A stretch of DNA of 64,000 nt from Gammaproteobacteria bacterium (GTDB lineage Bacteria > Pseudomonadota > Gammaproteobacteria > JAABTG01): contig JAGNLM010000001.1 in the NCBI GenBank assembly GCA_017999615.1, forward strand, positions 186,001 through 250,000, given 5' to 3'. The notes below the pieces were generated by a model, which was not told the origin of the DNA, did no database searches, and saw only the letters and a program-made list of their open reading frames with translations. Position numbers and translations under genes: made by a program. Below, piece by piece: positions 1 through 64,000 of this stretch; position 1 is the first letter of the stretch, and each line of letters begins with the position of its first letter.

Positions 1-813
1 ATGGAAGAGATGGGCGTCGTGGTGGAGGTCCATCACCACGAGGTCGCGACCGCGGGCCAGTGCGAGATCGGCACCCGGTTCGACAGCCTGGTGAAGCGCG
101 CCGACGCGACCCAGAACATGAAGTACGCGATCTGGAACGTGGCGAAGTCCTACGGCAAGACCGTGACCTTCATGCCGAAGCCGCTGGTGGGGGACAACGG
201 CAGCGGCATGCACGTGCACCAGTCGCTCGCGAAGGGCGGCAAGAACCTCTTCGCCGGGGACCTCTACGCGGGCCTCTCCGAGACCGCCCTCTATTACATC
301 GGCGGGATCATCAAGCACGCGAAGGCGCTGAACGCCATCACCAACCCTTCGACCAACAGCTACAAGCGCCTGGTGCCGGGCTTCGAGGCGCCGGTCATGC
401 TGGCCTACTCGGCCCGCAACCGCTCGGCCTCCATCCGCATCCCCTACGTGACCAACCCCAAGGCGCGGCGCATCGAGGTCCGCTTCCCCGACCCGACCGC
501 CAATCCCTACCTCGCGTTCTCCGCGATGATGATGGCGGGGCTCGACGGGATCCTCCACAAGATCCACCCGGGTGACCCGATCGACAAGGACCTCTACGAC
601 CTGCCGCCCGAGGAGGAGAAGGCCATTCCCCAGGTCTGCTTCTCCCTGGAGCAGGCCCTCGAGGCGCTCGACCGGGACCGCGAGTTCCTGAAGGTGGGCG
701 GGGTGTTCTCGGATGACCTGATCGACGCGTACATCAAGCTCAAGATGGACGACGTGACCCGCGTGCGGATGACGACGCACCCGGTGGAGTTCGACCTCTA
801 CTACAGCCTGTAA
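1..813 (+). CDS. glnA: Glutamine synthetase type I, C-terminal part (5' end outside window)
   Basis: Ligates ammonia to glutamate using ATP; cytoplasmic dodecamer. The visible 270 residues cover the catalytic domain and C-terminus. About 200 N-terminal residues of the usual ~470 lie upstream, so the ATG at base 1 is an internal methionine, not the start. Visible motifs are [16 protein letters not shown] (residues 8-23), the ATP-site loop [12 protein letters not shown] (64-75) and NRSASIRIP. The adenylylation site is [10 protein letters not shown], with the target tyrosine at window residue 199 (bases 595-597), so this is the covalently regulated GSI-beta form. ntrB and ntrC lie downstream, the expected nitrogen-control neighbourhood. 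Identity is secure. Confidence 0.97.
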
Positions 814-820
814 CCGACGG

Positions 821-892
821 GGGCGGGCGGGCTTTGCCCGTCCGCCCCTGCGACCCCGGGTGGGGGTGACGGCCCCAGGGTCCCTTTTTTTT
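821..892 (+). terminator. Terminator region after glnA
   Basis: A 12-bp GC-only stem (821-832 paired with 836-847, one G-U wobble, TTT loop) starts 8 bases after the glnA stop. It has no immediate T-tract, but a run of eight T residues follows at 885-892 after a second G/C-rich inverted segment. It probably separates glnA from the downstream DUF4124-ntrBC unit. Confidence 0.55.
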
Positions 893-919
893 CGGGTTTC
901 CATGGGCTATCGTCCGTGC

Positions 920-1453
920 ATGCGCGTGTGGTCCGCACTGGTGCTCCTCTCCGTCACGGCGCTCGCGAGCGCCCAGGTGTACCGCTCGGTCGGGCCGGAC
1001 GGGTCGGTGGAATTCTCGGACTTCCCGATGACCACGAACGCCACGGTGATCGATGTGCAGCCCGCGCAGACGGCGCCCATGGGCGCTCCTGTGCGGCGCC
1101 CGGCGGCGGTGGCCGCGCCCGCGGCCGAGCCCCGCACCGCGTACCGTCGGTTCGAGATCCTGAGCCCGGGGCCGGACGAGGCCGTTCGGGCCAACGACGG
1201 GAACGTCTCCGTCGCGCTGGCCCTCGAGCCGCCCCTCTCGCCCGGGCATCGTGTGGTGGTCCGGGTCGACGGCCAGCCGGCCGGGGGCGCGGAAGGGTCG
1301 CTCGGCGTGACGCTGGAGAACCTGAGCCGCGGTACGCACCAGCTGGACGCCCTGGTGGTCAACTCCGGTGGCGAGACGGTGGCGAGCGCAGGCCCGGTCA
1401 CGTTCCACGTCCTTCGGGTGCACCGGCCGGCGCCGCGCCCCCAGCCTCACTGA
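920..1453 (+). CDS. Secreted DUF4124-domain protein next to ntrB
   Basis: 177 residues starting at ATG 920; an upstream in-frame start at 860 would put the signal peptide in the wrong place. The N-terminus is a clear signal peptide (MRVWSALVLLSVTALASA) followed by QVYRSVGPDGSVEFSDFP, the hallmark of DUF4124. The rest is a proline/alanine-rich linker and a beta-rich domain with a hydrophobic, Ig-like pattern (VSVALALEPPLSPGHRVVVRVDG). It is probably exported to the periplasm; no enzyme motif is visible. Its TGA overlaps the apparent ntrB start region. DUF4124 proteins often sit beside ntrB in gammaproteobacteria, but their function is unknown. Confidence 0.85.
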   Translation: MRVWSALVLLSVTALASAQVYRSVGPDGSVEFSDFPMTTNATVIDVQPAQTAPMGAPVRRPAAVAAPAAEPRTAYRRFEILSPGPDEAVRANDGNVSVALALEPPLSPGHRVVVRVDGQPAGGAEGSLGVTLENLSRGTHQLDALVVNSGGETVASAGPVTFHVLRVHRPAPRPQPH

Positions 1454-2526
1454 TCGCCCCTCTCCCTGCCACGCTGAACAGCGCCCAGGTCATCGTCGAC
1501 AACCTGGCGACGGCCGTCCTGCTCTTCGACGCCCGGCCCCGCCTGGTGGCGGCCAATCCCTCCGCCGAGGCGCTGCTGGGGGCGAGCTCGCGCAAGCTGC
1601 AGGGCCTGGGGCCCGAGGAGCTTTTTCCCGGGGCCGAGGCCTGGGTGCGCCTCCTCTCCCACGCGCTGGAGGCCGGGCAGCCCTTCACCGAGCGGGAGGT
1701 GCCGCTGGAACGGCCAGGTCTCGAGGCGGCCGTCGTCGACTGCACCGTGACCCCGGTCTTCGACGAGAGGCGGGTGACGGGCCTCCTCGTGGAGATGGTG
1801 CCGGTGGACCGGCACCGCCGGCTCGCCCGCGAGGAGCAGGCCCTCGAGCAGGGCCAGACCATCCACCTCCTGCTCCGGGGACTCGCCCACGAGATCCGCA
1901 ACCCCCTCGGGGGCCTGCGGGGGGCGGCCCAGCTGCTCGAGCGGGAGCTGGGCGATCCGGAGCTCCGGGAGTACACGCAGGTCATCATCGGTGAGGCCGA
2001 CCGCCTGCAGGCCCTGCTCGACCGGCTCCTCGGGCCGAGGCGCCTGCCCCACAAACGGCCCGTGAACATCCACGAGGTGGTCGACCGGGTCTGCACCCTC
2101 GCCCGGGCGGAGGCCCCCGCGGGGGTGCGCATCCGCCGTGACTACGACCCCAGCATCCCCGAGGTGGTGGCCGACTCCGACCTGCTCATCCAGGCGACCC
2201 TGAACGTCGTGCGCAACGCCGTGCAGGCCGTCGGCGCCGAGGGGCTCGTCACGGTGCGCACGCGGGTGCAGCGGCAGGTGACCATCGGCCAGAGGTTCCA
2301 TCGCCTCGCCCTGCGCCTCGAGGTGATCGACGACGGGCCCGGGGTGCCCCCCGAGATCCTGGACCGGATCTTCTACCCGATGGTGTCGGGCCGGGCCGGC
2401 GGCACAGGCCTCGGGCTCTCCATCGCCCAATCGCTGGTCCAGCAGCACGGCGGCCTCGTCCACTGCAGCTCGCGCCCGGGCGAGACGGTCATGACCATCC
2501 TGCTGCCCCTGGAGGACTCGGAGTGA
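1450..2526 (+). CDS. ntrB: Nitrogen regulation sensor histidine kinase NtrB (start uncertain)
   Basis: Kinase/phosphatase partner of NtrC, controlled by PII. An N-terminal PAS domain (IVDNLATAVLLFDARPRL onward) precedes the HisKA box GLAHEIRNPLGGLRGAAQLL, with the phospho-accepting His encoded at 1888-1890. The ATPase part shows NVVRNAVQAV (N box), DDGPGVP (G1) and GGTGLGLSIA (G2), ending at the family-typical C-terminus. Homology begins about residue 10, yet no ATG, GTG or TTG lies in frame near 1440-1500. I place the start at CTG 1450, which overlaps the TGA of the preceding gene as CTGA; CTG 1474 is an alternative. The first canonical codon downstream (GTG 1546) would cut into the PAS domain. 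The gene ends in a GTGA overlap with ntrC. Confidence 0.9.
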   Translation: MIAPLPATLNSAQVIVDNLATAVLLFDARPRLVAANPSAEALLGASSRKLQGLGPEELFPGAEAWVRLLSHALEAGQPFTEREVPLERPGLEAAVVDCTVTPVFDERRVTGLLVEMVPVDRHRRLAREEQALEQGQTIHLLLRGLAHEIRNPLGGLRGAAQLLERELGDPELREYTQVIIGEADRLQALLDRLLGPRRLPHKRPVNIHEVVDRVCTLARAEAPAGVRIRRDYDPSIPEVVADSDLLIQATLNVVRNAVQAVGAEGLVTVRTRVQRQVTIGQRFHRLALRLEVIDDGPGVPPEILDRIFYPMVSGRAGGTGLGLSIAQSLVQQHGGLVHCSSRPGETVMTILLPLEDSE

Positions 2527-3929
2527 CGGGACGGGAGACGGTGTGGGTGGTCGACGACGACCGCTCGATCCGCTGGGTGCTCGAGAAGGTGCTGCGCCAG
2601 GCGGGGATGGAGGTCACCACGTTCGCGGGCGGCGGCGGGGTCCTGGAACGTCTGGAGGGGGGCCCCCCCGACGTCGTCGTCTCGGACATCCGGATGCCGG
2701 ACCGCGACGGCCTCGACCTGCTGAGGGAGATCGGAAGCCGTTTTCCGGACCTGCCGGTCATCATCATGACGGCCTACTCGGACCTCGACAGCGCCGTCGC
2801 GGCCTACCAGGGGGGGGCGTTCGAGTACCTCCCGAAGCCCTTCGACGTGGACGAGGCGGTGGAGCTGGTCCGTAAGGCCGCCGCCCGGCGCAAGGGAACC
2901 GCCGCCGAGGGCCAGGCGGGCGGCGGGGAGGGGGGGGAGATCCTCGGCTCGGCGCCCTCGATGCAGGAGGTGTTCCGGGCCATCGGGCGGCTCTCGCGCT
3001 CGAGCATCACCGTGCTCATCACCGGCGAGTCCGGGACGGGCAAGGAGCTGGTCGCCCGCGCCCTGCACCGCCACAGCCCCCGGGCGGACCGGCCCTTCGT
3101 GGCCCTCAACACCGCGGCGATCCCCCGCGACCTGCTGGAGTCGGAGCTCTTCGGCCACGAGCGTGGGGCCTTCACCGGCGCCCAGGCCCAGCGCCGGGGG
3201 CGGTTCGAGCAGGCGGACGGGGGAACGCTCTTCCTCGACGAGATCGGCGACATGCCCGTCGAGCTCCAGACCCGCCTCCTGCGGGTGCTGTCCGACGGCG
3301 AGTTCTACCGCGTGGGGGGGCCGGCCCCGGTCCGGGTGGACGTGCGGGTGATCGCGGCGACCCACCAGGACCTCGAGCGGCGGGTCCGCCAGGGGCTCTT
3401 CCGCGAGGACCTCTTTCACCGCCTGAACGTCATCCGCGTGCACGTCCCGCCCCTGCGCGAGCGCAGCGGGGACGTGCCCCCGCTGGCCCGCCACTTCCTG
3501 GAGGCGGCGGCGCGGGAGCTGCGGGTGGAGCCCAAACAAATGCGGTCCGAGGTCGAGGCCTACCTCGCCGGTCTGGAGTGGCCCGGCAACGTGCGCCAGC
3601 TGGAGAACACCTGCCGCTGGCTCACGGTCATGGCCACGGGCCGGGAGATCCACCTGGAGGACCTGCCGGTGGAGCTCCGGCAGAAGGGGGAGGAGGGGGT
3701 GCGTCCGGGCTGGGAGGCCGAGCTGCGCCGCTGGGCCCAGGGGCGCCTCGCGCGGGGCGAGGGGGGGCTGCTCGAGGAGGCCCTGCCGCTGCTGGAGCGG
3801 ACCCTGGTGGAGGCCGCCCTGGCGCACACCGGTGGCCGGCGCCAGGACGCCGCGAGGCTGCTCGGCTGGGGCCGCAATACTCTCACGCGCAAGCTGAAGG
3901 AAATGGGCATGGGGAGCGAGGACGGCTAG
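2523..3929 (+). CDS. ntrC: Nitrogen regulation response regulator NtrC
   Basis: Sigma-54 enhancer-binding activator of glnA and other nitrogen genes, phosphorylated by NtrB. 468 residues from GTG 2523, which overlaps the ntrB stop (GTGA). The receiver domain carries VVDDDRS and the phospho-acceptor Asp55 in VVVSDIRMPD, with K at YLPKPFD. The AAA+ domain has Walker A GESGTGKE (about 168-175), the sigma-54 contact loop GAFTGA (215-220) and Walker B GTLFLDEIGDMP. The C-terminal Fis-type helix-turn-helix is RQDAARLLGWGRNTLTRKLKEM. Length matches E. coli NtrC (469). Identification is firm. Confidence 0.97.
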   Translation: MTGRETVWVVDDDRSIRWVLEKVLRQAGMEVTTFAGGGGVLERLEGGPPDVVVSDIRMPDRDGLDLLREIGSRFPDLPVIIMTAYSDLDSAVAAYQGGAFEYLPKPFDVDEAVELVRKAAARRKGTAAEGQAGGGEGGEILGSAPSMQEVFRAIGRLSRSSITVLITGESGTGKELVARALHRHSPRADRPFVALNTAAIPRDLLESELFGHERGAFTGAQAQRRGRFEQADGGTLFLDEIGDMPVELQTRLLRVLSDGEFYRVGGPAPVRVDVRVIAATHQDLERRVRQGLFREDLFHRLNVIRVHVPPLRERSGDVPPLARHFLEAAARELRVEPKQMRSEVEAYLAGLEWPGNVRQLENTCRWLTVMATGREIHLEDLPVELRQKGEEGVRPGWEAELRRWAQGRLARGEGGLLEEALPLLERTLVEAALAHTGGRRQDAARLLGWGRNTLTRKLKEMGMGSEDG

Positions 3930-3991
3930 GGGTACACTGCGCGCCCCGGCGGCAACCGCCGCCCTCCAGCCAGACGAGACGAGGTGGGCCC

Positions 3992-5509
3992 GTGGCCCGC
4001 GCCAATTCCCGAGACGCCGCACCCTGCGACACCCTGGCCGCCGTCGACCTGGGGTCCAACAGCTTCCACATGGTCGTCGCGCAGGTCTGCGACGGCGGGG
4101 CGCTGCAGGTGGTCGACCAGCTCCGCGAGCAACTCCAGCTCGCGGCGGGCCTGGACGACGACCGCCGGCTGTCCCCCGAGTCCCGGGACCGCGCCCTGGC
4201 GTGCCTGGAGCGCTTCGGGGAGCGGCTGGGCGGCCTGCGCAGGGGCAAGGTCCGGGCGGTGGGGACCAACACGCTGCGCACCATGCGCGGGAGCGCGGAG
4301 TTCCTCGTCGCGGCCGAGCGGGCGCTGGGCCACCCGATCGAGGTCATCGCCGGGCACGAGGAGGCCCGCCTCATCTATCTCGGCGTTGCCCACACCCTGG
4401 CGGACGACGGGGGGCGGCGGCTGGTCGTGGACATCGGGGGCGGGAGCACCGAGCTCATCATCGGGCAGCGCTTCGAGCCGCGTCACCAGGAGAGCCTCTA
4501 CCTCGGGTGTGTCACCGCGTCGCGCGCGCACTTCCCGGGCGGGGTTCTCAGCGAGGGGGCGTTCCAGCGCGCCCAGATCGCGGCCCGGCTGGAGCTGGAG
4601 TCGGTCGAGCGACACTTCCGGCGCGTGGGGTGGGACGACTGCATCGGCTCGTCGGGGACGGTCAAGGCCGTGCGCTCCGTGCTGGTCGCGAACGGCTGGA
4701 GCGCGGGCACGATCACCCGCAAGGGCCTCGAGAGGGTCCGCCGCGCGCTGGTTCGGGCCGGAAACGTCGAGGCCCTGGCGATGGACGGGCTCTCCCGGGA
4801 GAGGACGGGGATCCTGCCCGGAGGCCTGGCGATCCTGACCGCGGTCTTCGACTCGCTCGGGGTCCGCGAGATGAAGGTGTCGGACGGGGCCCTGCGCGAG
4901 GGGCTCCTCTACGACCTGCTCGGGCGGATCGGGCACGAGGACGTTCGGGAGCGCACCATCGCCGCCGTGGCCCGCCGTTACCAGGTCTCCCAGCGCTTCG
5001 CCGAGCGCGTGGCGCAGACCGCGGAGGCCTGCCGGGCCCAGGTCGAGGCGGTCTGGGACCTGGCGGGGGAGGAGCAGGGCAAGATGCTGCAGTGGGCGGC
5101 CCGGTTGCACGAGGTCGGGTTGGCGGTCTCCCACCAGGGTTACCACAAGCACGGGGCCTACCTGTTGCGCTACTCGGACCTGCCGGGTTTTTCCCGAGAG
5201 GACCAGACGGTGTTGAGCCTCCTCATCCGGGGCCAGCGCCGGCGCTTTCCGAGGGAGGAGCTGGCGGAGTTGCCCGAGGCGGCGGTGAAGCCCGCCACCC
5301 GGATGTGCGTGCTGCTGCGCCTGGCGGTCCTGCTCAACCACGGACGCAGCCCGGAGCCGCTCCCCGCCTTCCGGTTGGCGGCGGGGGACGACTCCCTGGA
5401 GCTGGTGTTTCCGGACGGCTGGCTCGACCGGCACCCGCTCACCCGCGCAAACCTGGAGCAGGAGGCGGAGTCCCTGAAGGCGGAGCGGCTGCGGCTGACC
5501 TTCGGGTAG
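3992..5509 (+). CDS. ppx: Exopolyphosphatase / guanosine pentaphosphate phosphatase (Ppx/GppA)
   Basis: Removes terminal phosphate from long polyphosphate chains and/or converts pppGpp to ppGpp. 505 residues from GTG 3992, preceded by GAGG. N-terminal ASKHA-fold motifs are AAVDLGSNSFHMVVA and the second phosphate loop VVDIGGGSTELI; the GSSGTVKAVRSVL segment follows. The C-terminal HD-like domain includes LHEVGLAVSHQGYHKHGAYLL. Length fits Ppx (513) and GppA (494), and I cannot separate the two by eye. It is convergent with hemB, only 12 bases away, and a short GGCGG/CCGCC inverted repeat (3948-3960) lies between ntrC and this gene. Confidence 0.9.
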   Translation: MARANSRDAAPCDTLAAVDLGSNSFHMVVAQVCDGGALQVVDQLREQLQLAAGLDDDRRLSPESRDRALACLERFGERLGGLRRGKVRAVGTNTLRTMRGSAEFLVAAERALGHPIEVIAGHEEARLIYLGVAHTLADDGGRRLVVDIGGGSTELIIGQRFEPRHQESLYLGCVTASRAHFPGGVLSEGAFQRAQIAARLELESVERHFRRVGWDDCIGSSGTVKAVRSVLVANGWSAGTITRKGLERVRRALVRAGNVEALAMDGLSRERTGILPGGLAILTAVFDSLGVREMKVSDGALREGLLYDLLGRIGHEDVRERTIAAVARRYQVSQRFAERVAQTAEACRAQVEAVWDLAGEEQGKMLQWAARLHEVGLAVSHQGYHKHGAYLLRYSDLPGFSREDQTVLSLLIRGQRRRFPREELAELPEAAVKPATRMCVLLRLAVLLNHGRSPEPLPAFRLAAGDDSLELVFPDGWLDRHPLTRANLEQEAESLKAERLRLTFG

Positions 5510-5521
5510 GGCCGGCTCGAC

Positions 5522-7227
<1,706 letters not shown>

Positions 7228-7249
7228 GCGCGCGTCACCGCTCGCTTGC

Positions 7250-7278
7250 CCGTGGGGCGAGGCTTGCCCGCCCCACGG
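7250..7278 (-). terminator. 10-bp perfect hairpin between the DUF4412-like gene and the ParA gene
   Basis: Bases 7250-7259 and 7269-7278 are perfect inverted copies with a 9-base loop. The hairpin lies in the 63-base gap between two minus-strand genes. No T-tract follows in the direction of transcription, so it may attenuate, stabilise mRNA or aid rho-dependent termination. Confidence 0.35.
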
Positions 7279-7290
7279 ACGGACTGTCCT

Positions 7291-7938
7291 TCACTTTACC
7301 GCGTGGGGCGCGGCCGGCGCTCCGGCCTGACCCTGGGGCGGGCGCTGGGGCAGCTCGACCTTCTTGTAGTCGGCGGGCACGACGAAGAGGTCCGCCGGCT
7401 GCGGGCCCTCCGTCACGTCACGCAGCTCGGTCTGCGCGCCGCCCTGGAACTCCGCCCGGATCGGTGTGCGCAGGCGCTGGTCCACCCACATCACCGAGCG
7501 GAAGGAGTCCTTGCCCTGGACCGCGATCACCTCCCATTTGTCGGTGGCCCGGCTGTTCACGCTCTCGCTGCCGAGCTTGGTGCACTTCAGCCCGCTGTCC
7601 TTCTGCTGACAGGGGTGCCCGGCCTCGTCCGGCATGGGGGGCCGGCCCGCCGCGGCGGTTCCCGCCCCGGGTCCCTTCATCTCGACGTACTCCTTGCGGT
7701 CGGGGTTCAGGATCCACGCCGTGTTCTTTTCCCCGTCGGTGATCGTGATGCGGGTCTGCCCCTCCTGCACGGCCTCCTGGCGCATCTTGTTCTTCGACAC
7801 GTAGAGCTTGCCGGTCACCGTGCCCTTCTGCGGCATGGTCTGTACCGCCGTGGCCGAGAAGTCCACGTCCGAAGGCGCCGCCCACACTCCGGTCAACGGA
7901 AGTGCCAGGGCCGCGAGTGCGAGAAACCTTGTACGCAT
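7291..7938 (-). CDS. Secreted DUF4412-like protein
   Basis: 215 residues from the ATG at 7936-7938, preceded on the minus strand by GGAGAG. A signal peptide (MRTRFLALAALALPLTGVWA) is followed by a beta-rich sequence: DFSATAVQTMPQKGTVTGKL, then YVSKNKMRQE, ITITDGEKNTAWILNPDRKEYVEM, and a cysteine pair in HPCQQKDSGLKCTKLG. The alternating strands resemble DUF4412/LolA-like periplasmic proteins. The C-terminus is proline/alanine-rich. It lies downstream of the RND pump gene on the same strand but is separated by 200 bases containing an A/T-rich patch (8041-8060), so it probably has its own promoter. No catalytic residue is recognisable. Confidence 0.75.
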   Translation of the reverse strand: MRTRFLALAALALPLTGVWAAPSDVDFSATAVQTMPQKGTVTGKLYVSKNKMRQEAVQEGQTRITITDGEKNTAWILNPDRKEYVEMKGPGAGTAAAGRPPMPDEAGHPCQQKDSGLKCTKLGSESVNSRATDKWEVIAVQGKDSFRSVMWVDQRLRTPIRAEFQGGAQTELRDVTEGPQPADLFVVPADYKKVELPQRPPQGQAGAPAAPHAVK

Positions 7939-8138
7939 GTTGCTTCTCTCCGTTACGTTCTTCAAAAACCTGGCTGTCGCACGTGGTGCCGGCGAAGCCG
8001 AATGGGGTGGGCCCCGCCCGCGCCTCTTTTTCTTCGAATCGCTGCGGGCCGTGATTTTACATTCTTGGCGATAGGCCGGTGTCTGTCCAGGGCAGGTGCC
8101 TCCCGGGGACAAGCCCGGCACGGACAGGCCTCGCCCGC

Positions 8139-11100
8139 TCACTCGCCCCCGTTCTCAGGGGGCTCTTCCTCCAGCCCGGGCACCTTCTCTTTGAGCCGGA
8201 TCCCGCGCCGCTTGCGGGACCCTGCCAACTTCGCCTCCGGCTGGGCCGACCTGGGCTCCGGCGCCTCTGTCTTTGGCCCCGGCGCGGGCGGCCTCCGCTC
8301 GGGCGCAGCCGGCCTCGGCTCCAGGCTGGCTGGTTTCGGCGCGGGGGCAGGCGGCGGGGTGGGGGAGGGGCGGGGCGCGCGGGGTGCCGGCGCGGAACGA
8401 GGGGCGCGCGCAGCGGGTGCGGGCTCAGCGGGTCCCGGCTGTTGGGGGACCGCAACCGCCGAGGCCAGCCGGGAGCGCCAGTGCCGGATCGTGTGCCGGG
8501 ACAGGACCGCAACCCGCCGCACCGCGCGTCCCGCCGCCCTGCGCAAGGGGACCGAGACCTGCTCCCAGAGGGCCAAGGCCTGCTCCCGGACCTCCGTGGT
8601 GATGACCCCCAACCGGCGGCGCGCTTTCACCAGGGCGGGATAGGCGGAGAGGCGCCCCGGGGCGGGGGGCCGCCTGGCCGGGGATTGTCCCCCCGTGCCG
8701 CTGAAGGCGAGCCGCTTGAGGGCGTCCTCGGCGTTCACGCAGCCGATGGGGATGACCACCAGGGTGAGCAGGGTCGAGACGATGACGCCGAAGGCGAGGG
8801 AGACCGCCATGCCCTTGAAGATGGAGTCGCCCAGGATGACGCTCGCCCCGGCCACGAGCGCGAGGGCGGTGATGAGGATGGGGCGCGTGCGGGTTTTGCA
8901 GGCCTGGATCACCGCCTCCTCGACCGACAACCCCCGGCGCACGGCGTGGATGGAGAAATCGACCAGCAGGATGGAGTTGCGCACGATGATGCCGGCGAGC
9001 GCGATCCAGCCGATCATCGAGGTAGCGGTGAACTCCGCGTCGAAGAGCCAGTGGCCGGGGATGATCCCGAGGAGGGTCAGGGGAATGGGGGCCATGATCA
9101 GGGCGGGTATCCGGAAGTCGCCGAATTCCCAGACCACCAGGACGTAGATGAGCAGGAGCGCCGCGGCGAAGGCCACCCCGAGGTCCCGGAAGGTCTCGTA
9201 GGTGACGGTCCACTCGCCGGTCCACTCGAAGCCCGAGCGGCCGTCGCTCTCGGGCGGGCCGAAGAAGCTGCCGCTCACCGGGTGACCGTCCGGAGACCGG
9301 TAGCCCTGGAGCAGGTCCTCCACCTGGAGCATGCCGTAGATGGGCGCGGCCAGCCGGCCCACGCTCTCTGCGGTCACGTACTCCACGGACCGCAGGTCCT
9401 TGTGGTAGATGGTGAAATCCTCGGGCACCTGCACGAAGCGGCCGAGCTCGGCGAGCGGCACGGTGCCGCCGGTGGCCGTCGGGATGGGGAGGTCGCTCAA
9501 GCGGTTGACCTGGGAGCGCTGGGCGAGCGGGACCTGGATGACGATGTGGGTCGGCTCCAGGGCGCGGGCGCCCTTGATGTCCCCCAGCTTGTAGTTGCCC
9601 ATGGCCATCGCCAGGTTGCGGTTGATGGTGTCGACCGAGATCCCCCGGCGCACCGCCTTCTCGGTCTCCACCTCGAACCGCCAGTAGGCGTAGGGGGCCT
9701 CCAGTTGGTTGTCCACGTCCCCGAGGTTCGGGGCCCGCTCGAAGATCTCGGTGAGGTCGGCCGCGACCCGGCGCCGGGTTGCGGGGTCCGGCCCGTGGAC
9801 CTCGGCGACGACGGTCTGCAGGACCGGCGGGCCGGGGGGCATCTCCACGACGGCGATCCGGGCGCCGGCCGCGCGCGCGGGCTCCGTGAGCCACTCGCGC
9901 GCCGCGACCGCCAGGTCGTGGCTGGTCAGGTGGCGCTGGCTCTTGTGGGTGACCTGGACATGGATCTCCGCCTGCCAGGGTTTGTCCCGCAGGTAGTAGT
10001 GGCGAACCATGCCGTTGAAATCGAAGGGCCGGGCGGTGCCCACGTAGGTCTGGAGCGCGGTGACCTCGGGCACCCGCTGGCGCACGATCTCCGCCAGGCG
10101 CCGGGTGAGGTTGGCGGTGACGGGGAGCGCGGTCCCCTCGGGCATGTTGATGACGACGCTGAGCTCGGACTTGTTGTCGAGCGGCAGCATCTTCACCGTC
10201 ACCCACTTCGTGTAGAAGAACGAGAGGGCCACCAGCAGGCTGCCCCAGAGGACCGCCTGGAAGGCGATGCGCTTGCGGCGGTCGTGGATGAGCGGCACCA
10301 GGATGTCCCGGAACAGCTTGTCCAGCCGCTCGCTCGTCTCGTGCTCGCGCCTCTCCGCCGTGCGCAGGTACGCCATGGGGGGCTTCAGGTGCATCGCCCA
10401 CCACGGGGTGAACACGAACGCCGCCAGGAGCGAGAAGACCATGGCCGCGGAGCCGAGGGCCGGGATCGGCTCCATGTAGGGCCCCATCATGCCGGTCACG
10501 AAGCCCATGGGGAGCAGGGCGGCGACGACCGTGAAGGTCGCGAGGATGGTGGGGTTACCCACCTCGCGCACCGCGTCGACGGCGGTCTCCGCCGAGGTGT
10601 TTCCCTCCTCCAGCCAGCGCCGGTAGACGTTCTCCACCACCACGATGGCGTCGTCCACCAGGATGCCGATGGAGAAGATGAGGGCGAACAGGCTGACGCG
10701 GTCGATCGTGTAGCCCATGAGGAAGGCCGCGAACACCGTGAACAGGATGACGACGGGGATGACCAGGAGCACGACCAGCGCGGGGCGCAGCGCGCGGAAG
10801 GCAAGCAGGACCAGGATGAAGACGAAGCCGGTGGCCTTGAAGAGCTTCGCGATCAGCTCGTTCACCTTGTCGTTCGCGCTCTCCCCGTAGTTGCGGGTGA
10901 GGGACACCTGGACGTTGTCCGGGATGAGCACTCCCTTCAGGGCCTCGAGCCGGCCGAGGATGGCGTGCGCGACCTCGACCCCGTTGCTGCCCTCCTTCTT
11001 GGCGAGCGCCACGGTCACCGCGGGGGCCCCGGCCGCCTCGACCGGGTGCTTGCCTGCAGGTGCGCTGTAGTACTCGACGATCTGGCTCGTGTCCTCCGGC

Positions 11101-11972
11101 TCCTGGCTCACCCGCGCGATGTCGCGCACGTACACGGGCACGTCGTTGCGGCTGCCCACCACGAGCCGGGCGATGTCCTCCGGTGTGCGCAGGAACGCCC
11201 CGGTGACGACGCTGAAGTGAGTGTCCGACGACTCGAGGTTGCCGGCCCGCTGCTCGGAGTTGGCGGTCCGGATGGTGTTCGCGACCTGGTCCAGGCTGAT
11301 CCCGTATCCCGAGAGGCGCTCGGGGAAGACCTCCACCCGCACCTGGTCTGCGCGCCCGCCCACGAGGAACCCCTGTCCGGTATTGGGCACTTCCTTCAAT
11401 GCCTGGAGCACGTCGAGCCCGAGCTTGCGCAGGGCGCCGTCGTCCACCGTGCGCGACCAGAGGGTGAGCGTCACCACCGGCACGTCGTCGGCGCCCTTCG
11501 GCTTCACGAGCGGCGGCAGTACGCCCGACGGGACCTTGTCCATGTTGGACTGGATCTTGTCGTGGACCTTGACGATCGACGCCCCGAGGTCCTCGCCCAC
11601 GAAGAACTGCGCCGTCACCATCCCCTGCCCGCGCTGGGTCGCAGAATAGATGTGCTCGATGCCGGGGATCTCGCTCATCATTCGCTCGAGGGGCTCGATG
11701 GCGAGGGCGGCGACCTGGGCGGCGGAGGCGCCCGGGTACTGCACGAAGACGTCCACCAGGGGCACCGAGATCTGGGGGTCCTCCTGGCGCGGGGTCACGG
11801 CGAGCCCGAGCAGCCCCATGAACAGCATGACCATGAACAGGAGGGGCGAGAGCGGGGAGTTGATGAAGGCCTGCGTCAGCCGCCCCGCGATACCGAGGCT
11901 CTCGCCGGGCAGGGGGGGCGCGGAACGGGCCGGGCGGCCTGGGGTACGGGGGGCGTCAGGATGCTCAGCCAT
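8139..11972 (-). CDS. RND-family inner-membrane efflux transporter with long proline-rich C-terminal tail
   Basis: Proton-driven efflux pump (AcrB superfamily), 1277 residues against the usual ~1030-1050. TM1 is near residue 45, followed by the porter domain. The TM4 proton-relay motif is GILVDDAIVVVENVYRRW, with the Asp-Asp pair of the drug/organic (HAE) type, not the metal-pump type. The second half repeats the fold (AALLLIYVLVVWEFGDFR, GWIALAGIIVRNSILLVDFS) and the last TM ends at VVIPIGCVNAEDALKRL. A further ~187 residues follow: a basic, helix-prone segment, then a Pro/Ala-rich stretch and an acidic end (VPGLEEEPPENGGE). The adaptor gene lies upstream on the same strand; no TolC-type channel is nearby. 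Substrate unknown. Confidence 0.93.
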   Translation of the reverse strand: MAEHPDAPRTPGRPARSAPPLPGESLGIAGRLTQAFINSPLSPLLFMVMLFMGLLGLAVTPRQEDPQISVPLVDVFVQYPGASAAQVAALAIEPLERMMSEIPGIEHIYSATQRGQGMVTAQFFVGEDLGASIVKVHDKIQSNMDKVPSGVLPPLVKPKGADDVPVVTLTLWSRTVDDGALRKLGLDVLQALKEVPNTGQGFLVGGRADQVRVEVFPERLSGYGISLDQVANTIRTANSEQRAGNLESSDTHFSVVTGAFLRTPEDIARLVVGSRNDVPVYVRDIARVSQEPEDTSQIVEYYSAPAGKHPVEAAGAPAVTVALAKKEGSNGVEVAHAILGRLEALKGVLIPDNVQVSLTRNYGESANDKVNELIAKLFKATGFVFILVLLAFRALRPALVVLLVIPVVILFTVFAAFLMGYTIDRVSLFALIFSIGILVDDAIVVVENVYRRWLEEGNTSAETAVDAVREVGNPTILATFTVVAALLPMGFVTGMMGPYMEPIPALGSAAMVFSLLAAFVFTPWWAMHLKPPMAYLRTAERREHETSERLDKLFRDILVPLIHDRRKRIAFQAVLWGSLLVALSFFYTKWVTVKMLPLDNKSELSVVINMPEGTALPVTANLTRRLAEIVRQRVPEVTALQTYVGTARPFDFNGMVRHYYLRDKPWQAEIHVQVTHKSQRHLTSHDLAVAAREWLTEPARAAGARIAVVEMPPGPPVLQTVVAEVHGPDPATRRRVAADLTEIFERAPNLGDVDNQLEAPYAYWRFEVETEKAVRRGISVDTINRNLAMAMGNYKLGDIKGARALEPTHIVIQVPLAQRSQVNRLSDLPIPTATGGTVPLAELGRFVQVPEDFTIYHKDLRSVEYVTAESVGRLAAPIYGMLQVEDLLQGYRSPDGHPVSGSFFGPPESDGRSGFEWTGEWTVTYETFRDLGVAFAAALLLIYVLVVWEFGDFRIPALIMAPIPLTLLGIIPGHWLFDAEFTATSMIGWIALAGIIVRNSILLVDFSIHAVRRGLSVEEAVIQACKTRTRPILITALALVAGASVILGDSIFKGMAVSLAFGVIVSTLLTLVVIPIGCVNAEDALKRLAFSGTGGQSPARRPPAPGRLSAYPALVKARRRLGVITTEVREQALALWEQVSVPLRRAAGRAVRRVAVLSRHTIRHWRSRLASAVAVPQQPGPAEPAPAARAPRSAPAPRAPRPSPTPPPAPAPKPASLEPRPAAPERRPPAPGPKTEAPEPRSAQPEAKLAGSRKRRGIRLKEKVPGLEEEPPENGGE

Positions 11973-12074
11973 GGTCGCTCGCGTCTCGGGGCCGGTGCCC
12001 CCGTTCCCGAAAAGGCCGACGGGCCTCCCGGGGAGGCCCCATCGGTCCGGTCGGCTTGCGCAGGGGCGCGGTCG

Positions 12075-13271
12075 TCAGTAACCGGGTGAAGCGGAATCCC
12101 GGTAGTGCGAGCCACTCGGGGCCGGGCCGGGATTCCAGCTGGCCCCCTTGTCGGCGTCGATGTAGACCATCTCCCCTGGCTGCAGGCCCGACAGCACCGT
12201 GGTGTGGTAGGCGTCCACTCGCTCGCCCAGTCGCACGATGCGCAGCTCTCTGTTCTTCTCGTCCCGGGCCACGTGGACCATGGGCAGGCTGCCCCGCTGG
12301 CTGATCGCGGCGTTCGGCACGATCACGACGGTGCGTACCGGCGCGTCCACGTCCGGGACCATCACCTCCGCGTACATCCCCGGCGCGGCGGGCGCCGAGG
12401 TGGGGAGGTCCAGCTTCACCCGCACGGTATGCCGCTGGGGATCGGCGATCGGAAAGATCTGCGCCACCCGGACGTCCACCCAGGTGTTGCGGATGTCCAG
12501 CTTCGCGCGCAGCCACATCCCATCCCGGACGCCCGGCATCAGGCGCGACGGGACCTCCACCTGGACCTGCAGGTAGTGGGTGTCGGCGAACTGGAGCAGC
12601 GGCTGGCCGGGCTGTACGGTGTCCCCGACCTCCACGAATTTCTTGATGATCATGCCGTCGAAGGGCGCGATCGACTTCGCGTCCCGGAACTTGGCCTCGA
12701 CCTGCTGCACCTGGGAGAGGGCCTTCAGGTAGGCGTTGCGCGCCTGCTCGATCTGGATCCCGTGACCGTACAGGTCCGCCGAGCGCTCGAGCGCCGGGTT
12801 GCCCTGGCCCATCATGCCACCCATGGGCCGGGTCACGAACTGGTCGAACAGGGAGGGCAGGCCCATCCCGGGCATCTGGGAGGGCGACTGGCGCTGGGGC
12901 GCGATGAGCTCGCGCTCGTACTGGATTCCGGCGTTGCGCATCGTCGCCTCGGCGTCTCTCAGCGAGGCGAACGCGGCCTGCTGCTGGGCGCGCAGCTCGT
13001 TGTCGTCGAGCTCGACGAGGCGCGCACCCTCCTTGAAGGTGTCGCCCTCCGTGCCGGCCAGGAAGATCACGCGGCCGGGGAGTTGGGCGGCGAGGGCCAC
13101 CTCCTTGTAGGGAACGACCGTCCCACCGAGGGTCACCGTGGCCTGGGAGCTGCGCGCCTCCACGGGCACGATGCGGCCCCCGTCACCCACGCCGAGTCCC
13201 TGGGCCAGAACGCTCGCGGTGAGCACCGAGCCCAGCAACGCCCCCATTGACCCAGCCCGTGGGAAACGCAT
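12075..13271 (-). CDS. RND efflux periplasmic adaptor (membrane fusion protein)
   Basis: Bridges the RND pump to an outer-membrane channel. 398 residues, with an N-terminal export signal (GALLGSVLTASVLAQG). The first lipoyl half is VTLGGTVVPYKEVALAAQLPG; the helical hairpin spans roughly 85-195; the second lipoyl half is AKSIAPFDGMIIKKFVEVGD with VQPGQPLLQFAD. A beta-barrel and membrane-proximal domain follow. The hairpin carries a methionine/glycine/proline-rich insertion at about 128-160 (Met133, 136, 150, 153, 154), odd for a coiled coil. The gene precedes the pump gene with a 102-base gap. Confidence 0.92.
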   Translation of the reverse strand: MRFPRAGSMGALLGSVLTASVLAQGLGVGDGGRIVPVEARSSQATVTLGGTVVPYKEVALAAQLPGRVIFLAGTEGDTFKEGARLVELDDNELRAQQQAAFASLRDAEATMRNAGIQYERELIAPQRQSPSQMPGMGLPSLFDQFVTRPMGGMMGQGNPALERSADLYGHGIQIEQARNAYLKALSQVQQVEAKFRDAKSIAPFDGMIIKKFVEVGDTVQPGQPLLQFADTHYLQVQVEVPSRLMPGVRDGMWLRAKLDIRNTWVDVRVAQIFPIADPQRHTVRVKLDLPTSAPAAPGMYAEVMVPDVDAPVRTVVIVPNAAISQRGSLPMVHVARDEKNRELRIVRLGERVDAYHTTVLSGLQPGEMVYIDADKGASWNPGPAPSGSHYRDSASPGY

Positions 13272-13298
13272 CCCGGCACCCCCGCAATCGAACCGGCC

Positions 13299-13317
13299 GG
13301 GGGGTGCACGACCCCCC
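13299..13317 (-). other. 7-bp G/C hairpin between the SCP2 and adaptor genes
   Basis: Six G plus T pair with A plus six C around a 5-base loop (GCACG). It lies between the SCP2-like gene stop and the adaptor start, both minus strand. It may be a terminator stem or a 5' leader hairpin; there is no T-tract. Confidence 0.3.
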
Positions 13318-13332
13318 AGCCCTGGATACAGC

Positions 13333-13734
13333 TCAGACCTTCACCTTCCCCATCGCCGTGAAGCACTTGATGAAGGGGCCGGTCATGCGCGGGTCCTTCA
13401 TCATCGCCTTGTAGTCACCCACCTCGAACTTCATCTTGCGGGTGGTGTAGGCGACGCCGAGGCCCATCATGCTGAGGCCCTTGGCGGCCCAGTTGGCCCA
13501 GTTCTCCGGGCTGGCGCGCATGTCCCAGTTCAGGGGCTCCCCATTGTACGCGCCGGCCTGCGCAACCTTGCCGTTCTCGACCACGAGCACGCCGCGGGGC
13601 GCGGCCTCACCGTCGAACCCGAAGGCCACGTTCGACTTGAAGCCGATCTTCTCCAGGGCCCCACCCAGGTCGGGGTCCGCGTTCCACTGCTCAGCAAACG
13701 CCTTCATCCACGCATCGGAAAACAGGTCTGCCAT
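13333..13734 (-). CDS. SCP2 sterol-carrier-fold protein
   Basis: 133 residues from an ATG preceded by GAGGAGAGA on the minus strand. The pattern of an acidic N-terminus (MADLFSDAWMKAFAEQWNAD), central strands (FGFDGEAAPRGVLVVENGK), and a C-terminal methionine-rich helix ending KCFTAMGKVKV matches stand-alone SCP2-fold proteins, which bind hydrophobic ligands such as lipids or acyl-CoA. No signal peptide or membrane segment is visible, so it is probably cytoplasmic. It stands as its own unit with a sigma-70-like promoter in the 3' end of plsC. Ligand unknown. Confidence 0.75.
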   Translation of the reverse strand: MADLFSDAWMKAFAEQWNADPDLGGALEKIGFKSNVAFGFDGEAAPRGVLVVENGKVAQAGAYNGEPLNWDMRASPENWANWAAKGLSMMGLGVAYTTRKMKFEVGDYKAMMKDPRMTGPFIKCFTAMGKVKV

Positions 13735-13797
13735 CGGTCTCTCTCCTCAATGCCGACTCGCCGGACGCGGGGCGCGCCGTGGTCGGGAAAGCCGAGT

Positions 13798-13826
13798 AAA
13801 TTAGTGTATACAGGGGGCTTTTTCAA
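13798..13826 (-). promoter_or_regulatory. Sigma-70-like promoter for the SCP2-like gene
   Basis: Read on the minus strand: TTGAAA (13826-13821), 17-base spacer, TAATTT (13803-13798), in an A/T-rich patch that stands out from ~70% GC surroundings. The -35 box overlaps the plsC stop codon. Confidence 0.55.
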
Positions 13827-14641
13827 TGGGCCCCGGGCCGCTCGGCAGGCGCTGCGGGGTCTTCCCCTCGCGCCCGGGGACCCTCGATGCGGGCCATGGT
13901 GCCCTCAATCCAGTTCTCCACGTCGGCCAGGATCTCGGCGGCACGGCGTCCCGCCGAGGGAATCGGCGGTCCGATCACCACCCGGACCGTCCCGGGGTAC
14001 TTGCGCAGGCTGCGCCGGGGCCAGAACTCCCCGGCGTTGTGGGCGACCGGGACCACTGGCCGGCCCGTGCGCTCGGCGAGCAGCGCCCCGCCGGTGTGGT
14101 AGCGCCCGCGCGTGCCGGGGGGCACCCGGGTCCCTTCCGGGAAGACCACCACCCAGACCCCGCGCTCCAGGCGATCCGCGCCCTGGGCGAGCACCTGGTC
14201 CATGGCCCGGCGGCCGGCCCGCCGGTCGATGGCGATGGGCTCGAGCAGGGCGAGCCCCCAGCCGAAGATCGGGATCCAGAGCAGTTCGCGCTTCAGCACC
14301 CAGGTCTGGGGGCGGAACAGTACCTGCAAGGCGATGGTCTCCCACGCCGACTGGTGCTTCGCCATGACGATGGCGGGGGTGGACAGGATGTGCTCGCGCC
14401 CCGCCACCTCGAAGCCGAGCCCGCAGGTCTTCTCCAGCCACCAGAGGTTGAAGCGGGCGAACTGGCTGACCGCCCGGTAACGGGTGGCGAGGGGCAGGGG
14501 AAAGGTGAGCAAGGCGAACGGCGCGAACAGCACCAGGGAGATGTACTGGCCCGTCAGGAAGAGTAGCGAGCGCAGCAGGACCCCCGTCGGGCCCGGGGTC
14601 CCGGGGGCCTGGCGTGCCGGGTCTCGGGGTGCTTCGGCCAC
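13823..14641 (-). CDS. plsC: 1-acyl-sn-glycerol-3-phosphate acyltransferase
   Basis: Adds the second acyl chain to lysophosphatidic acid at the inner membrane. 272 residues. A hydrophobic N-terminal segment (SLVLFAPFALLTFPLPLA) precedes the acyltransferase box MAKHQSAWETIAL, with the H-x4-E-type variant of the family. The second box is VVVFPEGTRVPPGT, followed by VVPVAHNAGEFW. It lies directly downstream of gmhB (9 bases), the usual glyQS-gmhB-plsC order. The C-terminus is extended and proline-rich. Confidence 0.92.
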   Translation of the reverse strand: MAEAPRDPARQAPGTPGPTGVLLRSLLFLTGQYISLVLFAPFALLTFPLPLATRYRAVSQFARFNLWWLEKTCGLGFEVAGREHILSTPAIVMAKHQSAWETIALQVLFRPQTWVLKRELLWIPIFGWGLALLEPIAIDRRAGRRAMDQVLAQGADRLERGVWVVVFPEGTRVPPGTRGRYHTGGALLAERTGRPVVPVAHNAGEFWPRRSLRKYPGTVRVVIGPPIPSAGRRAAEILADVENWIEGTMARIEGPRARGEDPAAPAERPGAH

Positions 14642-14650
14642 CGTCGCTCC

Positions 14651-15208
14651 CTACCCCGGGGCCGGCCCCGCGGCCGGCGAGAGCAGATGGGAAACGACCG
14701 CCCCCAGGTCGTCGAAGACCTCCACCCCGGGGAGCGGTCCCTTCTCGGCCAGAGTCCTGTGGCCCTTGCCGGTGCGCACGAGGATGGGCCGGGCCCCGGC
14801 GGCCACGGCCGACTCCACGTCCCGGTAGGAGTCCCCGATCGCCGGGACGCCGGTGAGCGGAACCCGCAGGCGCGAGGCGATCTCCAACAGCAGGCCGGGC
14901 TTCGGCTTGCGGCAGGCGCAGTCGTCCTCCGGGCGGTGGGGGCAGAAGAAGATGGCGTCAATGCTGCCCCCCAGCTCCGCGAGCTGGCCCTTCATCCGGT
15001 CGTGGATGGCGTTCAGGGTCTCCACGTCGAAGAGCCCGCGCCCGATGCCCGACTGATTGGTGGCGACGACCACCCGGTAGCCGGCCCGGCTCAGGCGCGC
15101 GATGGCGTCGAGGCTCCCCGGGATCGGGTGCCACTCCGCCGGTGACTTCACGTAGCCGTCGGAGTCCTGGTTGATGACTCCATCGCGGTCGAGGATGACG
15201 AGTTGCAC
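14651..15208 (-). CDS. gmhB: D-glycero-beta-D-manno-heptose 1,7-bisphosphate 7-phosphatase
   Basis: HAD-family phosphatase of ADP-heptose synthesis for lipopolysaccharide core. 185 residues, normal length. The catalytic motif is LDRDGVIN (residues 6-13), motif II is ATNQSGIGRG, the zinc-binding loop CPHRPEDDCACRKPKPG holds its Cys/His ligands, and motif IV is GDSYRDVESA. It lies 9 bases after glyS on the same strand. Confidence 0.95.
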   Translation of the reverse strand: MQLVILDRDGVINQDSDGYVKSPAEWHPIPGSLDAIARLSRAGYRVVVATNQSGIGRGLFDVETLNAIHDRMKGQLAELGGSIDAIFFCPHRPEDDCACRKPKPGLLLEIASRLRVPLTGVPAIGDSYRDVESAVAAGARPILVRTGKGHRTLAEKGPLPGVEVFDDLGAVVSHLLSPAAGPAPG

Positions 15209-15217
15209 GCTGGGGTC

Positions 15218-17287
15218 TCAGGCCTGCAGCCGGGAGATGTCCGCGGCGCGCAGGAACAGCCCGTTGACCTCGGCCAGCAGGGCCAGCCGGTTCCTGCGCA
15301 CCCGCTCGTCGTCGACCATCACCATCACCTCGTCGAAGAATCGGTCGACGCCCTCCCGCAGGCCCGCGAGGCGGGTGAGTGCCTCGGGGTACTCGCCGGC
15401 GGCGAGGAGCGGCTGCACCTCCCGGGCCATTATGGCGACGACCCGTGCCAGCTCGCGCTCCGCGGGGGCCTCGAGCAGCGCGGGGTCCGCGCCGCCCTCG
15501 GGGGCCTCGCCGGCCTGGCGCAGGATGTTGTGGATGCGCTTGTTGGCCGCCGCGAGGCTCGCCGCCTCGGGCAGTCGGCGGAACGCGCCGACGCCCCGTA
15601 CGCGGCGGTCGAAGTCCACCGGGCGGGTGGGGCGGCGGGCGAGCACCGCTTCGAAGGTGTCCGGCGCGACGCCCGCGTCCAGGTAATAGGCGCGCAGGCG
15701 CTCCATCGCGAACTCCAGCACCTGCTCGGCGACCGGCTCGGCCTCGAACAGGTCGTAGGTCCGGGCCGAGAGCAACAGCAACGCCTGCAGGTCGACGTCC
15801 AGCCCGCGCTCGATCAGGATGCGCACGACCCCGAGCGCCGCGCGCCGCAGCCCGAAGGGGTCCCGGTCCCCGGTGGGGCTCTGCCCGATGCCGAAGATGC
15901 CGGTGAGGGTGTCGAGCTTGTCGGCCAGGGAGAGGATCTGACCGGTCGTGGTCGCCGGGAGCGCGTCGCCCGCGAACCGGGGCAGGTACTGCTCGTCGAT
16001 GGCCGTGGCCACCTCCGGGTGCTCGCCGTCGTGCAGGGCGTAGTGCCGCCCCATCACCCCCTGGAGCTCGGGGAACTCCCCGACCATCTCGGTGACCAGG
16101 TCGCACTTGGAGAGCGCGGCGGCCCGCTCGGCCAGGGCCGGGTCGACGCCGAGCTCCCGGGCGATGCCGCCCGCCACCCGGGCGATCCTGCGGGTGCGGT
16201 CGAGGAGGGTGCCCAGGCGCTGCTGGAACACGACCCCGCCGAGCGTCTCGGCGCGGCTCGCGAGCGGGGCCGCGCGGTCCTTCTTCCAGAAGAAGTCCGC
16301 GTCCGCCAGGCGCGGGCGCACCACCCGCTCGTTGCCCGCGCGCACCGCGCCCGGGTCCCGGCTCTCCACGTTCGCCACCGCGATGAAGTGGGGCAGGAGC
16401 CGCCCGTTCCCGTCGACCAGGTGGAAGTAGCGCTGGTTGCCCTTCATGGTGGCGATGAGGGCCTCGGCCGGGACCTCGAGGAAGCGCGCGTCGAACCCGC
16501 CCGCGAGGGCCACGGGCCACTCCACCAGGCTGGCGACCTCGCTGAGCAGGGCCTCGTCGATCACCGCGCGCCCGCCGAGGTCGGCGGCGACCGCCTCGAC
16601 CTGCCGGCGGATGCGCTCGCGCCGCGCCCCGAGGTCGACCAGCACCCGGCCGGGGGCCTCCAGCCGCTCGGCGTACTCGCCGGGCGAGGACAGGGTCACC
16701 GGGCCGGGGTGGTGGAAGCGGTGGCCACGGCTCTCGCGCCCCGCGCGCACGCCCAGCACCTCAGCGGGCACCACGTCCCCGCCGAAGAGCAGGACCACCC
16801 AGTGCACGGGGCGCACGAACTCCACCTCCCCATCGCCCCAGCGCATGCGCTTCGGGATGGGCAGGCGCGCCAGCGCCTCCTCGGCGATCCCGGCGAACAG
16901 GCTCACGGCCGGGGCCCCGACCTGGGTGCTGCGGTGCACAAGCCAGCTGCCCTTGTCGGTCTCGAGCCGCTGCACCTCGGCGATGTCGAAGCCGCAGGAG
17001 CGGGCGAAGCCGAGGGCCGCCTGCGTGGGCCGGCCTTCGGCGTCGTAGGCGGCGCGCAGCGCCGGCCCCCGACGCTCCACGGCCTTGTCGGGCTGGCGGT
17101 CGGCGACCTGGCGCGCGAGGACGGCCAACCGGCGCGGGGTGGCGAATGCGCGCACCTCGCCGTGGGCCAACTCGGCGCGGTCGAGCCCCGCCACGACACC
17201 GGTCCGGAAGGCCTCGGCCAGGCCCTGGAGCGCCTTTGGCGGCAGCTCCTCGGTGCCGATCTCGATCAGCAGGTCACGGTCAGCCAT
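15218..17287 (-). CDS. glyS: Glycyl-tRNA synthetase beta subunit
   Basis: tRNA-binding subunit of the alpha2beta2 bacterial GlyRS. 689 residues, matching E. coli (689). It begins [20 protein letters not shown], the characteristic N-terminus, and contains HD-like segment residues ([20 protein letters not shown]) and the C-terminal anticodon-binding region. Its start overlaps the glyQ stop by 8 bases, implying translational coupling. Confidence 0.97.
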
Positions 17288-18221
17288 GGCGGGTCCCCCG
17301 GGAGCCGGCGAGCATCGGGAAGCCGAGGGCCTCGCGGGCCTTGTAGTAGGCCTCGGCGACGGCCCGCGCGAGGGTGCGCACCCGCAGGATGAACCGCTGG
17401 CGCTCGGTGACCGAGATGGCGCGGCGGGCGTCGAGCAGGTTGAAGGTGTGCGAGGCCTTGAGGACCATCTCGTAGGCTGGGAGGGGCAGCCCCACCTCGA
17501 TGAGCCGCAGGCACTCGCCCTCGCAGGTGTCGAACCAGGCGAACAGCGCCCGGGTGTCGGCCTGCTCGAAGTTGTAGGTCGACATCTCCACCTCGTTCTG
17601 GTGGTAGACGTCGCCGTAGGTCACCCGGCCGAGCGGACCCTCGGCCCAGGTCAGGTCGTAGACGCTCTCGACCCCCTGGAGGTACATCGCGATGCGCTCG
17701 AGGCCGTAGGTGATCTCGCCCGTGACGGGGCGGCAGTCGAGGCCGCCCACCTGCTGGAAGTAGGTGAACTGCGTGACCTCCATGCCGTTCAGCCAGACCT
17801 CCCAGCCGAGGCCCCAGGCGCCCAGCGTCGGCGACTCCCAGTTGTCCTCCACGAAGCGGATGTCGTGCACCAGGGGGTCGATGCCGAGCATGCGCAGGCT
17901 GTCCAGGTAGAGCTCCTGGATCTCGAGCGGGGAGGGCTTCAGCACCACCTGGTACTGGTAGTAGTGCTGCAGGCGGTTCGGGTTCTCGCCGTAGCGGCCG
18001 TCCGTGGGGCGCCGCGAGGGCTGCACGTAGGCGGCGCGCCAGGGCTCGGGGCCGATGGAGCGCAGGAACGTGGCGGGGTGGAAGGTTCCGGCCCCGACCT
18101 CCAGGTCGTAGGGCTGCAGCAGGACGCAGCCGAGGCGGCCCCAGTACTGCTGCAGGCCGAGGACGAGCCCCTGGAACGTCCGGACGTCGACCGGGGGGTG
18201 GGGTGTGGTGCTGGCGGGCAA
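17280..18221 (-). CDS. glyQ: Glycyl-tRNA synthetase alpha subunit
   Basis: Catalytic subunit that activates glycine. 313 residues. The start is TTG at 18221-18219, with a GGAGG 8 bases upstream on the minus strand. Motifs [36 protein letters not shown] and [20 protein letters not shown] are diagnostic for GlyQ. First gene of the glyQ-glyS-gmhB-plsC run. Confidence 0.97.
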
Positions 18222-18258
18222 GGGAATGCCTCCGATCCGTCGCGGCGCGAGGTCCTGG

Positions 18259-18288
18259 AGTATAGCGGCGGCGCTCTCCCGGGGTCAC
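18259..18288 (-). promoter_or_regulatory. Possible promoter for glyQ
   Basis: Minus strand: -10 box TATACT (18264-18259), 18-base spacer, weak -35 GTGACC (18288-18283). It lies 38 bases upstream of the glyQ start. The -35 falls in a duplicated decamer. Confidence 0.45.
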
Positions 18289-18300
18289 GCGGGGTCACGC
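18281..18300. repeat. Tandem duplicated 10-mer upstream of glyQ
   Basis: GGGGTCACGC occurs twice back to back, between glyQ and the 3' end of speA. The first copy contains the weak -35 of the proposed glyQ promoter. Confidence 0.7.
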
Positions 18301-18307
18301 GGGCCCC

Positions 18308-20197
18308 TCACTCCTCGAGGTAGGTGTACCCCTCGAGGCCCGCGCGCAGCTCGGAGAGGTGCGCCTCGAGCTCCGTGCGGTCGAGTCCGGCCTCGACCCC
18401 GAGCCGCCGGTAGGCCGCGACCAGCCGCTGCGCGTCCAGGTCCACGAAGCCGAGCACGTCGCGCACGGCGTCCCCGAAGCGGGGCTCGGCCACGCGGTAG
18501 CCGTCGCCGCCGAGCTCCACGTTCGCCGAGTGGGTGTCCCCGAAGAGGTTGTGCACGTCGCCGAGGATCTCCTGGTAGGCCCCCACGAGGAAGATCCCGA
18601 GCAGGTAGGGCTCGCCGGGGCGGCGCGCGTGCAGGGGCAGGGTCGCCTCGATGCCCGCCCCGTCGACGTACACGTCGACCTGGCCGTCGGAGTCGCAGGT
18701 GAGGTCCTGGACGACCCCGCGCCGGTCCGGGCGCTCGTCCAGGCGGTGCAGGGGCACGATGGGGAAGATCTGGTCGATCGCCCAGGCGTCCGGGATCGAC
18801 TGGAAGAGGGAGAAGTTGCAGATGTACTTGTCGGCGAGGCGGATGTTCAGCTCGTCGAGCAGCTCCCGGTGGCCGCGGCTGCGCGCCGAGAGGAGCCCCC
18901 GCAGGCGCTGGCCGATCGCGAAGTAGAGCGCCTCGGCGCGGGCCCGCTGGGCGAGGTCGAAGACGCCGTGGGTGAAGAGCGACTGGGCCTCTTCCAGGCC
19001 GTGGGCGGCATCGTGGAAGGCCTCCACGCTGTTGCGGTGCGACAGGCCCTCGTAGGTGTTCCAGAGCTCCTGGATGAGCCGGTGCTCGGCCTCTGCCGGG
19101 GGCGGGGGAGGTTCCGTGCCCGGGGCCGGCGTGACGTCCAGGACCTCGGTGATCAGCATGGCGTGGTGGGCGGTCATCGCCCGGCCGGACTCCGTGATCA
19201 GGTCCGGGTGCGGCAGGCCCGCCTCCTCGCAGACGTCGCGCAGGGCGTACACGACGTTGTTGGCGTACTCCTGCACCGAGTAGTTCACCGAGCAGAAGCT
19301 GCGGCAGGAGGTGCCCTCGTAGTCGACGCCGAGCCCGCCGCCCACGTCCACGACGCGGATGTCGGCCCCGAGCTCGCGCAGCGCCGCGTAGTACCGGGCG
19401 GCCTCGCGCAGCCCGTGCTGGATGTCGCTCACGTTGGCGATCTGGGAGCCCATGTGGAAGTGCATGAGCTGGAGCACGCCGAGCATCCCTTCGCGCCCGA
19501 GCCGGGCAATCATGGCGAGCACCTGCTCGGCCGACAGCCCGAACTTGGAGCGCTCGCCGCCGGTGTTCTGCCACTTGCCCTTGCCCACCGAGGCGAGCCG
19601 CAGGCGCAGCCCGAGCAGCGGCTCGATGCCGGTCGCCGCACTCTCCCGCAGCACCGTCTCGAGCTCGGAGGGTTTCTCGACCACCAGGTAGACCCGCTGC
19701 CCGAGGCGCCGGCCGAGGAGCGCGAGGCGCACGTACTCCCGGTCCTTGTAGCCGTTGCAGACGATGGTGCTGCCGGCCGGCGCGAGCCCCAGGACCGCCA
19801 TCAGCTCGGGCTTGCTCCCGGCCTCCAGGCCGATGCGCCCGGCGCCGTGGCCGATGATCGCCTCGACCACCCGGCGCTCCTGGTTGACCTTGATGGGGTA
19901 GACCGCCGTGTAGCTGCCCTGGTAGTCCACCTCCTGCATGGCGGCGGCGAAGGCCCCGCACAGGGCGTCGACGCGGTCGTGGAGGATGTCGGTGAAGCGC
20001 ACCAGCACCGGGGGGGAGAGCCCCAGGTCCTTCAGTTCCCGGGCGAGCGTGTGCAGGTCGACCGTGCGGGGGTCGCGGGTGCCGCGGGGCCGCGCCACCA
20101 GGTGTCCGTTCGGGCCGATGTCGACGTAGCCCTCGCCCCAGTCGTCGATGTTGTAAACCTCCCGCGCGCGGGCGATCGTCCAGTCGGCTCTGTCCAC
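18308..20197 (-). CDS. speA: Biosynthetic arginine decarboxylase
   Basis: PLP enzyme converting arginine to agmatine for putrescine/spermidine synthesis. 629 residues (E. coli 658). YPIKVNQERRV carries the PLP lysine, HFHMGSQI and DVGGGLGVDYEG are barrel motifs, and CRSFCSVNYS lies in the active-site region. I choose GTG 20197-20195: it has AGGGGAGG about 5 bases upstream, and a TAGAAT -10 box at 20228-20223 would place the ATG at 20224 upstream of the transcript start. A proline-rich insert (TPAPGTEPPPPPAEAE) sits mid-protein. It is divergent from a small plus-strand gene. Confidence 0.95.
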   Translation of the reverse strand: MDRADWTIARAREVYNIDDWGEGYVDIGPNGHLVARPRGTRDPRTVDLHTLARELKDLGLSPPVLVRFTDILHDRVDALCGAFAAAMQEVDYQGSYTAVYPIKVNQERRVVEAIIGHGAGRIGLEAGSKPELMAVLGLAPAGSTIVCNGYKDREYVRLALLGRRLGQRVYLVVEKPSELETVLRESAATGIEPLLGLRLRLASVGKGKWQNTGGERSKFGLSAEQVLAMIARLGREGMLGVLQLMHFHMGSQIANVSDIQHGLREAARYYAALRELGADIRVVDVGGGLGVDYEGTSCRSFCSVNYSVQEYANNVVYALRDVCEEAGLPHPDLITESGRAMTAHHAMLITEVLDVTPAPGTEPPPPPAEAEHRLIQELWNTYEGLSHRNSVEAFHDAAHGLEEAQSLFTHGVFDLAQRARAEALYFAIGQRLRGLLSARSRGHRELLDELNIRLADKYICNFSLFQSIPDAWAIDQIFPIVPLHRLDERPDRRGVVQDLTCDSDGQVDVYVDGAGIEATLPLHARRPGEPYLLGIFLVGAYQEILGDVHNLFGDTHSANVELGGDGYRVAEPRFGDAVRDVLGFVDLDAQRLVAAYRRLGVEAGLDRTELEAHLSELRAGLEGYTYLEE

Positions 20198-20203
20198 TCG
20201 TTT

Positions 20204-20228
20204 CCTCCCCTGGCCCCGGATCATTCTA
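20204..20228 (-). promoter_or_regulatory. speA -10 box and ribosome-binding site
   Basis: Minus strand: TAGAAT at 20228-20223 and the Shine-Dalgarno-like AGGGGAGG just upstream of the GTG at 20197. No good -35 is seen 16-18 bases further upstream. A GGCACC/GGTGCC inverted repeat (20231-20254) flanks it. Confidence 0.45.
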
Positions 20229-20404
20229 CGGCACCCGGGGGGCGCACGGTGCCCATGCTCCCGGGGGGCCTGTGGCTCCGGGGGCCGCGGCCCGGAGAAA
20301 GCCCCCCCTACGATGGCTCGCGCGGACCCCGTATCATGCGGGTGGGCGCCGGTGTGCGCCGCAGCGGTGCGCCCGGCCGGCCGCAAGTGGAAGGAGAGAA
20401 ACCC

Positions 20405-20512
20405 GTGAGCAAGAACGAAGACATCAAGAAAGAGCCGAAGAAGAAGCCCACGAAGACCCTGAAGGAGAAGCGGGCGGAGAAGAAGGCCAAGAAGTCCAAC
20501 AAGACGTCCTGA
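20405..20512 (+). CDS. 35-residue lysine-rich small protein
   Basis: Short ORF from GTG 20405, with AAGGAGAG 8 bases upstream, ending in TGA 20510-20512. About 40% of its residues are lysine, with regular KK and KKEPKKK clusters. The composition is unlike the Arg/Pro/Ala-rich noise ORFs of this genome: lysine AAG/AAA codons are used throughout a ~70% GC region. No membrane segment or signal. It may bind nucleic acid or ribosomes by charge alone; this is inference. It lies alone between divergent speA and convergent murI. Confidence 0.65.
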   Translation: MSKNEDIKKEPKKKPTKTLKEKRAEKKAKKSNKTS

Positions 20513-20571
20513 GCCTCACGCCCGGCCGCGGGTCCCCCGAGAGGCGCTGGGAGGCCGAGCGCCCCCAGGGT

Positions 20572-21381
20572 CTACCATTGCACCCGTTCCACGGTCCCGA
20601 GGGAGCGGCCGAGGAAGCGCTCCCCGATCGTCTGGAAGCGCAGGGGGACGTCCGTCACCGTGTAGCGGTAGGTGGGCAGGGTGTCCCCCGGGTTGGCGAG
20701 GCCGAGCCCGGTGAGGGTGCGGGCCGCCTGCTCGGCCACCGTGATGGCCGAGTCCACGAGCCGGACGCCGGGCCCCGCGACCTCCTGCAGCAGGGGCTTC
20801 AAGAGCGGGTAGTGGGTGCACCCGAGCACGAGTGCGTCCACGTTCTCGGCGACCACCGGGCGCAGGTACTCCTGGGCGGTCAGGTGGGTCACCGCGTGGT
20901 CGAGCCAGCCCTCCTCCACCAGGGGCACGAGCAGGGGGCAGGCCTGGGAGTACACCCGCACGTGCGGGTCGAGGGCGTGGATCCGGCGGGCGTAGGCGTT
21001 GCTGTCGATGGTGGTGGGGGTGCCGATGACCCCGATGGCGCGCGCGGGCGACTCCTGCACCGCGGCGCGGGCGCCGGCCTCGATCACGTCCAGCACCGGG
21101 ATGCCCCCGGCCCGCTCCTTGACCACGTGGGAGGCCACCGCCGCCATGGTGTTGCAGGCGATGATGAGCATCTTCACGCCCTGCTCCAGCAGGTAGTCGG
21201 TGATCTGCGCGGTGTAGGCCTCGATGGTCGCCACCGATTTCACGCCGTAGGGGACCCGCGCGGTGTCGCCGAAGTACAGGATGCTCTCGAGGGGCAGGCG
21301 CTCCATGAGAGCGCGGACGACCGTGAGGCCGCCCACACCGGAGTCGAACACCCCGATGGGCAGCTTGGCAGTTGCAGTCAT
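20572..21381 (-). CDS. murI: Glutamate racemase
   Basis: Makes D-glutamate for peptidoglycan. 269 residues. IGVFDSGVGGLTVVRAL is the N-terminal signature. The two catalytic cysteines are in IIACNTMAAV and VLGCTHYPLL. YFGDTARVPYG and DVIEAGARAAVQ also fit. It has its own divergent promoter facing mnmG. Confidence 0.96.
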   Translation of the reverse strand: MTATAKLPIGVFDSGVGGLTVVRALMERLPLESILYFGDTARVPYGVKSVATIEAYTAQITDYLLEQGVKMLIIACNTMAAVASHVVKERAGGIPVLDVIEAGARAAVQESPARAIGVIGTPTTIDSNAYARRIHALDPHVRVYSQACPLLVPLVEEGWLDHAVTHLTAQEYLRPVVAENVDALVLGCTHYPLLKPLLQEVAGPGVRLVDSAITVAEQAARTLTGLGLANPGDTLPTYRYTVTDVPLRFQTIGERFLGRSLGTVERVQW

Positions 21382-21408
21382 GACGGCGCCGGTTGAGGGG
21401 GAGACCCG

Positions 21409-21437
21409 ATTCTAGGGAAAATCGGGCCAACTCCCAA
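21409..21437 (-). promoter_or_regulatory. Sigma-70-like promoter for murI
   Basis: Minus strand: TTGGGA (21437-21432), 17-base spacer, TAGAAT (21414-21409), 28 bases upstream of the murI ATG. It lies in the divergent murI/mnmG interval. Confidence 0.6.
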
Positions 21438-21482
21438 TCGCCCTTCCGGTGGGTCCCTGCTTCCTTCGAGTCGCTGCTGCCT

Positions 21483-23387
21483 TTGAGACACCCGCACTCC
21501 TTCGAGGTCATCGTGATCGGCGGCGGCCACGCCGGCACCGAGGCTGCGCTCGCCGCGGCCCGGGCCGGCGCGAGGACGCTGCTGCTCACCCACAACGTCG
21601 AGACCCTGGGTCAGATGAGCTGCAACCCCGCCATCGGTGGGATCGGCAAGGGCCATCTCGTGCGCGAGGTGGACGCCCTCGGGGGGCTCATGGGGCGCGC
21701 CGCCGACCGCGCCGGGATCCAGTTCCGGACCCTGAACGCGCGCAAGGGGCCGGCCGTCCGGGCGACGCGGGCCCAGATCGACCGCCAGCTCTACAAGCGC
21801 GAGGTCCGCCGGGCCCTCGAGAGCCAGCCGGGCCTCACCCTGTTCCAGCAGGCGGTGGACGACCTGGTCGTCGAGGGCGGCCGCGTGGCCGGGGTCATCA
21901 CACAGATTGGCCTGCGCTTCGACGCCCCCTGCGTCGTGCTCACGGTGGGCACCTTCCTCGCGGGCAAGATCCACGTGGGACTCACGAGCTACCCCGGGGG
22001 ACGCGCGGGTGACCCCCCCGCCACCGCGCTCGCCGCGCGCCTGCGGGACATGCCCTTCCGGGTCGAGCGCCTGAAGACCGGCACCCCGCCGAGGATCGAC
22101 GCACGCACGGTGGATTTCTCGCGGCTCACCGTCCAGGCGGGGGACGACCCGGCGCCCGTCTTCTCCTTCCTCGGGAGCGCCGCGGAGCACCCCCGTCAGG
22201 TCCCCTGCTGGATCACGCGCACCAACGAGCGCACCCACGACGTCATCCGCGCCGGGCTCGACCGCTCGCCGCTCTTCACCGGGCGCATCGAGGGGGTGGG
22301 GCCCCGTTATTGCCCGTCGGTGGAGGACAAGGTGGTGCGCTTCGCCGAGCGCCCGAGCCACCACGTGTTTCTCGAGCCCGAGGGGCTGGACACCTTCGAG
22401 CTCTACCCGAACGGCATCTCGACGAGCCTGCCGTTCGACGTCCAGTACGCCCTGGTGCGCTCCATCCCGGGCCTGGAGGAGGCGCACATCACCCGCCCCG
22501 GCTACGCCATCGAGTACGACTTCTTCGACCCGCGGGACCTGCGGCCCTGGCTCGAGACACGCCAGGTGGAGGGTCTCTTCTTCGCCGGGCAGGTGAACGG
22601 CACGACGGGCTACGAGGAGGCCGCCGCGCAGGGCGTGGTGGCCGGGGTGAACGCCGCGCTGCGGGTGCAGGGCCGCGAGTCCTGGTGGCCCCGGCGGGAG
22701 GAGTCCTACGTGGGGGTGATGATCGACGACCTGGTCACCCGCGGCACCCGCGAGCCCTACCGGATGTTCACGAGCCGGGCCGAGTACCGGCTGCTGCTGC
22801 GCGAGGACAACGCCGATCTCCGTCTGACGCCCGCCGGGCGCGCCCTCGGGCTGGTCGACGACGCGCGCTGGGGCGCGTTCGAGGCCAGGCGCGAGGCGCT
22901 GGAGCGCGAGCGCCAACGGCTCGGGGAGACGCGCCTGCGCCCCGAGGCCCTCGCGAGCGTCGAGGCGCTGGCCGTCCTCGGCCAGGCGCCGTCCCGGGAC
23001 AGCTCGCTCCTCGACCTGCTGCGCCGCCCGGAGGTGAGCTACCGGGCCCTCATGACCTTCCCCGGCGCCGGGCCCGGTGTCGCGGACCCGAGCGTCGCGG
23101 AGCAACTGGAGGTGCAGGCGCACTACCACGGGTACATCGAGCGCCAGGAAGGGGAGGTTGCCCGCCAGCGCCGGCACGAGGACCTGGCACTGCCCGAGGA
23201 CCTGGATTACGGGGAGGTCCGGGGGCTCTCGTTCGAGGTCCGCCAGACGCTCGCCGCCCAGCGGCCGGTGACCCTCGGCCACGCCTCGCGCATCCCCGGG
23301 GTCACGCCGGCCGCCGTCTCGCTGCTCCTCGTCCACCTGCGCAAGCGCCCGCCCGCGGGCCGGCCGGAGGCCGGGGCGGGTGAGTGA
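21483..23387 (+). CDS. mnmG: tRNA uridine-5-carboxymethylaminomethyl modification enzyme MnmG (GidA)
   Basis: FAD protein that, with MnmE, modifies the wobble uridine of several tRNAs. 634 residues from TTG 21483 (E. coli 629). The frame stays open to TTG 21393, but homology starts at [18 protein letters not shown]. Other motifs are [38 protein letters not shown], and [21 protein letters not shown]; the C-terminal MnmE-binding helices end in [16 protein letters not shown]. No strong Shine-Dalgarno is seen at the TTG. Overlaps rsmG by 8 bases. Confidence 0.95.
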
Positions 23388-24054
23388 CTCCTCCGCGGTG
23401 GATGACGAGCTCGACCTGCGCCGGCAGCTCGTCTCCGGGGCGGCGGAGCTGGGGATCGCGCTGGTTGCCCGGCAGGTGGAGGACCTCCTCGGATACCTGC
23501 GGTTACTGGAACACTGGGGCCGCGCCTATAATCTGACCTCGGTCAAGGAGCCGGGCGAGAGGGTGACTCGCCATCTCCTGGACTCGCTGGCCGTGGCGCC
23601 GTACGTGCGCGGCGAGCGCTGCCTCGACGTCGCCACCGGCGCGGGTCTGCCGGGGCTGGTGCTGGCGGTGGCGGACGGCGGGCGCATGTGGACGCTCCTC
23701 GACAGCGCCGGCAAGAAGACCCGCTTCTGCCGCCAGGTGGTGCTGGAGCTGGGGCTGAAGAACGTGGAGGTCGTCCAGTCCCGGGTCGAGGACTTCCGCC
23801 CCGACCGCCCGTACGACACGGTGACCGCCCGGGCCTGGGCGCCGCTGGCGGAGGTGGTGCGGCAGGCCGCGAGGCTCGTCCGGCGGGGAGGGCGTATCCT
23901 GGCGCTGAAGGGGGTGTTGCCCCACGCGGAGCTTGCGGAGCTCGTGGACCCGCCCGGACCCGTCTCGGTGCACCGCCTGCAGGTGCCGGGTCTCGGCGCG
24001 GAGCGCCACCTCGTGGTCGTGCAGGTCGAGGCCGCCGCAGGCCCCGGCCGGTGA
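23380..24054 (+). CDS. rsmG: 16S rRNA (guanine-527-N7)-methyltransferase
   Basis: SAM-dependent methylation of G527 in 16S rRNA. 224 residues from GTG 23380, overlapping the mnmG stop by 8 bases. The motifs [21 protein letters not shown] and [18 protein letters not shown] (SAM loop) are typical, followed by SRVEDFRP and VTARAWAPL. Part of the conserved mnmG-rsmG-parA-parB-atp cluster. Confidence 0.95.
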
Positions 24055-24065
24055 AGGGGGCTGAC

Positions 24066-24851
24066 ATGGCGCGCGTGATCGCGATCACGAACCAGAAGGG
24101 CGGGGTCGGCAAGACCACCACCAGCGTGAACCTGGCCGCCTCGCTCGGCGCGGCGCGCCGGCGGGTCCTGCTGGTCGACCTGGACCCCCAGGGCAACGCG
24201 ACCATGGGCAGCGGCGTGGACAAGCGGGCGCGCAAGCGCACGACCTACGACCTCCTGATGGGCGAGGCCAGCGCGGCGGACATCCGCGTGCGGCTGCCCC
24301 AGACCCACTACGACCTGCTCCCGAGCAACGGCGACCTCACCGGCGCCGAGGTCGGCCTGCTGGACGAGGTGGGGCGCGAGGTGCGCCTGCGCCACGGGCT
24401 CGAGCCCATCCGGGACGAGTACGACTACGTCCTCATCGACTGCCCCCCGGCGCTCAGCATGCTCACCGTGAACGCACTGGTGGCCGCGGACACCGTGATG
24501 ATCCCCATGCAGTGCGAGTACTACGCCCTCGAGGGGCTCTCGGCGCTCATGGACACGGTGGAGAAGATCCGCCGCTACCTCAATCCGGCGCTGAAGATCG
24601 AGGGGCTCCTGCGCACCATGTTCGACGTGCGCAACAACCTCGCGAACCAGGTCTCCGAGCAGCTCATCAGCCATTTCGGCGACAGGGTCTACCGCACCGT
24701 CATCCCGCGCAACGTGCGCCTGGCCGAGGCCCCGAGCCACGGCCTGCCCGTGCTGCTCTACGACCGGGCGTCCAAGGGGGCGCTCGCCTACCTCGCGCTC
24801 GCCGGCGAGATCCTGCGCCGGGAGGGCGTGGCGGTCCCGAGCCCGGCGTGA
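24066..24851 (+). CDS. parA: Chromosome-partitioning ATPase ParA (Soj)
   Basis: Moves ParB-parS complexes by ATP-dependent DNA binding. 261 residues from ATG 24066, with AAGGGG upstream. Deviant Walker A is NQKGGVGKTTT, A' is DLDPQGNATMGSG, Walker B is YVLIDCPPALSMLT. Length is typical of chromosomal ParA. Adjacent to parB. Confidence 0.95.
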   Translation: MARVIAITNQKGGVGKTTTSVNLAASLGAARRRVLLVDLDPQGNATMGSGVDKRARKRTTYDLLMGEASAADIRVRLPQTHYDLLPSNGDLTGAEVGLLDEVGREVRLRHGLEPIRDEYDYVLIDCPPALSMLTVNALVAADTVMIPMQCEYYALEGLSALMDTVEKIRRYLNPALKIEGLLRTMFDVRNNLANQVSEQLISHFGDRVYRTVIPRNVRLAEAPSHGLPVLLYDRASKGALAYLALAGEILRREGVAVPSPA

Positions 24852-24889
24852 GGTCCGAGCCTCGCGTGAGGTCCGAGCCTCGAGTGAGG
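24848..24889. repeat. 18-bp tandem repeat at the end of parA
   Basis: The unit GTGAGGTCCGAGCCTCGC occurs at 24848-24865 and, with one change, 24866-24883; a third partial GTGAGG follows. The first copy contains the parA stop codon. It does not resemble a parS palindrome. Confidence 0.75.
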
Positions 24890-24903
24890 ACGGTCCGGGC
24901 CCG

Positions 24904-24931
24904 TTGGCTTTTGGATCGGCGGTGCTATAGT
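24904..24931 (+). promoter_or_regulatory. Sigma-70-like promoter for parB
   Basis: TTGGCT, 16-base spacer, TATAGT (24926-24931) in the parA-parB gap, about 87 bases upstream of the parB GTG. It suggests parB can be transcribed separately from parA. Confidence 0.5.
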
Positions 24932-25017
24932 TCCGGCCGGCAGCCGCCCGCGAGCGCTGGCGAAGCCGCCGGCCTGCCCCACGGCAGGCCGTGTCCGCGG
25001 GCCCGGGGGGGTTCCAG

Positions 25018-25893
25018 GTGAGCAAGAGGCGAGGATTGGGGCGGGGACTCGAGGCGCTGCTCGGCGGCGCCTTCGGCGCACCGGGTGAGCCGTTGCCGGA
25101 GGAAGAGCCGGCCGCGAGCAGCCTGCGGGAGCTGCCCCTCGACCTCATCGAGCGGGGGCGTTACCAGCCGCGCACCGACATGGACCCGGCGGCGCTCGAG
25201 GACCTCGCGGCGTCCATCCGGGCCCAGGGCGTGGTGCAGCCGATCGTGGTCCGGCCCCTGCTCGGGGGCGAGCGCTACGAGATCATCGCGGGGGAGCGCC
25301 GCTGGCGCGCGTCGCAGATCGCGGGGCTCGATCGGATCCCGGCGGTGGTGCGCGAAGTCCCGGACCAGGCGGCGGTGGCCATCGCGCTCATCGAGAACAT
25401 CCAGCGCGAGGACCTGAACCCCATCGAGGAGGCGCGCGCCCTCAATCGCCTGATCGAGGAGTTCGAGCTGACCCACCAGGAGACCGCGGACGCGGTCGGC
25501 CGCTCGCGCGCGGCGGTGAGCAATCTCCTGCGCCTGCTGGACCTCGCGGCCGAGGTCCGCACGCTCCTCGAGAACGGCGACATCGAGATGGGCCACGCCC
25601 GGGCGCTCCTCGCCCTGGGCGGCGAGGCGCAGGCCCAGGCCGCCCGGGTCGTGGTGGCGCGCGGGCTCTCGGTGCGGGAGACCGAGCGGCTGGTGCAGCG
25701 CATGCTGCAGGAGCCGGCGATCGGGAAATCCGTTGCCTCCCTGGACGCGGACACCCGGCGTCTCCAGGACGACCTCGCCCAGCGCCTCGGCGCGCGGGTG
25801 CACATCCAGCACAGCTCCCGGGGCAGGGGCCGGCTCGTCATCCAGTACAACAGCCTGGACGAGCTCGACGGCATCCTCGCCCACATCCGCTGA
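25018..25893 (+). CDS. parB: Chromosome-partitioning protein ParB (Spo0J)
   Basis: CTP-dependent DNA clamp loaded at parS. 291 residues from GTG 25018, giving the standard SKRRGLGRGLEALLGG N-terminus (ParA-stimulating region). The CTP-binding part includes GVVQPIVVRP and EIIAGERRWRA. The helix-turn-helix is THQETADAVGRSRAAVSNLLRLL, and the dimerisation domain ends GRLVIQYNSLDELDGIL. An upstream in-frame start at 24991 would add a sequence not typical for the family. Confidence 0.95.
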   Translation: MSKRRGLGRGLEALLGGAFGAPGEPLPEEEPAASSLRELPLDLIERGRYQPRTDMDPAALEDLAASIRAQGVVQPIVVRPLLGGERYEIIAGERRWRASQIAGLDRIPAVVREVPDQAAVAIALIENIQREDLNPIEEARALNRLIEEFELTHQETADAVGRSRAAVSNLLRLLDLAAEVRTLLENGDIEMGHARALLALGGEAQAQAARVVVARGLSVRETERLVQRMLQEPAIGKSVASLDADTRRLQDDLAQRLGARVHIQHSSRGRGRLVIQYNSLDELDGILAHIR

Positions 25894-25932
25894 GCGCCTG
25901 ACCGGGGCGGGACCGGCGGGCCTCCGGGCCCG

Positions 25933-25962
25933 TTGATCAGTGATTCAGAATTAACTTATACT
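25933..25962 (+). promoter_or_regulatory. Sigma-70-like promoter of the ATP synthase operon
   Basis: TTGATC (25933-25938), 18-base spacer, TATACT (25957-25962), in a distinct A/T-rich island 39 bases after parB and 104 bases before atpI. This is the only good promoter match before the atp genes. Confidence 0.65.
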
Positions 25963-26066
25963 CGCCGCCGCTTTCGCGGGGACCGGCGTCGGCGCGGCTC
26001 CTGAACGGGGCGTGCGGCTGTCGCCGGCTGTGGAACCTGGGGTCGCGGGCCAGCAAAGAAGAAAGA

Positions 26067-27343
<1,277 letters not shown>

Positions 27344-27380
27344 TTGGGTTGTTCGATTCCTGAGACAGAGGAGAGCTGTG

Positions 27381-27665
27381 ATGAGTCCTGAACTGGTTAC
27401 CAGCCTGTACACCAACACCGCGTGGGTGGTCGGTATCATCCTCACCGCGGCGGCCCTTGCCACCACGTTCTCCTGGGGCATCATCGCCTCGAAGTACCTG
27501 GAGTCCCTGGCCCGCCAGCCCGAGATGCGCGCCCAGTTGCTCGGCCAGATGCTGTTTACGGGCGGGTTGATGGAGGCCTTCCCGATGATCGTGCTCGGTA
27601 TCTCCATGTGGTTCGTGACCGCCAACCCCTTCATCAGCGCTGCCAAGGCCGCCATCGCGGGATAG
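27381..27665 (+). CDS. atpE: ATP synthase F0 subunit c (atypical glycine motif)
   Basis: Rotating ion-carrying ring subunit, 94 residues from ATG 27381 (GTG 27378 is one codon earlier; GAGGAG upstream). Two TM helices are joined by the polar loop ARQPEMR, and the ion-binding acid is Glu65 in GGLMEAFPMI. Aligned on K38/E. coli K34, the helix-1 glycines equivalent to E. coli G23, G27, G29 and G33 are Ala27, Ser31, Gly33 and Ser37, so the motif is largely lost. No obvious sodium-site signature is seen, so proton use is assumed. Confidence 0.95.
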   Translation: MSPELVTSLYTNTAWVVGIILTAAALATTFSWGIIASKYLESLARQPEMRAQLLGQMLFTGGLMEAFPMIVLGISMWFVTANPFISAAKAAIAG

Positions 27666-27729
27666 GCGCGACGCTCAGGGTCTGCGACGCGGCGCAGGGC
27701 GCGGTCACGCTCGCAACGGGAGTCGGACA

Positions 27730-28215
27730 GTGAATTTCACCGCCACGCTGTTGGGTCAGATGATCACCTTCGCGGTGCTCGTCCTGTTCATCAAGGCCGT
27801 CCTCTGGCAGCCGATGCTGCGCATGCTGGAGGAGCGCAAGAGGCGCATCGCCGACGGTCTGGCGGCGGCCGAGCGCGGTCTGCGGGACAAGGAGCTCGGC
27901 GAGAAGCGCGCCATGGAGATCATCCGCGAGGCGCACGACAAGGCGAACGAGTTGATCTCGCTCGCCCAGAAGCGCACCGCGGACATCATCGAAGAGGCCA
28001 AGGACGCCGGCCGTGCCGAGGGCGAGCGGATGGTCGCCGCGGCGCGGGCCGAGATCGAGCAGGAGGCCAACCGTACGCGCGAGGGTCTGCGCCGCGAAGT
28101 GGTGGCGCTGGCGATCAGGGGCGCCGAGCAGGTGCTCGGGCGGGAGGTCGACGAGGCGCAGCACCGCGTCGTGCTCGACAAGCTGGTCGCCGACCTGCAG
28201 GGCCAGTCCGCATGA
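27730..28215 (+). CDS. atpF: ATP synthase F0 subunit b
   Basis: Peripheral stalk. 161 residues from GTG 27730. A single N-terminal TM (MITFAVLVLFIKAVLWQPML) is followed by a long charged helix (ERKRRIADGLAAAERGLRDK onward) expected to form a coiled-coil dimer. Ends in a 4-base ATGA overlap with atpH. Confidence 0.94.
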   Translation: MNFTATLLGQMITFAVLVLFIKAVLWQPMLRMLEERKRRIADGLAAAERGLRDKELGEKRAMEIIREAHDKANELISLAQKRTADIIEEAKDAGRAEGERMVAAARAEIEQEANRTREGLRREVVALAIRGAEQVLGREVDEAQHRVVLDKLVADLQGQSA

Positions 28216-28745
28216 AGGAACACGCCAGGCTCGCCCGGCCGTACGCGACGGCCGTCTTCCGCATCGCGTGGCAGGGGGATGCCGTCGCCGAGTGGTCGGA
28301 CCTGCTGAGTTTTCTGGCGGCCGTGGTCTCGGACCCGCTCATGCGGGACGTCATCGCCGACCCGCGGGTTCCCAGGGATACGCTCTCGGAGCTCCTGCTC
28401 TCGATCCTCGGCGACGGGGTGTCGGAGCAGTCGCGTAACTTCGTTCGCATGCTGGTGGAGAACCAGCGTCTCGGACTGCTGCCGGGGATCGCCGAGCAGT
28501 TCGAGGCCGAGCGGGCCCGGGCCCAGCGCCGGGAGACGGTGGAGGTGCGCTCGGCGTACCCGCTCGGAGCCGAGTTGGAGGGGGCGATCGCGCGAACGAT
28601 GCGCGACCGTCTCGGGCACGAGGTCGACCTCGAGGTCAAGGTCGATTCGTCGATCATCGGCGGTGTCGTGATTCGCGCGGGAGACCGCGTGATCGACGGC
28701 TCCGTAAAGGGGCGTCTTGCCCAGCTCGCCGGCGCGCTCGCCTGA
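28212..28745 (+). CDS. atpH: ATP synthase F1 subunit delta
   Basis: Links the peripheral stalk to the F1 head. 177 residues. N-terminal [18 protein letters not shown] is characteristic, as is the C-terminal [20 protein letters not shown]-type strand with [19 protein letters not shown]. Overlaps atpF by 4 bases. Confidence 0.95.
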
Positions 28746-28797
28746 CGAAGCGGCAGCGGTCTGGGCACAGGGTCGGGAGTCAGACAGGGGTTCGAAG

Positions 28798-30339
<1,542 letters not shown>

Positions 30340-30379
30340 GGCAGCGGACCGGCGAGGCAGCACAGCGCGAGGGGACACC

Positions 30380-31240
30380 GTGGCGGGCGCGAAAGAAATC
30401 CGGACGAAGATCAAGAGCATCCGGAACACCCAGAAGATCACCAAGGCCATGGAGATGGTCGCGGCGAGCAAGATGCGGCGCTCCCAGGACCGCATGGCGA
30501 CGGCGCGGCCGTATGCCCTGAAGATCCGCACGGTGATCGCGCACCTGGCCAGTGCGCACCCGGAGTACCGGCACCCGTTCATGGAACACCGGGAGCTGCG
30601 GCGCGCCGGCTTCATCGTGCTCTCCTCGGACCGGGGGTTGGCCGGGGGCCTGAACGTCAATCTGTTCAGGGCGACCGTGGCGGAGATGCGAAAGCTGCGG
30701 GACGCGGGCGTCGAGTTCGACTTCGTGCTGTTCGGGACCAAGGCCAACGCCTTCTTCCGGCGCATCGGCGCGAACGTGCTCGCCCAGCGCACGCACCTCG
30801 GCGACTCTCCCTCGCTCCAGGACCTGATCGGCTCGGTCAAGGTGATGTTGGACCGCTATGCGGAAGGGGCGGTAGACCGGATCTACATGGCCTACAACGA
30901 GTTCGTGAACTCGATGACCCAGCGCCCGCGCATCGAGCAGTTGGTTCCCCTCGTGCCCTCGGAGGAGGACACCAGGAGTTACTACTGGGACTACCTGTAC
31001 GAGCCGGAGCCGAAGGGGGTTCTGGACGTATTGCTCACGCGCTACATCGAGTCGCTCGTCTACCAGGGGGTGGTGGAGAACGTCGCCTCCGAGATGGCGG
31101 CCCGCATGGTGGCGATGAAGTCCGCGTCCGACAACGCCGGCGAATTGATCGACGAGCTGCAGCTCGCGTACAACAAGGCTCGCCAGGCCGCGATCACGCA
31201 GGAAATCTCGGAGATCGTGGGCGGCGCGGCAGCGGTCTGA
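30380..31240 (+). CDS. atpG: ATP synthase F1 subunit gamma
   Basis: Central rotor shaft. 286 residues from GTG 30380. The N-terminal helix [20 protein letters not shown] and the C-terminal helix [20 protein letters not shown] are family hallmarks; [16 protein letters not shown] lies in the globular domain. Confidence 0.97.
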
Positions 31241-31306
31241 GGATGGGGTCGCGCTCGCGCGCGCCCGGAACCGATTCGAGCCCTTTCATCGGGGCCCAAG
31301 GGGTAA

Positions 31307-32689
<1,383 letters not shown>

Positions 32690-32708
32690 GCGGCGGAGTG
32701 ATCTTCCT

Positions 32709-33131
32709 ATGGCCATGACCATCCGGGTCGAGATCGTCAGCGCCGAGTCCGAAGTCTTCTCGGGCGTCGCGGAGATGGTCATCGCCCCTGCGCTGATGGG
32801 CGACGTGGGCATCCTGCCGCGGCACGCCCAGTTCCTCTCCGAGCTCAAGCCCGGCGAGGTGCGGGTCAAGCTGCCCGGAGGCGAGGAGGAGTCCTTCTAC
32901 GTCTCCGGGGGGTTCCTCGAGGTGCAGCCCCATCTCGTGACCGTGCTCTCCGACACGGGGCTCCGGGCCAAGGATCTGGACGAGGCCAAGGCCCTGGAAG
33001 CCAAGGCCACCGCCGAGCGCACCCTGAAGGACCGGACGGCCAAGATCGACTATGCGAAGGCGCAGGCCGAGCTGGCCGAGGCCATCGCCCAGCTCGCGGC
33101 CATCCGGCGCCTGCGCAAGAAGGGGCGTTAG
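32709..33131 (+). CDS. atpC: ATP synthase F1 subunit epsilon
   Basis: Regulatory rotor subunit. 140 residues: an N-terminal beta-sandwich ([40 protein letters not shown]) and a C-terminal helical hairpin ([20 protein letters not shown]). Last gene of the nine-gene operon. Confidence 0.96.
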
Positions 33132-33140
33132 CAGCGACTC

Positions 33141-33162
33141 AGCCCCGGCACCTGCCGGGGCT
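33141..33162 (+). terminator. Perfect 9-bp hairpin after atpC
   Basis: AGCCCCGGC and its exact complement are separated by ACCT, directly after the atpC stop. No T-tract follows, so termination may be partial and glmU may receive read-through transcription. Confidence 0.5.
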
Positions 33163-33173
33163 CGATATCCGAC

Positions 33174-34202
33174 ATGAGCGACCTCTCTGTCGTCGTCTTG
33201 GCGGCCGGCCAGGGCAAGCGGATGTACTCCGACCTGCCGAAGGTCCTGCACCCCCTGGGGGGCAGGCCGCTCCTCTCCCACGTCGTCGCCACCGCGCTGG
33301 AGCTCGACCCCGCGCGGGTCGTGGTCGTCTACGGGCACGGCGGGCGGGTGGTGCCCGAGCGCCTGGCCCGTATGCCGGTGCAGTGGGTGGAGCAGGCCCG
33401 GCAGCTCGGCACGGGCCACGCCGTCGCCCAGGCCATGCCGGTGGTGGCGGACGCCGACACGGTGCTGGTCCTCTACGGCGACGTGCCGCTCACCCGCGTC
33501 GAGACCTTGCGCGAGCTGGTCGCGCTCGCCGGGCCCGACGCCCTGGCCCTCGTCACGGTCGACCTCGACGTGCCCACGGGCTATGGACGGGTGATCCGGG
33601 ACGGTGCGGGCCGGGTGTCGCGGATCGTCGAGGAGAAGGACGCCACCCCCGCGGAGCGCGCGGTGCGGGAGGTGAACACCGGGATCCTTGCGGTGCCGGC
33701 CGGGCGCCTGCGGGGCTGGCTCGCGCGGCTGGGCAACGACAACGCCCAGGGCGAGTACTACCTCACCGACGTCATCGGCCAGGCCGTCACCGAGGGACTG
33801 CCCGTCCGTACCGTGCAGCCGGGGGCCCTGGCGGAGGTGCTCGGCGTGAACAACCGCCTGCAGCTCGCCGAGCTGGAGCGTGCCTACCAGCGCCGCCAGG
33901 CCGAGCGCCTGCTGCTCTCCGGGGTGGCCCTCGCCGACCCTGCGCGCCTCGACGTCCGGGGCGAGGTCACGGTGGGGCGCGACGTGTTCCTCGACGTGAA
34001 CGTCGTGCTGGAGGGGCGGGTCGTGCTGGGTGACCGCGTCCGCGTGGGCCCCGGCGCCGTCCTGCGGGACGCCGAGGTGGGGGAGGGCGCCGAGATCGGC
34101 GCCCACTGCGTCGTCGAAGGCGCGTGCGTCGGGCCCGGCAGCTGGCTGGACCCGCTCTCCTGGGTCCGGGCCGGGAAGGGTCGCGGGGCCCACCTCCCGT
34201 AA
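33174..34202 (+). CDS. glmU: GlmU uridylyltransferase, truncated in the acetyltransferase domain
   Basis: Normally bifunctional: acetylates GlcN-1-P, then makes UDP-GlcNAc. Here it has 342 residues against about 456. The N-terminal pyrophosphorylase domain (1 to ~228) is complete: [50 protein letters not shown]. The left-handed beta-helix starts ([20 protein letters not shown]) but stops after about four coils. The part that would hold the acetyl-transfer histidine and acetyl-CoA site is missing. Only 124 bases separate the stop from glmS, and neither other frame encodes the lost part, so this is a deletion or natural short form, not a frameshift. Confidence 0.9.
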
Positions 34203-34326
34203 GGGCAGGGTCGGGGCGCAGGCCCGAGGGGCTTCGCCGCGACGCGCCTTCGGGGGCGCCCGCTCAGGATCAGCCACCGCCCGCCGCTGTACACTCGAGC
34301 CACGACCGGAGTCCCAGGAGCATCCC

Positions 34327-36159
34327 ATGTGCGGCATCGTTGGAGCGGTCGCCGAGCGCGACGTCCTGCCCATCCTCGTCGAAGGCCTGCGCCGTCTGGA
34401 GTACCGCGGCTACGACTCCGCGGGCGTCGCCGTCATCGACGGCGCGGGGGGCCTCGGCCGGGTCCGCGTCTCCGGCAAGGTCGCCGAGCTGGTGCGGTCC
34501 CTGGAGGCGAGCCCCCTGCGCGGCGGGCTCGGCATCGCCCACACGCGCTGGGCCACCCACGGGGTGCCGAGCGAGGCGAACGCGCACCCGCACATCTGCA
34601 ACGACACCGTGGCGGTGGTGCACAACGGGATCATCGAGAACTACGAGGCCCTGAAAGCGCGCCAGCTGGCCCAGGGCTTCCGGTTCACCTCGGAGACGGA
34701 CACCGAGGTGATCGCCCACCAGGTCTTCCTGTATCTCGAGCAGGGTCGGGACCTGCTCGGGGCGGTGCAGGCCGCCGCCCTCGATCTCGAGGGGGCCTAC
34801 GCCATCGGGGTCGTCTCCCGGAAGGAGCCGGGGCGGCTGGTCGCGGCCCGCCGGGGCAGCCCCCTCGTCATCGGGGTGGGGATCGGCGAGCACTTCATCG
34901 CCTCGGACGTCTCGGCCCTGCTCCCGGTCACCCAGCGCTTCATCTTCCTGGAGGACGGAGACGTCGCCGACCTGCGGCGTGCGAGCCTGACGATCTACGG
35001 GGCCGGTGGGGCTCCGGTCCAGCGTGAGGTCAGGGTGAGCGAGCTGACGGCCGACGCCGTCGAGCGCGGCAGGTTCCGCCACTACATGCTGAAGGAGATC
35101 TTCGAGCAGCCCCGGGCGCTGGCCGACACGCTGGAGGGGCGGCTCGCGAACGGGCGGGTCCTGGAGGCGGCCTTCGGCCCCGCGGCCTCGGCGACCTTCG
35201 ATCGGGTGAGGGGGGTGCAGATCGTCGCCTGCGGGACCAGCTACCACGCGGGCCTGGTGGCCCGGTACTGGCTGGAGCAGCTGGCGGGGGTGCGCTGCGA
35301 CGTGGAGGTCGCGAGCGAGTTCCGCTACCGGCGCCACGTGGTGGACCCGGACACCCTCGTGGTGACCATCTCCCAGTCCGGCGAGACGGCGGACACCCTG
35401 GCCGCCCTGCGGGCGACGCGCGAGATGGGGTTCGGCCCCTCGCTCGCGCTCTGCAACGTGCCCGAGAGCTCGCTGGTGCGCGAGTCGTCGCTCGTCCTGA
35501 TGACCCGGGCCGGGCCGGAGATCGGGGTCGCTTCGACCAAGGCGTTCACCACGCAGCTCACGGCCCTGCTGCTGTTGGCCGTCGTGCTGGGCCGGCGCCG
35601 GGGGCTCTCCCCGGAGGCGGAGGCCGACGTGGTGCGCCAGCTGCTCGCGCTCCCCGGCCAGGTGGAGAAGGCGCTGGAGCTCGACCCCATCGTCGCGCGT
35701 CTGGCCGAGCGGTTCGTGGACAAGCACCACGCCCTGTTCCTCGGGCGGGGCTTTCACTACCCGGTGGCGATGGAGGGGGCGCTCAAGCTGAAGGAGGTCT
35801 CCTACATCCACGCCGAGGCCTATCCGGCGGGCGAGCTCAAGCACGGGCCGCTCGCGCTGGTGGATTCCTCCATGCCCGTGATCGCGGTCGCCCCGAACGA
35901 CGCGCTCCTGGAGAAGCTGAAGTCCAACCTCCAGGAGGTGCGGGCGCGCGGCGGCCAGCTGTACGTCTTCGCCGACGCCGAGGCCGGCTTCGTGTCCCGG
36001 GAGGACGTGCACGTCATGGATGTCCCCGCGGTCGGCGAGTGGACGGCGCCCATCGTCTACACGGTGCCCCTGCAGCTCCTCGCCTACCACGTGGCGGTGC
36101 AGAAGGGCACGGACGTGGACCAGCCCCGCAACCTCGCGAAGTCGGTGACGGTCGAGTAG
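34327..36159 (+). CDS. glmS: Glutamine--fructose-6-phosphate aminotransferase (isomerising)
   Basis: Makes glucosamine-6-phosphate, the first amino-sugar precursor. 610 residues from ATG 34327, with AGGAG upstream. Cys2 ([15 protein letters not shown]) is the glutaminase nucleophile. The two SIS domains show [16 protein letters not shown] and [14 protein letters not shown]; the C-terminus [13 protein letters not shown] is the family end. It follows truncated glmU, as in the common glmU-glmS pair. Convergent with hemL, 7 bases away. Confidence 0.98.
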
Positions 36160-36166
36160 GCGCGGG

Positions 36167-37453
36167 CTACCCCGCCAGCTGCGCGAGCACCCGCTCGGCG
36201 GCGCGCCAGGTGTGCGCCAGCTCCGCCTCGCCGTGGGCGCTCGAGACGAACCCGGCCTCGAACGCCGAGGGGGCGAGGTACACGCCCTCTTCCAGCATGC
36301 CGTGGAAGAAGCGCTTGAAGCGCTCCACGTCGCAGGCCATGACGTCGGCGAAGGAGGTCACCGCCGGACGGTCCGAGAAGAACAGCCCGAACATCCCCCC
36401 CACCTGGTTCGTGACCAGCGGGACGCCCGCGGCGGCGGCGCGCTCGCGCAGTCCGGCGGTGAGCCGCGCGGTGGCCGTCCCCAGGCGCTCGAAGAACCCG
36501 GGCTCGGCGATGAGCTCGAGCGTCTTCAGGCCCGCGGCCATGGCGACCGGGTTTCCGGACAGGGTCCCGGCCTGGTAGACCGGCCCCAGCGGCGCGATGT
36601 GGTCCATCACCTCCCGGCGTCCGCCGAAGGCCCCGACGGGCATGCCGCCACCGATGACCTTGCCGAGGGTGGTCAGGTCGGGACGCACCCCGAACCGCGC
36701 CTGGGCGCCCCCGAGCGCGACCCGGAAGCCGGTCATCACCTCGTCGAAGATGAGCAGCGCGCCGTACTGGTCGCAGACCTCGCGCAGGGTCTCGAGGAAC
36801 CCCGGCTGGGGGGGCACGCAGTTCATGTTGCCGGCCACCGGCTCGACGATGATGGCGGCGATGGCCTTCCCGCTCTCCGCGAAGGCCTTGCGCAGCGCCC
36901 CGGCGTCGTTGTAGGGCAGGGTCAGGGTGTGGCGCGCCACGTCCGCGGGGACCCCGGCGGAGCTCGGCACGCCGAGGGTCAGGGCGCCCGAGCCGGCCTT
37001 CACCAGCAGCGAATCCGCGTGGCCGTGGTAGCAGCCCTCGAACTTGACGATGGCGTCCCGGCCGGTGAAGCCCCGGGCGAGCCGGATCGCGCTCATGGTG
37101 GCCTCGGTGCCCGAGGAGACGAAGCGCACCTTCTCCAGGGAGGGCACCAGGTGGCACACCCGCTCGGCGAGGCGGGTCTCCAGGACCGTGGGGGCGCCGA
37201 AGGACAGGCCGTCGGCCGCGGTCTCCTGGACCACGCGGATCACCTCGGGGTGCGCGTGGCCGAGGACCATGGGGCCCCAGGAGCCCACGTAATCCACGTA
37301 GCGCCGGCCGTCCTCGTCCTCCAGGTAGGCACCCGCCGCGCGGCGCACGAACACCGGGTCGCCCCCGACGCTGCGGAACGCACGCACGGGGGAATTCACA
37401 CCGCCGGGGATGAAGCGCTGGGCTTCGGTGAAGAGGTCGTGGGAACGGGTCAT
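36167..37453 (-). CDS. hemL: Glutamate-1-semialdehyde 2,1-aminomutase
   Basis: Forms 5-aminolevulinate, the substrate of HemB. 428 residues. It begins [20 protein letters not shown]; the PLP-binding lysine is in [18 protein letters not shown], and [11 protein letters not shown] and [15 protein letters not shown] are typical. Its ATG overlaps the thiE stop by 4 bases (ATGA), making thiD-thiE-hemL one translational unit. Confidence 0.97.
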
Positions 37454-38079
37454 GGGGCTGTCTCGAAAAGGGTGGCGAAACGGGCAGCGGCGGCGCGGGG
37501 GTCAGGCTCGCCGAACAGTCCGTGGACCACGGCCAGCAGGTCTGCCCCGGCCGCGACCAGTGCAGGGGCATTCTCGGGTGTGATGCCCCCTATCGCAACT
37601 ATCGGCACCCGCAACCGGGGCCGCACGGCCGCGAGCAGCTGGACGCTCGCCCCCGGGGCGAGCGGCTTGGTGCGCGAGGGGAAGAAGCGCCCGAAGGCAA
37701 CGTAGTCGGCGCCGGCGGCCTCGGCCGCGAGGGCCCGATCCGGGTCGGCGTAGCAGGAGGCCCCGATGATCGGGCCCGGCCCCAGCAGGGCGCGGGCCTC
37801 GGCCACCGGCAGGTCCTCGCGCCCGAGGTGCACGCCGTCGGCCCCGAGGGAGCGGGCGAGTCTCGCGTCGTCGTTGACGATGAGCGGGACCCCCCGGGCG
37901 CGGCAGAGCTCCAGCAGGGCGGCGGCCTCGCGGCCGCGCCGCCGGGTGTCGCCGGTCTTCTCGCGATACTGGACCAGCACCGCGCCGCCGAGGAGGACCT
38001 GATCCACCCGGGCGACCAGGTCCCCGACCGGCCGGTCCCCCCCGTCGGTGACCGCGTACAGGCCCCGACAGGGTCTCAA
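37450..38079 (-). CDS. thiE: Thiamine-phosphate synthase
   Basis: Joins HMP-PP and thiazole phosphate. 209 residues from TTG 38079-38077, which overlaps the thiD stop (TTGA). The sequence then reads [36 protein letters not shown], and [12 protein letters not shown], with the phosphate loop [11 protein letters not shown]. The long frame upstream is an antisense-type shadow of thiD. Confidence 0.93.
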
Positions 38080-38891
38080 GTCCGGCTCGCCCGCGTGCTG
38101 CGGGCCCAGAAGAGCCGGTTCGGGATGAGCTGACCGTGGCCGGTCCGATAGGCGTGCTTGAGCGACTCCCAGGTGTACTCCTGGGCCTGGCGGATCGCGG
38201 TGAGCGGCTCGTGCCCCTGGGCCAGGAGCCCCGCGATCGCCGAGGCCAGCGTGCAGCCCGAGCCGTGGTATTCCCCGGGCAGGCGGTCCCACTCGAAGCT
38301 CTCCAGCTGGCGGAGGTTGCCGTAGAGCAGGTTGACCACGCGGGGCGTCGCCTCGTGAGTGCCGGTGATCAGCACCAGCTCGCAGCCCCGGTCGAGGAGC
38401 GCCTGGCCGGCCGCCTCCAGGGAATCCGCCTCGGGCGCGAGCGCCCTTGCCTCGCGGCTGTTCGGGGTGAGCACGGTGGTGCGGGGCAGGAGCAGTTCCA
38501 CCAGCGCGGCCTGGGTGTCCCCCGCGGCGAGTGGAGACCCCGCCCCCGAGGCGAGCACCGGGTCGAGGACGAGGGGCAGCTCCGGGTAGTCCACCAGGAT
38601 CGAGTGGATGGCCTCCACCAGGGCGACGCTGCCGGCGAGCCCGACTTTGCAGGCGGCAACCGGCAGGTCCTCGAGGACGGCCCGGGCGGACTCGATCAGC
38701 GTCCCGGGGTCGACGGGATAGCTCGCGTAAACGTCGCGGGTGTCCTGCACCGTGAGCGCGGTAGCCACCGGCGCGGCGTGGCAGCCCATGCTCGCGATGG
38801 CCTCGGTGTCCGCCTGCAGGCCGGCGCCCCCGGTCGGGTCGAGGCCGGCGAACACGAGCACGGTCGGCACGGTGGCCGGTGGGAACGACAT
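38076..38891 (-). CDS. thiD: Hydroxymethylpyrimidine(-phosphate) kinase
   Basis: Phosphorylates HMP and HMP-P for thiamine synthesis. 271 residues, ribokinase fold: VLVFAGLDPTGGAGLQADTEA, VLDPVLASGAG, LTPNSREARAL, and the catalytic GSGCTLASAIAG. It lies 9 bases after the class II aldolase gene, leaving no room for a TPP riboswitch directly upstream. Confidence 0.94.
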   Translation of the reverse strand: MSFPPATVPTVLVFAGLDPTGGAGLQADTEAIASMGCHAAPVATALTVQDTRDVYASYPVDPGTLIESARAVLEDLPVAACKVGLAGSVALVEAIHSILVDYPELPLVLDPVLASGAGSPLAAGDTQAALVELLLPRTTVLTPNSREARALAPEADSLEAAGQALLDRGCELVLITGTHEATPRVVNLLYGNLRQLESFEWDRLPGEYHGSGCTLASAIAGLLAQGHEPLTAIRQAQEYTWESLKHAYRTGHGQLIPNRLFWARSTRASRT

Positions 38892-38900
38892 GCTGTAATT

Positions 38901-39452
38901 CTAGCCAAGCGTCCGGGCAAGATAGGCGGTGCGGGCCGAGAGCTCCAGGGAACAGGTCCACTTGTACGCCAGGTTGAGGCTCGGGGCGGCGGCGAAGACG
39001 CCGTGCCCGCGGACCACCGCGACCCGGTGCTGCGCGAGGGCCCGGGAGACGGCCTCCGGGGCCTCGGCGAGATAGCGGTCGTAGGGGATGGGCAGAACGG
39101 GGACCCGCCCGAAGTAGTACTGGGCCTCGAAATCCGGGGGGTCGTAGTCGCCGCCCTCGAAGGTGAGCGCCACCGTGTGGGGCCCGTGGCTGTGCAGGAC
39201 GGCCCCGAGCCCCGGGTTCCGGCGGTACACCGCGAGGTGCAGCGGGGCGTCGAGCGAGGCACCGCCCGGGGGCGGTCCGTCGAGCGCGCAGGGGAGCAGG
39301 TCCGCGGGGCGCAGCGTGTCGGCGCAGCACCCGGTCGGGGTCACCCAGACGAGGTCCCCGTCGCGTACCGATGCGTTGCCGCTGTGGGAGTCGTTGAGGC
39401 CGTAGCGCCGCAGCCAGAGATAGTGCCGGACGAGGTCGGAGCGTGGGTCCAT
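38901..39452 (-). CDS. Class II aldolase/adducin-family protein
   Basis: 183 residues from the ATG at 39452-39450; three codons earlier is another ATG. Zinc-ligand histidines are in LHSHGPHTV and VRGHGVF, and SGNASVRDGDLVWVTPTG is the phosphate-binding region. The family includes L-fuculose-phosphate aldolase and methylthioribulose-phosphate dehydratase. No neighbour identifies the substrate: thiD follows and soxB is divergent. Length is at the short end of the family. Confidence 0.8.
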   Translation of the reverse strand: MDPRSDLVRHYLWLRRYGLNDSHSGNASVRDGDLVWVTPTGCCADTLRPADLLPCALDGPPPGGASLDAPLHLAVYRRNPGLGAVLHSHGPHTVALTFEGGDYDPPDFEAQYYFGRVPVLPIPYDRYLAEAPEAVSRALAQHRVAVVRGHGVFAAAPSLNLAYKWTCSLELSARTAYLARTLG

Positions 39453-39640
39453 GCCACGCATGATCGGCGACCCGGGGCCGGCGTGCAATCGAAGGGTGGA
39501 GGCGGGCATAATCGAGAAGCCCGTCAGGGAGCGGCGGATCGGGTCCGGCTCGCCGGTCTCACCCCGGTCTCCGCCGCAATAAGCTCGAACAGGCCCGTCC
39601 TCCCGAAGCGACGGGCAATCCCATCGGAGGAGGTCACCCC

Positions 39641-41428
39641 ATGTCTCTCACCCGTCGCGATTTCGTGCGCCTCGTCGGTTTCGCCGGTGCGGCCGGTATG
39701 CTGCCGCGGTCGGTCTTCGCCGCGCAGAAGGTCCCCGGAGACTTCTACGAGCTGCCGAAGTTCGGCAACGCGCGCCTGCTGCACATCACGGATGCGCACG
39801 CCCAGTTGCTGCCGGTGTACTACCGGGAGCCCAACGTCAACCTCGGCGTGGGCGAGGCAAAGGGCAAGGCCCCGCACCTCGTGGGCAGGCACCTGATGGA
39901 CCAGTTCCAGGTGAAGCCCGACAGCCTGGAGGCTCATGCGTTCACCTACCTCGGTTACGCGAAGGAGGCGGAGCAATACGGCAAGGTGGGCGGATTCGCG
40001 CACCTGAAGACGCTGGTGACGCGCCTGCGGGAGAGCTACGGCAAGGACCGTACCCTGCTCCTGGACGGTGGTGACACTTGGCAGGGCTCGGGCACCGCGT
40101 ACTGGACGCGCGGCAAGGACATGGTTCGGGCCTGCAACCTGCTCGGCGTCGACGTCATGACGGGCCACTGGGAGTTCACCTACCGGGACACCGAGGTGCT
40201 GGAGAATCTCGGCCAGTTCCAGGGGGACTTCGTCGCCCAGAACATCACGGTCACCGAAGACGCCCTCTTCGACTACCCCTTCGCGAAATACCCGGGCTTC
40301 AACGAGAACACCGGCCGCGCGTTCCAACCCTACACCGTGAAGCAGCTCGGCGGCGTGCGGGTCGCGGTGATCGGTCAGGCGTTTCCCTACACGCCCATCG
40401 CGAATCCCCAGCGCTTCATTCCTCTCTGGACCTTCGGTATCCGCGATGCCGAGATGCAGAAGGTGGTCGACGAGGTGCGCGCGAAGGAGAAGCCGGACGC
40501 CGTGGTGGTCATCTCCCACAACGGCATGGACGTGGACCTGAAGATGGCCTCGATCGTGACTGGGATCGACGCCATCTTCGGCGGTCACACCCACGACGGC
40601 GTGCCGGCTGCGGTAGAGGTCAGGAACCGCGGCGGCGTCACGCTGGTGACCAATGCCGGGTCGCAGGGCAAATTCGTGGGCGTGATGGACTTCGATCTGG
40701 GCGAGGGCAAGGTCAGGGGCTACCGGTACCGCCTGGTGCCGGTGTTCTCCAACCTGCTGCCCCCTGACCCGGAGATGGAGAAGCTCATCACCGAGGTTCG
40801 CAAGCCGCACCTCTCGGTGCTGCGGGAGGAGCTCGCGGTGGCCGAGCAGTTGATGTTCCGCCGCGGCAACTTCAACGGGACGTTCGACCAGCTCATCTGC
40901 GACGCACTGCGGGTGCAGGGGGACGCCCAGATCTCGCTCTCCCCCGGGTTCCGCTGGGGCACCACCGTCCTGCCCGGTCAGATGATCACGATGGAGCACG
41001 TCCTCGACCAGACCTGCATCACCTATCCCGAGACCTACGTCCGGGAGATGACCGGCGCGGAGGTCAAGGTGATCCTGGAGGATGTCTGCGACAACCTGTT
41101 CAACCAGGACCCGTACTATCAGCAGGGCGGCGACATGGTCCGGGTCGGCGGTCTGGACTACGTGCTCGACCCGCTCGAGGGGATGGGCAGGCGCGTCTCC
41201 GAGATGACCCTCGACAACGGCGAGAAGGTGGAGGCCGGCAAGAAGTACAAGGTGGCGGGCTGGGCGACGGTGGGGAGCCAGGCCCCGGGTCCGCACGTCT
41301 GGGACGTGGTCGCGGGTTACCTGCGTGCGCAGAAGTCCGCGCGGGTGAAAAAGGTGAACGAGCCGAAGCTCAGGAACGTGAGGGACAACCCCGGGATTGC
41401 CGAGTACACCGGCGTCGTGCTGAGCTGA
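39641..41428 (+). CDS. soxB: Thiosulfohydrolase SoxB
   Basis: Di-manganese enzyme that releases sulfate from the SoxY-bound thiosulfonate in periplasmic thiosulfate oxidation. 595 residues; strong GGAGGAGGT (39626-39634). A twin-arginine signal (SLTRRDFVRLVGFAGAAGML) directs export, with likely cleavage after SVFA. Metallophosphoesterase motifs are LLHITDAHAQLLPVY, LLDGGDTWQGSG, MTGHWEFTY, VVISHNGMDVDL and IFGGHTHDGVPA; the 5'-nucleotidase-like C-terminal domain contains RRGNFNGTFDQLICDAL and DPYYQQGGDMVRVGGLDY. No soxXA, soxYZ or soxCD is in the window. Confidence 0.96.
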   Translation: MSLTRRDFVRLVGFAGAAGMLPRSVFAAQKVPGDFYELPKFGNARLLHITDAHAQLLPVYYREPNVNLGVGEAKGKAPHLVGRHLMDQFQVKPDSLEAHAFTYLGYAKEAEQYGKVGGFAHLKTLVTRLRESYGKDRTLLLDGGDTWQGSGTAYWTRGKDMVRACNLLGVDVMTGHWEFTYRDTEVLENLGQFQGDFVAQNITVTEDALFDYPFAKYPGFNENTGRAFQPYTVKQLGGVRVAVIGQAFPYTPIANPQRFIPLWTFGIRDAEMQKVVDEVRAKEKPDAVVVISHNGMDVDLKMASIVTGIDAIFGGHTHDGVPAAVEVRNRGGVTLVTNAGSQGKFVGVMDFDLGEGKVRGYRYRLVPVFSNLLPPDPEMEKLITEVRKPHLSVLREELAVAEQLMFRRGNFNGTFDQLICDALRVQGDAQISLSPGFRWGTTVLPGQMITMEHVLDQTCITYPETYVREMTGAEVKVILEDVCDNLFNQDPYYQQGGDMVRVGGLDYVLDPLEGMGRRVSEMTLDNGEKVEAGKKYKVAGWATVGSQAPGPHVWDVVAGYLRAQKSARVKKVNEPKLRNVRDNPGIAEYTGVVLS

Positions 41429-41441
41429 GCCATCGCCGCGC

Positions 41442-41471
41442 GCGGCGGGCGTCTCAGCTGGCGCCCGCCGC
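41442..41471 (+). terminator. Hairpin after soxB
   Basis: A 10-bp G/C stem (41442-41451 with 41462-41471) and 10-base loop begin 14 bases after the soxB stop. No T-tract. Probably marks the end of soxB. Confidence 0.45.
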
Positions 41472-41474
41472 CCG

Positions 41475-41504
41475 TTGACAGCGCCACGCAGGGTGGCCTA
41501 ACGT
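41475..41504 (+). promoter_or_regulatory. Promoter upstream of argC
   Basis: Consensus -35 TTGACA (41475-41480), 18-base spacer, TAACGT (41499-41504). Expected start near 41511, giving a leader of about 100 bases before argC that passes through a strong terminator. Confidence 0.6.
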
Positions 41505-41546
41505 TCGCGAGAGCACTACAACAATAAGAGCTCGTGTATCGCTTCG

Positions 41547-41570
41547 AAGCGGCGTTTGCCGCTTTTTTGT
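41547..41570 (+). terminator. Intrinsic terminator in the argC leader
   Basis: AAGCGGC, loop GTTT, GCCGCTT, then a T-tract (six T counting the stem end, then GT). It is 45 bases upstream of the argC ATG and about 40-60 bases after the predicted start site, so transcripts from the TTGACA promoter would meet it before argC. The best intrinsic terminator in the window. Confidence 0.75.
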
Positions 41571-41614
41571 TATCCGCGCCCCGCGCGGGCTCGATGCGGG
41601 AGGGACGGGACTCG

Positions 41615-42646
41615 ATGATCAGGGTGGGAGTGGTGGGCGGCACCGGCTACACCGGGGTCGAGCTGCTGCGGCTGCTGGTGCGGCACCCCGAGGTGGAGCT
41701 CGCGGTCATCACCTCGCGTGGTGAGGCGGGAACCGCGGTCGCCGACCTGTTCCCGAGCCTGCGGGGCTGGACCGACCTCGTCTTCACGGCCCCGGACCCG
41801 GCCGCGCTGGCGGCCTGCGGGGTGGTGTTCTTCGCCACGCCGAACGGTACGGCGATGGGAATGGCGCAGGAGCTCCTGGAGGCGGGCGTGCGGGTGATCG
41901 ACCTCGCGGCCGACTTCCGGCTGCAGGACCCCGCGGTGTGGGAACGCTGGTACGGCACGCCGCACGGTGCCCTGGACCTCCTCGAGGAGGCCGTGTACGG
42001 GCTGCCGGAGGTCAACCGCGACGCCATCCGTCGCGCCCGCCTGGTGGCGAACCCCGGTTGCTACCCCACGGCGGTCCAGCTGGGTTTCCTGCCCCTCGTC
42101 GAGCGGGGCCTGGTGGACCTCGACCGGCTGGTCGCCGACGCGAAATCCGGTGTCAGCGGGGCCGGGCGCAAGGCCACCATGGGCTCGCTCCTGTGCGAGG
42201 CGAGCGAGAGCATGAAGGCCTACGCCGTTCCCGGGCACCGGCACCTGCCGGAGATCCGCCAGGGGCTGGCGCGGGCGGCCGGACGGCCGGTGGGGCTCAC
42301 CTTCGTGCCCCACCTGACCCCCATGATTCGGGGGATCCACGCGACCCTGTACGCGTTCGCCCTCGGGGGCGGCTGGGACCTGCAGGCCCTGTTCCAGGAG
42401 CGCTACGCCGGGGAGCCCTTCGTCGACGTCCTTCCGGAGGGGGGGCACCCGGAGACGCGCAGCGTGCGCGGCACCAACGTGTGCCGCATCGCCGCGCACC
42501 GGCCCCAGGGGGGCGACACCGTGGTGGTGCTGTCGGTCATCGACAATCTCGGGCGCGGCGCTGCGGCCCAGGCGGTCCACAACATGAACCTGATGCTCGG
42601 GATCCCGGAGACCACCGGATTGGACCTGGTGGCGGTGATGCCCTGA
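41615..42646 (+). CDS. argC: N-acetyl-gamma-glutamyl-phosphate reductase
   Basis: NADPH-dependent step of arginine synthesis. 343 residues from ATG 41615 (GGGAGGGAC upstream). The frame is open back to GTG 41534 but that part crosses the terminator. [20 protein letters not shown] is the nucleotide site, [12 protein letters not shown] holds the catalytic cysteine, GHRHLPEI the conserved histidines, and HLTPMIRGI follows. Confidence 0.96.
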
Positions 42647-42659
42647 GTCCAGGCAAAAG

Positions 42660-42688
42660 TTGACTCAGGTTGTGGGGAATCGTATAAA
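42660..42688 (+). promoter_or_regulatory. Strong sigma-70 promoter for erpA
   Basis: TTGACT (42660-42665), 17-base spacer, TATAAA (42683-42688), 30 bases before the erpA ATG. One of the best promoter matches in the window. Confidence 0.75.
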
Positions 42689-42718
42689 AGCCGACCGACC
42701 GTTCACGAGGATGGGACC

Positions 42719-43108
42719 ATGAGCCAAGTCGCTACCGAGGACAGCCCGCTGGTGTTGACGTCCAGCGCCGCGAAGAAGGTGCGCGAGCTGATCACCGATG
42801 AGGGCAACGACCTGCTGATGCTGCGCATCTTCGTGCAGGGCGGGGGTTGCTCGGGGTTCCAGTACGGCTTCACCTTCGACGAGTCGGTGGAGGAGGGCGA
42901 CACGGTGGTCGACACCGAAGGCGTCCGGCTGCTCGTCGACCCGATGAGCGTCCAGTACCTGATGGGCGCCGAGATCGACTTCGTCGAGGGCATCCAGGGG
43001 GCCCAGTTCGTCATCCGCAACCCCAACGTGGCGAGCGGCTGCGGCTGCGGCTCGTCGGCGGGGGGCGGCTGTGGGTCCTCGGGCTGCGGGTCCTCGGGCT
43101 GCGGCTGA
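42719..43108 (+). CDS. erpA: Iron-sulfur cluster insertion protein ErpA with cysteine-repeat tail
   Basis: A-type carrier that delivers Fe-S clusters to apoproteins. 129 residues (E. coli ErpA 114). [30 protein letters not shown] (Cys44) and the C-terminal CGC pair (Cys108, Cys110) are the three cluster ligands. After the normal end, CGCGSS, the protein continues with a Gly/Ser/Cys repeat containing Cys118, Cys123 and Cys128, encoded by a 15-base tandem repeat. Downstream of argC. Confidence 0.94.
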
Positions 43109-43133
43109 GGGGACTTCCCCGGGGGGGGCGACC

Positions 43134-44342
43134 GTGACCGACGCTCTGGAATCGTTCGAGGCGCTCAAGCGCGGAACCGTCGAGGTCCTGCTGGAGCAGG
43201 ACCTGAAGAAGAAGCTCGCGACCGGCCGGCCGCTGCGGGTGAAGGCCGGATTCGACCCCACCGCCCCCGACCTGCATCTGGGGCACACCGTCCTGCTGAC
43301 GAAGCTGCGCCAGTTCCAGGAGCTCGGCCACGAGGCGCTCTTCCTCATCGGCGATTTCACCGGGATGATCGGTGACCCGACGGGCAAGAGCGCCACGCGC
43401 AAGGCGCTCACGCGGGAGGAAGTCCTCGAGAACGCGAGGACCTACGAGCAGCAGATCTTCAAGGTCCTGGACCCCGAGCGCACGCTGGTGGTCTTCAACT
43501 CGAGCTGGATGGGCGAGATGAGCGCCGCGGAGTTGATTCAGCTCGCGGCCCGGCAGACCGTCGCCCGCATGCTCGAGCGCGACGATTTCGCGAAGCGCTA
43601 CGGCTCCGGGCAGCCCATCGCGATCCACGAATTCCTCTACCCCCTGGTCCAGGGGTACGACTCGGTGGCCCTGCGGGCCGACGTGGAGCTCGGGGGCACG
43701 GACCAGAAGTTCAACCTCCTGGTGGGACGCCAGCTCCAGGAGGCGTACGGGCAGGAGCCCCAGGTCGTCGTCACGATGCCTCTGCTCGAGGGGTTGGACG
43801 GCGTGCAGAAGATGTCGAAGTCCCTCGGCAACTACGTCGGGATCGACGAGCCGCCGGCGGAGATGTTCGGCAAGCTGATGTCGGTCTCCGACACCCTGAT
43901 GTGGCGCTACTTCGAGCTGCTCTCGCTCGACACCAGCGCCGCCGAGCAGGCGCGGCTGCGGGCCCAGGCCGAAGCCGGGGAGACGAACCCCCGCGACGTG
44001 AAGGTGCGCCTGGCGCAAGAGCTGGTGGGCCGCTATCGCGGCGCGGCCGCCGCGCGGGCGGCGCTGGAGGACTTCGAGCGGCGTTTCCGGCAGCGGGAGA
44101 TCCCGGAGGAGGTGCCGGAGCGGCAGGTCGAGGCCCCCGCCGGGAAGCTCCCGATCGGCAACCTCCTGAAGGCGGCCGACCTCGCGGCGAGCACCTCGGA
44201 GGCCATGCGCATGGTCCGCCAGGGTGCGGTCCGCATCGACGGGGAGCGGGTCGAGGACCCCCACCTCGAGGTCTCCTCCGGCACGACCCACGTCTACCAG
44301 GTCGGCAAGCGCAAATTCGCCCGGGTGTCGGTGGTCGCCTGA
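43134..44342 (+). CDS. tyrS: Tyrosyl-tRNA synthetase
   Basis: Class I synthetase. 402 residues from GTG 43134, preceded by a G-rich stretch. The HIGH-type motif is [15 protein letters not shown] is present ([13 protein letters not shown]), and a C-terminal S4-like domain reads [20 protein letters not shown]. The [11 protein letters not shown] region matches the TyrZ-like branch common in proteobacteria. It starts 25 bases after erpA. Confidence 0.96.
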
Positions 44343-44370
44343 CGGGCTTCAACCCCCCGGCCCGGTTGCC

Positions 44371-44400
44371 TTGACACCCCGGAAAGGCCGGTGCTACGGT
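44371..44400 (+). promoter_or_regulatory. Promoter for the DUF4398-like lipoprotein
   Basis: TTGACA (44371-44376), 18-base spacer, TACGGT (44395-44400), 64 bases upstream of the lipoprotein ATG and 28 bases after the tyrS stop. Confidence 0.55.
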
Positions 44401-44464
44401 CCGGGCCAGTTGCACGCCCCGTTGCGTGCGGCGCCCGGTTACCGGTCCGGCCCCGACTACCCCC

Positions 44465-45130
44465 ATGAGAAGAGCGCGCGTTGCATGGCTGGCCGTCCCG
44501 ACCCTCGCTCTCGGGCTCCTCGGCGCGTGCTCCCACGTGCCCCCCATCCAGGAGATGTCCGACGCCCGCCAGGCCGTGCAGGCCGCGCGCGAGGCCGGCG
44601 CGGGTAGCTACGCCCGGTCGGCGCTCGACCAGGCCGAGGGCCGGCTGGTGAAGGCCGAGCGCGCGATCAAGTCCTATGACTATCCGGAGGCCCGCACCGA
44701 GGCCCTGGCGGCCCGGGAGGGAGCGAGCGCCGCCCGCCGCCTCGCCCTGTCCCTGCGCGCCGCACAGGCCTCCCTGGAGGGGGCCGACCGCGCGGGCGTC
44801 CCGGTGCCCCAGGCCCGGGCGGACCTGGAGGAGGCCCGGCGGGCCGCGGCGGGTGGCCGCGCAACCGAGGCGACCGAGCTGGCCGAGCGGGCACGGACGG
44901 CGGCCGAGGCTGACCTCAACCAGCACTATCTGGACAGTGCCCGGGACCTGCTTGCCGGGCTCGAGAAGCGGGTCTCGGCGATGTCGCCCGAGGACCTCGA
45001 GCGCTACTCCGCGGCACGTGCGGCCTACCACGGCAACGAAGGCCGCCGGGCCTACGAATCGGCGCGCGCGCTGGACGCCAGTGTTCCGCCGCTGCGGGGC
45101 AGCCGGCGCAAGGGCAGCCCAGCGCGGTAG
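44465..45130 (+). CDS. DUF4398-like lipoprotein
   Basis: 221 residues from ATG 44465. A lipobox (LALGLLGAC) follows a hydrophobic signal, so the mature protein starts at Cys and is probably outer-membrane anchored. The rest is alanine/arginine/glutamate-rich helix with repeats such as ARQAVQAAREAGA and ALDQAEGRLVKAERAIK, as in DUF4398 proteins that often precede an OmpA-type domain. No peptidoglycan-binding domain follows here. Probably an envelope-structural role. Monocistronic and convergent with proS. Confidence 0.75.
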   Translation: MRRARVAWLAVPTLALGLLGACSHVPPIQEMSDARQAVQAAREAGAGSYARSALDQAEGRLVKAERAIKSYDYPEARTEALAAREGASAARRLALSLRAAQASLEGADRAGVPVPQARADLEEARRAAAGGRATEATELAERARTAAEADLNQHYLDSARDLLAGLEKRVSAMSPEDLERYSAARAAYHGNEGRRAYESARALDASVPPLRGSRRKGSPAR

Positions 45131-45174
45131 GCGCCAGCCTCCGGCCGGGCCCCTGACCGCGCCCCCGCGGACCC

Positions 45175-46896
45175 TCAGCCCGTTCGGGCGCCGGCCAGGC
45201 GCTCGCGAAGGAAGGCGGCCACACCGGCCAGGGGGACCTGGGTGCTGTCCTGGTCCCGCCGGCCCTTGTACTCCACCGTCCCCGCGTCGAGCCCCCGCTC
45301 GCCCACCACCAGCCGGTGGGGGACACCGATGAGATCCATGTCCGCGAACATGACGCCGGCGCGCACCGGGCGGTCGTCGAAGAGCACCTCGACGCCGGCG
45401 GCCTGCAACTCGGCGTAGAGGCGCTCCGCAGCCTCGGCGACGCGCATGGACTTCTGCATGTTCATGGGTAGGAGTGCCACCGCGTAGGGGGCGATGGCCT
45501 CCGGCCAGACGATCCCGTTGTCGTCGTGGTTCTGCTCGATGGCCGCGGCGACCACGCGGGACACCCCGATCCCGTAGCAGCCCATGATGAGGGTGACCGG
45601 CCGGCCTTCCTCGTCGAGGGCCTCGGCCTTCATCGCCTCGCTGTACTTCGTGCCGAGCTGGAAGATGTGCCCGACCTCGATACCCCGCGCGATGGAGAGC
45701 GTGCCGCGCCCGTCCGGGCTCGGGTCGCCGGGGACGACGTTGCGCAGGTCTGCGGTCGCGGGCTCGGGAAGGTCCCGGCCCCAGTTCACGCCCACGAGGT
45801 GCTGGCCGTCCGCGTTCGCCCCGCACACGAAGTCGCTCACGGCGGCGGCCGCGTGGTCCACGACCAGGGCGACCGGCAGCGCGATCGGCCCGATCGACCC
45901 CACCTCGCAGCCCACCACCTCCCGCACCCGCTCCGCGGCCGCGAAGGTGAGGGGGCGCGCCACCTCGGGGAGCTTCGCGGCCTTCACCTCGTTCAGGGCG
46001 TGGTCGCCCCGCAGGACCAGGGCGACGAGCCCGCCGTCGGCGCCGTCCACGATCAGCGTCTTCAGCGTGCGCGAGGGCGGTACGCCGAGGAACGCGCTCA
46101 CCTCGTCGATGGTGCGCTGGGCCGGGGTCTCCACGACGGCCATGGGCCGGGTGGGCTCCGGACGCGGCCCGCCGGCAGGAAGGGCCTCGGCCAGCTCCAC
46201 GTTGGCTGCGTAGTCACTCCCGTCGGAGAAGGCGATGGCGTCCTCCCCGGAGTCGGCCAGCACGTGGAACTCGTGGGAGAGGTTGCCGCCGATCGCCCCG
46301 GTGTCCGCCCGCACCGGGCGGAATTCCAGGCCGATACGCCGGAAGATCCGCGAATAGGCCTCGTACATCACCCGGTAGGTCTCGTCGAGCGAGGCCTGAT
46401 CCAGGTGGAAGGAGTAGGCGTCCTTCATCAGGAACTCCCGGGCCCGCATGACGCCGAAACGCGGCCGGACCTCGTCCCGGAATTTCGTCTGGATCTGGTA
46501 GAAGTTCGCCGGCAGCTGCTTGTAGCTGCGCACCTCGCGGCGGACGAGGTCGGTGATGACCTCTTCGTGGGTCGGACCGAAGCAGAACTCCCGCTCGTGG
46601 CGGTCCTTCAGGCGCAGGAGCTCGGAGCCGTAGAAGTCCCAGCGCTTCGACTCCTGCCAGAGCTCGGCGGGCTGCACCGCGGGCATCAGCACCTCCTGGG
46701 CGCCGGCGCGGTCCATCTCCTCGCGCACCACCGCCTCGACCTTGCGCAGCACGCGAAGCCCGAGCGGCAGCCAGGTGTAGAGGCCGGCCGCGAGCTTGCG
46801 GATCATCCCCGCCCGGATCATCAACTGGTGGCTGACGACCTCGGCGTCCGCCGGGGTCTCCTTGACGGTGGCGAGCAACAGTCGGCTGGCGCGCAT
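45175..46896 (-). CDS. proS: Prolyl-tRNA synthetase (bacterial type, with editing domain)
   Basis: Class II synthetase, 573 residues (E. coli 572). Motifs [60 protein letters not shown] (motif 2) and [24 protein letters not shown] (motif 3) are all present. The central YbaK-like editing insertion is [19 protein letters not shown] onward. Anticodon-binding domain at the C-terminus. Complete. Confidence 0.97.
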
Positions 46897-47037
46897 GGCT
46901 AGGGTCTCTCCCGTTCGAGGACCCGCGAGTCTACCGGAAAAGCGGGGGGTCTGGCGTCCACGGCCCCGGGACGCCCGGGGGGCGCTCGTGGAGGCGTTCC
47001 AGCGAGGGGAGCCGCGCGGGCGCGCGGCGCAGGCGGG

Positions 47038-47508
47038 CTACGGCGACGGGCCGCAGTACTGCTGGACCTGGCGCCGCGTCTCCTCGAGCCGCGCCTGCTT
47101 CTGGTCGTCGTCCAGGCGCACGTCGTTGCCCTGGGCATCCTTGGACCAGACGCGCTGGGCGGTCTCGAGCACGCGCAGGTTCTCCCGGGCGACGCGGCAG
47201 TTCTCGGCCTGCTGCCGTTCCTGCTCGGCCTTGCGGTCGGCCGAGGGCTGGGTGGGCACGCCGGGCGGGGCGGAGGCGCCCCCGAGGCCGGAGCGCTCGC
47301 GCAGGCGCTTCAGTTCCTCGCTCGCCTGGTTCTGGCTCGCGGGGGCGTAGTACAGGGGAACGGGCTCGGCGTGCACGCCCGCGGGGACGCGCTCCGAGTA
47401 CTGCACGGTCCCCGCGCTGTCCACCCAACGGTAGACCTGGGCCGCCGCCGTGAGGGCGGGTGCCGTGGCCGCGACCGTGAGCACGAGGACGCGCCCGATT
47501 CCTTTCAT
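47038..47508 (-). CDS. Second secreted DUF4124-domain protein
   Basis: 156 residues from the ATG at 47508-47506. A signal peptide (KGIGRVLVLTVAATAPALTAAA) is followed by QVYRWVDSAGTVQYSERVP, the DUF4124 hallmark. A helical, Gln/Glu/Arg-rich C-terminal half follows (ADRKAEQERQQAENCRVARE, LDDDQKQARLEETRRQVQQY), with two cysteines. Same family as the protein at 920-1453 but with a different C-terminal part. Probably periplasmic; function unknown. Confidence 0.8.
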   Translation of the reverse strand: MKGIGRVLVLTVAATAPALTAAAQVYRWVDSAGTVQYSERVPAGVHAEPVPLYYAPASQNQASEELKRLRERSGLGGASAPPGVPTQPSADRKAEQERQQAENCRVARENLRVLETAQRVWSKDAQGNDVRLDDDQKQARLEETRRQVQQYCGPSP

Positions 47509-47535
47509 CAGTCCTGCCCCGTGGATCCTGTGGCA

Positions 47536-47541
47536 ATTATA
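47536..47541 (-). promoter_or_regulatory. Perfect -10 box for the DUF4124 gene
   Basis: TATAAT on the minus strand, 27 bases upstream of the ATG; the -35 region (ATGATC at 17 bases) is weak. Confidence 0.5.
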
Positions 47542-47818
47542 GCCCCCGGCGCACGCCCGATCATCCCCGGCCGCGGTCTCCGTTCCGGCAGCGCGAAGAT
47601 CGTCACAATCGCGGACCGGGACTGTGCGGGCCGACACGCACGGGAGCCCTCGGGTTGCGGAGAAGGCCCTGACGGGGCGGGAAAAGCCGCGCACGGCAGG
47701 GGGCTTGCGTGGCGCCGGCCGCGCGGCTTACCCTCCCGAGGACGTATTAGCTTTGCCTGATTGTCGCCCCGAGGGCTTGCGGGCGGCCGTGGCGTTGTTC
47801 CCCATCCGGAGGCGAACC
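47542..47818. other. Non-coding interval between the DUF4124 gene and ilvB
   Basis: Part of a 310-base divergent gap. It holds the 5' side of the DUF4124 promoter, a weak TATTAG -10-like box (47745-47750) on the plus strand, and the ilvB ribosome-binding site GGAGG. I looked for an Ile/Leu/Val-rich leader peptide and terminator ahead of ilvB and saw none convincing. Confidence 0.5.
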
Positions 47819-49546
47819 GTGGAGCTCAGTGGCGGGCAGATCATCGTGCAATTCCTCAAGGACGAGGGCGTGGAATGCATCTTCGGGTACCCCGGGGGGG
47901 CCGTACTGCACATCTACGACGAGATCTACAAGCAGGACGCCGTCAAGCACGTGCTGGTCCGTCACGAGCAGGGCGCGACGCACGCCGCCGACGGGTACGC
48001 GCGCGCGACCGGGCGCACGGGCGTGGCCCTCGTCACCTCCGGTCCGGGCTCCACGAACGCCGTCACCGGCATCGCCACGGCCTTCATGGACTCGATTCCG
48101 CTGGTGGTCCTGACCGGTCAGGTGCCGACGCCCTGGATCGGCAGCGACGCCTTCCAGGAGGTCGACACGGTCGGCATCACGCGGCCGTGCGTGAAGCACA
48201 ACTTCCTCGTGAAGGACGTGCGGGACCTCGCCGAGACGCTGAAGCGCGCCTTCTACCTGGCCTCCACGGGACGGCCGGGGCCGGTGGTCGTGGACATCCC
48301 CAAGGACGTCACGGACCCGCGGGTCAAGGTGCCCTACGTGTACCCGAGGAAGGTCCACGTGCGCTCCTACAATCCCACCGTCAAGGGCCACAGCAAGCAG
48401 ATCAAGCGGGCGACGGACCTCCTCCTCGGCGCCAAGCGTCCCATGATCTACAGCGGGGGTGGCGTCGTCCTCGGCAACGGGTCGGGCGAACTCACCGAGC
48501 TGACCCGCCTGCTCGGCTACCCGATCACGAACACGCTGATGGGTCTCGGGGCCTACCCGGGCACGGACCGGCAGTTCCTCGGAATGCTCGGCATGCACGG
48601 CACCTACGAAGCCAACATGGCAATGCACGAGTGCGACGTCCTGCTCGCCGTGGGGGCGCGGTTCGACGATCGCGTGACGGGGAGCACCGAGCAGTTCTGC
48701 CCCCACGCCCAGATCATCCACGTGGACGTGGACCCGTCCTCGATTGCGAAGAACGTGCGGGTGGACGTGCCCATCGTCGGCACGGTGCAGCACGTGCTGC
48801 GCGAGATGATCGACCTGGTGAAGGGAGGCGAGGTGCGCCCCGACGCGAGGGCGCTGGCCGAGTGGTGGGAGCGGATCGAGAAGTGGCGCGCCCTGCGCTG
48901 CCTCGAGTACACGCCCTCCCTCGACCGCATCAAGCCGCAGTCCGTGGTGGAGACCCTCTACCGGGTCACGGGGGGCGGCGCCTACGTCACCTCGGACGTG
49001 GGGCAGCACCAGATGTGGGTCGCGCAGTATTATAAGTTCGACAAGCCGCGGCGCTGGATCAATTCGGGGGGGCTCGGGACCATGGGGTTCGGCCTGCCGG
49101 CCGCCATCGGGGTGAAGCTGGCGTTCCCCGACGCGCCGGTCGTCTGCGTCACGGGCGACGCGAGCATCCAGATGTGCATCCAGGAACTGTCCACGGCCTT
49201 CCAGTACAAGTTGCCCCTGAAGATCGTGAACCTGAACAACCGTTACATGGGCATGGTCCGCCAGTGGCAGGAATTCTTTTACGAGAGCCGGTACTCGCAC
49301 ACCTACCTGGAGGCGCTGCCGGATTTCGTGAAGCTCGCGGAGGCCTACGGGCACGTCGGGGTCCGGGTCGACCGCCCGGACCGGGTCGAGCCGGCCCTCC
49401 GTGAGGCCATGGCCAGCGACCGGCTGGTGTTCCTCGACGTCATGACGGACCCCACCGAGAACGTGTACCCAATGATCGAAGCGGGCAAGGGCCAGGACCA
49501 GATGCGGCTCCCGCCCCACCTTTCCGCCGAGCGGGAGCTCGCCTGA
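47819..49546 (+). CDS. ilvB: Acetolactate synthase large subunit
   Basis: ThDP enzyme starting valine/leucine/isoleucine synthesis. 575 residues from GTG 47819 with GGAGG 6 bases upstream. ELSGGQIIVQFLKDEGVE and FGYPGGAVLHIYDEI start the protein, HEQGATHAADGYARATGR contains the catalytic glutamate, and the ThDP-binding GDASIQMCIQELSTAFQYKL is complete. Symbol could equally be ilvI or ilvG; one large subunit is seen. Confidence 0.96.
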   Translation: MELSGGQIIVQFLKDEGVECIFGYPGGAVLHIYDEIYKQDAVKHVLVRHEQGATHAADGYARATGRTGVALVTSGPGSTNAVTGIATAFMDSIPLVVLTGQVPTPWIGSDAFQEVDTVGITRPCVKHNFLVKDVRDLAETLKRAFYLASTGRPGPVVVDIPKDVTDPRVKVPYVYPRKVHVRSYNPTVKGHSKQIKRATDLLLGAKRPMIYSGGGVVLGNGSGELTELTRLLGYPITNTLMGLGAYPGTDRQFLGMLGMHGTYEANMAMHECDVLLAVGARFDDRVTGSTEQFCPHAQIIHVDVDPSSIAKNVRVDVPIVGTVQHVLREMIDLVKGGEVRPDARALAEWWERIEKWRALRCLEYTPSLDRIKPQSVVETLYRVTGGGAYVTSDVGQHQMWVAQYYKFDKPRRWINSGGLGTMGFGLPAAIGVKLAFPDAPVVCVTGDASIQMCIQELSTAFQYKLPLKIVNLNNRYMGMVRQWQEFFYESRYSHTYLEALPDFVKLAEAYGHVGVRVDRPDRVEPALREAMASDRLVFLDVMTDPTENVYPMIEAGKGQDQMRLPPHLSAERELA

Positions 49547-49547
49547 C

Positions 49548-50039
49548 ATGCGACACATCATTTCGATCCTGGTGGAGAACGAGTCCGGCGCCCTGTCGCG
49601 GATCGCGGGGCTGTTCTCCGCGCGCGGTTACAACATCGAATCGCTCACGGTCGCGCCGACCGAAGACCCTTCCCTGTCCCGCATGACGCTCGTCACCCGG
49701 GGCAGTGACGAGATCGTGGAGCAGATCACCAAGCAGTTGAACAAGCTGGTGGACGTCGTCAAGCTCGCGGACCTGACCGAGGGGCCGCACCTGGAGCGCG
49801 AGCTGATGCTGCTCAAGGCCCGTGCGGTCGACGTCGAGCGCGACGAATTGAAGCGGCTGGCGGACATCTTTCGCGGGCGCATCGTCGACGTGACGGACGC
49901 GACCTACACCATCGAATTGACTGGCTCGAGCGACAAGCTCGACGCCTTCATCGCCGCGGTCGGACCGAAACACATCGTGGAGGTCGTACGTTCCGGGGTG
50001 TCTGGGATCGCCAGGGGCGAGCGGTGCCTGCGTGCGTGA
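49548..50039 (+). CDS. ilvH: Acetolactate synthase small regulatory subunit
   Basis: Valine-feedback subunit. 163 residues, starting one base after the ilvB stop. N-terminal ACT domain: HIISILVENESGALSRIAGL, FSARGYNIESLTVAPTED. The C-terminal domain includes LKARAVDVERDELKRLADIF. Length equals E. coli IlvH. Confidence 0.96.
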   Translation: MRHIISILVENESGALSRIAGLFSARGYNIESLTVAPTEDPSLSRMTLVTRGSDEIVEQITKQLNKLVDVVKLADLTEGPHLERELMLLKARAVDVERDELKRLADIFRGRIVDVTDATYTIELTGSSDKLDAFIAAVGPKHIVEVVRSGVSGIARGERCLRA

Positions 50040-51104
<1,065 letters not shown>

Positions 51105-51117
51105 GGCGGCGAGCGGA

Positions 51118-51138
51118 CCGTGGCCCCAGGGGCCACGG
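51118..51138 (+). terminator. Hairpin after ilvC
   Basis: CCGTGGCC and its exact complement enclose CCAGG, 13 bases after the ilvC stop. No T-tract. Confidence 0.4.
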
Positions 51139-51249
51139 AGCACGCCGGGGGTGAGCGGGGTCCGGATTTCCTGATACCCTCTTCCTGGTGTACTCCGTGC
51201 CCTCCGGGGCGCACCCAGCCTTCCAGGCGAAAGAGCAGGGGCCTCAGCG

Positions 51250-52089
51250 TTGGACAGCCACCCCATCGTCCCGCAGGACCGGCGCCGGCGCGGGATCTAC
51301 CTGTTGCCGAACCTGTTCACCACCGCAGCCCTGTTCGCGGGCTTCTACGCAGTCGTGGCCGCGATGGGGGAGCGATTCGAGGCCGCCGCGGTGGCGGTCT
51401 TCGTGGCCATGCTGCTCGACGGCCTCGACGGCCGGGTGGCCCGTCTCACCCACACCCAGACGGCCTTCGGCACCGAGTACGACAGCCTCTCGGACATGGT
51501 GTCCTTCGGGGTCGCCCCGGCGCTGGTGGCCTACGAGTGGTCGCTGCAGTCCCTCGGCAAGCTCGGCTGGCTCGCCGCGTTCGTGTACACGGTCGGCGCC
51601 GCGCTCCGGCTCGCCCGCTTCAACACCCAGGTGGGGGTCGCCGACAAGCGCTACTTCCAGGGCCTGCCGAGCCCGTCGGCAGCGGCCATCGTCGCGGGCC
51701 TGGTCTGGTTCGCGACCGACCGGGAGCTCTCGGGCGAGACGCTGCGTTACGCGACCTGGGTGCTCACCGTGCTGTCCGGCGTCCTGATGGTGAGCAAGCT
51801 GCGCTATTACAGCTTCAAGGGCGGACTGGATTTGAAGGGCTTCAAGGGCGGGCTGGACCTGAAGGAGCGGGTCCCCTTCGTGGGCGTGCTCCTCGCCGTC
51901 CTCGGTTTCGTGCTCGTCTCCATCCACCCGTCCCACGTCCTCTTCGGCCTGTTCCTGGCCTACGCCGTGTCCGGGCCCGCGGTGACGGTGGTGCAGCGCC
52001 GGCGCCGGCGTGCGGCCCGCAAGGTGCAGGCTCCGGCGAGGCCGGAGGAGGAAGGGCCTCCCGAGCTTGGCAAGCCGGGCGGGCCATAG
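51250..52089 (+). CDS. pssA: CDP-diacylglycerol--serine O-phosphatidyltransferase
   Basis: Integral membrane enzyme making phosphatidylserine. 279 residues from TTG 51250. The CDP-alcohol phosphotransferase motif runs D57-x2-D60-G-x2-A-R-x8-G-x3-D78-x3-D82 in LLDGLDGRVARLTHTQ and TAFGTEYDSLSD. Several TM helices follow, and LARFN/GLPSPSAAA are type II PssA signatures. A duplicated FKGGLDLK block lies between two TM segments. Basic C-terminus. Placement after ilvC and before leuA is common in proteobacteria. Confidence 0.92.
   Translation: MDSHPIVPQDRRRRGIYLLPNLFTTAALFAGFYAVVAAMGERFEAAAVAVFVAMLLDGLDGRVARLTHTQTAFGTEYDSLSDMVSFGVAPALVAYEWSLQSLGKLGWLAAFVYTVGAALRLARFNTQVGVADKRYFQGLPSPSAAAIVAGLVWFATDRELSGETLRYATWVLTVLSGVLMVSKLRYYSFKGGLDLKGFKGGLDLKERVPFVGVLLAVLGFVLVSIHPSHVLFGLFLAYAVSGPAVTVVQRRRRRAARKVQAPARPEEEGPPELGKPGGP
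51814..51867 (+). repeat. 27-bp in-frame tandem duplication in pssA
   Basis: Two 27-base units encode FKGGLDLKG and FKGGLDLKE back to back. The copies differ at a few positions, so the duplication is not brand new. Confidence 0.85.
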
Positions 52090-52095
52090 TATCGT
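52067..52095 (+). promoter_or_regulatory. Promoter for the leuA leader transcript
   Basis: TTGGCA (52067-52072), 17-base spacer, TATCGT (52090-52095), at the very end of pssA. It would start RNA near 52102, about 15 bases before the leader ORF. Confidence 0.6.
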
Positions 52096-52116
52096 TCGCA
52101 GCGTACGTGGGTCTCG

Positions 52117-52254
52117 ATGCGGTGCGGGGAGATGATTCGGAGCCAGCCAGGCACGGTCTGCGCGGCACCGGTACGCCGGTGCGGCGTCCTTGCGAGCGCC
52201 CAGGCCTGCGTCACCGCCCTCGTCCTGCTGTCGCTGCGACTGCGGCTGCCCTGA
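52117..52254 (+). CDS. leuL: Putative leucine-rich leader peptide of leuA
   Basis: 45 codons from ATG 52117 (or 40 from ATG 52132, which is preceded by GGGGAG). The last 12 residues are ALVLLSLRLRLP: six leucine codons (CTC, then five CTG) within 11 positions, immediately before the stop. This is the layout expected of an attenuation leader sensing leucyl-tRNA. It is supported by the promoter just upstream, by leuA downstream and by G/C hairpins around it. No T-rich terminator follows, so the mechanism is inferred and might be translational or rho-linked. The symbol is by analogy with enterobacterial leuL. Confidence 0.5.
   Translation: MRCGEMIRSQPGTVCAAPVRRCGVLASAQACVTALVLLSLRLRLP
52165..52182 (+). 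other. Hairpin inside the leuA leader ORF
   Basis: GCACCGG, loop TACG, CCGGTGC: a perfect 7-bp stem. It could be the pause or competing stem of an attenuator. Confidence 0.45.
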
Positions 52255-52277
52255 CGGCAGCGCACGCACACTCCCCT

Positions 52278-52294
52278 CGGCCCTTCGGGGGCCG
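52278..52294 (+). other. Hairpin after the leuA leader ORF
   Basis: CGGCCC, loop TTCGG, GGGCCG, 23 bases after the leader stop. It is followed by CAAAATTCC, not a T-tract. Candidate attenuator stem. The remaining ~95 bases to leuA hold only its ribosome-binding region (GGAG). Confidence 0.4.
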
Positions 52295-52389
52295 CAAAAT
52301 TCCAGGATTCAAGATGCCGCCGGCTCGGGCCGACGGAGAGATGCCATGCCGGCGCCGCCGGGCGGCGCGGCACCGACGGAGCAGACCCC

Positions 52390-53925
52390 ATGCGTGACAG
52401 ACTGATCATCTTCGATACCACCCTCCGGGACGGCGAGCAGAGCCCCGGGGCCTCCATGACCCGCGACGAGAAGGTCCGCATCGCCAAGGCGCTGGAGCGC
52501 ATGCGGGTGGACGTGATCGAGGCGGGATTCCCGATGGCGAGCGTCGGCGACTTCGAGGCCGTGCAGGCGGTGGCCCGGGCGGTCCGGGACTGCGGCGTCT
52601 GCGGGTTGGCCCGGGCGCTCGACCGGGACATCGACCGGGCGGCGGAGGCCCTGCGCGAGGCGGCGGCGCCGCGCATCCACACCTTCATCGCCACCTCTCC
52701 GATCCACATGGAGCGCAAGCTGCGCATGACGCCGGACCAGGTGCTCGCTCAGGCGGTGCAGGCGGTCAAGCGCGCGCGGCAGTACACGGACGACGTGGAG
52801 TTCTCGCCCGAGGACGCCGGGCGGTCGGAGACCGACTTCCTCTGCCGGGTGATCGAGGCCGTCATCGACGCCGGTGCGCGGACCGTGAACATCCCGGACA
52901 CGGTGGGTTACAACACCCCGGATCGGTTCGGCGCGCTCATCCGCGAGCTGCGCTCCCGGGTGCCGAACGCGGACCGGGCGGTGTTCTCGGTCCACTGCCA
53001 CAACGACCTCGGCCTTGCCGTCGCCAACAGCCTCTCGGCGGTCGCGAACGGGGCGCGTCAGGTGGAGTGCACCGTCAACGGCCTGGGAGAGCGGGCGGGC
53101 AACGCCGCGCTCGAGGAGGTGGTGATGGCCGTGCGCACGCGCCAGGACCTCTTCCCGCTGGACGTGCGCCTGGATACCACGCAGATCGTGCACTGCTCGC
53201 GCCTGGTCTCGAACATCACCGGTTTTCCGGTGCAGCCGAACAAGGCCATCGTGGGCGCCAATGCCTTCGCCCACGAGTCCGGCATCCACCAGGACGGCGT
53301 GCTGAAGCACCGGGAGACCTACGAGATCATGCGGGCGGAGGACGTGGGCTGGTCCGCGAACCGCATGGTGCTCGGCAAGCACTCGGGCCGCAGCGCCTTC
53401 AAGGCGCGGCTCAAGGAGCTCGGCGTCGTGTTCGCGAGCGACGCCGAATTGAACGCGGCCTTCGAGCGCTTCAAGGAGCTGGCCGACAAGAAGCACGAGA
53501 TCTACGACGAGGACCTCCAGGCGCTGGTGACCAACAGCGGCACCGAGTCCGAGCACGAGCGTTTCCGGCTCGTGGGGCTCAAGGTCGTGTCGGAGACGGG
53601 GCGCTCGCCCCACGCCGACATCACGCTGCTGGTCGACGGCCAGGAGGTGCAGGCGCGCTCGGACGGCGGCGGTCCGGTGGACGCATCTTTCAAGGCGATC
53701 GACGGGGTGCTCCACAGCGGCTCGACGCTGCAGCTCTATTCGGTCAACAATATCACCAGCGGCACCGACGCCCAGGGCGAGGTCACCGTGCGGGTCGAGC
53801 GGGGCGGGCGGATCGTGAACGGCCAGGGGGCGGACACCGACATCGTGGTCGCCTCGGTGAAGGCCTATCTGCACGCCCTGAACAAGATCATGGCCCCGGC
53901 CGAGCGTACCCACCCGCAGTTGTAG
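52390..53925 (+). CDS. leuA: 2-isopropylmalate synthase
   Basis: First committed step of leucine synthesis, inhibited by leucine. 511 residues. [18 protein letters not shown], the catalytic TIM-barrel residues [29 protein letters not shown] and [17 protein letters not shown] identify it. The C-terminal allosteric domain ([20 protein letters not shown] onward) is complete. leuB, leuC and leuD are not in the window. Confidence 0.97.
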
Positions 53926-53938
53926 GGGCCGCACGGTC

Positions 53939-54655
53939 GTGGACGAGCGGCGGAGGGAGTATCTGAGGCTGCTCGGCGTGCAGGCGCTGGAGCCGCGGGG
54001 CGACGGTCCGCTCGCGCGGTCTCCGGCGCCGTCCCCGGCCGGGGGCCCGGCTGGGGGCCCCGCCCCGGGGCCCTGCGCGGGCGACGACTGGGAGGCGCTC
54101 GCCCGCAGGGTCCGCGCGTGCACGGCCTGCGACCTCGCGGCGACCCGCAACCAGACGGTCTTCGGGGCCGGGGACCCGGGCGCGCGGTGGATGTTGGTCG
54201 GCGAGGCCCCGGGCGCCGAGGAGGACCGCCAGGGGCTGCCGTTCGTGGGGCGGGCGGGCCAGTTGCTCACCTCCATGGTGCGGGCGGTGGGGTGGTCCCG
54301 GGACCAGGTCTTCATCGCCAACATCCTGAAGTGCCGCCCCCCGAACAACCGGGACCCCCGGCCCGAGGAGGTGGCACACTGCGAGGGGTATCTGCACCGG
54401 CAGGTCGCCCTGCTGCGCCCTGCGGTGATCCTGTGCCTCGGGCGCATCGCCGCCCAGAACCTGCTCAAGGTGGAGGCCCCGCTAAAGGCGCTGCGGGGGC
54501 GCACGCACTCCTACGGTCCGGCGGGCACGCCGTTGGTGGTCACCTTCCACCCGGCCTATCTGTTGCGCAACCCCGCGGACAAGCGCCGCGCCTGGGAAGA
54601 CCTGCGACTGGTGCTGCGGCTGCTCGAGGAGGCGGGTGAGCGGGCGAGCGGGTGA
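53939..54655 (+). CDS. Family 4 uracil-DNA glycosylase (Fe-S type)
   Basis: Removes uracil from DNA. 238 residues from GTG 53939. After a proline/glycine-rich N-terminal linker (about 20-48), the domain shows the first cysteine pair CTACDLAATR, the catalytic GEAPGAEEDRQGLPFVGRAG, IANILKCRPPNNRDP, CEGYL, and the substrate motif HPAYLLRNPADK. The four cysteines fit a [4Fe-4S] cluster. Starts 13 bases after leuA and overlaps rimI by 20 bases. Confidence 0.92.
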   Translation: MDERRREYLRLLGVQALEPRGDGPLARSPAPSPAGGPAGGPAPGPCAGDDWEALARRVRACTACDLAATRNQTVFGAGDPGARWMLVGEAPGAEEDRQGLPFVGRAGQLLTSMVRAVGWSRDQVFIANILKCRPPNNRDPRPEEVAHCEGYLHRQVALLRPAVILCLGRIAAQNLLKVEAPLKALRGRTHSYGPAGTPLVVTFHPAYLLRNPADKRRAWEDLRLVLRLLEEAGERASG

Positions 54656-55151
54656 GCCGCGCGCGGGCCTGCGCCCCATGCGCGAGGCGGACCTGGAGAC
54701 GGTCCTCGCCATCGAGCGGGCAGCCTACTCGCATCCCTGGACCCGGGGGATCTTCGAGGACTGTCTGCGGGTCGGCTACAGCTGCTGGGTGCTCGAGGAG
54801 GGCAGGGAGCTGGTCGGCTACGGGGTGATGATGATGGCGGTCGGCGAGGCCCACATCCTGAACGTGTGCGTCAGCCCGGGGCACCAGCGCCGGGGGTACG
54901 GGGCGCGCCTGCTGGCGCACCTGGTGGCGCTCTCCCGCCGGCACCACGCGGACACCGCGCTGCTCGAGGTCCGCCCGTCCAACCGGCCCGCGCTCGCGCT
55001 CTACCGCAAGGCCGGTTTCAACGAGGTCGGCATGCGCCGGGGCTACTACCCCGCCGCCAACGGCCGCGAGGACGCGCTGATCCTGGCCCTGCACCTGGGC
55101 CCCGACGACTGGCACCCATTCACCGAGGGCCCCGAGGGCCGCGAGTCATGA
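54636..55151 (+). CDS. rimI: Ribosomal protein S18 alanine N-acetyltransferase
   Basis: GNAT-family protein acetyltransferase. 171 residues from GTG 54636 with GAGGAGG upstream. LRPMREADLETVLAIERAAY, HPWTRGIFEDCLRVG, acetyl-CoA loop VSPGHQRRGYGARLLAHLV, and LEVRPSNRPALALYRKAGF, all typical of RimI. Slightly extended C-terminus. ATGA overlap with cysM. Confidence 0.9.
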   Translation: MSGRAGEPRAGLRPMREADLETVLAIERAAYSHPWTRGIFEDCLRVGYSCWVLEEGRELVGYGVMMMAVGEAHILNVCVSPGHQRRGYGARLLAHLVALSRRHHADTALLEVRPSNRPALALYRKAGFNEVGMRRGYYPAANGREDALILALHLGPDDWHPFTEGPEGRES

Positions 55152-56044
55152 CCACCCGGTCGACCATCGAATCCTTCGTCGGCAACACCCCCCTCGTGCG
55201 CCTGCAGAGGCTCGGGGCGGGGAGCGGCAACCAGCTCCTGGCGAAGGTCGAGGGCAACAACCCGGCGGGCTCGGTGAAGGACCGCCCGGCGCTCTCCATG
55301 GTCCTCCGCGCCGAGCAGCGCGGCCGGCTCCGCCCCGGGGACACCCTGATCGAGGCCACCAGCGGCAACACGGGCATCGCACTCGCGATGGTCGCCGCGA
55401 CCCGGGGCTACCGAATGCTCGTGGTGATGCCGGAGAACATGAGCGAGGAGCGCCGGGCGGTGATGCGGGCCTTCGGCGCCGAGCTCGTCCTTACGCCCGC
55501 CGCCGGCGGGATGGAGCAGGCGATCGACACCGCGCGCGCCCTCGAGGCGGCGGGGGAGGGTCTCGTCCTGGACCAGTTCTCCAACCCCGACAACCCCCGC
55601 GCCCACTACGAGAGCACCGGCCCCGAGATCTGGCGGGACACCGGTGGCGGCGTCACGCACTTCGTGAGCACGATGGGCTCCACGGGCACGATCATGGGGA
55701 CCTCGCGTTACCTGAAGGAGCGCAGCCCCGCCGTCCAGGTCATCGGCGTCCAGCCGGCCGCGGGGGCCCAGATCCCCGGGATCCGGCGCTGGCCCGAGGC
55801 CTACCTGCCGGCGATCTACGAGCCCTCCCGGGTGGACCGGGTGATGGACGTCGGGCAGAGGGAGGCGGAGGAGACGACCCGGCTCCTCGCCGCCCGCGAA
55901 GGCATCTTCGCCGGCGTGTCCTCGGGGGGGGCGGTGGCGGCGGCGCTGCGCCTCGGGACCGAGGTCGAGGGGGCGGTCATCGTCTGCGTGGTCTGCGACC
56001 GCGGCGACCGCTACCTTTCCACCGGAGTGTTCCCAGCGGGCTGA
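55148..56044 (+). CDS. cysM: Cysteine synthase B
   Basis: PLP enzyme forming cysteine from O-acetylserine and sulfide (or thiosulfate). 298 residues from ATG 55148, overlapping rimI by 4. IESFVGNTPLVRLQRL, PLP lysine in NNPAGSVKDRPA, ATSGNTGIALAM, STMGSTGTIMGTSRYL and FAGVSSGGAVAAAL. Length and the MGSTGTIMG segment favour CysM over CysK. Thiosulfate use would fit a sulfur oxidiser, but that is inference. Confidence 0.92.
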   Translation: MTTRSTIESFVGNTPLVRLQRLGAGSGNQLLAKVEGNNPAGSVKDRPALSMVLRAEQRGRLRPGDTLIEATSGNTGIALAMVAATRGYRMLVVMPENMSEERRAVMRAFGAELVLTPAAGGMEQAIDTARALEAAGEGLVLDQFSNPDNPRAHYESTGPEIWRDTGGGVTHFVSTMGSTGTIMGTSRYLKERSPAVQVIGVQPAAGAQIPGIRRWPEAYLPAIYEPSRVDRVMDVGQREAEETTRLLAAREGIFAGVSSGGAVAAALRLGTEVEGAVIVCVVCDRGDRYLSTGVFPAG

Positions 56045-56072
56045 GTCCGCGGGCTGAGACTGAGACCTTGCC

Positions 56073-56843
56073 ATGAACGTTCTCGCCTTCGACATCGAGA
56101 CCGTGCCAGACGTGGACGCCGGGCGCCGGCTCTACGGGCTCGAGGGGCTCCCGGACGATCAGGTGGGGCGGGCGATGTTCCACCTGCGCCACCAGGAGTC
56201 GGGGAGCGATTTCCTGCGCCACCCCCTGCACCGGGTGGTGGCCATCTCGGTGGCCCTGCGGGACCGTGACCGTTTCCGGCTCTGGTCGCTCGGCGACCTC
56301 GAGTCTCCCGAGCGCGACCTCGTGCATCGCTTCTTCGACGGCATCGAGCGCTACACGCCCACGCTGGTCTCCTGGAACGGGCTCGGCTTCGACCTGCCGG
56401 TCCTGCACTACCGCTCCCTGCTCCACGGGGTCGCCGCCCCGCGTTACTGGGAGACGGGTGAGGAGGACCCCGGCTTTCGCTGGAACAACTACCTCAGCCG
56501 CTTCCACCAGCGGCACACCGACCTGATGGACGTCCTCTCGGCCTACCAGGGCAGGGCCGCGGCGCCCCTCGAGGTGGTGGCGACCCTGCTGGGGCTGCCC
56601 GGGAAGATGGGGCAGAGCGGGGCCCAGGTCTGGGACCGCTACCTCGCCGGAGACCTCGCGGGGATCCGGGACTACTGCGAGCTCGACGTCCTCAACACCT
56701 ACCTCGTCTACCTGCGCCTCGAGTTGGTGCGCGGGCGCCTCGACCCCCAGGGCCACGCCCGCGAGTGCCAGCTCGTGCGCGACACCCTGGCCGGGGACGA
56801 GCGCCCGCACCTGCAGGCCTTGCTGCGCGCGTGGCCGGCGTGA
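56073..56843 (+). CDS. Predicted 3'-5' exonuclease, PolB-like DEDD fold
   Basis: 256 residues. ExoI FDIETVPD (Asp-Glu pair), ExoII TLVSWNGLGFDLPVLHYR, ExoIII YCELDVLNTYLVYLR: a DnaQ-like DEDDy exonuclease of the DNA_pol_B_exo2 type, without a polymerase domain. Substrate not known; probably DNA or RNA processing. Next to rlmD with a GTGA overlap. Confidence 0.85.
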   Translation: MNVLAFDIETVPDVDAGRRLYGLEGLPDDQVGRAMFHLRHQESGSDFLRHPLHRVVAISVALRDRDRFRLWSLGDLESPERDLVHRFFDGIERYTPTLVSWNGLGFDLPVLHYRSLLHGVAAPRYWETGEEDPGFRWNNYLSRFHQRHTDLMDVLSAYQGRAAAPLEVVATLLGLPGKMGQSGAQVWDRYLAGDLAGIRDYCELDVLNTYLVYLRLELVRGRLDPQGHARECQLVRDTLAGDERPHLQALLRAWPA

Positions 56844-58162
56844 CGCGGGCGCGAGGGGCAACCGCGGCCCCCGTGAAGGCCCGCATCGGTGACCTGACCC
56901 ACGAGGGGCACGGCATCGCCCGCGTCGACGGCAAGGTCGTGTTCGTCGACGGCGCGCTCCCCGGGGAGGAGGTGCTCCTGCGCGTCACCCGACACCGGGG
57001 CCGGTTCGACGAGGGCGAGGTGGTGGAGGTCCTCGACCCGTCCCCCGACCGGGTGGTCCCCCGCTGCCCCCACTTCGGGGTCTGCGGGGGCTGCACGCTG
57101 CAGCACCTGGCGCCTGCCGCCCAGGTGCGCTTCAAGCAGGACCGGCTGATCCAGGGCCTCACCCACATCGGCTCGGTGGAGCCCGAGGAGGTCCTGGCGC
57201 CCCTCACCGGTCCGGTCTGGGGCTACCGGCGCAAGGCGAGGCTGAGCGTCCGGTACCTGCGGGGGCCGGGGCGTCTGCTCCTGGGGTTCCGGGAGCGGCG
57301 CAGCCAGCGCCTGGTGGAGCTGACCCGCTGCGAGGTCCTGGCGGCGCCCCTCCCCGGGGTGCTCGACCCCCTGCGGGGTGCGCTCGGGGCGCTCGCCGCC
57401 CCGCACACGGTCCCCCAGGTGGAGGTGGGCGTGGGCGACGAAGACGCCGCCGTGGTGGTCCGCCACCTCCAGCCCCTCGGCCCCGGGGACCTCGACGTCC
57501 TGCGGTCCCTGGGCCAGGAGACCGGGCTGCAGGTCCTCGCCCAGCCCGGCGGGCCCGACAGCGTCCGGCCCGTCTGGCCCGCCGACCCTCGCCCCCTCGC
57601 CTACGGGCTGCCGGAGTGGGGCCTCACCCTGCGCTTCCAGCCGACCGACTTCACCCAGGTGAACGCCGGGATCAACGCCGCCATGGTCCGGCTCGCCCTC
57701 GACCTGCTCGGGGTGGGGCCGGGCGACCGTGTCCTCGATCTCTTCTGCGGCCTCGGAAACTTCTCCCTCCCGCTCGCCCGGGTGAGCGGCCGCGTGGTGG
57801 GGGTCGAGGGCGACCCCACGCTGGCGGCGCGGGCGCGCGAGAACGCCGCGAGGAACGGCCTGGAGAACGTGGAATTCCACGCTGCGGACCTGACCCGGCC
57901 CCTCGCGGGCCAGGCCTGGCTCACCCCCTCGCCCGACGCACTGCTCCTGGACCCCCCGCGCAGCGGGGCCCTGGAGGTCATCCAGGGTCTTGGCCCGCAG
58001 TTGCCCGCGCGTCTCGTGTACGTGTCTTGCAACCCCGAGACGCTGGCCCGGGACGCCGGGGAACTGGTGCGCCGGCACGGCTACCGTCTCGCCCGGGCGG
58101 GCGTGATGGACATGTTTCCCCACACCGCCCACGTGGAGTCGATCGCGCTCTTCGAGCGCTGA
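56840..58162 (+). CDS. rlmD: 23S rRNA (uracil-1939-C5)-methyltransferase
   Basis: SAM-dependent m5U methylation. 440 residues from GTG 56840, overlapping the exonuclease stop (GTG 56831 is an alternative). An N-terminal TRAM domain (VKARIGDLTHEGHGIARVDG) is followed by the Fe-S cysteines CPHFGVCGGCTLQHL plus LTRCEV. The SAM loop is VLDLFCGLGNFSLPLA, and the catalytic cysteine is in VYVSCNPETLARDAG. Complete. Confidence 0.94.
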   Translation: MTRARGATAAPVKARIGDLTHEGHGIARVDGKVVFVDGALPGEEVLLRVTRHRGRFDEGEVVEVLDPSPDRVVPRCPHFGVCGGCTLQHLAPAAQVRFKQDRLIQGLTHIGSVEPEEVLAPLTGPVWGYRRKARLSVRYLRGPGRLLLGFRERRSQRLVELTRCEVLAAPLPGVLDPLRGALGALAAPHTVPQVEVGVGDEDAAVVVRHLQPLGPGDLDVLRSLGQETGLQVLAQPGGPDSVRPVWPADPRPLAYGLPEWGLTLRFQPTDFTQVNAGINAAMVRLALDLLGVGPGDRVLDLFCGLGNFSLPLARVSGRVVGVEGDPTLAARARENAARNGLENVEFHAADLTRPLAGQAWLTPSPDALLLDPPRSGALEVIQGLGPQLPARLVYVSCNPETLARDAGELVRRHGYRLARAGVMDMFPHTAHVESIALFER

Positions 58163-58175
58163 AGTGCGGAGTCGC

Positions 58176-58193
58176 AGCGCCCGCCGGGGCGCT
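58176..58193. terminator. Hairpin between convergent rlmD and the ygiQ-like gene
   Basis: AGCGCCC, loop GCCG, GGGCGCT, touching the stop codon of the minus-strand gene. Could serve both strands. No T-tract. Confidence 0.4.
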
Positions 58194-60142
58194 CAACGCC
58201 GGCGCCGCCCCGGTGCCGGCCGCGCGGGGCCCGCGCCCCCCGGACCCCGGGTGCCCTCGGGCCGCTGTCCGGTCCCGGGCGGCTGCCAGGAGGGGACCAG
58301 CTGGTGGCGGCCGTTGCCGATCAAGTCCGCCCGCCCCATCCGGCGCAGGGCCTCGCGCAGGAGCGGCCAGTTCTCGGCGTCGTGGTAGCGCAGGAAGGCC
58401 TTGTGCAGGCGGCGCACGCGTCCGCCGCGGGGGACGTGCACCTCGGCGGATCCCGCGTCCACCCGGTGCAGGGGGTTCTTGCCCGAGTGGTACATCGCCG
58501 TCGCCAGCGCCATGGGGGAGGGCAGGAAGGCCTGGACCTGGTCCGCGCGCAGGCCGTTGCGCTTCATCCAGAGGCTGAGCTCCAGCATGTCCTCGTCGGT
58601 GGTCCCCGGGTGCGCGGCGATGAAGTAGGGCACGAGGTACTGCTCCTTGCCCGCCTCCCGGGAGTAGCGCTCGAAGAGCGCCTGGAACCGCTCGAAGGCC
58701 GCGACCGGCGGTTTCATCATGTGCGCGAGGGGACCCGGGCGGACGTGCTCCGGGGCGACCTTCAGGTAGCCGCCCACGTGGTGGGTGACGAGCTCCCGTA
58801 CGTACTCGGGGGACTCGAGCGCGAGGTCGTAGCGAACGCCCGAGGCGATCAGGACCTTCTTCACGCCGGGCAGCGCCCGGACCTTGCGGTAGAGCCCGAC
58901 GAGCGCCCCGTGGTCGGTCCGCAGGTTGCGGCAGATGACCGGGTAGAGGCAGGAGAGCCGCCGGCACTGCGCCTCGATGCGCCGGTCCCGGCAGGCCAGG
59001 CGGTACATGTTGGCCGTGGGCCCGCCCAGGTCGGAGACGACGCCCGTGAAGCCGGGCGCCTCGTCGCGCAGCGTCTCCACCTCGCGCAGGACCGAGTCCT
59101 CGGAGCGGCTCTGGATGATTCGGCCCTCGTGCTCGGTGATGGAGCAGAAGGTGCACCCGCCGAAGCAGCCCCGCAGGATGGTCACCGAGAACCGGATCAT
59201 CTCGTAGGCGGGGATGCGGGCGTCGCCGTAGGCGGGGTGAGGGCGGCGCGCGTAGGGCAGCTCGTATACCCGGTCCATCTCGCGGGTGGAGAGCGGAAGC
59301 GGCGGCGGGTTGACCCACACGTCGCGGTCGCCGTGGCGCTGCACCAGGGGCCGGGCGTTGCCGGGGTTGGACTCCAGGTGCACGAGGCGCGAGGCCTGGG
59401 CGTAGCGCACGGGGTCGCGGGCGACCTCCTCGTAGGCCGGTAGGCGGACCGCGTCGGGGTCGGCCGGGGCGCCCGCGGGGCGCACGAGGGCGGTCCCCCG
59501 CAGGTCCGTGATGGACCCGACGGGCTCCCCCGCCGCGAGACGGTGGGTGAGGGCCACCAGGGCGCGCTCGGCGTTGCCGTACAGCAGCAGGTCGGCCTTG
59601 GCATCGGGGACGATGGAGCGGCGGACCTTGTCGGACCAGTAGTCGTAGTGGGCCACGCGGCGCAGGCTCGCCTCGATCCCGCCGAGCACGATGGGCACGT
59701 CCGGGAAGGCCTGCCGGCAGCGCTGCGCGTAGACGATGACGGCCCGGTCCGGCCGGCGCCCGGCCTCGCCTCCGGGCGTGTAGGCGTCGTCGCTGCGCAG
59801 CCGCCGGTCGGCCGTGTAGCGGTTCACCATGGAGTCCATGTTGCCCGCGGTGACGCCGTAGAAGAGCCGCGGCCGGCCGAGGGCCCGGAAGGGCTCGGGC
59901 CCGTGCCAGTTTGGCTGGGCGATGACCCCGACCCGGAATCCCTGGGCCTCGAGCAGCCTCCCGATGAGGGCCATGCCGAAGCTCGGGTGGTCCACGTAGG
60001 CGTCGCCCGTCACCAGGACCACGTCGCACTCCTCCCAGCCGAGGGCGTCCATCTCCGCGCGGGACATGGGCAGGAACGGCGCGGGACCCAGGCGCTCGGC
60101 CCAGAAGCGGGGGTAGGAGAAGAGGTCACGGGTCGTGGTCAA
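58193..60142 (-). CDS. YgiQ-family radical SAM protein
   Basis: 649 residues from TTG 60142-60140, with GAGGA 9 bases upstream on the minus strand. ATG 60238 or 60235 would add a Gly/Pro/Ala-rich N-terminal stretch and has no visible Shine-Dalgarno. The N-terminal region [20 protein letters not shown] is family-specific, with a B12-like fold ([20 protein letters not shown]). The radical SAM cluster cysteines are in [39 protein letters not shown] follows. The C-terminus ends in a Pro/Gly/Arg-rich tail. Biochemical function unknown. Confidence 0.88.
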
Positions 60143-60394
60143 CGCAGGCGGTCCTCGCAGGCCGGAAAGGATGGGGCTGGGCCCCCGGGGCGCAGTGCGC
60201 GCGGCGGCGCCCGGGGGGGTCCCGGTCACGGCCATCATGTACCAGGGGGGCGGGGGACCTGAAGGGGGAGAGTCGAGGGTGAGAAGGGGCCGGTGCGCGG
60301 GTCCTGGGGGAGGTGGTGAAAGGCCGGCTGGCTCTGGGCTAAGCTGTCCGGCCTCGGAGGCGCCGCCACGGGGCGCGGCGGAGGGGATCCCCAC
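60143..60394. other. Intergenic region between the ygiQ-like and glycosyltransferase genes
   Basis: 252 bases, very G-rich. It holds the alternative ygiQ start codons (60233-60238), a GGCCGG/CCGGCC inverted repeat 20 bases apart (60322-60327 and 60348-60353), and the ribosome-binding site GGAGGGGA of the plus-strand gene. A weak TAAGCT -10-like box lies between the repeat arms. No clear coding sequence. Confidence 0.4.
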
Positions 60395-61171
60395 GTGACC
60401 GACGCGACGCCCGATTTCGACGGTCGACTCTCGGTGGTCGTGCCGGTCAGGGACGAGCGCGAGAACGTGGCCACGCTCGTGGCCGAGATCCACGAGGCGC
60501 TCGCCGGCCTCGCCGACCTCGAGGTCCTCTACGTGGACGATGGCAGCCGGGACGGGACGGCCGAGGCCCTGGGCGAGGCGTGCGCGCGCTACCCGCGGCT
60601 GCGGGTCCTGCGGCACGCCGAGGCGTGCGGGCAGAGCGCCGCCCTCCGCTCCGGGGTGCGCGCCGCCCGCTTCCCCTGGGTCGCCACGCTCGACGGTGAC
60701 GGCCAGAACGACCCCCGGGACCTGCCGGCGCTGCTCGCCCTGGTTTCCCCGGCGCGCCGCGCGCCGGGCCTCGAGCTCGTCGCCGGCAACCGGGTGACAC
60801 GCCGCGACACCTGGCTGAGGCGGCTCTCCTCGCGGGTGGCCAACGGCGTGAGGTCCTGGCTGCTCGGTGACCACACCCCGGACACCGGCTGTGGGCTCAA
60901 GGTCTTCGGGCGCGACTTCTTCCTCTCCCTCCCGTACTTCGACCACGTGCACCGTTTCCTGCCCGCCCTGGCCCTGCGCGAGGGCGGCGGGGTCCTGTCC
61001 GTGCCAGTGAGCCACCGGCCCCGGGCAGCCGGGAGCTCCAAGTACGGGGTGAGCAACCGGCTCTGGGTCGGCATCGTCGACCTGCTGGGCGTCGCCTGGC
61101 TGCAGCGGCGGATGCGCCGCCCGGTCCTCGCCCGGCCCCCTGGGGGCAAAGAAGGGACCCCGGGGCCGTGA
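60395..61171 (+). CDS. Family 2 glycosyltransferase, polyprenyl-phosphate type
   Basis: 258 residues from GTG 60395. [20 protein letters not shown], the UDP-sugar motif [16 protein letters not shown], and the DxD-like [13 protein letters not shown] match ArnC/DPM1-type enzymes, which load a sugar on undecaprenyl phosphate. There is no C-terminal TM pair as in ArnC, so it resembles soluble DPM1-like members. It overlaps the next gene by 4 bases, which encodes an ArnT-like transferase, the expected user of the lipid-linked sugar. Confidence 0.88.
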
Positions 61172-62556
61172 GCGAGTCGGCCCGGGCAGCGGCACTCGCC
61201 GTCGCGCTCCTCGCGCTCTACCTCGCGGCGAGCCTCGCGCGTCCCGTCCTGCCGGTCGACGAGACGCGGTACCTCGCGGTCGCCTGGGAGATGTGGCAGC
61301 GCGGGGACCTGCTGGTCCCGACCCTGAACGGCGAGCCCTACAGCCACAAGCCGCCGCTCCTCTTCTGGCTGGTCCACGCCGGGTGGGCGGCGGCCGGGGT
61401 CAGCTCCTGGTGGCCGCGGACCCTGGTCGCGCTCTTCGCCCTGGGCAGCCTGGGGCTCCTGCGCCCGCTCACCCGGGAGCTCTTCCCCGAGCGGACCGAG
61501 GCCGCGGGGTGGGCGCCCCTGGTGCTGGCCACCTCCTGGCCCTGGGCGTACTTCTCCTCGGCCATCATGTTCGACCTGGTGCTCTCGTTCTTCGTCCTGC
61601 TGGGCGCCCTCGGGCTCGTCCGGGCGTGGCGCGGAGGGGGTGCCTCGGCCTGGGCCGTCTACGCGGTCGCCCTCGGCGGGGGGCTCCTCACCAAGGGGCC
61701 CGTGGTGCTCCTGCACCTGCTGCCGGTCGCCGTGCTGGCGCCCCTCTGGGGACGGGGGGCCGGAACGCTCGGGTGGGCGTGGTACGGGAGGCTCCTCCTC
61801 GGCACCCTCGGCGGGGCGGCGGTGGCCCTCGCCTGGGCCGTTCCCGCGGGGATCGCCGGGGGCGAGGCCTACCGGGACGCCATCCTGTGGGGGCAGACCG
61901 CGGGGCGGCTGAGCGAATCCTTTGCCCACCGGGAGCCCTGGTGGTTCTATCTGGCGGCCCTGCCCGTGCTGACGCTGCCCTGGTGGGGGTGGCCGGCGCT
62001 CTGGCGTGGGGCCCGGGGCACGCCCTTCCGGGAGGCTGGGGTGCGCTTCGTCCTGGTCCAGGGCGCGTCCGCGTTGCTGGCCCTGAGCCTCGTGAGCGGG
62101 AAGCAGGAGCAGTACCTCCTGCCCGAGGTGGCGGTGCTGGCGGCGCTGGGGGGGCGGATGCTGGCCGGGCGCCGCGAGCCGGGGGGGGGCCGGCGCGGCG
62201 TCGAGGGGTTTGCCCTGACGAGCGGCGTTGCCGTCGCGGTGCTCGCGGTGGCGGCCGTGCCGGTGCTCGGGCCGGCCTTCGACCTGGGAGCGGTCTCCTC
62301 CACCCTGCGCTCCCTCGAGGCGCAGGGCGTTCCGCTCGCGAACGAGGGCAAGTACCACGGCCAGTTCCACTTCCTCGGCCGGCTGCAGCGGCCCCTGGAG
62401 GTCGTTCGAGAGGACCAGATCCCCGATTGGCTGGCCGGCCACCCCTCGGGGCGCGTGGTGGTCTACTTCCGGGGCGAGTCCTACACCGGGCCGGGCCGGG
62501 TGGAATACGTCCAGCCCTACCGGGGGCAGAACCTGGCGGTGGTGGCGGCCCCCTGA
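61168..62556 (+). CDS. ArnT/PMT-like membrane glycosyltransferase
   Basis: 462 residues from GTG 61168, about ten TM helices. The first loop contains the conserved acidic [20 protein letters not shown] and the [14 protein letters not shown] segment typical of ArnT (GT83) enzymes, which transfer a sugar from undecaprenyl phosphate to lipid A or another periplasmic acceptor. The C-terminal periplasmic domain is short. Paired with the upstream GT2 gene (GTGA overlap). Sugar and acceptor unknown. Confidence 0.88.
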
Positions 62557-62563
62557 GACGGGG

Positions 62564-62599
62564 CCGGTTCCCCGGCGGCCGACGCCACCGGGGAACCGG
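62564..62599. terminator. Perfect 12-bp inverted repeat between convergent glycosyltransferase genes
   Basis: CCGGTTCCCCGG at 62564-62575 is repeated in inverted form at 62588-62599, around a 12-base loop that itself contains CGGCCG. Positioned 7 bases after one stop and 33 bases before the other: a bidirectional terminator is likely. Confidence 0.6.
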
Positions 62600-62632
62600 G
62601 CAATGGGGGACCGTGCGGGTGGACGGCGCCCG

Positions 62633-64000
62633 TCAGGCGCGCCGGGCCACCTCCTCGGGCTCCGGCAGGCCGATGGGCTCCAGGGCCGGCCTCGGCGCGC
62701 TCGCCGGCTCGCGGGTGGGCAGGGCGTTGGCAAGCGAGGTCACCAGGGCCGCCGCGTAGGGCAGCGACTGGGCAAGCAGCACCACCGCCCAGAGCGTCAC
62801 CTCCGCCCCTTGCGTCCCGAAGCGCAGCACCGTGCCCGCCGAGGCGAGCCACAGGGCGGCCATCGCCAGCGACTCCTCGCGGGCCATGGACAGGCCGAGC
62901 GCGAGGCCCGGCTTCTCTTCGGCCTTCGGGGTGCGCAGGAAGGGCACCTTGTTGGTCACCATGCCCTGCAGCATGGCGCGCCCGATGACGTGGGTGAGCG
63001 ACATGCCGGCGATCGCCGCGCCGATGCGCTGGCTCCAATCGCAGGGAACGCGGGCGGCGTAGAGCGAGAGCGAGTGCACCAGCTTGAACACCAGCACCCC
63101 GAGCACCGGGAGCAGCACGCCCACCGGCGGGAAATCGAAGTGCTGGGGCCAGAACAGCATCGCGGCGGTCCAGGCCAGCGCGACCCCGGTGAACACGAAG
63201 TACAGGCCCTCGGCAACCCAGGGCAGCCAGCCCATGATGAAGTGGTAGCGCTGGGCTCCGTCGAGCTTGCTCTCCGCGCGGCCGGTCAGGGCGCGCCAGT
63301 GACCCTTCAGGATCTGCATCGCGCCGTACGCCCACCGGAACCGCTGCTTGCGGTAGGCGCCGAAGGAGTGCGGGGTCAGCCCGCGCCCGTAGACGTGGTT
63401 GACGTACACCGACTCGTAGCCCGACTCGAGCAGCCGCAGGCCGAGCTCCGCGTCCTCGCAGATGGTCCACTCGGCCCAGCCGCCCAGGACCTCGAGCGCG
63501 GGGCGCCGGATGAGGGTCATGGTGCCGTGCTGGATGATCGCGTTGCGCTCGTTGCGGTGGACCATGCCGAGGTGGAAGAAGCCGGCGTACTCCCAGTTGA
63601 TCATCTCCTGGAAGCGCTTGCCCTCCCAGGCGCGGTGGTCCTGGGGCGCCTGCACGAAGCCCACTTCGGGGCGGTTGAAGTGCGGAACCAGGCCCTTCAG
63701 CCAGTCGCGCTCCACCACGTAGTCGCTGTCCACCACGCCGACGATCTCCGCGTCCGGGGCGGTCTCGCGCAGGGCGAAGTTGAGCGCGCCCGCCTTGAAG
63801 CCAGGCCACTTGCCGAGGCTGTAGAAGCGGAAGCGCTCACCGAGCTGGCGGCAGTGCGCCTCGACCGGCTTCCAGGTCTCGGGGTCCGGCGTGTTGTTGT
63901 CGATCACCAGGACCTCGAAGTCCGGGTAGTCGAGGGCGGCGAGGCTGTCCAGGGTCTCGATGACGAGGTCCGCCGGCTCGTTGCAGATCGCCAGGTGCAG
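62633..64000 (-). CDS. Membrane glycosyltransferase family 2 (5' end outside window)
   Basis: 456 codons visible; the reading frame is open to base 64000, so the N-terminus is missing. The visible part starts LHLAICNEPADLVIETLDSL. Catalytic motifs: VGVVDSDYVVERDWLK (DxD), GGWAEWTICEDAELGLRLLE, and the processive Q-x-x-R-W in RKQRFRWAYG. Four or more C-terminal TM segments follow. This is the cellulose synthase/MdoH/NdvB-like group of processive beta-glycan synthases; the polymer is unknown. Convergent with the ArnT-like gene. Confidence 0.88.
   Translation of the reverse strand: MHLAICNEPADLVIETLDSLAALDYPDFEVLVIDNNTPDPETWKPVEAHCRQLGERFRFYSLGKWPGFKAGALNFALRETAPDAEIVGVVDSDYVVERDWLKGLVPHFNRPEVGFVQAPQDHRAWEGKRFQEMINWEYAGFFHLGMVHRNERNAIIQHGTMTLIRRPALEVLGGWAEWTICEDAELGLRLLESGYESVYVNHVYGRGLTPHSFGAYRKQRFRWAYGAMQILKGHWRALTGRAESKLDGAQRYHFIMGWLPWVAEGLYFVFTGVALAWTAAMLFWPQHFDFPPVGVLLPVLGVLVFKLVHSLSLYAARVPCDWSQRIGAAIAGMSLTHVIGRAMLQGMVTNKVPFLRTPKAEEKPGLALGLSMAREESLAMAALWLASAGTVLRFGTQGAEVTLWAVVLLAQSLPYAAALVTSLANALPTREPASAPRPALEPIGLPEPEEVARRA

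Follow-up and report, generated by a model that had tools for sequence, protein, structure and literature searches.

A shortened GlmU and a horizontally acquired candidate glucosamine-1-phosphate acetyltransferase in an Ectothiorhodospiraceae-like bacterium

GlmU is regarded as an essential bifunctional enzyme and as an antibacterial target. In work dating from 2001 (J Biol Chem 276:3833), Pompeo et al. are said to have dissected the Escherichia coli GlmU by engineering into separate domains. A 331-residue E. coli construct, whose end lies close to the truncation described below, was solved structurally as a UDP-GlcNAc pyrophosphorylase (PDB 1fwy, 1fxj). One of the GlmU steps can also be carried by a separate protein, as GlmR/YvcK is an accessory uridylyltransferase (PMC10128056, PMC13046274); the Listeria GlmR converts GlcNAc-1-P and UTP to UDP-GlcNAc and has no acetyltransferase activity (PMC10128056).

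The stretch of DNA analyzed here (the window, 64,000 nucleotides) comes from an Ectothiorhodospiraceae-like bacterium and carries a glmU gene of 342 codons (33174-34202, plus strand), which adjoins atpC upstream (32709-33131, plus strand) and is followed by an intact glmS encoding a 610-aa glucosamine-6-phosphate synthase (34327-36159, plus strand, ATG at 34327). A sequence-only reading had described a complete uridylyltransferase domain and a stop at residue 342 that leaves the C-terminal part missing, and alignment to full GlmU proteins and to relatives upheld both points, placing the shortening inside the acetyltransferase domain. Residues 1 to 229 (33174-33860) form the intact uridylyltransferase domain (NTP_transf_3, Pfam PF12804, E 3e-21), which aligned end to end with that of full GlmUs from the same family, to which the window protein is 62-63% identical. 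Residues 230 to 327 (33861-34154) comprise the linker and the opening coils of the left-handed beta-helix that the protein has kept, recognized by two Hexapep stretches and by alignment to full GlmU, and the remaining bases (34155-34202) encode a divergent short C-terminal tail and the stop, with no acetyltransferase half (about residues 333-452 of GlmU). The profile match to NCBIfam TIGR01173 covers positions 2 to 332 of 452, and GlmU chains in the PDB align up to approximately residue 337-343 of 456, so that the domain with the catalytic histidine and the acetyl-CoA site is incomplete. The GlmU catalytic residues (His363, Asn386, Lys392, and Arg440 in E. coli numbering) all fall past the end of the window protein. 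The window GlmU scores above the TIGR01173 cut-off (382.7 versus 366.85 bits) and below that of NF006986 (414.7 versus 725 bits); since TIGR01173 is an equivalog model, automatic annotation would label the truncated protein bifunctional, a warning against taking the name "bifunctional GlmU" in an annotation at face value.

In the gap of 124 bases between glmU and glmS (34203-34326), nothing is left that could have coded for the rest of the acetyltransferase domain, as had been noted from the reading frames. When the C-terminal parts of 13 full GlmUs were searched against the window by tblastn, no remnant was found in any frame, the best match (E 0.07) lying inside the retained part, which rules out a hidden frameshift or a remnant beyond the stop. 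A second glmU, which would have overturned the earlier proposal, is not present in the source metagenome-assembled genome (MAG; 2.47 Mb, 99% complete). The truncation is confirmed as real, and it is known from one MAG.

We compared the window with its relatives. Three genomes of the same family, from two other genera (G002, G003, and G004), encode full GlmUs (TIGR01173 positions 2-452), and in the loci read the full glmU of these sister genera has ATP synthase genes and/or glmS alongside. Among 370 sampled Gammaproteobacteria, 355 have a GlmU at E ≤ 1e-25, and by score it is reduced only in the source MAG (G000), in G419, where it is in two pieces, and in G481. Because the window protein is nested on the GlmU tree inside a clade of full-length enzymes from its own family (support 98/86), the gene is native, and its shortening took place within this lineage. 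G001, the one further genome of the genus, neither confirms nor contradicts the truncation, since its assembly is without the whole atp-glmU region, the contigs beginning at window position 35069; the absence of glmU there therefore does not count as support. Two of its contigs (C94 and C163, loci L138 and L139) match the window at 99% and 95% identity, and both begin exactly at 35069 within glmS; the double copies with an identical start probably reflect a strain mixture and an assembly break.

The sequence-only reading had called for a search of the genome for a stand-alone glucosamine-1-phosphate acetyltransferase, and one candidate was found outside the window: P0002, a 417-aa left-handed beta-helix protein on contig C3 of the source MAG (locus L026, 7695-8948, minus strand). 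We refer to this protein and its relatives as LbH. P0002 matches no Pfam family, and it is matched by the same TIGR01173 model as the window GlmU, at positions 235 to 435 (E 5e-13). Its homology to the GlmU acetyltransferase domain emerged from this match, from hhalign (LbH family against GlmU C-domains: probability 99%, E 5e-18, 197 columns), and from a structure comparison, at an identity of only 20-26%. Residues ~134-208 are nearly invariant across 74 relatives, the strongly conserved LbH motif FNFTPDGDKTT is aligned by hhalign opposite the GlmU motif CNYDG...KHxT, and the invariant N170 and K177 align with the NYDG and lysine positions of GlmU. H159 and H168 are both invariant, and the alignment fixes neither as the counterpart of E. 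coli His363. The predicted structure of P0002 has a mean pLDDT of 87 with GlmU rows included in the input alignment; each of its 32 best matches in the PDB is a GlmU structure, and the isolated C-domain of the E. coli enzyme (3twd) reaches a TM score of 0.80 normalized to target length, a result that is partly circular because of those rows. A first AlphaFold model made without them was poor in the core. P0002 is best read as a predicted GlmU-type beta-helix domain with a helical C-terminal extension.

LbH lies in an operon with other genes of amino sugar metabolism. On the same strand of locus L026 it is followed by glmM (6311-7660), a nagB-like gene (5302-6270), and, downstream of nagB, a gene for a conserved 304-aa protein (4391-5305); a 741-aa CofD/GlmR-like protein is encoded divergently from LbH (9061-11286, plus strand). 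The glmM product passes TIGR01455 (582.7 versus 447.55 bits), and the nagB-like product misses TIGR00502 (132.8 versus 236.9 bits) and passes Pfam PF01182 (44.6 versus 27). The 304-aa protein, which has no Pfam or NCBIfam match, occurs in 27 of 56 LbH loci. Throughout the family glmM comes directly after LbH (72 of 73 loci), and nagB is found in 44 of 58 loci. The LbH loci are mainly deltaproteobacterial (Syntrophaceae, Syntrophorhabdus, Desulfobacteraceae, and others) and share this gene order. On the GlmM tree, the enzymes of the two genomes of the genus group with that of another proteobacterial MAG (G005; support 100/99) inside the LbH-linked clade (100/100), and they lie apart from the native enzyme of the sister genera, with which they share 47-48% identity. 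No GlmM other than the operon-borne one was found in either genome of the genus; as the sister genera have a native one, the native GlmM has been replaced. As far as sequence can tell, the operon was acquired horizontally from a deltaproteobacterial lineage (Syntrophia and relatives). G005 carries the LbH operon together with a full GlmU and looks like an intermediate state, in which the operon has been gained and GlmU is still full.

We hypothesize that the window GlmU is monofunctional and that LbH is a horizontally acquired, stand-alone GlcN-1-P acetyltransferase that replaces the lost half, and we hold this to be probable. The acquired GlmM would have displaced the native GlmM, and the arrival of LbH would have made the acetyltransferase half of GlmU dispensable, after which it would have been deleted, leaving the GlmU of the genus as a monofunctional N-acetylglucosamine-1-phosphate uridylyltransferase that keeps a few coils after its catalytic domain. 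In the resulting pathway, GlmS, possibly together with the NagB-like enzyme, would provide GlcN-6-P, the acquired GlmM would convert it to GlcN-1-P, LbH would form GlcNAc-1-P from GlcN-1-P and acetyl-CoA, and the truncated GlmU would turn GlcNAc-1-P into UDP-GlcNAc. The truncation, the homology, the gene linkage, the transfer, the loss of the native GlmM, and the co-occurrence described below can be read from the sequences themselves, and from them we infer the acetyltransferase activity of LbH and its replacement of the lost GlmU domain. The suggestion that another enzyme acetylates glucosamine-1-phosphate in this organism is well supported by the homology of LbH, by the position of the only glmM beside it, and by the rarity of full GlmU among LbH carriers of the donor phylum. 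The accompanying idea of a rewired UDP-GlcNAc pathway stands in part: one bifunctional enzyme has apparently become two proteins, with the chemistry probably unchanged.

The distribution of the two proteins bears on this hypothesis. A full GlmU was found in 12 of 50 LbH carriers; in the others, GlmU ends at ~313-358 (19 genomes) or ~236-244 (6 genomes), only a divergent NTase is present (11 genomes), or there is neither GlmU nor NTase (2 genomes). Across 345 genomes of one deltaproteobacterial phylum, with GlmU classes assigned by E-value, 5 of 78 LbH carriers had retained a full GlmU, compared with 157 of the 267 genomes lacking LbH (p 3e-18 by Fisher's test, uncorrected for kinship). Truncated glmU, glmS, LbH, glmM, and nagB occur all together in three loci, and the glmS of the window is 46-48% identical to deltaproteobacterial glmS adjoining a truncated glmU. 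The truncation label changes probably ~9 times on the GlmU tree, at least 5 of these changes being forced by well supported branches, and by this tree GlmU truncation is a change that evolved repeatedly. The coil in which the window GlmU stops (PFxxLRP) is also where several independent deltaproteobacterial truncations fall.

LbH is not the universal partner of short GlmU. In the same phylum, 72 non-carriers have a reduced GlmU, ~46 of the 50 checked being true truncations, and an LbH profile search gave no match in any of 42 LbH-negative genomes with a short GlmU. With so many truncations of this kind, the statistical association counts for less, and LbH is one solution among others; some other acetyltransferase must act in those genomes. 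None was found among the neighbors of their truncated glmU or of their glmM, which lies within a cdaA-ybbR-glmM cluster. In the Desulfobacterota-type loci L143-L172 (G074-G348), GlmU is truncated at ~309-354 or ~240 residues, and no LbH relative is present. The roughly 70 genomes with a reduced GlmU and no LbH, and the 12 of 50 carriers in which LbH stands beside a full GlmU, would fit an alternative in which LbH has another role, for example acetylating a different amino sugar that derives from what GlmM produces, and GlcNAc-1-P comes from an unrelated acetyltransferase. We consider this unlikely, as the homology of LbH is specific to the acetyltransferase domain of GlmU, glmM adjoins LbH almost always, and carriers seldom keep a full GlmU. 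Two further beta-helix proteins that match the GlmU profile in the source MAG, and whose sequences were read, are judged by those sequences to be a WlbB/FdtA-type fusion and CysE.

It is also possible in principle that glmU is full-length in the organism itself and that the MAG contains a false deletion, given that the region is carried by one MAG only and that the second genome of the genus breaks at window position 35069 in glmS. Such an assembly or binning artefact is very improbable, because glmU sits inside a contig of 744 kb, the reading frame ends cleanly with no remnant, the end point matches natural truncations in other LbH-bearing genomes, and the native GlmM has likewise been replaced. 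Least credible of all is a tolerated loss in which external GlcNAc or GlcNAc-1-P is salvaged and GlcNAc-1-P is not made de novo, for which nothing specific was found and against which the intact glmS beside glmU and the acquired pair of glmM and LbH indicate that the de novo route is active.

If replacement by LbH is correct, an essential acetylation step can move to another protein by way of a horizontally mobile acetyltransferase, and a function could be named for an unannotated family present in hundreds of genomes. More tentatively, and with the balance somewhat against it, LbH may be a widespread family of stand-alone GlcN-1-P acetyltransferases that, with the NagB-like, GlmM, and GlmR/CofD-like proteins, makes up a portable and complete alternative UDP-GlcNAc route, rendering GlmU wholly unnecessary in some carriers and leaving it free in others to erode, time and again, to a uridylyltransferase. 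What is new here would be a natural split of the known GlmU system and a predicted enzyme family; no description of either was found in the open literature, which is weak evidence of novelty, as subscription papers lay mostly outside the search.

Among the known systems, one close counterpart is the bifunctional GlmU (TIGR01173; E. coli, PDB 1hv9 and 2oi6), which has the uridylyltransferase domain and first coils in common with the window GlmU and whose other half, missing from the window protein, LbH resembles. It differs in that here the two functions would lie on two genes of two evolutionary sources and in that LbH continues at its C-terminus into a long helical extension. The GlmR system is comparable through the CofD/GlmR-like neighbor of LbH. 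In the source MAG and several relatives this gene, with its GGGTGLS...DDGG signature, is oriented divergently from LbH, and it is conserved next to LbH in ~9 of 58 loci; the product in the source MAG misses TIGR01826 (118.5 versus 196 bits) and passes Pfam PF01933 (CofD). This neighbor is possibly a second uridylyltransferase or a regulator, and one may speculate that it could supply the last step in carriers without GlmU. GlmR, however, supplies the uridylyl step and not the acetyl step that we assign to LbH. In the engineered dissection of the E. coli GlmU, the uridylyltransferase half likewise functions on its own and ends near the same residue as the window GlmU, but the split described here is natural, and its putative acetyltransferase is a diverged homologue rather than the same gene cut in two.
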